DNA of 40,649 nt from positions 1-40,649 of the forward strand of contig WJKH01000058.1 of NCBI GenBank assembly GCA_014729235.1, written 5' to 3'. The stretch comes from Candidatus Dojkabacteria bacterium (lineage in GTDB: Bacteria; Patescibacteriota; Dojkabacteria; SC72; WJKH01). The notes under the pieces were generated by a model, which saw nothing but the letters and a program-made list of their open reading frames with translations, was not told the origin of the DNA and ran no database searches. Numbering within the stretch: the stretch's first letter is position 1; each line of letters starts with the position of its first letter. The translations under genes and the position numbers were made by a program. Shown piece after piece: positions 1 through 40,649 of this stretch.

Positions 1-831
1 CACGAAGCTGAAATTGAATATGACTTAAAAAGGATAAATGAAATCTCAGAAAAGACCCCAAATATTTGTAAGGTCTCTCCATCAGAACCAAGTGTACACA
101 TGGCTGATGTTGATAAAGCTGGCGGAATTACTGCAATTATGGATGAACTGGGGAAAAAAGAGGGATTGCTCAATAAAGATGCCAAGTCCGTTTCAGGTAA
201 GACCATCGGAGAGATAATTGAGGGAAAATCTATCAAAGATGAAAAAATAATTAAACCAATAGACAAAGCATTTTCAAAACGAGGTGGATTAAGGATTTTA
301 TTCGGCAACCTGGCAGAGCAGGGCTCAGTTGTTAAAGCTGCAGGAGTCACAGAAAACATGAAATCATTTGAAGGCCCGGCAAGAATTTACGAATCTCAAG
401 ATGATGCCATGGCAGGGATAATGGACGGGGAAGTCCAGCCCGGAGAAGTAGTGGTTATCAGATACGAGGGGCCGAAAGGCGGCCCAGGGATGCAAGAGAT
501 GCTTTCCCCGACCTCCGCTATTGTAGGCCAGGGTTTAAGTGATAAAGTTGCGTTGATTACTGACGGCAGATTTTCAGGAGGTACCCGAGGAGCCTGCATT
601 GGACATGTCTCGCCCGAAGCAGCTGAAGGAGGATTAATAGGACTTCTCAAGGACGGTGACATTATAAAGATAGATATTGACGCAGGAATTTTGGAAGCAA
701 ATCTCGACAAAAAGATCATTGAGATGCGCAAGAAAGAAATGAAAGAATTTAAGCCTACAGTAAAAAGTAAATGGCTCAAAAGGTATTCACGCATGGTTAC
801 TAACGCAAGTAAAGGAGCTGTTCTAGAGTAA
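1..831 (+). CDS. ilvD: Dihydroxy-acid dehydratase, C-terminal part (5' end outside window)
   Basis: The reading frame is open from base 1, so this is the last ~276 residues of a protein of about 550. IlvD dehydrates 2,3-dihydroxy-3-methylvalerate and 2,3-dihydroxyisovalerate to the 2-oxo acids of Ile, Val and Leu synthesis, using an Fe-S cluster. Visible family signatures are [16 protein letters not shown] near the window edge, [25 protein letters not shown], and the C-terminal [18 protein letters not shown] with its active-site serine. It is followed after 25 bp by an aminotransferase and then ilvC on the same strand, so it is the upstream part of an ilv operon. The internal ATG at 100 is not the true start. 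Identification is very secure; only the 5' end is unknown. Confidence 0.96.
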
Positions 832-856
832 AAAATAATCTGTAACAACAATATTA

Positions 857-2047
857 ATGAATTACGAAAAGCTTTTTGCAGACAGAGCAGAAATAATGAG
901 CGTAAGTGCAATTAGAGAAATCTTAAAGGTTGTGAACCAGCCAGGAATGATTTCATTGGCGGGAGGAATTCCAGCTCCTGAAAGTTTTCCTATGGACATT
1001 CTGGAACAGCTTTGCAGTGACGTTATTAAAAAATACGGTGATAAGGCATTTCAATATGATCTAACCGAAGGATTTATCCCATTAAGAGAAGCTTTAGTTG
1101 GGTTTGTCGGGAGAAAAGGCATAGAAACAAAAGTTGACAATATAATGATCACAACCGGATCACAAGGCGTTCTCGATAGCATTGGAAAAATACTTTTGAA
1201 TAAAGGCGACAAGGTTGCAGTGGAGGCCCCCACCTACCTGGGAGCAATACAAGCTTTTAATCCGTACCTTCCGGAATACATAAGCATGGAAACTGATGAA
1301 GACGGATTGATTCCGGAATCTCTTGAAGGCACGTTAAAAAACCACAATATTAAAATGGTATACCTGGTGCCTACCTTTCAAAATCCAACCGGACGTACCA
1401 TTCCGATTGACAGAAGAAAGAGAATCGCTGAAATTATCAAAAAGAATGATGCATTTCTAGTTGAAGATGATCCATACGGCGAACTTAGATATCGAGGAGA
1501 TAAAGTGGCTCCAATTCAGACCCTGGCGCCTGATAATGTACTTTACACCTCAACTTTATCAAAACTTTTTGCTCCAGGCTTGAGAATAGGGTATTTTATT
1601 GCTCCCCCGAAAATTTCATATATGATGGTGATGGCGAAGCAAGGTGTTGATCTGCACACCAGTACCTTTAGTCAGGCTCTGGCCGCAGAATATATCTCAG
1701 CCGGTCATATGGACAAGCAAATTCCAAAGATCATATCTGTCTACAAACCACGCCAGGAAGCTATGCTGGAAGCCATTTCTGAAAATTTCCCGAAAGGTTT
1801 TAACTGGAGTAAACCCGAAGGCGGAATGTTCATCTGGGCTGAAGGCCCCCAAGGTGCAAATATGGAAGACATTTATTATAAAGCTATAAAAGAGAAAGTC
1901 GCCTTTGTTCCAGGAAAATTCTTTTATACGAAAAAAGGCCAGGGACTGGAAACAATGAGATTAAATTATTCAAAGGCTGATGAAAAGACGATTAAAGACG
2001 CAATAAAGCGCCTGTCCGAGGTGCTTAAAAGCGAAATTAATAATTAA
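857..2047 (+). CDS. PLP-dependent aminotransferase, class I, LysN/2-aminoadipate type (probable branched-chain aminotransferase)
   Basis: A 396-residue fold-type I aminotransferase. The N-terminus (SAIREILKVVNQPGMISLAGG..PAPESFP) matches the LysN/2-aminoadipate aminotransferase subgroup. The motif NPTGR lies near residue 177, the PLP-phosphate contacts VEDDPYGELRY near 202-212, and the Schiff-base lysine is K236 in TSTLSKLFAPGLRIGY. Enzymes of this subgroup are known to be promiscuous and to act on Leu, 2-aminoadipate and aromatic substrates. No ilvE is seen in the window and the gene sits between ilvD and ilvC, so I infer it performs the final transamination to Val, Leu and Ile. The start at 857 is 25 bp after ilvD, with no Shine-Dalgarno sequence. 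Substrate specificity is inferred from context only. Confidence 0.9.
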   Translation: MNYEKLFADRAEIMSVSAIREILKVVNQPGMISLAGGIPAPESFPMDILEQLCSDVIKKYGDKAFQYDLTEGFIPLREALVGFVGRKGIETKVDNIMITTGSQGVLDSIGKILLNKGDKVAVEAPTYLGAIQAFNPYLPEYISMETDEDGLIPESLEGTLKNHNIKMVYLVPTFQNPTGRTIPIDRRKRIAEIIKKNDAFLVEDDPYGELRYRGDKVAPIQTLAPDNVLYTSTLSKLFAPGLRIGYFIAPPKISYMMVMAKQGVDLHTSTFSQALAAEYISAGHMDKQIPKIISVYKPRQEAMLEAISENFPKGFNWSKPEGGMFIWAEGPQGANMEDIYYKAIKEKVAFVPGKFFYTKKGQGLETMRLNYSKADEKTIKDAIKRLSEVLKSEINN

Positions 2048-2071
2048 TTAACTTATTCATTATATTATTTT

Positions 2072-3130
2072 ATGGCAAAAATTAAATTTGCAGATCAAGA
2101 AGAAACTGTAGTAACACGAGAGGAATTTCCTCTGTCCAAAGCACAGGAAGTGCTGGAAGATGAGACAGTTGCCATTCTTGGTTATGGTGTACAGGGACCG
2201 GCTCAGGCTCTCAATATGAGAGACAATGGAATCAATGTAATCATTGGTCAGCGAAAAGAATCCAAATCTTGGGATAAAGCGATTGAAGATGGCTGGGTTG
2301 AAGGAGAAACTCTTTTCCCGATTGAGGAAGCAGCTGGGAGAGGCACAATCATTTGTTATTTGCTGTCTGATGCGGGTCAGGTTGCTGTTTGGCCAAAAAT
2401 TAAGCCCTACTTAACTAAAGGAAAAGCATTATATTTCTCTCACGGTTTCGGTCTTGTCTACAATGACCAAACAGGTATTGTACCCCCGGAAGACATAGAT
2501 GTAATCCTCGCAGCACCAAAAGGTGCCGGCCGCTCAGTGCGCGAAAATTATCTCAATGGATCAGGAATTAACGCTAGTTTTGCAGTCAATCAGGATGCTA
2601 CAGGCAGAGCTGAAGAAAGAGTCCTTGCTATTGGAATTGCTCTCGGAGCTGGATATTTATTTGAAACTACTTTTGAAAATGAGGTCTGGAGTGATCTAAC
2701 CGGTGAGCGTGGGATTTTGCTCGGAGCACTCGTTGGTGTTATGGAAGCACAGTTCAATACCTTGCGTGACAACGGTCATTCACCTTCAGAAGCATTTAAT
2801 GAGACAGTTGAAGAGCTGACTCAGAGTTTGATTATCTTAATGGGAAAAAATGGTGCTGATTGGATGATTGGAAATTGCAGCACCACAGCTCAGCGAGGTG
2901 CTCTTGATTGGATGGACAAGTTTAGAGATCGTGTTAGACCTTTATTTGACGAACTTTATGAGTCAGTAAAGTCAGGAAAAGAAACTAAACGGACTCTTGA
3001 CGCGAATTCCGATCCTGAATATAGAACTAAGTTGAACAAAGAACTTGAAGAACTAAGTAACCGTGAGATATGGAGAGCTGGAAAAACTGTTCGAGAGCTT
3101 CGTCCTGAAAACTGGCAAGAGGAGAAGTAG
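2072..3130 (+). CDS. ilvC: Ketol-acid reductoisomerase (class I)
   Basis: 352 residues, the normal size for a short class I KARI. It isomerises and reduces 2-acetolactate and 2-aceto-2-hydroxybutyrate with NAD(P)H and Mg2+. The Rossmann motif is GYGVQGPAQALNMRDNG near residue 37, followed by the cofactor loop IIGQRKESKSW. The helical C-terminal domain carries DLTGERGILLGALVG and FNETVEELTQSL, the region holding the metal-binding acidic residues. GYGVQGPAQAL and CSTTAQRGALDWM resemble Bacteroidetes enzymes as I remember them, which hints at lateral origin. It lies 25 bp after the aminotransferase and is the last gene of the + strand ilv group before a strong hairpin. The upstream leader is AT-rich with no ribosome-binding site. 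Confidence 0.97.
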   Translation: MAKIKFADQEETVVTREEFPLSKAQEVLEDETVAILGYGVQGPAQALNMRDNGINVIIGQRKESKSWDKAIEDGWVEGETLFPIEEAAGRGTIICYLLSDAGQVAVWPKIKPYLTKGKALYFSHGFGLVYNDQTGIVPPEDIDVILAAPKGAGRSVRENYLNGSGINASFAVNQDATGRAEERVLAIGIALGAGYLFETTFENEVWSDLTGERGILLGALVGVMEAQFNTLRDNGHSPSEAFNETVEELTQSLIILMGKNGADWMIGNCSTTAQRGALDWMDKFRDRVRPLFDELYESVKSGKETKRTLDANSDPEYRTKLNKELEELSNREIWRAGKTVRELRPENWQEEK

Positions 3131-3145
3131 ATCAGAAAAAATTAG

Positions 3146-3212
3146 GGAAGAGCCAAAAGCCTATCGCTAAGCTGAAAGTGAAATTAGCGATGGATTTGGA
3201 AACGGCTCTTCC
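3146..3212 (+). terminator. Long hairpin after ilvC
   Basis: GGAAGAGCC (3146-3154) pairs perfectly with GGCTCTTCC (3204-3212). An inner arm ATCGCTAA (3163-3170) pairs perfectly with TTAGCGAT (3184-3191), and CCAAA pairs with TTTGG between them, giving one almost continuous stem. There is no T-run after it, so it is not a textbook intrinsic terminator. It may end or stabilise the ilv transcript's 3' end. Confidence 0.55.
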
Positions 3213-3241
3213 ACTTAGAGAGACTTCAAATCTCAGAATTC

Positions 3242-3269
3242 TTGACAAATGCTTAGAATATTATATTAT
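3242..3269 (+). promoter_or_regulatory. Promoter of the Ile attenuator / threonine synthase-fusion unit
   Basis: A consensus -35 TTGACA (3242-3247), a 16-bp spacer and a -10 TATTAT (3264-3269). The predicted transcription start falls at about 3276, on or next to the GTG start (3277) of the leader peptide, so the leader would be read from a leaderless or nearly leaderless RNA. Confidence 0.65.
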
Positions 3270-3276
3270 TACCACC

Positions 3277-3333
3277 GTGCAACAAAAACAAATACTGAAC
3301 AATTCAATTATTATGATTATTGCCTCCACTTAG
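3277..3333 (+). CDS. Isoleucine-rich leader peptide (18 codons)
   Basis: An open frame GTG...TAG encodes (M)QQKQILNNSIIMIIAST. Five of 18 codons are Ile, four of them in the cluster Ile-Ile-Met-Ile-Ile at 3307-3321. The cluster lies just before the first arm of a set of mutually exclusive CTCC/GGGAG/CCTCCC/GGGAGG stems. Ribosome stalling on Ile codons would cover the first arm and free the second to pair with the third. A shorter start at ATG 3313 gives MIIAST, but it puts Ile at codons 2-3 and fits the promoter less well. This frame is too short for routine gene calling. The peptide role is inference from the architecture. Confidence 0.6.
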   Translation: MQQKQILNNSIIMIIAST

Positions 3334-3394
3334 TAGGGAGTTTTTGTGCATTTTTATGAAATGAATAAGACCTCCCAAATGGGAGGCTTTTTTG
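3322..3394 (+). promoter_or_regulatory. Transcription attenuator (Ile-responsive, predicted) with intrinsic terminator
   Basis: Region 1 is CTCC (3324-3327). Region 2 is GGGAG (3336-3340). Region 3 is CCTCCC (3371-3376). Region 4 is GGGAGG (3381-3386), followed by a T-run (3388-3393). Regions 3:4 with an AAAT loop form a canonical terminator, 1:2 form the anti-antiterminator, and 2:3 (GGGAG/CTCCC, 5 bp) form the antiterminator. The leader-peptide stop (3331-3333) sits between regions 1 and 2. The fusion gene starts 65 bp after the T-run. The same hexamers are used in the leu attenuator at 10237-10323. Confidence 0.65.
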
Positions 3395-3458
3395 TATAGC
3401 AGTGATACGATATAAAGATCAGGACTATTTAGAAGTTTAAATTTTTATTAGAAGTTTT

Positions 3459-5279
3459 ATGTACAAGCTCATATCAGCAAAAACAGGAAAACCTGTCGAC
3501 GAGAAAAATAGCGTTACTACGGACCCGGCAACCGGAAGTCCTCTCAAAGTCGTATACGATTATGAAGATATTAAAAAGCGATTAAATCCATACATGATTG
3601 AAACGACACCTATAAGCACGAGAAAATATCTCGATCTTTTCCCGATAAATGACTATGGAAACGTTGTGTCTTTGAAAGAGGGAAATACACCACTTTATGA
3701 AAGTGCTCGAATGGCGAAAGATTTGGGTTTAAATGAGCTTTACTTCAAATATGAGGGAGCAAATCCAACTGGTTCATTCAAAGATCGAGGCTCACTCGTT
3801 GAGGTCACGAAAGCTATTGAGATGGGGGCAAAAAAAATTATACTTGCTTCCACGGGGAATATGGCAGCATCAGTATCTGCTTTTTCTGCAAAGGCAGGAC
3901 TTGAGTGCTATATTTTCATACCGGAAGGCACACCACCAGGAAAATTGGCCCAGTCTCTTTCTTTTGGAGCAAAAGTAATCCAAATTCACGGAGATTACAA
4001 TACTGCTGCGACACTTGCAGAAAAAGTCGCCGAAAAATATGGATTTTTCCTGGCAGGAGATTATGCTTTTAGACATGAAGGCCAGAAAACACAAGGCTAC
4101 GAAATTATTGAGCAGCTATTATTCAAAGTGCCTGATTACGTTTTAGTCCCAACCGGAAATGGAATTAATATTTCCGCAATATGGACGGGTTTTGTTGAAT
4201 ATAAGCAATTGGGTTTTATTGACCAATTACCTAAAATGATAGCAGTTCAAGCTACAAATGTTGCTCCAATTGCAAAGAGGTACAATCAAAAACTCAAGGA
4301 GTTTGAAGTTGTTAAGAATCCTAAAACTGTAGCATCAGCAATTGCAGTAGGGGACCCGCTTTATGGAGAGATGGTACTCGACTTGCTGCGCGACTCAGAT
4401 GGGATAGCCGTCACAGTGTCTGATGAAGAAACACTGGAGGCACAGCACGAATTAGCCGTCAAAGAGTCAATTTTCACTGAGCCGGGAGGTGCAACTGTCG
4501 TTGCAGCACTTAAAAAACTCAAAGAGAGCGGGAAAATTCCGGAAAACAGTAGCTACGTATGTCTTTTAAGTGGCAATGGATTAAAAGACCCAATTTCCCC
4601 ACTTAAAATACTTGCCGATCCACCAACCATTTATCCGAATTTGCTGGAGGTCGATAAAATTTTGTCGTCTGAGATCTTGAATGTTCGTTCCTACGGTGCA
4701 AAGCAAAGGGAAGAAGTCATTTTCACAAAAGCTCCGGTAAATGGCGAACTAAAGAAAGTGTTGAAGAAGAATTTTGATTATGAGGCAGATGAAGAGTACA
4801 TTGAAGAGATTCGAGCTCAGGTTGCCAAATTTATTGCAAAAGGGAAAAGGGTTAACAGAGCCGATTTACAGTACATAATCGAAAATACAGTTCAGACCCT
4901 TATACCTGAGAGTGATAAGGTATTAAAATTACTTGATTTTGAAATAAAAACAGAGTATGGTCAATCACCTCAGGCTTGGGTAAAGGTCTCAGTAAAAGAT
5001 GAGGAGATTGAAGCTGAGTCACTTGGAACCGGACCGGTCGATGCGGCTATAAATGCCCTGCTGAAGGCTTGTAAAAACGGAAGTACAAAAGAAGTTGAGT
5101 TAACGGATTACAATGTGGCAATAAATACAAAAGGTACGGACGCTGCGGTAGACGTTAATATGACCCTTGAATGCAAAAAGCACGGGGAAAAGGTCGTTGG
5201 AAAAGGAACTTCCCCGGATATTATTCAGGCTTCAATAGACGCATTTTTGGCAGGATACAATGCGCTTCACAAGGACTAG
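3459..5279 (+). CDS. thrC: Threonine synthase-like PLP enzyme fused to a LeuA-type linker and regulatory domain
   Basis: 606 residues, against about 350-420 for archaeal-type ThrC. Residues 1 to ~410 are a fold-type II PLP enzyme: EGNTPLY near 74-80, PLP lysine K108 in NPTGSFKDRG, STGNMAAS, the glycine-rich VPTGNG loop, and LLSGNGLKD. Residues ~430-606 resemble the end of 2-isopropylmalate synthase: a linker-like helix pair (FIAKGKRVNRADLQYIIE) and then the PF08502-type allosteric domain (SLGTGPVDAAINALLKA, INTKGTDAAVDV, GKGTSPDIIQASIDAF). That domain normally binds Leu or Ile for feedback inhibition. The gene follows an Ile-codon attenuator and precedes ridA, which detoxifies the enamine/imine intermediates released by threonine dehydratase. 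I therefore infer an Ile-pathway role, either threonine synthase or a threonine deaminase-like lyase, under branched-chain feedback. The reaction itself is not settled by sequence. Confidence 0.85.
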   Translation: MYKLISAKTGKPVDEKNSVTTDPATGSPLKVVYDYEDIKKRLNPYMIETTPISTRKYLDLFPINDYGNVVSLKEGNTPLYESARMAKDLGLNELYFKYEGANPTGSFKDRGSLVEVTKAIEMGAKKIILASTGNMAASVSAFSAKAGLECYIFIPEGTPPGKLAQSLSFGAKVIQIHGDYNTAATLAEKVAEKYGFFLAGDYAFRHEGQKTQGYEIIEQLLFKVPDYVLVPTGNGINISAIWTGFVEYKQLGFIDQLPKMIAVQATNVAPIAKRYNQKLKEFEVVKNPKTVASAIAVGDPLYGEMVLDLLRDSDGIAVTVSDEETLEAQHELAVKESIFTEPGGATVVAALKKLKESGKIPENSSYVCLLSGNGLKDPISPLKILADPPTIYPNLLEVDKILSSEILNVRSYGAKQREEVIFTKAPVNGELKKVLKKNFDYEADEEYIEEIRAQVAKFIAKGKRVNRADLQYIIENTVQTLIPESDKVLKLLDFEIKTEYGQSPQAWVKVSVKDEEIEAESLGTGPVDAAINALLKACKNGSTKEVELTDYNVAINTKGTDAAVDVNMTLECKKHGEKVVGKGTSPDIIQASIDAFLAGYNALHKD

Positions 5280-5381
5280 TCGGGACTGAATTCGGTTAAT
5301 GAGCAAGTGAGACTAAATAAACGGGTAGTAAATCCGTTTCTTGTCTGCGACGCTCGGAAATAAATTAAAATTATGATTCTT

Positions 5382-5750
5382 ATGAAAACTGTATTCCCAA
5401 AAGGAACCAAAGTGGTTGGGCCGTATTCTCCAGCGACAATCAGTGGGAATCTTTTATTTGTATCAGGTCAAATAGGCATGGACAAAAACATGGATCTTAT
5501 TGATAATGATGTTACTAAACAGGCTCAACAAGCGTTAAAAAATCTGAAAGAGATTTTGGAAGCAGGAGGAAGCGCTGTTAATAAAGTTCTCAAGTGCACA
5601 ATATACCTAATAGATATTAACGACTATTCTGAAGTTAACACCGTCTACGCTGAATTCTTTGGCGATCATGCTCCTGCTCGCGCAGCGGTTGAAGTTGCAA
5701 ATCTCCCTAAAAAAGCAAAGATTGAAGTTGAGTGTATTGCAGAAATTTAG
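5382..5750 (+). CDS. ridA: RidA family enamine/imine deaminase
   Basis: 122 residues from the second ATG (MKTVFPKG); a start at 5373 would add three residues. It is a typical full-length YjgF/YER057c/UK114 protein: VVGPYSPA near the N-terminus, LLFVSGQIGMD, KVLKCTIYLIDINDYSEVN, the catalytic arginine in PARAAVEVANLPK, and the C-terminal KIEVECIAEI. RidA hydrolyses 2-aminoacrylate and 2-aminocrotonate, made by PLP-dependent dehydratases such as IlvA, to ammonia and the 2-oxo acid. It lies about 100 bp after the threonine synthase-like fusion gene on the same strand. This supports a nearby enzyme that releases such intermediates. Confidence 0.95.
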   Translation: MKTVFPKGTKVVGPYSPATISGNLLFVSGQIGMDKNMDLIDNDVTKQAQQALKNLKEILEAGGSAVNKVLKCTIYLIDINDYSEVNTVYAEFFGDHAPARAAVEVANLPKKAKIEVECIAEI

Positions 5751-5864
5751 GCAAGCCGTAGGTGTTTTTTTAGTTTTACTGATTGATGCCGAAAGTATAA
5801 ATAATCTTGCTGACAAGACTCAACAACAAAACCACCAGCGCAAAGCCACAAAAATACCCCTCCC

Positions 5865-6929
5865 CTAAACCCTCTCCACAACCAAATCACCCATCGCATC
5901 AGTCCCAACCACCAACTCCTCAGGAGTAGCCGCATCCTTAATATCCGGACCACGATAACCATCCTTCAAAACCTGAGCCACAGCATTATCGATAGCATCA
6001 GCCTCATCCTTCATGCCAAAACTCAGAGTCAGCATCATTTGAGCACTTAGAATTGCAGCCAAAGGATTTGCAATGCCCTGACCGGCGATATCCGGGGCTG
6101 ATCCGTGAATTGGCTCATATAAAGCAATTTCATTGCCCATACTCGCAGACGCCAGCATTCCCATGCTGCCGGCTATTTGAGAAGCTTCATCAGTCAGAAT
6201 ATCTCCAAACATATTTCCAGTAACAACAACATCAAACTGAGTAGGATCCTTGATCAATTGCATTGCTGCATTATCAACGTACATATGGTTGAGCTCGACC
6301 TCCGGGTATTCCTCTGCCACTTTAGTGACAGTCTCGCGCCATAATCTTGAGCAGTCCAGCACATTAGCCTTATCAACTGATGTAACTTTCTTGCGACGAA
6401 GCATAGCTGCCTCAAAAGCTTTCCTGGCGATTCTTTCAACCTCAGACACTGAGTATTCCATCGTATCGTGGGCTTTATTGTCATCTCGAGCCCTCTCGCC
6501 AAAATAAATCCCCCCAACTAATTCACGGAAAAAGACTATATCAGAGCCACTGAGCACTTCAGGCTTAAGTGAAGACGCCCCAAGCAACTCATCATAAAGC
6601 TTGATAGGGCGGACGTTTGCAAAAAGCTCAAATGTTTTGCGGATTTTTAGTAGACCCTGCTCAGGTCGAACCTTAAGAGTAGGGTCATTATCATATTTTG
6701 GATCACCGACAGCTCCAAACAGAATAGCATCGAACTTGCGACCTTTTTCAATTGTTTCTTCAGGAAGTGGCTCACCCGTAGCCTCGATCGCACAATGCCC
6801 CATGAGTGCATTATCAAATTCAAACTCATGTCCGAATTTCTCGGCCACTTTTTTAAGGACTTTTACGGCTTGTGGCACTACTTCTTTTCCTATGCCGTCT
6901 CCTTCAATTACTAATATTTTTTTCTTCAC
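5865..6929 (-). CDS. leuB: 3-isopropylmalate dehydrogenase
   Basis: 354 residues, normal length. It oxidatively decarboxylates 3-isopropylmalate to 2-oxoisocaproate with NAD+ and a divalent metal. Signatures: N-terminal VIEGDGIGKEVVPQ, the substrate arginines around VRPEQGLLKIRK and NVRPIK, RELVGGIYFGE, the metal-binding VVTGNMFGDILTDEASQIAGSMG, and the NAD-binding GSAPDIAGQGIANP. The start is GTG (plus-strand CAC at 6927-6929). It is the last gene of leuACDB, 43 bp after leuD. It converges on ridA with about 115 bp between them and no clear terminator. Confidence 0.97.
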   Translation of the reverse strand: MKKKILVIEGDGIGKEVVPQAVKVLKKVAEKFGHEFEFDNALMGHCAIEATGEPLPEETIEKGRKFDAILFGAVGDPKYDNDPTLKVRPEQGLLKIRKTFELFANVRPIKLYDELLGASSLKPEVLSGSDIVFFRELVGGIYFGERARDDNKAHDTMEYSVSEVERIARKAFEAAMLRRKKVTSVDKANVLDCSRLWRETVTKVAEEYPEVELNHMYVDNAAMQLIKDPTQFDVVVTGNMFGDILTDEASQIAGSMGMLASASMGNEIALYEPIHGSAPDIAGQGIANPLAAILSAQMMLTLSFGMKDEADAIDNAVAQVLKDGYRGPDIKDAATPEELVVGTDAMGDLVVERV

Positions 6930-6972
6930 CCCCGCTAACCTATAATAATTTAGATATTATTGACCTGGGCCA

Positions 6973-7563
6973 TTATTTGTTGAATCTACTTTCATACTCA
7001 ACAATCTTATCCTCGTTAGCCATTATAAAAGCCGTATCATCCTGACCCTCCATGATAGTCTGCTTGCGGAAAGGGTCAATCTCAAATTCAATCTCCGAAC
7101 CGTCAGGCATAACAACATTCTGATTGGCAAGATCGACAGTTATCTCAGCATCTGGATCAGCCTCAATGATAGAGAAGATCCGCTGCAACTCATCAGGAGT
7201 CACTTGAACCAGTAGCAATCCGTTTTTTAGAGAGTTTTTCTTAAAAATATCTGCAAACATAGAGGAAATTACAACTCGAATTCCGTATTGTACCAGTCCC
7301 CAAACTGCATGCTCACGAGAGCTCCCGCATCCGAAATTATCGCCGGCAACTATTATTTCGCGATTCTTATACTCTTCCTTATTAAAAAGCGAATCCGGAT
7401 TTTCGTTGCCACTTTCATCATATCTCCAATCCCGGAAGAGATTCTCTCCATAACCGGTTTTACTCACAGAAATCAGAAACCGTGCAGGCATAATTTGGTC
7501 AGTATCTACGTTTTTTTGCCTAACCGGAATACACTTTGAGATAAGCTTAACTAGTTTTTCCAT
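6973..7563 (-). CDS. leuD: 3-isopropylmalate dehydratase, small subunit
   Basis: 196 residues, full length. With LeuC it isomerises 2- to 3-isopropylmalate. The swivel-domain signatures are present: DTDQIMPARFL near residue 20, GDNFGCGSSREHAVWGL in the middle, and SMFADIFKKNSLKNGLL. It lies 21 bp after leuC and 43 bp before leuB in the same operon. The N-terminal stretch (LVKLISKCIPV) resembles Bacteroidetes LeuD from memory. Confidence 0.96.
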   Translation of the reverse strand: MEKLVKLISKCIPVRQKNVDTDQIMPARFLISVSKTGYGENLFRDWRYDESGNENPDSLFNKEEYKNREIIVAGDNFGCGSSREHAVWGLVQYGIRVVISSMFADIFKKNSLKNGLLLVQVTPDELQRIFSIIEADPDAEITVDLANQNVVMPDGSEIEFEIDPFRKQTIMEGQDDTAFIMANEDKIVEYESRFNK

Positions 7564-7584
7564 TTCATTAAATTATCATTAAAA

Positions 7585-8985
7585 TTAAATATATTTTCTA
7601 GGATCAGCAACTCTACCTTCTATTGCGGAAGCAGCTGCAGTAATTGGGCTTGCCAATAGCGTGCGAGATCCTTTACCCTGTCGTCCCTTGAAATTTCGAT
7701 TACTCGTGCTTACACAGTATTCGCCGGCAGGAATATTGTCTGGATTCATGTTTAGACAGCTACTGCACCCAGCTTCCCTCCATTCAAAGCCAGCCTCAAC
7801 GAAAATCTTATCAAGACCTTCTTTCTCTGCCATCCTCTTAATCTGTTGAGAGCCGGGAACTACTTTTGCTTTGACATGCGAAGCCACTTTTTTACCTTCA
7901 ATTACCTTTGCAGCATCACGAATATCTTCTATTCGACCATTTGTACAGCTACCTATAAACACATTTTGAATTTCAATATCTTTAACTTTCTGACCGGGTT
8001 TTAAATTCATATACTCAATTGCAGACTCCATCTTTTGCTTATCACCATCATCAGAAAAACCCTCAACTGTAGGAATTTGACCGTCGACTGATACCGACAT
8101 ATCTAGAGAATTCCCGTATGTGACCCATGGAGTAATCGTAGAAGCATCGACTTCAATGGTTTTATCATAAGTTGCATCCGGATCTGATCTCAACTCCTTC
8201 CATTCAGCAACGGCTTCTAGCCAATCTTCACCCTTAGGAGCATACTCACGTCCTTTCAAATATTCAAAAGTCACCTCATCCGGGGCGATGATTCCTGAAC
8301 GAGCCCCAGCCTCAATAGTCATATTACAAATTGTCATACGGCCTGCCATATTAGTGTTTTCGATTGCATCTCCGGTGTATTCGATCACATGCCCAGTCCC
8401 CCCACCTGCACCGATTTGATTAATTATATACAAAATCAAGTCCTTTGCAGTCACTCCTTTTTCTAACTTTCCGGTTATATTAATATTCATAGTAGGGGAC
8501 TTCTTCTGAAAAAGACACTGAGTTGCCAATACTTGTTCCACCTCACTGGTCCCAATCCCAAACGCAAGTGCCCCAAGTGCACCATGAGTTGAAGTATGAC
8601 TATCTCCAATTACAATTGTTTTCCCAGGCTGTGTAAGCCCCAGCTCAGGACCAATAATATGAACAATCCCTTGTTTTCCGGAGTCCAAACCAAAGTACTT
8701 GATCCCGAATTCTTTAGCATTAGCTTCGATTGCTACTACCATCGCTTGAGCTATCGGATCTTTCAGAGGACAGCTCTGATTTATAGTCGAGATTACATGA
8801 TCCACAGTAGCAAATGTTCTGTCCGGCCTCCGAACTTTAATTCCTCGCTGTCGAAGTCCATCAAATGCCTGAGGAGACGTAACCTCATGAAGTAGATGTA
8901 GATCGATGTATATAACCGGGGGAGCACCTTCTTCCTGAAAAACAACGTGTTTATCCCAGATTTTCTCGTAAATATTTTTTGCCAT
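7585..8985 (-). CDS. leuC: 3-isopropylmalate dehydratase, large subunit
   Basis: 466 residues, typical of the bacterial aconitase-like LeuC. The three cysteines that hold the [4Fe-4S] cluster are C347 (FIGSCTNGR), C407 and C410 (AGCSSCLNMNPD). The N-terminal YIDLHLLHEVTSPQAFDGLR and the GDSHTSTHGALGALAFGIGTSEVE block are classic. It is the second gene of leuACDB, 22 bp after leuA. The start at 8985 has only AT-rich sequence upstream and no Shine-Dalgarno. It is complete and should be catalytically competent. Confidence 0.97.
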   Translation of the reverse strand: MAKNIYEKIWDKHVVFQEEGAPPVIYIDLHLLHEVTSPQAFDGLRQRGIKVRRPDRTFATVDHVISTINQSCPLKDPIAQAMVVAIEANAKEFGIKYFGLDSGKQGIVHIIGPELGLTQPGKTIVIGDSHTSTHGALGALAFGIGTSEVEQVLATQCLFQKKSPTMNINITGKLEKGVTAKDLILYIINQIGAGGGTGHVIEYTGDAIENTNMAGRMTICNMTIEAGARSGIIAPDEVTFEYLKGREYAPKGEDWLEAVAEWKELRSDPDATYDKTIEVDASTITPWVTYGNSLDMSVSVDGQIPTVEGFSDDGDKQKMESAIEYMNLKPGQKVKDIEIQNVFIGSCTNGRIEDIRDAAKVIEGKKVASHVKAKVVPGSQQIKRMAEKEGLDKIFVEAGFEWREAGCSSCLNMNPDNIPAGEYCVSTSNRNFKGRQGKGSRTLLASPITAAASAIEGRVADPRKYI

Positions 8986-9007
8986 AAAGTTAATGATTAA
9001 AAATTAA

Positions 9008-10174
9008 TTATTTCTTGCTAAACTTATTCATAATAACAGCTAAGTCGGCATCGTCAACTTCTTTTTTACTGTCTGCTACTTTCAAGAATTCATTATATAT
9101 CGGGTATATATCATTTTTGTCATTTACAACATCAAATCCCAGGTTAGTCAAACGATGAATCAATGCAGCACGTCCGGAACGAGCGGTCAATACGATCTGC
9201 GAAGAATCCACGCCAACTTCTTTAGGATCTATAATTTCGTAATTCTGGCGACTCTTTAAGACCCCATCTTGATGAATTCCCGATGAATGAGCGAAAGCAT
9301 TGGCTCCAACTATCGCTTTGTTTGGCTGCACAGGAATGCCCATAGTTTCAGCAACCAAACGACTTGTGCGGTTAATTAATTTTGTATTGATATCAATGTC
9401 CATATCGATATTTCTCCGGGTTTTAAGAGCCATCACAACCTCTTCCAGAGATGTATTTCCAGCCCGCTCCCCAATCCCGTTCATGGTAACCTCAACCTGT
9501 CTTGCACCATTCTCAACTCCCGCTAATGTATTTGCAGTTGCCAAACCTAAATCATTGTGGCAATGAGTACTTATCACGACATTTTCAATGCCCTTTACAT
9601 TATCTTTTAAATAAGCAATCTTGGCGCCAAACTCGTCAGGGAAGCAGTATCCTGTAGTATCAGGAATGTTTACAACCGTAGCGCCGACCTTAATCACCGC
9701 CTCGATCATTTTTGCTAGAAATTCATTGTCAGCACGTCCGGCATCTTCCGCATAAAACTCGACATCATCTACAAAAGTTTTCGCATACTTGACTGCATCA
9801 ACAGCCTTTTCCAATACTTCTTCCCGCGTAGATTTAAATTTGTGCTTGATATGCACATCAGAAGATCCAATTCCAGTATGAATCCTTGGATGTTTGGCAG
9901 GCTTTATGGCTTCTGCAGCTACTTCTATATCTTTTTTCACTGCTCGTGTCAGCCCACAGACAACACAATTCTTTATCTCCTTCGCAACTTGCTGAACAGA
10001 TTCAAAGTCCCCGGGACTGGAGATTGGAAATCCCGCTTCAATAATGTCAACCCCAAGAGCTTCAAGCTGTTTAGCCAGCTTAATCTTTTCATTTGTATTG
10101 AGTTTGGCTCCGGGAACTTGTTCACCATCTCTCAAAGTTGTATCAAAAACATAGAGCTTATTTTGATCCCACAT
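9008..10174 (-). CDS. leuA: 2-isopropylmalate synthase lacking the C-terminal regulatory domain
   Basis: 388 residues, against about 500-520 for feedback-regulated LeuA. It condenses acetyl-CoA with 2-oxoisovalerate, the committed step to leucine. The TIM-barrel motifs are intact: [14 protein letters not shown] near the N-terminus, the metal ligands in [18 protein letters not shown], and [19 protein letters not shown]. The linker with [12 protein letters not shown] and [14 protein letters not shown] is also present. The protein ends right after the linker helix ([16 protein letters not shown]), exactly where the PF08502 allosteric domain normally begins. No frameshift or leftover coding is seen before leuC. 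A domain of that type is instead found fused to the threonine synthase-like protein at 3459-5279. Without it this LeuA should be insensitive to Leu at the protein level, leaving control to the attenuator. Confidence 0.96.
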
Positions 10175-10236
10175 TACTTTTCGGCCTAATAATTTAGCTT
10201 GACTTCCAGATTTTCTGATCTTAAAGGCAACAATAT

Positions 10237-10323
10237 AAAAAATCCTCCCTTTCGGGAGGTCTCAATCTATTATAAAATAACTACAGAAACGTCCTCCCGC
10301 TAGGTTTTGGGATTAAGGAGGAG
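10237..10323 (-). promoter_or_regulatory. Leucine attenuator with intrinsic terminator upstream of leuA
   Basis: On the minus strand, region 1 is CTCCTCC inside the Leu codons (about 10323-10317). Region 2 is GGGAGG (10298-10293). Region 3 is CCTCCC (10259-10254). Region 4 is GGGAGG (10249-10244), followed by a run of Ts (10243-10237). Regions 3:4 with a GAAA loop form a textbook terminator. 2:3 is a perfect 6-bp antiterminator, and 1:2 can sequester region 2. A ribosome stalled on the Leu codons would mask region 1 and permit 2:3, allowing read-through into leuA at 10174. Confidence 0.85.
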
Positions 10324-10353
10324 TCCTGTGTTGTTACTTGTTGTCTTCTTCAT
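10300..10353 (-). CDS. leuL: leu operon leader peptide (17 aa, three consecutive Leu)
   Basis: ATG at 10353 to TAG at 10300 encodes MKKTTSNNTGLLLNPKT. Its three consecutive leucine codons (CTC CTC CTT, 10323-10315) overlap the first arm of the attenuator. It lies directly downstream of a strong promoter, with its ATG about 10 nt after the -10 box. The position, Leu run, stop codon just before region 2, and downstream terminator together match the classical leader-peptide attenuation design known for amino-acid operons. The product itself is presumably not functional. Confidence 0.85.
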   Translation of the reverse strand: MKKTTSNNTGLLLNPKT

Positions 10354-10363
10354 TTCAAAGGCT

Positions 10364-10392
10364 AGTCTACTGGATTTGATTAATTTTGTCAA
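10364..10392 (-). promoter_or_regulatory. leu operon promoter
   Basis: On the minus strand, TTGACA (10392-10387), a 17-bp spacer, and TAGACT (10369-10364). Transcription should begin near 10357, only about 4 nt before the leader-peptide ATG at 10353, again a nearly leaderless arrangement. Confidence 0.75.
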
Positions 10393-10458
10393 ATTTGAAA
10401 TGGTCAAAGTGTTAATCTCCAATCCTATCCAGTTTATAGTACGTTAACACAAGCTGCG

Positions 10459-10628
10459 TTACGAAATATTCCTGCATGAAAAGCCGACTAGGATTTATTC
10501 CAATAGAATTGGGTCACTCTTCCGCACCCGCTGGCATAGCTTAAACCTGCCGGCTGAGCGCGCTTTTCAACTGAGGGCTTCTTTCTTAATTCAAAAGTTA
10601 ATACTCTCTTGATTTTTGAATTTCGTAA
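10459..10628 (-). repeat. Intergenic inverted-repeat element, copy A
   Basis: 170 bp bounded by perfect 8-bp terminal inverted repeats TTACGAAA/TTTCGTAA. The core contains TTGAAAAGCGCGCTCAGCC, GCAGGTTTAAGCTATGCC and GGCTTTTCATGCAGG, which recur in copies B, C and D. TGAAAAGC pairs with GCTTTTCA and an inner hairpin GGGT/ACCC is possible. It lies just after the 204-aa gene and before the leu promoter. Confidence 0.85.
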
Positions 10629-10647
10629 CCACATTAAATTAATAAGG

Positions 10648-11262
10648 TCAATTCATACAAAACATAGCCCCTGGCCTTTGAGGATGTACAACATCCCTAA
10701 CTTGCGGTCTATAACCATCCAGCACATTAAATAAATCTAAGAACCAATCCCTAAAACTACCATGACCCACATTGGGAAACCCATCTACCTTGACGCCTTT
10801 TAACAGACAAAACTCCATTGCAATCTCTTCGAAACATTGATGGAAGAAATCGTATTCAAGAAGACCTTTTTCGATATATTGGCACCCAACAGTGAGGAAC
10901 TCAAGAAGCGAAGCCTTGAGTTTGTCCCTGCGAGGGCTATTAATAAGTTGCGCTCTCGCTTGAAGAGCAAACCTCCCCAAGTCAGAGAAATTCCGATAGG
11001 TATCATACGCATATATTATAAATCCTACAAATTTTTCAGGATCCCCAAGGATATCGATATGATCTTTACACTGAGATACCAATTCTGGATCAAATGCAAC
11101 TTCCGGCCTACCATGCTGTTCTCTTAATTTCGATAAGGCAAAAGCAACTGTAGCTACAGCACTCGTTACATCAGCCTCGAATAAGGGATCAGACTCGCTA
11201 AATATATTTATGGAACCAGGCCTTTGTGAAATTTCATCAACTTCTCGATAATACCTCGTCAT
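10648..11262 (-). CDS. Hypothetical protein, 204 aa
   Basis: I do not recognise this family. The product is soluble-looking and mostly helical by composition, with no signal peptide or membrane segment. It has scattered cysteines (CKDH, GCQYIEKG, HQCFEEIAMEFC, MFCMN at the end) that do not form an obvious metal site. An extended -10 (TGA-TATAAT, 11272-11277) lies 9 nt before the ATG, indicating a leaderless mRNA. It is followed by repeat copy A and has its own promoter, so it is not in the znu operon. It resembles the 193-aa gene at 13080 in size and strand, but I see no convincing sequence similarity. Confidence 0.75.
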   Translation of the reverse strand: MTRYYREVDEISQRPGSINIFSESDPLFEADVTSAVATVAFALSKLREQHGRPEVAFDPELVSQCKDHIDILGDPEKFVGFIIYAYDTYRNFSDLGRFALQARAQLINSPRRDKLKASLLEFLTVGCQYIEKGLLEYDFFHQCFEEIAMEFCLLKGVKVDGFPNVGHGSFRDWFLDLFNVLDGYRPQVRDVVHPQRPGAMFCMN

Positions 11263-11271
11263 AATGTTGTA

Positions 11272-11277
11272 ATTATA
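11272..11277 (-). promoter_or_regulatory. Extended -10 box of the 204-aa gene
   Basis: TGA-TATAAT on the minus strand, ending 9 nt before the ATG at 11262. No good -35 is visible. This is one of the leaderless-type starts in the window. Confidence 0.55.
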
Positions 11278-11347
11278 TCACAACTTCATCCAGCATTCCA
11301 GACAAATTCAGTCTTTATACGGCAAACCATAGCAGAGAGCAACACAA

Positions 11348-12148
11348 TTACCTGCGCTTGAAAAACATCATAATTACAAGCAATATTGCAACAGACGCAA
11401 CAACAATCAAACTCCCGAAGGCATGAACGGGGATTACCGATACCAACAACAACGCCAATAGAACACTAAAAACATTATGCAATACAGAAAAGAGCAGAAT
11501 CTGCTTAAAATTCTTTGCTAAAAATCTGGCACTCACCACCGAAATAACGAATAGTGATGTTACGAGCACAACTCCAACAGTTTTTATGCACAAAACAATA
11601 ACAATTGACAGAAGCACCCGATAGGAAGTTTCATAAACAGCTACGCAAATGCCATTTAGGTCAGCAAATTCAGCATCAAAAGTAATTAATACAATTTCAC
11701 GGTAAAATCTAATTAATAAAACTGCTACAACAGCAAGAATCCCGAGAAGCAACGCTACATCACTCCAAATAACAGCGTGCAAATCTCCAAACATAAAAGT
11801 CTCGAGTTCATGATGCTCAATACTACCAACATTCATCAAGATCAAACCTAAAGCAAACATAAAAGGATAAACGATTCCAATCGCTGCATCAGGTTTTACA
11901 TCGGCCCTGGATTTCAAAAAACTTAACGTCAGTGCCATTATTACTGCAACTAAAATTGCAAGCAGCACTGGCTGCTCAAAGAAAATCAGGCCAATTGCCA
12001 CTCCGAGAAGTGATCCATGGGCAATACCATCCGAGATAAAAGATTCATTTTTCAACACCACAAACACACCGAGAATACCGCATATAAGGGCAATTAGCAC
12101 CGCTGCAGCTACTGCCGACAAAGGCAAATGTTCAACTATATCAATCAT
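11348..12148 (-). CDS. znuB: Metal (Zn/Mn) ABC transporter permease
   Basis: 266 residues, the usual size of ABC-3 family permeases (ZnuB/MntB/TroC). Hydrophobic segments run throughout. The family hallmark region EIVLITFDAEFADLNG, and VGVVLVTSLFVISVVSARFLAKNF in the C-terminal half, are clear. ISDGIAHGSLLGVAIGLIF near residues 38-55 is also typical. Its ATG overlaps the stop of znuC by 4 nt (ATGA at 12145-12148), so the two are translationally coupled. Which metal is carried cannot be told from the sequence, and no substrate-binding protein is encoded nearby. Confidence 0.92.
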   Translation of the reverse strand: MIDIVEHLPLSAVAAAVLIALICGILGVFVVLKNESFISDGIAHGSLLGVAIGLIFFEQPVLLAILVAVIMALTLSFLKSRADVKPDAAIGIVYPFMFALGLILMNVGSIEHHELETFMFGDLHAVIWSDVALLLGILAVVAVLLIRFYREIVLITFDAEFADLNGICVAVYETSYRVLLSIVIVLCIKTVGVVLVTSLFVISVVSARFLAKNFKQILLFSVLHNVFSVLLALLLVSVIPVHAFGSLIVVASVAILLVIMMFFKRR

Positions 12149-12831
12149 GTTTTCTCCTCCATTACAGTTTTATTATCAAAACGGAACTTTCGAATCTTTA
12201 GATCCTCAAACTCATCTTTGTTATTAGCTGTATTTTTTGTTAGTTTGTCAATCAGGCTGTTATCGTGCTCAACAATAACAATTGTCATACCTTTCTCAAG
12301 ATTGAGCTTTACGATCAAATTTTCAAGCCTCTTCCTGGTTTCGTAGTCCAAATTATTAAATGGTTCATCCAAAAGCAAAAGGTCAGGATCATTGACAAGA
12401 CTGCGTGCTATCAAAACTCGCTGAAACTGACCACCTGACAGCTGAGATACTGATTTATCAATTAAGCTTTCCGAATCAAGGTATTTTAAATGCCCAACGG
12501 CTGATACCGAGCATTTTGCATGCTTTCTGCAGCTTAATTGCATAATTTCGCTGACTGTTATCGGGAAATCTCTGTCAACTCTTGAATACTGGGGAACATA
12601 TCCGACTCTTTCGCTTATAATTTCATCGTTTCGAGGCTGGCCAAAGAGTTCGATTGATCCGTGATAATTTTCATGCATCCCTAATATGGTTTGTACCAAA
12701 GTTGATTTCCCGGAGCCGTTTTTTCCCAGGAAGAATGCGATTTCCCCTGAATTTATATCTAGATTTACCCGCTCTAGAACTTCTCGCGTTGAGTATTTTA
12801 TTGATACATTTTGTACGTCGACGATTGTCAT
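12145..12831 (-). CDS. znuC: Metal (Zn/Mn) ABC transporter ATP-binding protein
   Basis: 228 residues. Walker A is GKNGSGKST (36-44). The Q-loop region is VGYVPQYSRVDRDFPITVSE, characteristic of metal-type ABC ATPases. The signature is QLSGGQFQRVLIARSL, Walker B is LLLLDEPFNNLD, and the H-loop is IVIVEHD. It energises the permease encoded downstream. A -10 TATAAT (12840-12845) lies 8 nt before the ATG, with TTCAAA 17 bp further up as a weak -35, so the mRNA is probably leaderless. The lysine-rich tail past residue 205 is poorly conserved in such proteins. Confidence 0.93.
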   Translation of the reverse strand: MTIVDVQNVSIKYSTREVLERVNLDINSGEIAFFLGKNGSGKSTLVQTILGMHENYHGSIELFGQPRNDEIISERVGYVPQYSRVDRDFPITVSEIMQLSCRKHAKCSVSAVGHLKYLDSESLIDKSVSQLSGGQFQRVLIARSLVNDPDLLLLDEPFNNLDYETRKRLENLIVKLNLEKGMTIVIVEHDNSLIDKLTKNTANNKDEFEDLKIRKFRFDNKTVMEEKT

Positions 12832-12839
12832 AAGTGGTC

Positions 12840-12868
12840 ATTATATCAAACCGGTCTCAGATTTTGAA
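12840..12868 (-). promoter_or_regulatory. znuCB promoter
   Basis: TTCAAA (12868-12863), a 17-bp spacer, TATAAT (12845-12840), then 8 nt to the ATG at 12831. I found no clear Zur or MntR palindrome overlapping it. Confidence 0.55.
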
Positions 12869-12929
12869 AGCTTGCACCACTAGCCATTGCAACGCATCAC
12901 GAATCATCTGTCTTGTTCTTTAATTTGAA

Positions 12930-13059
12930 TTACGAAACAAGACTGCAATTGAAAAGCGCGCTCAGCCGAGAGGTTTAAGCTATGCCAAGGGTGGGGAAAA
13001 ATGACCCAATCCTATTGCAATGAATCCTTGTCGCCTTTTCTTGCAGGATTATTTTGTAA
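12930..13059 (+). repeat. Intergenic inverted-repeat element, copy B
   Basis: 130 bp from TTACGAAA to TTTTGTAA. It shares the TTGAAAAGCGCGCTCAGCC, AGGTTTAAGCTATGCCA and TGCAGGATTATTT blocks with the other copies. The CTGCA/TGCAG outer stem is intact, and GGGT/ACCC form an inner hairpin. It sits between znuC and the 193-aa gene, on the opposite strand to both. Confidence 0.85.
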
Positions 13060-13079
13060 CACACCTTGTATTGACAGTA

Positions 13080-13661
13080 TTAATTTGCTGAAAACGTCTG
13101 TGCCTCAGGCATTTCAGAATGTGCAACAGGTTCTGATAAGTCCGCATTTGGCGAAAAGATTGTATCATATCTCATTTCATCTTGAATTTGATCGAGAAGA
13201 GCACGCCTATAAACCCTTACATCAGAATTCATTTGCCGCTCATCGAATTCAAGTATCTCAACAACTGTATCAAAGTAAGTCAAGATTAACTCCGCGTTCG
13301 CAAAGTTCGCTTGCAGACTTTCAGAAAGATATTGACTAAATTCGTTTAGTGCTATGAGAAAATCTATCTGTTCTATGTCTTCAACATTTTTTACGCTATC
13401 CAGATTTAAACTTCGTGCTTCAAACGCCAGCTTAATTAAAACTTCTCCTACAGAATCGATAGAAACCACAAGAAAATTGCAAAAACTCTTTTCACCGTTC
13501 ATTAAACTTTGAAAATCTCGAAATACGTTCTCATCAGAAAATCTGCCGGTCTTCTGATCAACTTTACCAGCAAAATACAGTGCATATATAATATCTCTTG
13601 CACAAGTATCTCGCTGACCTGGAGTTTCTTCAATTGGAAAGGGAAATCTTTCATGTAACAT
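13080..13661 (-). CDS. Hypothetical protein, 193 aa
   Basis: I do not recognise the family. The frame can extend to 13685, but I choose the ATG at 13661 (MLHERFPFPIEE) because an extended -10 TGG-TATAAT (13668-13673) sits only 6 nt upstream and overlaps the longer reading. The protein is acidic and helical, with no membrane segment. A conserved-looking core runs from SFCNFLVVSIDSVGEVLIKLAFEA to SQYLSESLQANFANAELI, followed by a low-complexity tail rich in A, E, P and S. It stands alone, between repeat copy B and DUF362. Confidence 0.72.
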   Translation of the reverse strand: MLHERFPFPIEETPGQRDTCARDIIYALYFAGKVDQKTGRFSDENVFRDFQSLMNGEKSFCNFLVVSIDSVGEVLIKLAFEARSLNLDSVKNVEDIEQIDFLIALNEFSQYLSESLQANFANAELILTYFDTVVEILEFDERQMNSDVRVYRRALLDQIQDEMRYDTIFSPNADLSEPVAHSEMPEAQTFSAN

Positions 13662-13667
13662 ACTGTT

Positions 13668-13673
13668 ATTATA
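13668..13673 (-). promoter_or_regulatory. Extended -10 box of the 193-aa gene
   Basis: TGG-TATAAT on the minus strand, 6 nt before the chosen ATG at 13661. It decides the start in favour of the shorter protein and suggests a leaderless mRNA. Confidence 0.6.
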
Positions 13674-13785
13674 CCATGTCAACACTTACATGGGTAGCAT
13701 TTTTCACTTTCATATTATTAATTAACCCATTAAGACAAGAATAAGAGTCTAATGCGATTCATTACACACCAATTATCAGACATGG

Positions 13786-13791
13786 TATACT
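13786..13791 (+). promoter_or_regulatory. Extended -10 box of the DUF362 gene
   Basis: TGG-TATACT on the plus strand, about 37 nt before the ATG at 13829. This gene, unlike many here, would have a short 5' UTR. Confidence 0.45.
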
Positions 13792-13828
13792 TAAACCTGA
13801 GCAACAAATTATTTAAAAAAGTAAGAAT

Positions 13829-14713
13829 ATGAAAGCAAAAATCTCACTAGCAAAAAGCCCAACTCACAAAGAAGGAGTGACCAAAACACTTGATGGAGTT
13901 AGAGAACAGTTGGAGACAAAACTATCTGAAATTGACGAATTAACAATTAAAATTAACTTTGTTAAAGTAGAACCAGAATTAGCAACTACACCGTTTGAAG
14001 CCGTAAAACACTTCATAGAGTACATTAGGCCTTTCTACAAAAAGGAAATTATAATCGCAGAACAGGCATCATTTGGATCCACATCAAACGGTTTCAAGAA
14101 ATACGGATTTACCGAGCTGGCAGAATCAGACCCCGAAATCAGACTCTTGAATTTGGGCAAAGACAAGGGATTAAAAAAGGAAATTAAATATAACGGCGGA
14201 TCACTTAATTTATCAATAAGCAAAACCATGGTTGAAACCCCTTTCCTCGTCTCAATTACCCGTCCCAAAACACATAACACCGTTGTAGTCACTCTAGGCG
14301 TCAAAAATGTCTTGGTTGGAGCAATTCAGGGAGCATTTGTTCAGCGCAAAAAAATTCATCAGGACATGGCTATCCATGAGATTATGACAACAATTGCAGA
14401 ATTCTCTTATCCAGATTTTGTGCTATTAGACGGCACAGAGGGAATGGAGGGAAACGGCCCTACAAAAGGCAGCCCCAAAAAAGCAGGCTGGTCAATCGCT
14501 TCATTTGACGCTCTTGCAGCAGATACTTTAGCCGCTAACTTGATGGGTTTTAAACTTGACGATATTGGCTACTTTAATATGCTGAAAGATAAAGGGTTTG
14601 GAAAAACGTATCCTGTTGATGAAATTGAAATAACGGGGGAGACACCTCAAAATTTGATTTCACCGTTTAAACCTCATGACACTTTTGAGGAGCAAAAGAA
14701 TTGGAAACAGTAG
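13829..14713 (+). CDS. DUF362 domain-containing protein
   Basis: 294 residues matching the DUF362 family, which is often annotated near iron-sulfur proteins but has no firmly assigned reaction. Typical blocks: IKINFV near residue 43, PFEAVKHFIEYIRP, IIIAEQASFGSTSNGFKKYGF, VSITRPKTHNTVVVTLGVKN near 140-160, and the C-terminal VLLDGTEGMEGNGPTKG followed by SFDALAADTLAANLMGF. It has no ferredoxin-type CxxCxxC extension, so it is a DUF362-only protein. It is a single gene, with the GreA-like gene starting 285 bp downstream. Confidence 0.88.
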   Translation: MKAKISLAKSPTHKEGVTKTLDGVREQLETKLSEIDELTIKINFVKVEPELATTPFEAVKHFIEYIRPFYKKEIIIAEQASFGSTSNGFKKYGFTELAESDPEIRLLNLGKDKGLKKEIKYNGGSLNLSISKTMVETPFLVSITRPKTHNTVVVTLGVKNVLVGAIQGAFVQRKKIHQDMAIHEIMTTIAEFSYPDFVLLDGTEGMEGNGPTKGSPKKAGWSIASFDALAADTLAANLMGFKLDDIGYFNMLKDKGFGKTYPVDEIEITGETPQNLISPFKPHDTFEEQKNWKQ

Positions 14714-14932
14714 GACAGAACGCTAAAAATTGTTATTTATTATTAACATACGACCCATGTAGTACCCATGGAAATGTTATCAAGGCATCTCACAGAGGAT
14801 CGTAAAATTGAGAATCCCTGGGTAAGCCGCACTCATAAAACCCTGTAACATAAAGGCAAGGTCATCTTCATTAAATCCTCACCTTTGCTTCACACCCCCT
14901 TAACCGGGCAAATGTTATGGTTGTGCGTACAT

Positions 14933-14980
14933 AGTATACATAACTTCTAAAAGTTATGTCACTGTATACTTACAGAATAA
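14933..14980 (+). promoter_or_regulatory. Nested palindrome overlapping a -10 box upstream of the GreA-like gene
   Basis: AGTATAC (14933-14939) pairs with GTATACT (14974-14980). Inside, ACATAACTT (14938-14946) pairs perfectly with AAGTTATGT (14951-14959). TATACT (14975-14980) could serve as the -10 for the gene starting at 14999. The arrangement suggests an operator or an RNA hairpin. The rest of 14714-14998 has no gene; a weaker hairpin GGCAAGGT/ACCTTTGC lies near 14861-14886. Confidence 0.45.
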
Positions 14981-14998
14981 TTTGTCAATAATAATACT

Positions 14999-15421
14999 AT
15001 GCTGAAAAAAGTATGCGTTCACGCCCTTAACAAGATTAAGAAGCTGGAGAGACGAATTAAGTCAATTGACGAGGATATCGAGTATTTGAAAGATGAAAAT
15101 CTAAGCCTAACTCAAATTACCGAACTTGAGAATTATCGGGATCAGTTGAGTGAAGAGATGGGGCAGCTGCAGAGGATTTATGACAGCTACTGCAAACAGA
15201 AAACCTCAAAACAGTATGAGTTGGTATTCAGAGGAAAAAAAGTTGAAGTAGCACTGGTTCCTGAATTATTAGCCGATCCGCTTAATAATTTTATCTCCAA
15301 AGTCTCTCCACTCGGTCAAAAACTTGAGGATGTAAATGAAGGTGATGTTTTAACGGTACAAACAAGCAGAGACAGGATAAGGTACAAAGTAAGCAAAATT
15401 ACAACTTATCTATCAAACTGA
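14999..15421 (+). CDS. GreA/GreB-like protein with short coiled coil
   Basis: 140 residues. The C-terminal ~75 residues match the FKBP-like domain of Gre factors: SPLGQKLEDVNEGDVLTVQTSRDRIRYKVSKI corresponds to the family's 'SPLGxALlGkkvGDeV' region. The N-terminus is a lysine/glutamate-rich helical hairpin of only about 65 residues, with the turn near DENLSLTQ. Gre factors place two acidic residues at the coiled-coil tip to trigger RNA cleavage in backtracked RNA polymerase. Acidic residues are near the turn here, but I cannot align them with certainty. It may be a Rnk/GreA-like RNAP-binding protein rather than a cleavage factor. The last 16 bp overlap the convergent HPt gene. Confidence 0.65.
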   Translation: MLKKVCVHALNKIKKLERRIKSIDEDIEYLKDENLSLTQITELENYRDQLSEEMGQLQRIYDSYCKQKTSKQYELVFRGKKVEVALVPELLADPLNNFISKVSPLGQKLEDVNEGDVLTVQTSRDRIRYKVSKITTYLSN

Positions 15422-15774
15422 GTAATTAACTCCGCTAGATGAAGTTGCAACGAGGGCAGCTCCTTCAGAATATTTTGCGAAAGCTCTAGTATATCCCCAT
15501 CAATACTATCTCTAAGGGCTTTCGCAATTTCTTCCCCATAATCGGGATTCTCGCCAAGTTTTATATAACCGGAAATTCCTTTTAGATCATGCAAATACTT
15601 CCTGAGTTCAACAATCCGACGCTTCTCAACCAGTTTAGGAATATTCCTTTCATAGGCTTCCAGTTTAGTGCGCAAGCTTTTCAGGACTTGAACGAGTCCT
15701 TCAGGGTTGTTTTGGAAAACTTTCTTTAATTCCTCAATCGCTATATGGGCATCTTTCATAGCTCGCAAATGCAA
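15406..15774 (-). CDS. HPt (histidine phosphotransfer) domain protein
   Basis: 122 residues, all helical. The motif YLHDLKGISGYIKLGE around H62 matches the phospho-accepting histidine helix of HPt domains, and the following helix (YGEEIAKALRDSI...LELSQNILKEL) fits as well. HPt proteins shuttle phosphoryl groups between the receiver of a hybrid kinase and a response regulator. An OmpR-type regulator lies 90 bp upstream on the same strand, and a hybrid kinase with a receiver but no HPt is at 28376. An alternative start at MKDAHI (15759) would remove five residues. Confidence 0.75.
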   Translation of the reverse strand: MHLRAMKDAHIAIEELKKVFQNNPEGLVQVLKSLRTKLEAYERNIPKLVEKRRIVELRKYLHDLKGISGYIKLGENPDYGEEIAKALRDSIDGDILELSQNILKELPSLQLHLAELITQFDR

Positions 15775-15864
15775 TCCATAATCATCTTAATCACAAAGGT
15801 TCACTTGGTTTTACGGCCCTATAATCGGTCGGCAACCAAAAACAACCCGATATTACGACTCAAA

Positions 15865-16539
15865 TCAGACAGCCTTATATCCAATCTCACGGACAGCCTC
15901 AATAAATAGAGCCGATTTGGCCTCTTCCAGTTTATCTCGAAGATTCTTGATATGTACATCAACAGTATTGGAAAAAACATTCTCTCCGCTGGAATCCCAA
16001 ACTTTATCCAATATTTCAGCCCGCGAGATGACGCTTTCGAATTTCTCGAGTAAAAGAAATAGAATTCTAAATTCAATTGGCGTTAGGTGAACTTCTACAT
16101 CACCAACTCTGGCAATTTGCTTATCAGCACTGATAAAGATATCCTTTACCGACAATTCGCGCTTACGGGATAGAGCAGAGCGTCTGGAAAGAGCCTTTAC
16201 CCTGGCCGTAAGCTCCTCAAGATTAAATGGCTTGCCAAGATAATCGTCAGCACCAAGTTCCAGACCCTTGACCTTGTCTTCTACATGATCACGTGAAGAC
16301 AGAAGCATTATTGGAACATCAATTTCACTTTCACGCAGTTTTTCGCAAATAGTTAAGCCATCAATAACCGGCAGTAAAACATCTATTATTATTACGTCAT
16401 AATTTGATGACTCAATCTTGGCTAATTCCAGCCCCTTTTGGCCGTCCAGTGCAATATCCACTGCAAAACCAGCAGATTTTAGAGACTGTTCTACTAATTT
16501 TGTAATTGTTTTATCATCATCGATTACTAAAGCTCGCAT
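15865..16539 (-). CDS. OmpR/PhoB-family response regulator
   Basis: 224 residues. The receiver domain (1-~115) has acidic pocket D7/D8, phospho-acceptor D53 (IIIDVLLPVIDG), switch serine S81 and K103 (YLGKPF). The C-terminal winged helix (~125-224) contains VHLTPIEFRILFLLLEKFESVISRAEILDKVW and the recognition helix NTVDVHIKNLRDKLEE, ending REIGYKAV. No sensor kinase lies next to it, only the HPt gene. Its promoter is TTGTTA-16 bp-TATAAT with the ATG 6 nt after the -10. Confidence 0.95.
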   Translation of the reverse strand: MRALVIDDDKTITKLVEQSLKSAGFAVDIALDGQKGLELAKIESSNYDVIIIDVLLPVIDGLTICEKLRESEIDVPIMLLSSRDHVEDKVKGLELGADDYLGKPFNLEELTARVKALSRRSALSRKRELSVKDIFISADKQIARVGDVEVHLTPIEFRILFLLLEKFESVISRAEILDKVWDSSGENVFSNTVDVHIKNLRDKLEEAKSALFIEAVREIGYKAV

Positions 16540-16545
16540 TACATA

Positions 16546-16573
16546 ATTATATCATTTTCTCCCGTATTAACAA
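16546..16573 (-). promoter_or_regulatory. Promoter of the response regulator
   Basis: TTGTTA (16573-16568), a 16-bp spacer, TATAAT (16551-16546), then 6 nt to the ATG at 16539. It is the clearest leaderless promoter of an ordinary gene in the window. Confidence 0.7.
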
Positions 16574-16643
16574 GTATTTATGAGATCACAGCAGACTATA
16601 AGTTGGTATATTTTCACAACAAAACTGACGCATTGCGGTATGA

Positions 16644-16649
16644 TATAAT
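16644..16649 (+). promoter_or_regulatory. Extended -10 box of the hydrolase-Nudix gene
   Basis: TGA-TATAAT on the plus strand, about 60 nt before the ATG at 16710. No good -35 is visible. Confidence 0.45.
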
Positions 16650-16709
16650 TCACTCAATTGAAAGATGTAAAAATCATTCGAGGACAATAAGTTTCACTAT
16701 TAGCGCAAC

Positions 16710-17915
16710 ATGAAAAACGAAGAATTCACAATAGAAATCAGCTCAGATCTTAAAGTAAAGGCAGATGTGGCAGGAAATATCGGCACCGGAAAAGTCATTC
16801 TGCTTGTTCATGGATTTGGAGTGACAAAAGAATCATACGGATTTTTTGATGACATCCAGAATAGGCTTCAGAACAAAGCTCTTGTAGTCAGATTCAATTT
16901 TAACAAGATTGATAAACACGGGAATACTACAATTTCAACTTTTAAACAGCAAAAACTGATTCTTGAAACAGTAATCAGCTACGTACAGCAGGAATATTCG
17001 CCAAATGAGATTAAGATTATTGCACACTCTCTTGGAGGAATAATTGTAGGGCTAACTCAGCCTGACGACATCGACGAGATAGTGCTGGTAGCTCCAACAC
17101 CAACTGCCCCGTACAAAAGGCTTCAAGAATATTTTGGGAGAAGAGAGGACTCGATTATTGATGAAAATGGAATAAGCAAACTCAAAAGATCTAATGGAAG
17201 TTGGACTTATGTTGGACCGCTTTTTTGGCAGGAGGCTAAAAAGCTTAATCCGATCGAGGCCTACCGGAAACTTAACGAAAAAACTAATTTAACAATCATT
17301 CATGCGCTTGATGATCAAGTGATTCCCACAAAAGAGTATAAAAGAATGGAAGGATCAAGCGACTTTAGAATTATTCACCTGCCAGGTAACCATATGTTTG
17401 AAAATGAAGCCAGAAAAGAATTTCTGTTTACACTTGAGCGGATATTGTCTAATAATGGCGGCGTTGTTGTAAACAATACTACAGCCGGATGCATTGTCTT
17501 CTACAAGGAAAAGGAAAACGATCCGGAAGTTTTAGTGCAATTTCGTGAAATTGATGGAGAATCAGGATATTCTTTTCCAAAAGGTAAAGTTCAGGAAAAC
17601 GAGAGCCTGAAGGATGCGGCCATCCGCGAGACCAGAGAAGAAACCGGCGTACAAAACCTAAAAATTAATAAAGAGATTGGAACTACAGATTATAACTTTA
17701 CTGCCGATGGGATTAAAATGCATACGACTGTACATTGGTTTCTGGCTTTTACTGACACAAAAGAGCTGAGTGATATGAATTTATCTGAAAGAGAGCGGTC
17801 ACGGAATTATAGTGTCAAATGGTATCATGTCAATGCAGTTAGGGATTTGCTTTCTCATGGAGATGAGGTCAAAATCTTTGAATTGGCTCTGGAACTTGCG
17901 AAAGAGGACAATTGA
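16710..17915 (+). CDS. Alpha/beta hydrolase fused to a Nudix hydrolase
   Basis: 401 residues with two domains. Residues 1-~248 are an alpha/beta hydrolase: LLVHGFGVTKESYG (oxyanion region), nucleophile S107 in IIAHSLGGI, a likely acid at D201/D202 (HALDDQVIP), and H228 in LPGNHMF. Residues ~252-401 are a Nudix domain with an intact Nudix box starting at G292 (GKVQENE, then REtrEEtGV at 306-314). The first domain probably hydrolyses an ester or thioester. The second cleaves a nucleoside diphosphate-linked substrate such as an (oxidised) NTP, ADP-ribose or a dinucleotide polyphosphate. The frame is continuous through the ~10-residue junction (SNNGGVVVNN), so this is a true fusion. I cannot name the substrate of either domain. 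Confidence 0.88.
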   Translation: MKNEEFTIEISSDLKVKADVAGNIGTGKVILLVHGFGVTKESYGFFDDIQNRLQNKALVVRFNFNKIDKHGNTTISTFKQQKLILETVISYVQQEYSPNEIKIIAHSLGGIIVGLTQPDDIDEIVLVAPTPTAPYKRLQEYFGRREDSIIDENGISKLKRSNGSWTYVGPLFWQEAKKLNPIEAYRKLNEKTNLTIIHALDDQVIPTKEYKRMEGSSDFRIIHLPGNHMFENEARKEFLFTLERILSNNGGVVVNNTTAGCIVFYKEKENDPEVLVQFREIDGESGYSFPKGKVQENESLKDAAIRETREETGVQNLKINKEIGTTDYNFTADGIKMHTTVHWFLAFTDTKELSDMNLSERERSRNYSVKWYHVNAVRDLLSHGDEVKIFELALELAKEDN

Positions 17916-17988
17916 CCAACACTGAGCAAAAATAAATCCAGCCATACAACTTTACTTACTGCCAGACAATTAAATTAAAGAAAGTGAG

Positions 17989-18054
17989 TTACGAAATTCA
18001 AAGATCAAGAGAGCAAAAGGTCCTTGTCACCTTTCATACAGGATTATTTCTTAA
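17989..18054 (+). repeat. Intergenic inverted-repeat element, copy E (internally deleted)
   Basis: 66 bp from TTACGAAA to TTTCTTAA. Its left part (TTACGAAATTC, ATCAAGAGAG) matches copy A and its right part (TCCTTGTC, CAGGATTATTTC) matches copies B and D, while the central ~80-100 bp are missing. It ends 13 bp before the ATG at 18068. Confidence 0.65.
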
Positions 18055-18067
18055 TTTAAATTAAATT

Positions 18068-19573
18068 ATGAAAGCAAAAATGAAAAAATTTCCCAGCAAA
18101 ATCGCTCAAAAAATACTCAAGCAGTATAAACCCATCTGGGCACAAAAGTACCTCATAGGCCTGGCGGATTGGGACCTTAACACTTATATGCCTGAAGGCG
18201 GAGCAAAAGCACGCGGCGAAGCAGTCGGGCAAGCAGAAAGCATAATTCAGCAAAAGTACCTGCAACCCGAACTCCAGAAAGATTTGGATAGACTTCAAAA
18301 CCTAGAAAACAAGACAATTTATGAAAAAGCTCTCGTACGAGTAATGAAAAGAGAAATTGAACACTACAAAAAGCTGCCGCCCGAATTTGTGGCAGAATTC
18401 AACCGCACAGCCAGCGAAGGACAAATTGCATGGAGAAATGCCAAAAAGAACAGTGACTTTTCAATTTTTCGGGATCATCTGGCAAAATTAATCAAGCTTA
18501 CACTTGAAAAAGCCGAATACCTTGGTTACAAAAACCACCCTTATGATCCACTAATAGATGAGTTTGAAGAAGGCTGGACAGTAAAAGATTTGGATAAGTA
18601 TTTTGAATCAATCCGAACTCCTTTAAAAGAGCTCATTAAAACAATTACCTCGAAAAAGGATTATAAACCGGAGCACAAACTTGAGAAGGCAAAGTATGAT
18701 CTGGAAAAGATGAAACGGCTAAATCATAAGATTCTTGAATTTTTGAAATTTAATAAAAACTATTCAAGGCTTGACACAGCACCTCATCCATTTACCTCCG
18801 AAATGACCACAACCGACACGCGCATCACTACCAGATACTCGGAAGCCGATTTTCGAGCCCCCTGGACCGCTACAGTTCACGAATTCGGGCATATGATATA
18901 CGAGGTCCAGGGAGACCCTGAACTCGAATACACGCCGCTGGGGGAGGGAACTACACTTGGTGTCCATGAGTCGCAGTCAAGGTTTTATGAAAACTTTATT
19001 GGACGATCCAAGCCACTAATAGAGAAATTTTTGCCTGATATTCAAAAACTGGGAAAACAACTTCAAAATGCAACGACTGATGATGTATTTGATTACTTTA
19101 ATATGGTTAGACCTAGTCTAATTCGAGTAGAGGCGGATGAAGTTACTTATCATATGCACATTTTAATTCGGTATGATCTCGAGAAAGCACTTTTGGAGAG
19201 AAAATTGAAAGTTGACGATCTCCCCGAAGCCTGGAACTCAAAATATGAAGAGTCTCTCGGAATAACACCGCCAAATGACGCTCGAGGTGTGCTCCAGGAT
19301 ATTCATTGGAGTATGGGAGTTTTTGGCTATTTTCCAACATATTCAATTGGAACTACCCTAAGCGCACAGTGGAAACACTTTCTGGAAAAAGATATTGGTT
19401 CAATCAACGATTTAGTTTCTAATAACGGTATTTCTCAAATTCACGATTGGCTGAAAAAAAATGTTCACATTCATGGAAAGACTTATGACCTCAACAATCT
19501 AGTGAAGTTCTCTACAGGGAGTGACTTCTCTTCAAAATTCTTACTCAACTATTTACAGAAAAAGTATGCCTGA
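18068..19573 (+). CDS. M32 family metallocarboxypeptidase (carboxypeptidase Taq type)
   Basis: 501 residues, the usual size. The zinc site HEFGH is at 271-275. The downstream glutamate is in the M32 signature GVHESQSRFYEN, and the family motif DTRIT lies at 250-254. PNDARGVLQDIHWSMGVFGYFPTYSIGT near the C-terminus is also diagnostic. It removes C-terminal residues from peptides in the cytoplasm, with no signal peptide. The start gives MKAKMKKF; MKKF at 18080 is an alternative. Repeat copy E lies directly upstream and may carry its promoter or 5' leader. The gene is followed by a convergent hypothetical gene. Confidence 0.95.
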   Translation: MKAKMKKFPSKIAQKILKQYKPIWAQKYLIGLADWDLNTYMPEGGAKARGEAVGQAESIIQQKYLQPELQKDLDRLQNLENKTIYEKALVRVMKREIEHYKKLPPEFVAEFNRTASEGQIAWRNAKKNSDFSIFRDHLAKLIKLTLEKAEYLGYKNHPYDPLIDEFEEGWTVKDLDKYFESIRTPLKELIKTITSKKDYKPEHKLEKAKYDLEKMKRLNHKILEFLKFNKNYSRLDTAPHPFTSEMTTTDTRITTRYSEADFRAPWTATVHEFGHMIYEVQGDPELEYTPLGEGTTLGVHESQSRFYENFIGRSKPLIEKFLPDIQKLGKQLQNATTDDVFDYFNMVRPSLIRVEADEVTYHMHILIRYDLEKALLERKLKVDDLPEAWNSKYEESLGITPPNDARGVLQDIHWSMGVFGYFPTYSIGTTLSAQWKHFLEKDIGSINDLVSNNGISQIHDWLKKNVHIHGKTYDLNNLVKFSTGSDFSSKFLLNYLQKKYA

Positions 19574-19647
19574 TAGATTAGAATTCCCGGCCACAATAAA
19601 GGACAGTTTCTACCGACCAAGTTGAAACCACAGCCAATAACTTGAAT

Positions 19648-20001
19648 TTATTGACCACCGCTTCTCATAACAGCTACAACAGGCGGACTTTGCAATTCCA
19701 GTTCCTTTTTTAGCCTGAGGGTCGGATTATTTACTGTAATCTCATATACTTTTTTTATTACATCCTTCCTGCTATCTTTTACTTTCTTCAATTTCATTCC
19801 CTTCTCAATCGCCTCTTCAATACCGATATCCGACAAATTTGAACATAAGTATCGCCATGCCATATCAATTTCCGCATTTATCCCTGTTAATTTATAAGCT
19901 TTGTATTCATCCTCATCTAAAATAATAATAGGCGGAGGCTGGTACATTTCAATTGCCTTACCACAAGTAAAGTATCCTTTATGGTAGTACAAATCCTTCA
20001 C
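19648..20001 (-). CDS. Hypothetical protein, 117 aa
   Basis: I do not recognise the family. The frame opens with GTG at 20001. ATG at 19947 (MYQPPPIIILDEDEYKAY) is an alternative that drops the first 18 residues, which include the only cysteine before the core. The visible pattern is a short beta strand with PPPIIILDED, a helical segment with AWRYLCSNLSD, and a basic helix KGMKLKKVKDSRKDVIKKVYE. No membrane segment. It lies on the same strand as the DUF134 and DUF5320-like genes upstream, 212 bp away from the first. Confidence 0.6.
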   Translation of the reverse strand: MKDLYYHKGYFTCGKAIEMYQPPPIIILDEDEYKAYKLTGINAEIDMAWRYLCSNLSDIGIEEAIEKGMKLKKVKDSRKDVIKKVYEITVNNPTLRLKKELELQSPPVVAVMRSGGQ

Positions 20002-20212
20002 GTCCGTCTAGACTGGATACCGGATCGTTCTTCTAATTTATTGCTATCATCTCTGTCTTGTTACAACAGTAAACTTTGGTAACAATTTTATAAGATCCAG
20101 TGTCCAGGGCATCAAACATTGGAATTTTGTTATTCAGTCAACTTCGACAAAACAAGATTGAACGCCCCTGAAAACCTTCAAGTAAACGTTATTCAGCGAG
20201 TAAAGAGGATTG

Positions 20213-20494
20213 TCACTTTTGAGAGACAATCAGGTCAATTGCTTTCACTTCAACTAAAGCCTCAGTTATCTTCTTCAGAGCCTCAGCCATATCACGCTGG
20301 TACTGGCTCTGCGAAATACCCATCTTTGCAGCAGCCTCGCGCTGGTCGAGCTTCTCCAGATAGCGGAGGCGCAGGACTTCCAACTCCTCAGATGAGATCT
20401 TGACCTCTTCCAAATCCTTAAGTTTCACGCCTCTAGGCTTGTAATACGAGTCTTTAAAATTGTAATTGACTCTGCGTCTAAATCTTCGTGGCAT
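20213..20494 (-). CDS. DUF134 family helix-turn-helix protein
   Basis: 93 residues from MPRRFRRRVN, the standard DUF134 start. A longer frame to 20551 is rejected because an extended -10 (TGG-TATGAT, 20501-20506) lies 6 nt before this ATG. The family pattern is complete: FKPRGV-like YYKPRGVKLKDLEEV, then ISSEELEVLRLRYLEKLDQREAAAKMGISQSQYQRDMAEALKKITEAL, a sigma-70 region 4-like helix-turn-helix. DUF134 proteins are putative DNA-binding proteins of unknown target, often found near DUF5320-like and NifX/NifB-like genes; a DUF5320-like gene lies upstream on the same strand. Confidence 0.88.
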   Translation of the reverse strand: MPRRFRRRVNYNFKDSYYKPRGVKLKDLEEVKISSEELEVLRLRYLEKLDQREAAAKMGISQSQYQRDMAEALKKITEALVEVKAIDLIVSQK

Positions 20495-20500
20495 ACGTAA

Positions 20501-20506
20501 ATCATA
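20501..20506 (-). promoter_or_regulatory. Extended -10 box of the DUF134 gene
   Basis: TGG-TATGAT on the minus strand, 6 nt before the ATG at 20494. It fixes the gene start and is another leaderless-type promoter. Confidence 0.55.
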
Positions 20507-20570
20507 CCATATTTGATTACCAAACGAGCGAGTTGTAGAAGTCCATAACATATGGACCTACAATACCGGA

Positions 20571-20880
20571 CAGATGCGAGAAATACATCGCAAGTTATTG
20601 CTGAGGATAGCGAACAAAGTAAATCTCAAAAAAGTTTACTTTAGAGTGACGCAGGCAACAAACGGGTTTATAGGTCAAACGAGCAAGCATCCAACCAAAA
20701 TTTGTTTTGGATTGGATCGAGCGAGAGCAGATCGCACTGGTAGGTGCTACCACGCAGCTTGCTGCAGAAAAAGAGTCTAGAGCTTGCCCAGGGGTTCAAT
20801 ACCCGTTTATCCAGGCAAATAGTGCCGGAATTTCTCGCTTGATTAAGCAGGCGAGAACACCCATCGCCTGTTGGCATTGA
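20571..20880 (-). ncRNA. Candidate structured RNA between the DUF5320-like and DUF134 genes
   Basis: The 416-bp gap has no convincing gene but many strong inverted repeats. An outer pair is AAACGGGT (20660-20667) with ACCCGTTT (20801-20808). A long hairpin near 20687-20715 pairs ATCCAA..CAAAA with TTTTG..TTGGAT. GGTAG/CTACC lies near 20739-20752 and GCAG/CTGC near 20755-20766. TCGC/GCGA arms pair CAGGCGA with TCGCCTG near 20849-20872, and AAGTAAA/TTTACTT lies near 20625-20645. I searched by eye for RNase P, tmRNA and tRNA signatures on both strands and found none. The strand is assumed to be minus, from the flanking genes. It could also be a decayed mobile element. Confidence 0.35.
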
Positions 20881-20910
20881 ATCAAATTAATTGTGTAAAC
20901 TTCTGATCCA

Positions 20911-21150
20911 TTATTTACAAAACTGTCCACGCATTGAAGTCCCGCATTTTTGACATTTTGAGTCAGAGCAGGGGACACCTCTTTTATGATCGACCGTGTG
21001 TCCGCACTTCGGACAAACACACTCAGATGAACCTCCAAGTCCCTGACGCTTACCTCCGCGGCCTTGACCGCTTGAACCACGGGAATTACCTCGACCTCTT
21101 CCTGTTCTTGGTCCCTTTCCCCCTGGCCCCGTTCCGTCTAAATTTGGCAT
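20911..21150 (-). CDS. DUF5320-like small zinc-ribbon protein
   Basis: 79 residues. The N-terminus MPNLDGTGPGGKGPRTGRGRG is the glycine/arginine-rich signature of DUF5320-type proteins. The C-terminal ~35 residues hold two cysteine pairs, CPKCGH near 46 and CQKCGTSM near 66, plus CVC and PC. This suggests a rubredoxin-like or zinc-ribbon knuckle. Proteins with this N-terminus are usually small and found next to DUF134 regulators. Function unknown. A short overlapping frame (20796-21080) is a shadow. Confidence 0.82.
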   Translation of the reverse strand: MPNLDGTGPGGKGPRTGRGRGNSRGSSGQGRGGKRQGLGGSSECVCPKCGHTVDHKRGVPCSDSKCQKCGTSMRGQFCK

Positions 21151-21177
21151 AATTTAAAAACTAAAAATTTAACTATG

Positions 21178-21236
21178 GGTCAATGCCCACACCAACAGTG
21201 TAGCACTTTTAGCACGACGGGTCAATACCCACTACG
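21178..21236. repeat. Pair of short imperfect repeats with hairpin potential
   Basis: GGGTCAATGCCCAC and GGGTCAATACCCAC occur about 41 bp apart, each able to form a small GGGT/ACCC-like hairpin, with GTGTAGCAC..AGCAC between them. The 170-bp gap between the zinc-ribbon and primase genes holds nothing else that I recognise. Confidence 0.4.
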
Positions 21237-21322
21237 CAAAGCTGCACGAAATCAATGCCAGGATTGAAAACTCTTCATTTTAACAGAGGATCATTAGCTT
21301 TCGATAAAACAAGTAGTCTCAA

Positions 21323-22066
21323 TTAACTATTAATAGCAGCGTGCTTCTTTCTGAAATTAATTATCTCATCAGGTGAGACAGGGATTGACGCTAAATTGGT
21401 GGAAGTATGAATAGAATACGGAGAACGAATATTCCCGTGTTTATGCAAAATCTTTGTATCAAATACAACAGTAGGGAGCGAGTTATGATTAGTATTAGAA
21501 CTTTCAAACTTACTCCTCTCACCATTAGCGGCAAGAAAATCTTGTTGATCTGCCGCACTAAAATCAATATTAATCCCTGAATTCATTCTTTTATAGACTT
21601 TTTTAGCCAATTCAAACGCATACTCACGGCCAATTTGATAACACTTGGATTCAGACATCTCATCTTCCCACTCGAAAATAATGTGAAAACCATCTTTCCC
21701 GCAAAATTTAAGCATGAAATCGCCCCTGTCCTCACCCAAGACCTTTGCCGTCTCATAAGCAATTTTCTTAATCAATTCAAAATCACCCGCCTTATCGTCA
21801 ATATCCAACACAAACCAGCCTTTATTGGTAACGTTAGAGTAAATATATGGATGGAAGGAGTAAACATATTGCTCAGCCTTATCGATTATATCTTCAAGAC
21901 TTGATATTGTGATAGGCTCTTTATCAGAACCTGGCTCATAACGCCGATAAACGGCTTTTCCATCGAAAACATGCTCCAGTGTCACACTGCGATCCTTCAA
22001 ATATGGAAGGGCCTTTTCCCCATTTTCCCTCCAATAATTTATCAGCTTAGGCTTCTTTAGCTTCAC
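21323..22066 (-). CDS. Archaeo-eukaryotic-type (AEP) primase/polymerase, stand-alone
   Basis: 247 residues, start GTG. AEP motifs: metal-binding DID (88-90) in FVLDIDDK, GKDGFHIIFEW at 123-133 matching the (S)GxGxH motif, and the third block VVFDTKI..HGNIRSPYSIHTSTNLASIPV, as in LigD polymerase domains and small primase subunits. The strand before GxH reads KFCGKDGFH, so the usual serine is a cysteine. Such proteins act in primer synthesis, repair or end-joining. No ligase, Ku or helicase lies nearby. The start is only 4 bp after the stop of the upstream surface-protein gene, so the two are probably co-transcribed although functionally unrelated. Confidence 0.85.
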   Translation of the reverse strand: MKLKKPKLINYWRENGEKALPYLKDRSVTLEHVFDGKAVYRRYEPGSDKEPITISSLEDIIDKAEQYVYSFHPYIYSNVTNKGWFVLDIDDKAGDFELIKKIAYETAKVLGEDRGDFMLKFCGKDGFHIIFEWEDEMSESKCYQIGREYAFELAKKVYKRMNSGINIDFSAADQQDFLAANGERSKFESSNTNHNSLPTVVFDTKILHKHGNIRSPYSIHTSTNLASIPVSPDEIINFRKKHAAINS

Positions 22067-22070
22067 TATA

Positions 22071-23552
22071 TTAGTTTCGGAAATATATTATCATCTGCTG
22101 ATCCTCATCTTTAGTAAATATTGGAAAAGCTCTACCAGCATCATATAAATTATAGCCCTTAATATCCGCAACTTTGAAAAAGTAATATCTTTCGGGCTCA
22201 AGAGAGTTAAAGCTGAACATACCGTCTGAATCAGTTGCAACCGAAGTAACATACTTAGCATTGGCTTTCACATCCCCAAATTTGTAACTGTAGAGATTGA
22301 CTTTATGATTCTGAATCGGGAAATATCCATCCTTAACTGCTCGACCGGAAATCGATCCCTTCGGCATATCTACATTTTCGGGTTTTATAGGAATTAGTGC
22401 TGAGAAAGAATTTCCATCAGGGACACCAGCGGAAATACCATATTTCTCAAAATCATCAGCTGCCAGAGAAATAGTCCGTTTATCAACCTTACCTTTATAT
22501 TCTGTATTTACAGTATACTGACCGGGCTCAAGACCACGCACAACGAGATTTCCGGCTGTTTCAGTAAATGCTGTTTTAACGTGATTCTTATTTGAATCGT
22601 AAATTTTGACCTCGGCATCCGAAATCGTCACCCTATCAAGAGCATAGTCACTTGACCTGTCAGAAAATGCTGTAACTACAAGAGTAGCAGTCCCGGGCTT
22701 TGAATAATAATTCTTTACATTTTTAAATTCCACTTCTTTTGTCTCCGCTGATCCCTCAATTGAAAACACAAATTTAACAATTTTTTCAGAATAATGGCTG
22801 AATATCTCCTCAAACTCAGATTTACCGGCAAGCGTGACATAATCAGCAAACCCATTTAAACCTGTTGCAGATACATAATCGTAGTATGTATACTCAGCAT
22901 CTACCGTCCCATCAGCATAATCATCAACTTGGCATTTTACCTCAACACTCTTTCCAAAACCATCTTCAGACTGCGTGTCTTCTGTACCTATGTCATAATT
23001 AATTTCCAACGATGATTTAGGATCCAGCTGATCTGATTCAGTAATTCGTTTTCCTATCTGATATATCCTGATATTCCCCAATCCCAGCTCAACATCATCC
23101 GAAGTGCTATGGGAATCTGATTGACTTTGATTCCCTTTTTCAGACTCAATTCCTGCAAGAGGAGGGAGAGCATCGGCAGTATTTTGAGAACTTTTGGATT
23201 CGGTCTCCTCGATATCTTCGGCATCTGAAGATGACTCGGAGTCTCCGGTAGAAGATTCTGAACCTGCGTCGGATTCAGACTGTACATTATTGACAGATGC
23301 AGCCTCTTCTTCTACTATTTTCTGATAATCGACATATTTACCTTCTTCCAAATCTTTCTCTAGTTTCTGTCTGGCAACCTGTCCTGAAATCGAATCTACT
23401 TGCTCAGGCGTAGATGGGTTTATTCCTTTCTTCTGAAAAGGATCCGATTGAAAGACCCAGTAAAAAGCCAGTCCACTGAGCAAAAAACACACAGCAGCCA
23501 AGGATGCAAAAACGATTCTTTTCGTACTTTTCTTCATTTTTTTGTTTTTCAT
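22071..23552 (-). CDS. Membrane-anchored surface protein with Cna-B/carboxypeptidase-regulatory-like domains
   Basis: 493 residues from MKNKKMKKSTKR. The frame reaches 23597, but the longer N-terminus is unlikely because the chosen start gives a clean basic N-region plus one membrane segment (IVFASLAAVCFLLSGLAFYWVF). The anchor is followed by a long disordered stretch rich in Ser, Glu, Asp and Gln (about 60-150), then beta-rich domains. The last ~75 residues (GSISGRAVKDGYFPIQNHKVNLYSY..., TDSDGMFSFNSLEPERYYFFKV) have the Cna-B/regulatory-like fold. A similar repeat (VTISDAEVKIYDSNKNHV...LEPGQYTV) precedes it. It is extracellular, with adhesive or structural use likely. It is divergent from the CotH-type gene. 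Confidence 0.82.
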   Translation of the reverse strand: MKNKKMKKSTKRIVFASLAAVCFLLSGLAFYWVFQSDPFQKKGINPSTPEQVDSISGQVARQKLEKDLEEGKYVDYQKIVEEEAASVNNVQSESDAGSESSTGDSESSSDAEDIEETESKSSQNTADALPPLAGIESEKGNQSQSDSHSTSDDVELGLGNIRIYQIGKRITESDQLDPKSSLEINYDIGTEDTQSEDGFGKSVEVKCQVDDYADGTVDAEYTYYDYVSATGLNGFADYVTLAGKSEFEEIFSHYSEKIVKFVFSIEGSAETKEVEFKNVKNYYSKPGTATLVVTAFSDRSSDYALDRVTISDAEVKIYDSNKNHVKTAFTETAGNLVVRGLEPGQYTVNTEYKGKVDKRTISLAADDFEKYGISAGVPDGNSFSALIPIKPENVDMPKGSISGRAVKDGYFPIQNHKVNLYSYKFGDVKANAKYVTSVATDSDGMFSFNSLEPERYYFFKVADIKGYNLYDAGRAFPIFTKDEDQQMIIYFRN

Positions 23553-23615
23553 AAATTTAATCTTTAAACTAATGTGAGTTAATATACTATACGCCAAAGT
23601 TCCCCAAAAGTAACA

Positions 23616-23645
23616 TTGATTTAATTTGCAAGAAGCTGATATACT
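23616..23645 (+). promoter_or_regulatory. Promoter of the CotH-type gene
   Basis: TTGATT (23616-23621), an 18-bp spacer, TATACT (23640-23645), about 28 nt before the ATG at 23674. It lies in the 121-bp divergent region. Confidence 0.5.
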
Positions 23646-23673
23646 GACATATTCACATCAACAAAATCGGAAC

Positions 23674-25386
23674 ATGAAGCATTCAGACCCCGAAAAAAAA
23701 GAGATCCTGACTAAAACCCTTGCTCTTTCAGGAACCATTATCGCCTTTGCATTTTTTTTGTTTTTCTCTTACCTTCAACAAGCCCAGACCAATAATCCGG
23801 GCACTCCGTATAACAAGATTGATCCTGCACTTCACGGCTACATGGCAAAAAATCCTCCTTACCCGTTTGAAAAAAAATACACCTTGCCTGTAATTTCAAT
23901 TACAACAGATGAAAAAAACCTGTGGGACCCTGAAATTGGAATATATGTCGAAGGGAATGACGATAACTTTAGACAAAAGGGTATGGAGTGGGAGCGGCCG
24001 GCAACTCTTCAGTACTACGATGCAACCCAAAAATTTCAATTCGAAATACCTTTTGGATTGAGAATGCATGGCGGAGCAACAAGGAAACACCCACAGAAAT
24101 CGTTTAAAGTTATAACCCGCCGTGAGTACGGACCAAGATACATTAACTATCCATTTTTTCCCGATCACAGATACACGAAATTTGACAGAATAATTTTAAG
24201 AAACTCAGGAAACGATTGGCGCTCTACAATGATCAGAGATGTGCTGATGCACAACTTAATGGCTCCATTTTTTGACAGCCTGGCTGGCACCCCAAGCGTT
24301 GTCTACCTCAATGGCGAGTACTGGGGAATTTACAATATTCGCGAAGAATTTGATGAACGCTACTTCAAAGAGACTTATGGTGCTAAAAAAACAAGAGTGG
24401 TAGTAATCGAGCCCAATCGTGATTATGATGGCTACCCTGATGTCGATATTGGAAGAGAAGGAGACGAACTGCATTATGTTGAGATGCGTGACTTTATTCT
24501 GCAAAATGACATGACAGATCCCGATAATTACGCCTACATACAAACCAAAATGGATACTGATAACTACATTGACTATCTACTTATCGGTATTTTCCTGCAC
24601 AAGACCGACTGGCTTGACCATAACTTTGCAATTTGGCGCTACAGAACTGAAGAGTATGATCCTAGTGCACCAGAGGCTCTGGACGGGAGATGGAGATGGC
24701 TTCATTTTGACATGGACTCGTGCATGACTGAAAGAAAAACTCCACCAGTCTTAGGAAATGATCGGCTTTATGACATGATCAAACCAGACCAGAAAAAGCC
24801 TTGGATCGCTGCTCTTTACCAGGCTTTACTTAAAAACGAGGACTTTAAGACTGACTTTATTAATCGCTACGCTGATCTTGTAAATACTAGATTCCGAAAA
24901 GAAGTTATCCTTGCCCAAATTGAAGACGCAGCGGATCAAATAAAACCTGAGCTGCCAAACCATATCGCCCGTTGGAAAGGAACACTGGACAAAGGCGGCA
25001 AACCTCCGTTCAGCTCTGTGGAGATGTGGGAAGAAAACCTAGACGTTCTAAGAAAGTTCGCTAATGTGCGAGCAGACTATACGCGTCAACACTTTATTAA
25101 CAACTTCAATTTACCCGGTCTTACCGAATTAAATCTCAACACATCGCCCGGGGATGGTGGCAGTATAAGGGTAAATTCAGTTTACTATTCAAGTTTCAGA
25201 TACAAGCCAATTTATTTTCAAGGCGTACCTATTGAGATTGAAGCTATTCCTGATGACGGCTTCCGTTTTGTAGGCTGGGAAGGTGATCTGCCGCCCGAAT
25301 TATCTAATCAAAGGTCCGTTACTGTTACTTTTGACGAAGATGTTTTCTATCTTTCTGCCGTTTTTGAAGAAGTTTCAGAAGAATAG
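23674..25386 (+). CDS. CotH-type kinase family protein, membrane-anchored
   Basis: 570 residues from MKHSDPEKK; an earlier ATG at 23626 would place it within the promoter. One membrane segment (TLALSGTIIAFAFFLFFSYL) follows the N-terminus. The CotH domain spans ~60-420: LRMHGGATRKHPQKSFKV, IILRNSGNDWRSTMIRD, YLNGEYWGIYNIREEFDERY, and WRWLHFDMDSCM with the metal-binding aspartates. CotH proteins are atypical kinases known to phosphorylate surface proteins, such as spore coat proteins in Bacillus. The C-terminal ~60 residues (AIPDDGFRFVGWEGDLP..VTVTFDEDVFYLSAVFEE) form a bacterial surface repeat domain. It likely acts outside the membrane, and the Ser-rich protein encoded divergently is a possible substrate (inference). 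Confidence 0.9.
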   Translation: MKHSDPEKKEILTKTLALSGTIIAFAFFLFFSYLQQAQTNNPGTPYNKIDPALHGYMAKNPPYPFEKKYTLPVISITTDEKNLWDPEIGIYVEGNDDNFRQKGMEWERPATLQYYDATQKFQFEIPFGLRMHGGATRKHPQKSFKVITRREYGPRYINYPFFPDHRYTKFDRIILRNSGNDWRSTMIRDVLMHNLMAPFFDSLAGTPSVVYLNGEYWGIYNIREEFDERYFKETYGAKKTRVVVIEPNRDYDGYPDVDIGREGDELHYVEMRDFILQNDMTDPDNYAYIQTKMDTDNYIDYLLIGIFLHKTDWLDHNFAIWRYRTEEYDPSAPEALDGRWRWLHFDMDSCMTERKTPPVLGNDRLYDMIKPDQKKPWIAALYQALLKNEDFKTDFINRYADLVNTRFRKEVILAQIEDAADQIKPELPNHIARWKGTLDKGGKPPFSSVEMWEENLDVLRKFANVRADYTRQHFINNFNLPGLTELNLNTSPGDGGSIRVNSVYYSSFRYKPIYFQGVPIEIEAIPDDGFRFVGWEGDLPPELSNQRSVTVTFDEDVFYLSAVFEEVSEE

Positions 25387-25761
25387 TAGTTTTTCCTGGA
25401 TGATCAGCAAAAACACTCCGCTGAAATTTAGCTGTTCCAAGTGGATTCGATTTTCAAGTTTCGCAGGCAGCGTGTTTTGAAGGAGGAGGGTGGGCCTGAG
25501 TTGTTAGCACCTAGTAACACTCTTCGGGTGTTCTGGGTTTCTGATTGTATGTTGCGCGATATTTTGCGCGGCATTTTCTTTTTGATTTTTCATTTGCATT
25601 GTGTCCAATAGCGCAAGACATCTCTCAATTTTCTTGGTATAATAGGCGTAGTTAAAGGTATTGTTGTCCACGTTGGTGGTCATTGTGTGGTCATGGGGTT
25701 TCCGTGTCATCGCTTAATGGCTTTGTTATAGGTTTATTTTATTTGTAATGGGGTGTTAATA
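25387..25761. other. Gap between CotH-type and TrmB-like genes
   Basis: The 375-bp gap holds one possible small gene on the minus strand (25504-25710) and a short AACAC/GTGTT hairpin with a TTCG-containing loop (25516-25532), which might end CotH transcription but has no T-run. I see no repeat copy here. Confidence 0.4.
25504..25710 (-). CDS. Possible small protein, 68 aa
   Basis: An isolated frame. A second ATG at 25683 gives 59 residues (MTTNVDNNTFNYAYYTKK). The central part (YYTKKIERCLALLDTMQMKNQKENAAQN) looks like an amphipathic helix. No homology recognised, no ribosome-binding site, and its 3' end overlaps a hairpin. Kept because the sequence composition looks protein-like and no gene lies opposite. 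Confidence 0.3.
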   Translation of the reverse strand: MTRKPHDHTMTTNVDNNTFNYAYYTKKIERCLALLDTMQMKNQKENAAQNIAQHTIRNPEHPKSVTRC

Positions 25762-26580
25762 ATGGATAACAACAAAAACGATAACTTTGATCTCAACAAC
25801 TTCTTTACAAACGATGAAATTTTTTTATTAAAAAACACTCTTGAGCTATCTGAAAATGAGATTTATGCATACATCGTTCTTACCCAAAACCCATACTCAA
25901 CAATTACTGAGTTAGCTAAGTATGCAGATTTTCCCCGAACTAATATGAATAGATACATCCAAAGATTATTAGAAAAGGGCTTGGTAACGCTCAACGAGAT
26001 CCGGCAGAATAAACTTTTCACCGTAGCAAATCCGGCCAAAATTCAGTTACTCATAAATGAGAAAGAGATTGAACTTCAAAATAAAAAACAGCAGTTAAGA
26101 TCTGTAACGGAAAAACTCCCGTCGTTAATGCATTCGATAAATTGCTTGAAATCTTATAGACGAAGTAAAGGAAAATATAGGAACGGAAAGAAATATGCTC
26201 AAGACATTTATACGCAGGCCTTCTCCTCAAAGGAGCTATGTTCATACGTGAGCCTTGAGTCTTCTCATACGTTTTTTCCTGAAAACGAAGAAAAGTATCT
26301 CACAATACAAGATACAAAACCTTCCAAGCAAGTTAAAGAAATCATCGATAAATCTAAAATCTCTGTCGAAAAAGCCAGCGAATATTCTAAGGCCCCAAAT
26401 TTCGACTTTATAGTTTCCCCCGTTGACATGAATCTATCCTCCGTTGATATCCTGATTTTTGACGGACGTGTAGCAATAGTCAACCTCAACAAAAAGATTT
26501 CAATTTGTGTCCTAAGCAACACATCCTACTACAAAAATTGTAAAGCCATATTTGATCTAATGTGGAATGTATTAATATAG
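25762..26580 (+). CDS. TrmB-like helix-turn-helix regulator (first of a tandem pair)
   Basis: 272 residues from ATG 25762; a GTG at 25753 is also possible. The N-terminal winged helix (~20-100) reads LELSENEIYAYIVLTQNPYSTITELAKYADFPRTNMNRYIQRLLEKGLVT, a TrmB/MarR-like arrangement. A coiled helix (EKEIELQNKKQQLRSV) follows. The C-terminal part (~135-272) looks like the degenerate phospholipase D-like effector domain of TrmB-type regulators, ending DILIFDGRVAIVNLNKK...YKNCKAIFDLMWN. The ligand is unknown. The next gene is a diverged paralogue with the same layout, 35 bp downstream, so this is an old duplication. Confidence 0.8.
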   Translation: MDNNKNDNFDLNNFFTNDEIFLLKNTLELSENEIYAYIVLTQNPYSTITELAKYADFPRTNMNRYIQRLLEKGLVTLNEIRQNKLFTVANPAKIQLLINEKEIELQNKKQQLRSVTEKLPSLMHSINCLKSYRRSKGKYRNGKKYAQDIYTQAFSSKELCSYVSLESSHTFFPENEEKYLTIQDTKPSKQVKEIIDKSKISVEKASEYSKAPNFDFIVSPVDMNLSSVDILIFDGRVAIVNLNKKISICVLSNTSYYKNCKAIFDLMWNVLI

Positions 26581-26615
26581 ACGGGTCTTAAATAAAATTA
26601 TTTACCTAAAATCAT

Positions 26616-27425
26616 ATGCAAGAATTTTACGATTACCACAAGATTCAAGACTTTATGTCAAATCTGGGGCTTAGCAAGGAAGAGCTTGACATCTACCTAA
26701 CACTACTGGACAAAGGAAAACTTAATAATACAGAGATTAGCAACACTACTAAAATCCCACGGACAACGGCCAATAGAAAAATTAAGCGATTACTAGGCAA
26801 CGGTTTAATCTCACAGAGCTCTAAGAATGGTCAGAAAACTTATATTGCTGAAAAGCCAGAGAAAATCGAACTCATGCTACGTCATAAGAAATTATATTAC
26901 GAACGGAAGATTCAGGAAAATCAAGATTCTATTAACGAATTACCTCATCTAATAAACTCGATATTTAATCTTATTCCAAACGGATCCGATAACACAGAGG
27001 CTATGGTGAAATATTATCAAGGGAGAAAAGGATATATCGATATATGTAATCGAGCACTGGAATTCGCCCAGGAAGAGATATTACAAATTTCAAACTGCGA
27101 AAAATGGAGAAGAATATTTACATCGGAATATTCACTTAACAACTACGTCCCACGGAGACTGAAAAAGAAAATTAGCGTACGAGCTCTAGTAACAAACAAT
27201 AAAAAAGGTAGAGAATTTCAGAAAGAAGGTGAAAAACTTAACAGAGAAACAAGATTCTTATCTGATAATGTGGATTTCAACGGATCACTCTTAATTTACG
27301 ATAACGAAGTATCAATACTTTTACCTCAGAAACCCTACATTGCAATCCTATTGACAAGCCAAGAAATATATCAAATATTCCTTAGCCTGTTCAATGACCT
27401 ATGGAAAAACTCCATCAAACCCTAA
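26616..27425 (+). CDS. TrmB-like helix-turn-helix regulator (second of a tandem pair)
   Basis: 269 residues. The winged helix LGLSKEELDIYLTLLDKGKLNNTEISNTTKIPRTTANRKIKRLLGNGLI parallels that of the upstream gene, and KPEKIELMLRHKKLYYERKIQENQ is the linker helix. The effector region (TEAMVKYYQGRKGYIDICNRAL near 130) is better preserved than in the first gene and resembles TrmB family members. The end, LLIYDNEVSILLPQ...YQIFLSLFNDLWKN, matches the first gene's end in pattern. The 3' end overlaps the convergent PAP2-like gene by 27 bp. Confidence 0.82.
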   Translation: MQEFYDYHKIQDFMSNLGLSKEELDIYLTLLDKGKLNNTEISNTTKIPRTTANRKIKRLLGNGLISQSSKNGQKTYIAEKPEKIELMLRHKKLYYERKIQENQDSINELPHLINSIFNLIPNGSDNTEAMVKYYQGRKGYIDICNRALEFAQEEILQISNCEKWRRIFTSEYSLNNYVPRRLKKKISVRALVTNNKKGREFQKEGEKLNRETRFLSDNVDFNGSLLIYDNEVSILLPQKPYIAILLTSQEIYQIFLSLFNDLWKNSIKP

Positions 27426-27983
27426 CAAAAACCAAACAACACAAAAACAAACAACACCAAGCAAAACCCCACCCAAAGTCTGCTTCCAGGAATGCTTCCG
27501 CAACACAACCCGTGACCAGGCAACAACAGGCAACAAGAAAAACAACAACCCAAACACCCGATCAACACAAGCCAAACCTGCAAACAAAATCACATCAAAA
27601 GCAAGATGCCCACTGATTTTCCAGACAAGATTAATTAAAATAATTGAGATAAGACAGAGAGCCAAAGCAAAAGCAATAAGCTGAAGAATTGGAATAGCAT
27701 GAGAAATAAAACCCGATAAAACAAAGAAAATAGTAACAATTGAGAAATAAAGCGGACGCTCACTCTTTTTGGTGATCTCAAAATCAGAAACAAGCTTGAA
27801 CTGAATAAACGCTCCAATCAAAGCAAAAGGTAAAACAGACTGCAAAATAATATTTAGAAAAACCAAGAGAGGCTCATTATATTCCGGCAACACGAGATAA
27901 AGAATAAACTGTACAGGGCCAAAGAGGATAAATGGGTTAAGCAGAGTGGTAATTGTTTTAAAAAAGACATACCGTTTTTTCAT
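27399..27983 (-). CDS. PAP2-like membrane phosphatase
   Basis: 194 residues with about six hydrophobic segments. Features of the PAP2 superfamily: SDFEITKKSERPLYF (the K..RP motif region), KISGH (the SGH motif) near residue 125, and SRVVLRKHSWKQTLGG (SR-x5-H). The aspartate that usually follows the last histidine by three residues is replaced by Gln, so catalysis may be altered. It probably dephosphorylates a lipid pyrophosphate or phosphatidate in the membrane. A TAAAAT box (27992-27997) lies 8 nt before the ATG. The gene's 3' half has unusual AC-rich plus-strand composition. It overlaps the second TrmB-like gene by 27 bp, tail to tail. Confidence 0.75.
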   Translation of the reverse strand: MKKRYVFFKTITTLLNPFILFGPVQFILYLVLPEYNEPLLVFLNIILQSVLPFALIGAFIQFKLVSDFEITKKSERPLYFSIVTIFFVLSGFISHAIPILQLIAFALALCLISIILINLVWKISGHLAFDVILFAGLACVDRVFGLLFFLLPVVAWSRVVLRKHSWKQTLGGVLLGVVCFCVVWFLLGFDGVFP

Positions 27984-28375
27984 ACGCTATAATTTTATCA
28001 TATAAGATAACGCGATGCCCTTTTGTAAAAATCCATAACATACACTCCTTATCATATCGCTTATCCTGTCCCATGGCTTACGGGATTGAGCTCTGCGACC
28101 GCCAAAGCCTCCAAACTCAACTAATCTTCAACACTAACCAATCCTAATCTGCATATCCAATATTTAGAAGAGGGCGTTGTGGTAAATCTAACTCTTTAGA
28201 TGGTATAATGGCACAATAAAAATAAGCGTTGGGTTTGGAACCTGATGGAAAGCTGGGACCTCTTTCCCCTAAAATAGCATATTGCTTGCCACTTCGTTAT
28301 CTGCTCTCGATCGGCATCACAAACCCTCACGGTTCGTGTACGCTCGTTCGTTTGATAAAAATTTATCGATTACAA
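27984..28375. other. Intergenic region upstream of the hybrid kinase
   Basis: The 392-bp gap holds an extended -10 box TGG-TATAAT (28204-28209) pointing toward the kinase, which would give a ~160-nt 5' leader. A frame reading from TTG at 28229 into the kinase is open, but its sequence (PLRYLLSIGITNPHGSCTLV) does not look like part of the protein. No tRNA or repeat-family copy is seen. Confidence 0.4.
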
Positions 28376-30253
28376 ATGTATAAAAATACGGTAAAAAGGC
28401 TACTAAACTTTCCAAAGAGGGCTTATAAATCAATGCTGACCCTTGTCGGCAATACGCTAACAAGCCGTAAGAGGTTCCCTGAACAGAACATTTTAACCGT
28501 TATTCAGGAAAGAAAAATCAAGGTGGTAGCAACTACAATTCAATGTGCACTCATAATAGCCACCATGATAATGACAATTGGAGCAGGGAATCAGCTCTTC
28601 AGTAGAGTCTCCCTGCTATTTACGGCATTGCTTTTAGGCCTTTCCACTATTAGTGTTCTTTCCATTCGAAAAGGGCATTACAATTTCAGTAAGTATTTTT
28701 CCCCGGGGTTTATGCTTATTGGAGCATCATATTTAAATTACCACTTTGGTCCGTACATTCCTGCAACAATGGGCTTTACACTTGCAGTGCTGTTTGCAGC
28801 TATGCTTTTATCAAAAACTGAAGCTGTTATATTTACCGTTCTATTGATAATTCTAAACGCTCTAACTTTTAGACTGCACACACTTTCTCACTACGCTGCA
28901 CAACATACAAATACATTTCCATTACAGCTGCTATTATTAAACTGTACGCTGTTTTATCCAACAATTGTAACACTGGTCAGCTTTTCCGAAGATCTGCTTA
29001 CCAACTCTCTTAAAAAAATTACCAGACAATCAATAAAGCTTAAAAAGGAAATAGTCAACCACAAGAAAACGCTTCGGGCTTTGAGACAGACCAGTAAGTT
29101 CCTCGAGAAGTCAAGAAAGGATGAGGAGAATCTATTTGCGAATATGAATCATCAACTTAGAACCCCGATTACCGCGATTACCGGAATTTCAGAGCTCCTT
29201 GCGGATACCGATCTGACATCGGTTCAAGAAAACTATGTTCGAAATCTAATTACTTCAAGCAACAGCTTATCAGATCTTGTAAATGACATATTAGACTTTT
29301 CAAAAGCACGAAGTACCGAAATCGAGGTTTATGAAGAAATTTTCACTTTTCAATCGATTTTCGATAAAGTTCTTCAAATACTTAGTCTCAAAGCAGTAGA
29401 AAACAATAACGTGATTGAAACTCACTTAGATTGCGATACAAAAATACCTCTAAAAGGAGACTCCCAAAAAATAACCCAAATTTTAAGCAACTTACTAGAT
29501 AATTCGATAAAATTTACTAGAAATGGAAAAATTAAACTATCAACCCAACTTCTTGAGCAACGGAACGACAAAGTCAAAGTTAAAGTAACAGTATCCGACA
29601 ATGGAATTGGCATTGCCAAGAAAGATATAGCAAGAGTCTTTGAAACCTATCAAAGCGTAAACCCTCATTCTCAAGGAACCGGACTCGGGCTCGCTATAGT
29701 CAAACAACTAACTAAATTACTTTCCGGACAAGTTAATATCGAATCAAAACTGAAAAAAGGTACAACTGTCTCTCTAATCCTGCCTCTTAAATTAGCTTCT
29801 AAGAATGAGAAATTACCAACTAACGCCGGTCCAAAGTTAGGTTCCATAAGAACGTCTGATAAAATGATAACTATCAAGAAAAATCTCTCCCGTTTGAGAG
29901 TTCTTCTTATCGAAGACGATGATTTAAACAGATTAGTCATTACTGAACTGCTAAAAAAGTACGCTATACAGCCTATCACAGCAAAATGTGGAAATGAGGC
30001 TGTCAATTTATTAAAAAAAGGGAAGTTTAACTTGCTTATTACTGATCTTAATTTACCAGGAAAACTTGCCGGAATCGAATTAATTGAAACTGCAAAAGAA
30101 CTAAAACCAAATCTTAAAATTATTGTAATCAGTGCATTTTCAGACGAAAAAGTTATCCAGAAAGCGTTTTCCGCCGGAGCTGATGCTTACGCTGTAAAAC
30201 CATTCAATAACGATCAAATTTTAAGCACGATCTATAATGTATTAGGAAAATAA
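28376..30253 (+). CDS. Hybrid sensor histidine kinase with C-terminal receiver
   Basis: 625 residues from ATG 28376 (MYKNTVKRLL). Residues ~50-210 contain about six membrane helices with short loops and no large extracytoplasmic domain. A coiled helix follows. HisKA has the phospho-accepting H259 (FANMNHQLRTPITAITG). HATPase_c has N (LLDNSIKFT), G1 (VSDNGIGIAKKD) and G2 (GTGLGLAIVKQL) boxes. The C-terminal receiver (~510-625) has the acidic pair EDD in LLIEDDDLNR, phospho-acceptor D557 (LLITDLNLPG) and K608 (AVKPF). There is no HPt domain in the protein, so onward transfer needs a separate HPt such as the one at 15406. The signal is unknown. Confidence 0.93.
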   Translation: MYKNTVKRLLNFPKRAYKSMLTLVGNTLTSRKRFPEQNILTVIQERKIKVVATTIQCALIIATMIMTIGAGNQLFSRVSLLFTALLLGLSTISVLSIRKGHYNFSKYFSPGFMLIGASYLNYHFGPYIPATMGFTLAVLFAAMLLSKTEAVIFTVLLIILNALTFRLHTLSHYAAQHTNTFPLQLLLLNCTLFYPTIVTLVSFSEDLLTNSLKKITRQSIKLKKEIVNHKKTLRALRQTSKFLEKSRKDEENLFANMNHQLRTPITAITGISELLADTDLTSVQENYVRNLITSSNSLSDLVNDILDFSKARSTEIEVYEEIFTFQSIFDKVLQILSLKAVENNNVIETHLDCDTKIPLKGDSQKITQILSNLLDNSIKFTRNGKIKLSTQLLEQRNDKVKVKVTVSDNGIGIAKKDIARVFETYQSVNPHSQGTGLGLAIVKQLTKLLSGQVNIESKLKKGTTVSLILPLKLASKNEKLPTNAGPKLGSIRTSDKMITIKKNLSRLRVLLIEDDDLNRLVITELLKKYAIQPITAKCGNEAVNLLKKGKFNLLITDLNLPGKLAGIELIETAKELKPNLKIIVISAFSDEKVIQKAFSAGADAYAVKPFNNDQILSTIYNVLGK

Positions 30254-30356
30254 AAGAATTAGTTCTTTCTGTAGGAACTTATCATCAAGAACTATTCAAG
30301 ACCTCTCGACAAAATACATTGTGCCTGATATTGTATCGGTGTATTTGATTTAGATC

Positions 30357-30459
30357 AAACGGGTATCCTAAACCCATATTCCGCCATGACTGGCAGAGTA
30401 TCTACCCGTTTATCTTCGTGCTCGGGAATACAAATCCTTGCCTGTGGGCCTTCGCCCAC
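30357..30459 (+). other. Hairpin-forming region before the frameshifted surface gene
   Basis: AAACGGGTA (30357-30365) pairs with TACCCGTTT (30403-30411). Downstream, GTGGGC (30444-30449) pairs with GCCCAC (30454-30459) across a CTTC loop with no T-run. ACCCGTTTATC also occurs at 20801-20811 in the structured gap there, and AAACGG/CCGTTT at 5320-5338. It may be an RNA leader or a terminator of the kinase gene. Confidence 0.35.
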
Positions 30460-30495
30460 TTAAGAATAAATATTTAAATTTTTAAACTTAATATA

Positions 30496-31372
30496 ATGCC
30501 CCCAAAAAACAAAATAATACTATCTTGATTATTGCATTAGTCGTGGTGTTCCTGGCTCTAGTCGGAATTACTGCACTTGTTTTACCAAAAATGCTTTCAA
30601 AATCAACTCCGCCTGCCACAGACAGTCTACCAATTGATTCCACAACAGATACAGATAGCCTGATATGCCCGATTTGTCGGATGAAAACCCGCCTGTAGAC
30701 CAAATCCCAACCGAACCCTCAAAAGATGATCCATTTACCGAGCCCGGGGAACCCGCAAAACCAACCCAGAACACCACCAACTCAACACAATCACACACTT
30801 TCTTAAATAGTCAGGGAGAAAAGCTGTTTACACTGACTTTCGATAAAGATTTCGGGATAGATCAATTCTCAATTGCAAATAAACAGGATTATATTGAACT
30901 GAAAGATAATCCACAAAATTCAGGTTCACAAACAAATGTTTTTACCTATTTTCCAAACGAACAGTCAATGACTAAATACTTTCAAGGCAATGAAACCCAT
31001 GACTATGACCTAAGCTATCCACTTACGGATAAAGATAAAAACTTGAATAAGCCATATATTTACTATCACAGCGATGGAACTTCCGCACCCCATGGGATGT
31101 TTTATGATCGGGATTATTCGCAAAAAGTTGATGGCTTCAGAGCTGCATTAATCACTTCATACCACAATCTAGCACCAAGTGGGCCTGCGCTCTATGATCC
31201 TGACTCATCATTGACAGACACTTCGTACTGCGTAATTGACATTTTTGATATCGATTATAATTCAACCGGATATTTAGTATTTAGCGGTAAGCGTTCTGCA
31301 GGATCAACCGAAAACTTTTGCAAGACTTTGCTAAAGCTGGATTCATTTGATATTCAACTCGCTGCTGAGTAG
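30496..31372 (+). pseudogene. Membrane-anchored surface protein, interrupted by two frameshifts
   Basis: The intact portion is 30665-31372 (235 residues), a Pro/Thr/Asn-rich linker followed by a beta-rich domain I do not recognise (EKLFTLTFDKDFGIDQF..., FPNEQSMTKYF, ALITSYHN). Just upstream in another frame a perfect membrane anchor is encoded (ILIIALVVVFLALVGITALV) plus more of the same linker (STPPATDSLPIDSTTDTDS). ATG at 30496 opens MPPK..., but the frame breaks in the homopolymer C5A6. Adding one base there restores MPPKKQNNTILIIALV. A second single-base shift near 30657-30662 joins the linker to the main frame. It is either a decaying gene, assembly errors, or less likely programmed frameshifting. 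Confidence 0.65.
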
Positions 31373-31491
31373 AACGAGTCAGACTTCGTAAACCTGGACA
31401 CATTATTAAGTAATGTGAGTTACTAAATCCAAAAATTAATGGAGCAATAATATTTGGGTCTCGAATGCCATATATTAACAATTACGAAAGA

Positions 31492-31598
31492 AGATTGCAG
31501 TTGAAAAGCGCACAGCCAAGGGGTTTAAGGCAGGTGAGAATGTCCTAATATTATTGCAACAAGTCTCTGTCGGCTTTTCAGGCAAGATTATTTCAGAA
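31492..31598 (+). repeat. Intergenic inverted-repeat element, copy C
   Basis: 107 bp from TTACGAAA to TTTCAGAA. It contains TTGCAGTTGAAAAGCGC, GGGGTTTAAGG and GTCGGCTTTTCAGGCAAG. The outer stem is TTGC/GCAA here instead of CTGCA/TGCAG in copy B, a paired change. The central part is shorter than in the others. A second partial end-like sequence (GTGAGTTACTAAATCCAAAAATTAAT, given here as two parts) begins near 31416. Copy C ends 14 bp before the ATG at 31613. Confidence 0.8.
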
Positions 31599-31612
31599 TT
31601 CAAATTATCACT

Positions 31613-32503
31613 ATGAACTACCTACCAACAATAAAACAAGGCATAACCGATAACAACCTGCCCAACGAAGTTGGACAATTACTCAGCGCATTCAATAATT
31701 TTGATCTGAAGGAACATATTAAAAAAACTGGCATCAAGAAATCTGCGGCTCTAATCTCGAAGGCCGCTCGCATTGGAGAAAAGATTGACCTGCAAGAAAT
31801 TGAAAAAGAAACCCTACAAACTGTTCAAAAAATCCAACCCAACATTAAAATTAAAAAGTTCCCATTTTACTTTATCTATGCAGGATCAGGTACCGATGCA
31901 AAATCCTTTGGAGGAACAGCTGTAGTCATAAATCTTGGATATTACGCTGCACAATTAAAAGGAGCTATTAAAACCAATAACAAAGTCCCGAAAACAGTCC
32001 GCGATCAAATTTTAGCAGCCTCAATTCACGAAGGAGTACACGTTTTTCTGAATCAATTAGGCTTGAGCTGGAAACATTCAAATCAAGATGAAATCTGGAA
32101 TATTATCTGGGAGGACGGCCTGGCAACTTATATGGAGCCTACTCATTTTGGTCCATCCACGGATTACTATTCTGAAAATAACTTCTGGCTAGTGATCATA
32201 TCCAAATGGCTTGATGCTAAAGAAGATTCTAAGCGCAAAAAAGTCATCTACGAAGCTCTGAAAAGCAAGGTTATGAAAAAAATTGGTCAGAGACAAATTC
32301 AGGCGGCGATCTCATCTCTCAAAAGAGGCGTGAAACCTGAGGATATTTTTACTGATCTATTGTTTGTTTCAAATGGACCCGCTTATCACATCGGTCGGTT
32401 TCTATGGGAAAGAGAGCTTGCGAAAGGGAAGAGTTTACATGAGCTAGTGGAAGAGGGGAGTTCAAAAGTAACTGGTTGGATAAAGCACATCCCCAGCACT
32501 TGA
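31613..32503 (+). CDS. Putative zinc metallopeptidase (HExxH), DUF2268-like
   Basis: 296 residues with no signal peptide. The zinc-binding motif HEGVH lies in AASIHEGVHVFLNQLG near residues 143-147. The third-ligand glutamate is probably in WEDGLATYMEP about 25 residues later. SNGPAYHIGRFLWERELAKGKSLHELVEEG near the C-terminus matches the tail of DUF2268-type predicted proteases. The N-terminal ~75 residues are helical. The substrate is unknown. The ATG follows repeat copy C directly. The nucleoside phosphorylase gene starts 64 bp downstream. Confidence 0.75.
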   Translation: MNYLPTIKQGITDNNLPNEVGQLLSAFNNFDLKEHIKKTGIKKSAALISKAARIGEKIDLQEIEKETLQTVQKIQPNIKIKKFPFYFIYAGSGTDAKSFGGTAVVINLGYYAAQLKGAIKTNNKVPKTVRDQILAASIHEGVHVFLNQLGLSWKHSNQDEIWNIIWEDGLATYMEPTHFGPSTDYYSENNFWLVIISKWLDAKEDSKRKKVIYEALKSKVMKKIGQRQIQAAISSLKRGVKPEDIFTDLLFVSNGPAYHIGRFLWERELAKGKSLHELVEEGSSKVTGWIKHIPST

Positions 32504-32566
32504 ACTCTGAAGTCGAAAATCTAGACGTGGAGAATTTACTTTATTTAAAAAAGATATTTACAAACA

Positions 32567-33340
32567 ATGTACCATCAATATACTCCTCAAGAAAACAAAA
32601 AAACTCATGGATTGCCCAACGATTATTCAATAAGCGGAATTCTAACAGTTGGAACTTACACACCTCAAAAATGGATACAAATCTTAGACAATCATCTGGA
32701 TGCAAAATCACTCAAGTACTCAAAGACACCGCTTCAAGGATTTCTGCGGCAGATAACTCAATATTGCATTGAAGATGAGTTCAAGTTCTGGTTTATGCCC
32801 ACTCTTGGATCAGCAGAACTTGCCTCAGCAGTTCACTTGGGCTGCCAATGTGGATCACAGCAAAATATCCACCTGGGAAGTTGTGGTGGACTGGATCCAA
32901 AACTCGAAGACTACACAACAATAATCCCCATGGCCACTTATGACTCAGGCACATCAGCAGTAATGTATTCGCCAGACAGACAGGCAGGAGAATTCCAATC
33001 AGATCCCGAATTATCCAAAAAATTACTAAAAGCAGCAAAGGCTAGCGATTTAAACTGTGTCAAAGGACGGATAATGACCTGTCAGGCAATGTATGCTCAA
33101 ACGCAAAAAGATATCTTAAACTGGTCAAAGCAAGGTTATTCGGGAGTAGAAATGGAAACTGCAACTCTCTTTGCCATTTCCAATCATTTCAATGTCCCTG
33201 CAGGAGCACTTATTTACATCACGGACAATCTCGTAAAAGGTGATACTGTATTTGCTCAAAAACACGAGAGTTCCTCTGAATTCCGTCATTCGATCAAAAA
33301 AAGGTTTGTTGCAATCGCCTGTGAGTTCTTAGGCTGTTAA
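32567..33340 (+). CDS. Purine/uridine nucleoside phosphorylase family protein
   Basis: 257 residues of the PNP/UDP (phosphorylase superfamily) fold. The substrate-binding block GYSGVEMETATLFAISNHFNVPAG with EMET near residue 192 is diagnostic. IHLGSCGGLDPKLEDYTTIIP is the glycine-rich phosphate region, and YITDN ends the core. It cleaves nucleosides with phosphate to base and ribose-1-phosphate, or a related N-glycoside. The base preference cannot be read from sequence. It probably forms a unit with the metallopeptidase upstream, although the functions are unrelated. Confidence 0.88.
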   Translation: MYHQYTPQENKKTHGLPNDYSISGILTVGTYTPQKWIQILDNHLDAKSLKYSKTPLQGFLRQITQYCIEDEFKFWFMPTLGSAELASAVHLGCQCGSQQNIHLGSCGGLDPKLEDYTTIIPMATYDSGTSAVMYSPDRQAGEFQSDPELSKKLLKAAKASDLNCVKGRIMTCQAMYAQTQKDILNWSKQGYSGVEMETATLFAISNHFNVPAGALIYITDNLVKGDTVFAQKHESSSEFRHSIKKRFVAIACEFLGC

Positions 33341-33452
33341 ACACCCAGTTATCGATCAAGAAAGTCAGTGGACAAAAACCGTTTAATCTCAATACAACGT
33401 CAAGAACAAACTTCAAACACATTTTCACCACTCGCTATCATCAGTAAGCAGG

Positions 33453-33833
33453 CTACTGACCAGGAATATTAATAAGCAATCCGCAATCAACCCAACCCGA
33501 AAAAGTGCCTTCAACCAGAATATTGCAGGCAGTACCATCCTCAGAGTAGTCCAGAAATTCAATTGTCTCAGTGATGTCAGCAACAAATTCAGATGGCTCC
33601 ACCAGCTCTGGCCCGGTATAAATCACAATCTCAGTCCCAGGCGTCTCAATTTCTGAAGTATTAAACCTAAAAGATGTATCCACCTGCGGCTCTTGAATTT
33701 CAATAGCTTCGTAGACTATAGAGCTTTCTTCGGGATCATTCTGACCGGCAATCCGGACAATGACGTATGGAAACAGAATTCCAAGTGAAACCGCTAAAAG
33801 CATATAAATTGTAATTTTGATCCTATCTTTCAC
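33453..33833 (-). CDS. Signal-anchored small extracytoplasmic protein (possible SH3-like end)
   Basis: 126 residues. A basic N-terminus (MKDRIKIT) and a hydrophobic segment (IYMLLAVSLGILFPYVIVRI) form a signal anchor. An acidic linker rich in Glu, Ser and Ile follows. The last ~40 residues (ETIEFLDYSEDGTACNILVEGTFSGWVDCGLL) resemble a bacterial SH3 strand pattern with two cysteines that could bond, but the match is weak. It has no obvious partner and lies before the gap with palindromes. Confidence 0.65.
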   Translation of the reverse strand: MKDRIKITIYMLLAVSLGILFPYVIVRIAGQNDPEESSIVYEAIEIQEPQVDTSFRFNTSEIETPGTEIVIYTGPELVEPSEFVADITETIEFLDYSEDGTACNILVEGTFSGWVDCGLLINIPGQ

Positions 33834-33880
33834 GCTGATTTTCTATAAAAACTTAATTTGCTCATAAACTTCCCGGCCCT

Positions 33881-33975
33881 TACGGACGTGGAACTCCCGC
33901 CTGATTAGATTCAAAATCACAAAATCTAATCAGAGCGATTCATCCCCAGGCTTGAAAGCCTTGGGGTATTCTCGC
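33881..33975. mobile_element. Palindrome cluster resembling an IS200/IS605 end (possible solo element remnant)
   Basis: CTGATTAGATT (33901-33911) pairs perfectly with AATCTAATCAG (33923-33933). CCCCAGGCTT (33944-33953) pairs with AAGCCT-T-GGGG (33956-33966) around a 2-nt loop, with one bulged base. The minus strand reads ...CCCCAAGGCTTTC..GCCTGGGGATGAATCGCTC. The GGGGATGAATC end after a hairpin is what I recall for IS605-type right ends and their associated RNAs. No transposase or TnpB gene is present, so at most this is a solo end (PATE-like). Confidence 0.35.
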
Positions 33976-34084
33976 GGCTTCAATAGACTGATACTTTTAG
34001 AATGCTTATGAAGGCTCGTCAGCTGAATTATCCTTCACAAAGTTTTCCAAGAATCAATTCACACAGCCTTAACCATGAGACACT

Positions 34085-35668
34085 TTACTCACTCGACTGA
34101 TAAACAAAATAACCTGTCTTTGGATCCAAATCAAAATCCTCCCCATAAATATTGTCATCATGAGTGATATAACACCGATATCCGCGATTTCCTCCGGGTT
34201 TCATTTCACATATTGATAAGATCTCAACTTTTTCGGACTCAAGATGAGATTTATATAGACTGGCAGTATTGAGATTTTTGGGAACTCCCAATAAATTCCA
34301 GCCTACATCCAGTTCGGACTCAGGCTCAACTTGAGAGGTGCTGATCGGGATATTGATCGACACCTGCTCCTCAGAATAGACCAGATAACCAAGATTTGAA
34401 TTCATTTTAAAATCAGTACCAACGCCCCCATTTTCCGTAATTTGATAACCAATCCACCTCCCATCATCAAATTTGGAAATTGATTTAATACTATCGACAC
34501 CATCCGGCTGTAGATCAATAAACTCACTCACAGTCCCCAGAAATGAAGTATCAAAAGACAGCAAAGACAAACCACGAGGAATCTGGTATTCTTCAGTTTC
34601 CGATGAAGGAGGCTCCTCATCATAACCGATAAAATCACCTGGAATGTCTAGGAAATGAATACGAGGACTAAACTCAGTCTCATCACTGGCCATAACCCGT
34701 CGATAAATGGAAAGTTTATCTTCATGAACATCGAGAGTAAGAAATCCATTCTTCTTCTCATGCTCTAAACCGCTTATCCACCACATACCTTGAGTTTCTA
34801 TCATATGTACGCCTGAGACAGAATCTTGAACATGGGTAAATCTGTGGCCATGGCCCATAAAAATCGCTGCCAGATTATTCTCGGGACAAATGGAATGAAC
34901 TTCGTGTAGAAAGTTTTCAACGTGACGGTTCTTGTTGCCTTCTCCAAAAAAGTCTTCATGCGTAAACGCTAATGTCACTTCAGCATTGTTTTTCTCACAA
35001 ACTTTATTTTTCAGCCATTCTCTCTGATCAATTTCCTCTTCACCTCGATAAAAAGGCATATCTAGAATCAGAAATCTGATATTGCCTCTCTGGAACGCAT
35101 ACTCAAGATCTGTACTCGTAGGAGCTGTCTTTGTACAATAATTATTTACGCTTTGCACAACACTATTTAATGGAGGATAATGATCCACATAAAAGGTCCC
35201 CTCATAATCTCCTTTGTGTCTGCCATAGCAAACCCCGGTAATATAATGAAGATACAGATGACCACTATCACTGTCATCATGATTTCCAGGAACGAGATGA
35301 ACCTCCACAATTGGAGCCTCATCTCCCAATTTTCTTCTCTTCCACAATAAAACATCCAAGATACCCTTTAAAGGATAATCTTTGTGACTGGCAAAGGTCA
35401 TATCTCCAACGTGGATCATCATATCAGGCTCATCTTCCTGAATTATTAATGGAAAAGCTTTCTCAAAAACAAATGTATCAGGCTTTGACTGCGTGTCTCC
35501 AATTATACTTATCGTCCAGAGAGGTTCCTGAGAATTCACTGCTTCTGTACGGGTATCAAAATTTCGACGTATGCGTAGAATTACTAATGATACTGTAGCT
35601 GCCGTTGCTACAAAAAGAAATAGAGCCACTACCAATGATATTCTATTTTTGTCTCTTTTTTTTGCCAT
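34085..35668 (-). CDS. Membrane-anchored metallophosphoesterase
   Basis: 527 residues. One N-terminal membrane helix (SLVVALFLFVATAATVSLVI, ~11-30) follows basic residues. The calcineurin-like domain has IIGDTQ (57-60), in which the usual GDxH histidine is a Gln, VGDM (88-90), GNHD (128-131), FTHEDFFG and MGHGHRFTH. These are the five metal-site motifs with one change. It probably cleaves a phosphoester outside the membrane. The C-terminal ~170 residues (from YDEEPPSSETEEY) are beta-rich with repeats such as LDVGWNLLGVPKNLNT and end in a short tail (DLDPKTGYFVYQSSE), probably surface domains. A single gene. Confidence 0.88.
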   Translation of the reverse strand: MAKKRDKNRISLVVALFLFVATAATVSLVILRIRRNFDTRTEAVNSQEPLWTISIIGDTQSKPDTFVFEKAFPLIIQEDEPDMMIHVGDMTFASHKDYPLKGILDVLLWKRRKLGDEAPIVEVHLVPGNHDDSDSGHLYLHYITGVCYGRHKGDYEGTFYVDHYPPLNSVVQSVNNYCTKTAPTSTDLEYAFQRGNIRFLILDMPFYRGEEEIDQREWLKNKVCEKNNAEVTLAFTHEDFFGEGNKNRHVENFLHEVHSICPENNLAAIFMGHGHRFTHVQDSVSGVHMIETQGMWWISGLEHEKKNGFLTLDVHEDKLSIYRRVMASDETEFSPRIHFLDIPGDFIGYDEEPPSSETEEYQIPRGLSLLSFDTSFLGTVSEFIDLQPDGVDSIKSISKFDDGRWIGYQITENGGVGTDFKMNSNLGYLVYSEEQVSINIPISTSQVEPESELDVGWNLLGVPKNLNTASLYKSHLESEKVEILSICEMKPGGNRGYRCYITHDDNIYGEDFDLDPKTGYFVYQSSE

Positions 35669-35965
35669 TGGTTATTTATGCTGCTATCTTTTTTGAAACT
35701 TACCGTTTAACCGAGCGAAAGCGTTTCCTCTCAGTTATTACACCGCTATCTACCCCTAAATATACAGTAGAACTGGCCTTAATGTCCAGCTTCAACTTCA
35801 TCACTGCAGCTTTACTCCTCAAATTACAGACTTGAGATCTTCATACAAAATCCGAAATGCCATCAAGATCAAAATCTGCTAATATCCAGCCATGATTTTA
35901 ATAATCTGTAAGCTCAAATTTTCTCAAACTTAGGACAATTCTTATAATTTACACTTGGAATCCCT

Positions 35966-37182
35966 ATGACAAAAATTACAACTTCAAAACTCATAAATGA
36001 AATTAATGCACAGCAAGACTCCGGATGCCCATTTCCAACAGCTGTTAGAAAAATTTACCTGGACAAACTCGAATCAAATATTAAAAAACTGGTTAGCATG
36101 CAAGCAAGTCGCGAAACACTCCTGTAAAATTTCTACTACCAATAAAAGCCAACGCATACGGAAATGGAATGCTCCCTATAGCTAAATTTCTAGAGCATAA
36201 AAAACTGTGCGCATACTTTGGAGTCGCCCATACTTGTGAAGCCCTTAAATTGCGCAAAAATGGCATCAGCCTTCCGATCTTGAACCTGGTGCAGCCCTGC
36301 TGCAGCTCACAAGAGCTTGAGTGTATTATTAACAACGAAATTGAGCAGGCCGTTTCAGATGTAAGATTCTTGGCGTGTATAAATCAAAAAGCAGCAGAGC
36401 TGAGTAAAAAAGCTCTCATTCATCTGCACATCGATACCGGGATGGGCAGAGGAGGTACTCTCATAAAGGACTTTGATGAATTGCTAAAAATGACTGCCAC
36501 TTGCAATAATATTAAAGTTGTTGGTGTAATGACACATTTTTCAGTTGCAGATTCTCTGGATAGAGCTGATCTTGATTACACTGATGACCAAATTAGAAAA
36601 TTCAAGATGATTAAACAAAAGGTTGTCAGGCAATTTAGCTCCAATGAGATTATTTTTCATACTTCAAACAGCGGCGGCTCACCAATAAATCTGTCGAGTG
36701 TCTTTGACATGATAAGGCCGAGAATAGCAGCATACGGATATCCTGAACAAGATTGTGGACTGGGCCTGGAGCCGATTATGGAGCTCGTAAGTAAGATTAC
36801 ACTGATTAAGAAGTTTCCCAAAGGTCACTCAATTGGTTACGGTCGGACTTATAAGGCAAAGCACAAGAATGAAAGGATTGCAATTGTCCCAATCGGTTAT
36901 GGCGACGGTTTAAATCGTCTTCTTAGCAATAAGCTAAAAGTTATTGTAAATGGGGAATTTGCTCAGTGTGTCGGCAGGATCAGCATGGATCAATTTGCAA
37001 TTTTAGTTGATGCCAGCGCCAGGGTAGGGGATGAGGTTATTATCATCGGCAAATCGGGAAAAGTTGAGGTCGGGGTTTTTGATTTGGCTGATTTATTGGG
37101 TTCGATTTCTTATGAGGTTCTTTGCAGTCTGGGTGGTTCGTCTCGGGTTCGCAGGTTGTATGTGTATGGGACTTGTGTTTAG
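35966..37182 (+). pseudogene. alr: Alanine racemase, interrupted by a frameshift
   Basis: The N-terminal piece runs from ATG 35966 (MTKITTSKLINEIN) to a TAA at 36125, ending VRKIYLDKLESNIKKLV. The rest reads in another frame from about 36121: PVKFLLPIKANAYGNG, with the PLP lysine in KANAYG, then on to 37182. That part has LHIDTGMGRGG, HTSNSGGSPIN, RPRIAAYGYPE and the catalytic-tyrosine region SIGYGRTYKAK...PIGYGDG...VGRISMDQF. One base is missing near CACTCCTG (36117-36124). Together the pieces give a normal ~405-residue enzyme making D-alanine for peptidoglycan. Because this is usually essential, an assembly or sequencing indel is plausible; a true pseudogene is the alternative. Confidence 0.85.
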
Positions 37183-37221
37183 TTTGGTTTGGGGAGGGGG
37201 GACTAGTGCTGAATTATATTA

Positions 37222-38178
37222 TTAACTTTTTGATATATAGCAGGTTGCCTGGGAAAATTGAGATTGAAGCTTTTTAATGATCTCTTTTCGCAGATATAAT
37301 TTTCCGGTTTTACCCAAATTACCTTTAAACTCTACAGGCAATATTTCTTCTAATATTTCTCGAGTACTTCGATCTTTCACCAAAATATAATTTTTACCTT
37401 CAGAAATACTTGGCGATGTAAAAAAAGAAAAGTCAATTTTCTTTACAGGTTCTTCATTTAACAAGTGCATTATCAGATCAATGTTTTCACTAATAAACCT
37501 TTTGCTGTTCCAGAGTTCCACTTGCATTATCCGAAAGGTATGTGAGCCAACCATTTTTATTTTTGTATCATTTCTAATAGATTCTTCAGGGTTCTTTAAC
37601 ATAGCGCTCTCAACTTCTCGAAAGTATTTCTCAATAAAGTCCGAGGGACTATCAGTATACTGTTTCAACTCTTTATACGCCTTAATATCTCGTTGAGTTG
37701 TTACAGAAGAATTGAAGTTTAAGGTATGAATAGCTGTAGTAGCACAGAAAAGATTCGCTACAAGAGTTGATATTCTTGAAGAGAGCTCTGACTCTTTATA
37801 TTTTTCCCAAATAAGTGTTGTACAACAACCAACCGATTCAATCTTTGATTTTTTCCCAAGCCTTGCTTTCCAATACCCTTCAAATCCAAAATGGTGATCA
37901 TAAATTTCAATAACATTCTCTTCTTGGACAAATGAAGCGAAATACTTTGGGTCAGAGACATCAACGATTATAAATTGACAGTCTTTATGCATATTCGAGA
38001 GAGAATTCTCATACACATAACCTAATTTTCGAATTGATCGCGAAATAGTTTCATTTGGATCTCCCGGCAAAACAACTTTTGAATCAATACCTTGTAAATC
38101 CCAGAATTCTTTTAATCCAATAGCTGATGATAGCGAATCAAGCTCTGTGTATTTATCCCCGGACGTAATAATAATCAT
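37222..38178 (-). CDS. DHH family phosphoesterase
   Basis: 318 residues. ITSGDKYTELDSLSSAIGL matches the first DHH motif (D-x-DS). IIVDVSDPKYF is motif 2, IEIYDHHFGFEG contains the signature DHH, and ESVGCCTTLIWEKY is motif 4 (the G..AT region). The C-terminal ~120 residues are the DHHA2-like domain seen in exopolyphosphatases and Mn-dependent pyrophosphatases. It probably hydrolyses pyrophosphate, polyphosphate or a small nucleotide. The start is supported by a TATGAT box (38184-38189) 5 nt before the ATG. Confidence 0.85.
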   Translation of the reverse strand: MIIITSGDKYTELDSLSSAIGLKEFWDLQGIDSKVVLPGDPNETISRSIRKLGYVYENSLSNMHKDCQFIIVDVSDPKYFASFVQEENVIEIYDHHFGFEGYWKARLGKKSKIESVGCCTTLIWEKYKESELSSRISTLVANLFCATTAIHTLNFNSSVTTQRDIKAYKELKQYTDSPSDFIEKYFREVESAMLKNPEESIRNDTKIKMVGSHTFRIMQVELWNSKRFISENIDLIMHLLNEEPVKKIDFSFFTSPSISEGKNYILVKDRSTREILEEILPVEFKGNLGKTGKLYLRKEIIKKLQSQFSQATCYISKS

Positions 38179-38183
38179 TCTTA

Positions 38184-38189
38184 ATCATA
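38184..38189 (-). promoter_or_regulatory. -10 box of the DHH gene
   Basis: TATGAT on the minus strand, 5 nt before the ATG at 38178. No clear -35. The remainder of the 38179-38571 gap holds repeat copy D. Confidence 0.45.
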
Positions 38190-38406
38190 AGGTTTAAAAA
38201 TTAAGTTCTCACAAAAGTTAACTAGCTTTAGATAATACTTAGGCAACTTGCGTTTAAATTTATCATTAAAATAAAATCTTCCTTTTAGACTAATCTGAAT
38301 TTTATCAAAATGAACCATAATAGTCGAAGTGGCAAAGATACCAGGAATATATTTCAGATTTTACGATAGTTACCTCGAAGATTGCGATTTTCCGGTTTGA
38401 GACAAA

Positions 38407-38536
38407 ACCGAAAGAAAACTGCAGTTGAAAAACGCGCTCAGCCGGCAGGTTTAAGATATTCCAAGGGGCAAGGAAGAATGGCCCAATACTATTGCAATAA
38501 GTCCTGGTCGCCCTTTAATGCAGGATTATTTCGCAA
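38407..38536 (+). repeat. Intergenic inverted-repeat element, copy D
   Basis: About 130 bp. The left end is degenerate (ACCGAAAG) and the right end is TTTCGCAA. It contains CTGCAGTTGAAAAACGCGC, TCAGCCGGCAGGTTTAAG and TGCAGGATTATTTCG. The inner hairpin is GGGC/GCCC here instead of GGGT/ACCC in A and B, a compensatory change. The right end is followed by AATTCAAATTAAT, whose TTCAAA (38538-38543) may act as a weak -35 for the HD gene. Confidence 0.85.
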
Positions 38537-38537
38537 T

Positions 38538-38565
38538 TCAAATTAATTTTGTGAAATGGTACAAT
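38538..38565 (+). promoter_or_regulatory. Promoter of the HD-domain gene at the edge of repeat copy D
   Basis: TTCAAA (38538-38543), a 16-bp spacer, TACAAT (38560-38565), then 6 nt to the ATG at 38572. The -35 is two bases outside the repeat's terminal inverted repeat. Confidence 0.45.
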
Positions 38566-38571
38566 AAACTT

Positions 38572-39135
38572 ATGAAGAAGACCTCAAAAATTTTAGACTA
38601 TCTGTTCGAGCTCGGCGTCATGAAACGGCGAAGGGTTTCTGGTTTTGAACAATTCACTTCAGCAAATCACGTAACCCTTGCTGGACATTCTTATCGAGCA
38701 GCTATACTTGGAATGTTACTAGCAGAAAAAGAAGGATGCAGTGCTGCAAAAGTAGGGCTAATGCTATTAGTACACGAAAATGGAGAAACTCGCATTGGAG
38801 ACCCTGACATGATCGCTACTAAAGCGGGTATCGACAAAGCTGACGCTGAAAAGAAAGCCTATAAAGCCCAAATATCACAATTGGATAAAGAATCACGGCA
38901 TCTTTTGTATGGCTTATTTAAAGAGAAACACCAGGCCAACTCTCTTGAGGCGAAAGTTGCCTGTGATGCTGACATTTTGGAGCACATAATTAGTGCCAAG
39001 GAATTCGTTGATCAGGGTAACACTGGAGCTCAGGTTTGGCTTGATGCCACTTATGACTGGTACGCTGATTCTGCACGCGAAATCTTCAGGGATATTGAGC
39101 ATGCACATTTTACGGACTGGATTTCAAGGGTGTAG
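38572..39135 (+). CDS. HD-domain phosphohydrolase (YfbR/HDDC2-like)
   Basis: 187 residues from MKKTSKILDY. An earlier in-frame ATG at 38518 lies inside repeat copy D and is rejected. The HD motif is LAGHSYRAAILG...GLMLLVHENGETRIGD, with the usual HD doublet reading HE, and the later ACDADILEHIISA supplies the final aspartate. Related proteins are 5'-deoxynucleotidases; metal binding is expected. The HE variant may change the metal site. The next gene is a DNA repair glycosylase 110 bp downstream. Confidence 0.82.
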   Translation: MKKTSKILDYLFELGVMKRRRVSGFEQFTSANHVTLAGHSYRAAILGMLLAEKEGCSAAKVGLMLLVHENGETRIGDPDMIATKAGIDKADAEKKAYKAQISQLDKESRHLLYGLFKEKHQANSLEAKVACDADILEHIISAKEFVDQGNTGAQVWLDATYDWYADSAREIFRDIEHAHFTDWISRV

Positions 39136-39245
39136 GGTTAGTTTTTTGAGAGATAAGTCATAGTTTAAAATCCTTGCCCGATTTCAGAAAACCTTGATGA
39201 TATAGCAAAATTGAGCACAAATTGGTTTAATCAACACCTAAAATA

Positions 39246-39677
39246 ATGAGACTCTGGTCAATCTCACCTAAATACCTTGACTCAAAAGGACTAGTCGCTC
39301 TGTGGCGAGAAACCCTCTTAGCAAAAGCAGTTCTTGAAAACAAAACCTCTGGCTACAGAAATCACCCTCAACTTCAGCGCTTCAAAAACTCCGAAAATCC
39401 AGTGCAATACATTAACAAGTACCTGGAATATATTTATAAAGAAGCCTTGGATAGAGGCTATAATTTTGATCAGACTAAATTTAGAAAGGAAAAGAAGTTA
39501 TCTGAAATTCCAGTTACAAATGAGCAGATTGAATACGAATTTAGACACCTGCTAAAAAAGCTTAAAATTCGGGATCCAAATAAATATCACGAAATTAAGG
39601 ATACGGTCGATTTTAAGGCGAATGAGCTGTTCTGTATCGTTCCCGGGGGAATTGAGGATTGGGAGGTTATTTCATAA
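39246..39677 (+). CDS. Pyrimidine dimer DNA glycosylase (endonuclease V / PF03013 type)
   Basis: 143 residues. The N-terminus MRLWSISPKYLDSKGLVALWRE and then KTSGYRNHPQLQRFK, with YINKYLEYIYKEALDRGYNFD, match the small pyrimidine-dimer glycosylase family. The family excises UV-damaged cyclobutane dimers through a glycosylase/lyase step using an N-terminal amine. The first residue after Met is Arg here, as in the chromosomal branch of the family as I remember it. Soluble, no partner gene. Confidence 0.85.
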   Translation: MRLWSISPKYLDSKGLVALWRETLLAKAVLENKTSGYRNHPQLQRFKNSENPVQYINKYLEYIYKEALDRGYNFDQTKFRKEKKLSEIPVTNEQIEYEFRHLLKKLKIRDPNKYHEIKDTVDFKANELFCIVPGGIEDWEVIS

Positions 39678-39723
39678 TTACTCACCATTTTGGAGAGGCC
39701 CATAACTTATATGATCTGTAGCG

Positions 39724-39750
39724 GTTAGCAGTTAGCAGTTAGCAGTTAGA
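39724..39750. repeat. Short tandem repeat, 7-bp unit GTTAGCA
   Basis: Three perfect copies of GTTAGCA followed by a fourth partial copy (GTTAGA) in the 150-bp gap between the glycosylase and the last gene. Copy number could vary by slippage. Confidence 0.8.
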
Positions 39751-39828
39751 GATTTATATACCACGCGAATTTTCTAACCGTTGCACTTGCAAATGGAAAT
39801 TAGGCCTTTTCAAAAGTCGACACTCACC

Positions 39829-40649
39829 TTATCCACCACATGAGAAATAACAACTTGGGCTAGTGTCCTCGTATCGATGAATATTTATAAACTGCGGAAC
39901 CCACCATGACGTTGATGCCAAAATAACCAGAAACAAAAATATTACAACTCTCAGTTTGAGTGATTTTAGTGTGAAACTTCCGTTTGAAATTTCCATAAGA
40001 GTTTTTACCGTCATATGCAACATATAAAGAACTGATATGCTCAGAAAAACAAGCCCAATTGGCATAAAAAATGCATAAGGAGTGTATTTCTGTTTGGTAT
40101 ATAAATATTGGGGCTGCTTATTTTGATCAAGATCTCCAAGATCATAATACCTATATTGGGAAAATGTATCGTCCGCATTGCTTCCACACATATCCGTAGA
40201 GTAGGTGACAAGCATATCATCTTGGATTCCATGTACTTGATTGCATATATTTGAGTACTCCCCGAAAGCATTACTTATATCTGAATAAAAGATGTATTTG
40301 CCGTCAATAAACTTAACCATATAGTCACGCCCAAAACGACATGATCCATTCGACTTATTATAGTAATTTTCGCAATCTCGAGATGAGAGACAGTCAAACT
40401 CTTGGAGTGTATCTGTCAGAATAAAATAGACCTCAGGGGAGCTTTGAAAGTTGAAAACTCGATATTTGTCCTCATCGATAGAGAACTCAGTCTCATTCCG
40501 GTCAAGGGATTCCATAAAAGTCAGGTACTCGGAAATTTCGAGTTTATGGAAAAGATACCTTGAAGCTTCAAAATTATTAGTTTGTTCGATTAAAACCTGC
40601 TTTGCTTCGACAATCCCTAAGTGTTCGTCTGCATAGGCCCGATCCAAAG
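39829..40649 (-). CDS. Membrane protein with extracytoplasmic domain (5' end outside window)
   Basis: The frame is open to the right edge, so at least 272 C-terminal residues are seen; the TTG at 40647 is not necessarily the start. The first ~190 residues are soluble-looking, with several cysteines (LSSRDCENYYNKSNGSCRFG, ICNQVHG, DMCGSN) that suggest disulfides outside the cell. Two membrane helices follow: FFMPIGLVFLSISVLYMLHM and VVIFLFLVILASTSWWV. The tail ends PSCYFSCGG. I do not recognise the family. Confidence 0.7.
   Translation of the reverse strand, partial: LDRAYADEHLGIVEAKQVLIEQTNNFEASRYLFHKLEISEYLTFMESLDRNETEFSIDEDKYRVFNFQSSPEVYFILTDTLQEFDCLSSRDCENYYNKSNGSCRFGRDYMVKFIDGKYIFYSDISNAFGEYSNICNQVHGIQDDMLVTYSTDMCGSNADDTFSQYRYYDLGDLDQNKQPQYLYTKQKYTPYAFFMPIGLVFLSISVLYMLHMTVKTLMEISNGSFTLKSLKLRVVIFLFLVILASTSWWVPQFINIHRYEDTSPSCYFSCGG

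Follow-up and report, generated by a model that had tools for sequence, protein, structure and literature searches.

A predicted isoleucine-responsive transcription attenuator upstream of a threonine-synthase-like fusion gene in Candidatus Dojkabacteria

In this work, we describe a putative control element in a 40,649-nucleotide contig of a Candidatus Dojkabacteria bacterium (assembly GCA_014729235.1, WJKH01000058.1; hereafter the window), which is part of a 1.16 Mb draft genome. The element lies in the intergenic span 3131–3458, between ilvC and the gene of a 606-aa fusion protein, and is most likely (probability of about 0.9) a ribosome-mediated transcription attenuator that responds to isoleucine. 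We determined by computation which elements are present, how they are conserved, and how the predicted fold depends on ribosome position. The same switch stands before the same gene or operon in 14 other small-genome bacteria, and it is therefore very likely real. The mechanism as such is already known; the lineage, the enzyme fusion, and the leaderless design are new. The element offers a concrete, testable case of amino-acid-responsive control in a small-genome phylum.

The features of the window leader are listed in Table 1. The -35 and -10 elements together score 11/12 against the consensus with a 16-nt spacer, and the GTG start codon at 3277 is located 7 nt downstream of the -10 end. Codons 11–15 of the frame encode Ile-Ile-Met-Ile-Ile, with four ATT codons around a single ATG as the putative regulatory codons, and the frame ends with TAG (3331–3333). 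An intrinsic terminator is present between this frame and the first gene, the fusion, with a C between the hairpin and the T6 tract. The promoter, the GTG frame, the isoleucine cluster, the arms, and the T6 tract were all found where the preliminary description had placed them. None of 5000 dinucleotide shuffles of 3131–3458 reproduced the combination of leader and terminator, defined as a frame with at least four Ile in five codons located 12–50 nt before a G+C-rich terminator; clusters of the other tested amino acids with a terminator likewise occurred in none of the 5000 shuffles of this span. The fold of the whole leader was more stable than those of shuffled sequences (z = -3.1). Directly after ilvC, the window also has a long inverted repeat (GGAAGAGCC...GGCTCTTCC, 3149–3211) without a T tract.

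Table 1 Features of the window, leaders upstream of the fusion gene or its ilv operon in relatives, and T-box-like leaders
Feature	Genome or contig	Position	Strand	Remark
-35 element TTGACA	window	3242–3247	+	promoter scan
-10 element TATTAT	window	3264–3269	+	promoter scan
Leader peptide frame VQQKQILNNSIIMIIAST, then stop	window	3277–3333	+	GTG start, 18 codons; sequence, homologous leaders, shuffles
Arm 1, CCTCC	window	3323–3327	+	within last codons of frame; sequence
Arm 2, GGGAG	window	3336–3340	+	just 3' of leader stop codon; sequence, folding
Predicted antiterminator hairpin (arms 2 and 3, extended stem)	window	3336–3376	+	about -16 kcal/mol; folding
Arm 3, CCTCCC	window	3371–3376	+	sequence
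Predicted terminator hairpin CCTCCC-AAAT-GGGAGG (arms 3 and 4)	window	3371–3386	+	folding, terminator scan
Arm 4, GGGAGG	window	3381–3386	+	sequence
T6 tract of intrinsic terminator	window	3388–3393	+	sequence
Fusion gene, PALP (threonine-synthase-like PLP) and LeuA_dimer allosteric domain	window	3459–5279	+	606 aa; Pfam, NCBIfam
RidA-family enamine/imine deaminase gene	window	5373–5750	+	next gene, recurrent fusion neighbour; domain annotation, neighbourhoods
Predicted leu terminator hairpin CCTCCC-GAAA-GGGAGG	window	10244–10259	-	sequence, folding
Leucine leader peptide MKKTTSNNTGLLLNPKT, then stop, of leuACDB operon	window	10300–10353	-	sequence, folding
Leader MKKLALSLLIIVIIIL	G159, G146			
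Leader VNFIRNSIIISVIIIAA	G179			GTG start
Leader MKRLILIISVLIIIL	G461			
Leader MHKFATIISIVVIIIF	G462			
Leader MNKSFSIISFVIIDL	G463			
Leader MKYFAQAIIAIIIIL	G468			
Leader MKNVSIIGIIINTRY	G482			
Leader MHMQRVIVIGLIIIPLNQER	G502			
Leader MKTSPKYIIGIIIIPR	G483			
Leader MIFPRSELVLVEIIILFS	G484			
Leader MKNTIIIIDL	G650			
Leader MNKNIIIISP	G651			
Leader MNVNTSALRTAIIIPASPAA	G664			
T-box-like leader	L109	~2480–2740	-	
T-box-like leader	L110	~6000–6350	-	
T-box-like leader	L111	8900–9105	+	
T-box-like leader	L115	9300–9560	+	

For the folding analysis, the transcript was masked to 15 nt past the first base of the P-site codon and ended at the terminator loop, and the probability that arm 3 pairs upstream was used as the readout of the switch at each ribosome position. 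The hairpin logic of the preliminary description stands in that the antiterminator and terminator are predicted to be mutually exclusive: arm 2 pairs with arm 3 at P = 0.83 with the ribosome on any Ile codon, and the antiterminator probability is 0.66 at GCC, 0.11 at TCC, and 0.02 at the stop codon. The arm 1:arm 2 hairpin, however, is predicted to be only transient (P = 0.78 with the transcript end at arm 2 and 0.15 ten bases further on). The ribosome-dependent switch of the window was equalled by 3 of 200 spacer shuffles. Over 13 folded leaders, consisting of 11 Ile leaders and two leu-type leaders (the window leu leader and that of G497), the mean on-off difference was 0.635, compared with 0.062 for shuffled spacers (maximum, 0.239). 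Three further leaders (G650, G651, and G664) gave the same ribosome-position behaviour; the switch of G179 is weak, with 38 of 200 shuffles doing as well. Arm 2 preferred the arm 3 of its own leader, which ranked first in eight leaders and within ranks 1–4 in 16 of 16. In most leaders, including that of the window, the ribosome-free fold already favours the antiterminator, which suggests that the arm 1:arm 2 protector is weak and that untranslated transcripts should read through. A weak protector predicts that blocking translation of the leader raises expression and does not lower it.

For the operation of the element, we infer a transcript start, ribosome stalling, termination, and a response to isoleucine as follows. 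Transcription would start at or beside the GTG, so that a ribosome could load straight onto the leaderless 5' end and trail RNA polymerase. A shortage of charged Ile-tRNA would stall the ribosome at ATT ATT ATG ATT ATT, leaving arm 2 free to pair with arm 3 before arm 4 exists, and the polymerase would then go on to transcribe the fusion gene and ridA. With ample Ile-tRNA, the ribosome would reach the TAG codon and cover arm 2, arms 3 and 4 would pair, and transcription would stop at the T6 tract.

Leaders of this type were found in 15 genomes as 14 distinct sequences with the window counted, that is, as 13 further distinct leaders in 14 other genomes. The fusion homologues of these relatives share 42–51% identity with the window fusion and come from elsewhere in the phylum. 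No homologue was found in the window organism's own family or class, and a search in the order of G179 returned only G179 itself. The related leaders are not fully independent, as a single order contributes many of them. Their frames consist of 10–20 codons with 3–7 Ile codons, and downstream of every leader lies a terminator, its first arm starting 20–41 nt past the stop codon. The arm sequences vary (GGGAG/CTCCC, GAGAGA/TCTCTC, GGTGG/CCACC, and GGAGAGGTAG/CTACCTCTCC, among others) with a constant topology. Of the two features that the preliminary description had singled out for comparison among relatives, the Ile-rich frame is kept in the 14 other genomes, whereas the GTG start recurs in one relative only (G179), the rest having ATG. 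Among 380 gene starts at 25 loci, a cluster of at least four Ile codons with a terminator was confined to the heads of fusion or ilvE operons. Many homologues with usable upstream sequence carry no Ile leader: none was seen where the fusion follows ridA and is not part of an ilv operon (G438, G471, G443, and G445), at several fusions embedded in other operons, or in G458, in which an S-layer-domain gene is inserted between. In G103 and G455, the upstream region is truncated by the end of the contig.

The -35 element is TTGACN or TTTACA in 17 of 17 leaders, and no Shine-Dalgarno-like sequence occurs within 20 nt upstream of the start codon in any of the 17. The -10 element ends 6–10 nt upstream of the start codon in 12 leaders and 21–30 nt upstream in five (G159, G146, G179, G468, and G482). 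With the shorter spacing, transcription is expected to start on the start codon or only a few bases away from it. The window leader mRNA should therefore be leaderless, as judged from consensus matches, and leaderless mRNAs are the best explanation for most of the Ile attenuators, their transcript starts being deduced from the same kind of sequence evidence. As most of them are predicted to be leaderless, these leaders would provide natural material for examining how transcription and translation are coupled when no Shine-Dalgarno sequence is present.

Operon context and the enzymes encoded, or missing, in these genomes support the prediction of the preliminary description that the fusion enzyme serves isoleucine. 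The relatives' fusion genes sit in ilvE/B/N/D/C/ridA operons, arranged as [leader]-fusion-ilvE-ilvD-ilvC in G159 and as [leader]-ilvE-ilvB-ilvN-fusion-ridA in G483, and the window carries ilvD, ilvC, ridA, and leu genes. The fusion passes the cut-offs of the ThrC equivalogs NF006050 (312 bits; cut-off, 303) and TIGR00260 (244; cut-off, 167), and scores below that of canonical IlvA (TIGR01127; 104.8 bits; cut-off, 378.75). None of 14 genomes has a canonical IlvA above the cut-off, and the fusion is the top IlvA-like match in each. Four solved threonine synthases have the motifs STGNT, NSVNPxR, and GNAGN in common; all 22 fusion homologues have STGNM or SSGNM and GDY/GDF-xFR instead, and the third motif also deviates. 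Homoserine dehydrogenase was detected in G159, G146, G461, G502, and 14 of 14 control genomes, and was not found in the window genome, G179, G462, G463, G468, G482, G483, G484, G103, or G358. Because threonine synthase needs a substrate from the homoserine pathway, the missing dehydrogenase counts against a ThrC role. Since homoserine dehydrogenase was not found in most of the leader-bearing genomes tested, including that of the window, and none tested has a canonical IlvA, the fusion is probably a threonine dehydratase that provides 2-oxobutanoate for isoleucine, with a threonine-synthase fold and a LeuA-type effector domain. In the simplest reading, RidA would clear the enamine product of the dehydratase, and LeuA_dimer would be the effector site. 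No literature on a fusion of a threonine-synthase-like PLP domain with LeuA_dimer was found in open full text. The codon identity of the leader assigns isoleucine supply to a fused enzyme that profile libraries call threonine synthase.

A hairpin with a T tract behind ilvC could also simply end the ilvC transcript as an intrinsic terminator, with the small frame being a chance ORF, since ilvC is on the same strand, ends at 3130, and belongs to a draft genome. This is very improbable given that a separate promoter lies between ilvC and the hairpin, that the shuffles did not generate the combination, and that frames with an Ile run are kept before the same gene even with an unrelated upstream gene, with the stop-to-arm 3 spacing staying in the same range in all leaders. 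A T-box or another tRNA- or metabolite-binding riboswitch with an incidental frame would fit with four relatives (G647, G741, G739, and G632), in which a T-box-like leader takes the place of the Ile leader before the fusion. These leaders have an AGGTGGTAYC core and a common GGAAGAAA...TAGAACC loop; the candidate specifier is ATT (Ile) in two, and ACT and AGT in the other two. The leader in L109 matched Rfam RF00230 with 30.3 bits (E = 4.9e-5), under the gathering score of 93, and the other three had no T-box match; the four may represent a compact T-box variant. For the window itself, a riboswitch is extremely improbable: an Rfam scan of the window gave no match, the T-box core AGGTGGTACC is absent from 3277–3458, the leader is only ~120 nt long, and what is conserved across the leader group is the Ile frame. 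An attenuator read by a translating ribosome remains our preferred explanation. The odds are roughly even that bacteria of this phylum sense tRNA charging to control isoleucine synthesis and do so interchangeably, with either leaderless Ile attenuators or compact T-box-like elements upstream of a ThrC-derived, LeuA-domain-regulated threonine dehydratase that has replaced IlvA.

The amino acid that is sensed could be broader than isoleucine alone, with a joint response to Ile, Val, and Leu as in ilvGMEDA. Val or Leu codons occur in or beside the Ile run in G159 (LLIIVIIIL), G461, G462, and G484, and the operons of the relatives serve the synthesis of Val as well as Ile, so that a broader branched-chain response is possible there. 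Against this, the window cluster consists of four ATT codons and one ATG with no Val or Leu inside, and the runs in G483, G650, and G651 are purely Ile. We regard joint sensing as rather unlikely and favour a response to isoleucine.

A 2020 study by Canestrari, cited in PMC13236596, reportedly described polycysteine leaderless short ORF attenuators in mycobacteria, in which the upstream ORF has runs of one codon; that system is said to serve cysteine-responsive operonic regulation, unlike the Ile leader here. Ribosome-mediated attenuation has been described for trp, his, leu, thr, ilvGMEDA, and ilvBN (PMC1183508). The ilvGMEDA, ilvBN, leu, and thr attenuators of E. coli and Salmonella resemble the present element in having a cognate-codon leader, mutually exclusive antiterminator and terminator, and a biosynthetic operon downstream (PMC1183508), whereas the element here is predicted to be leaderless, has almost only Ile codons and a weak protector/pause hairpin, and comes from a reduced-genome phylum. 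The M. tuberculosis ilvB1 attenuator also has an uORF rich in branched-chain amino acids, with a stalled ribosome that frees the antiterminator and a ribosome at the stop codon that masks it, but differs in its 166-nt leader, its LVVI codons, and its control of ilvB1NC (PMC13236596). The leaderless attenuator peptide trpL of Sinorhizobium meliloti, whose transcript begins at the leader ATG, is similar in design, but is tryptophan-specific and belongs to an alphaproteobacterium (PMC7298713). Our literature search covered open full text and found no description of an attenuator in Patescibacteria/CPR, nor anything specific to this group on T-box or leaderless leaders. Genomes are small throughout the phylum, and ribosomal protein L30 is missing in 13 of the 14 phylum genomes tested (G103 has it), compared with its presence in 13 of 14 controls; both features fit with the Candidate Phyla Radiation (Patescibacteria).

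The same island of the window contains a second predicted attenuator, with Leu codons (CTC CTC CTT) before leuACDB as there are Ile codons before the fusion. As noted in the preliminary description, both leaders use the same hexamers, CCTCCC and GGGAGG, in their terminators. CCTCCC-N3..8-GGGAGG hairpins occur only twice in the window, in the Ile and leu leaders (0.01 expected). Relatives have other arm sequences, which makes the sharing of hexamers a local trait of this island. A leuA leader in relatives is convincing only in G497 (Leu and Ile codons) and possible in G502. In G497, a leaderless Leu/Ile leader (MKYLSSNIQALILLILNTRSGLFVS; L064, 1267–1344, +) is predicted to form part of an attenuator upstream of a LeuA/citramalate-synthase-like gene, and in G502, a possible Leu/Ile-rich leader (MIISSLILVAILIMLKVLEL...; L054, 489–588, +) with the terminator CCCGCT...AGCGGG is upstream of leuA. 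G664 has two putative attenuators on L116, one with Ile codons before the fusion (15205–15252, -) and one with Leu/Val codons (VRSLSIVLGLVLVLR; 9466–9528, +) before ilvBNE. The window LeuA (9008–10174, -) is a 388-aa protein without the LeuA_dimer domain, and the fusion gene has one; most relatives' LeuA proteins are ~510 aa, long enough for LeuA_dimer.
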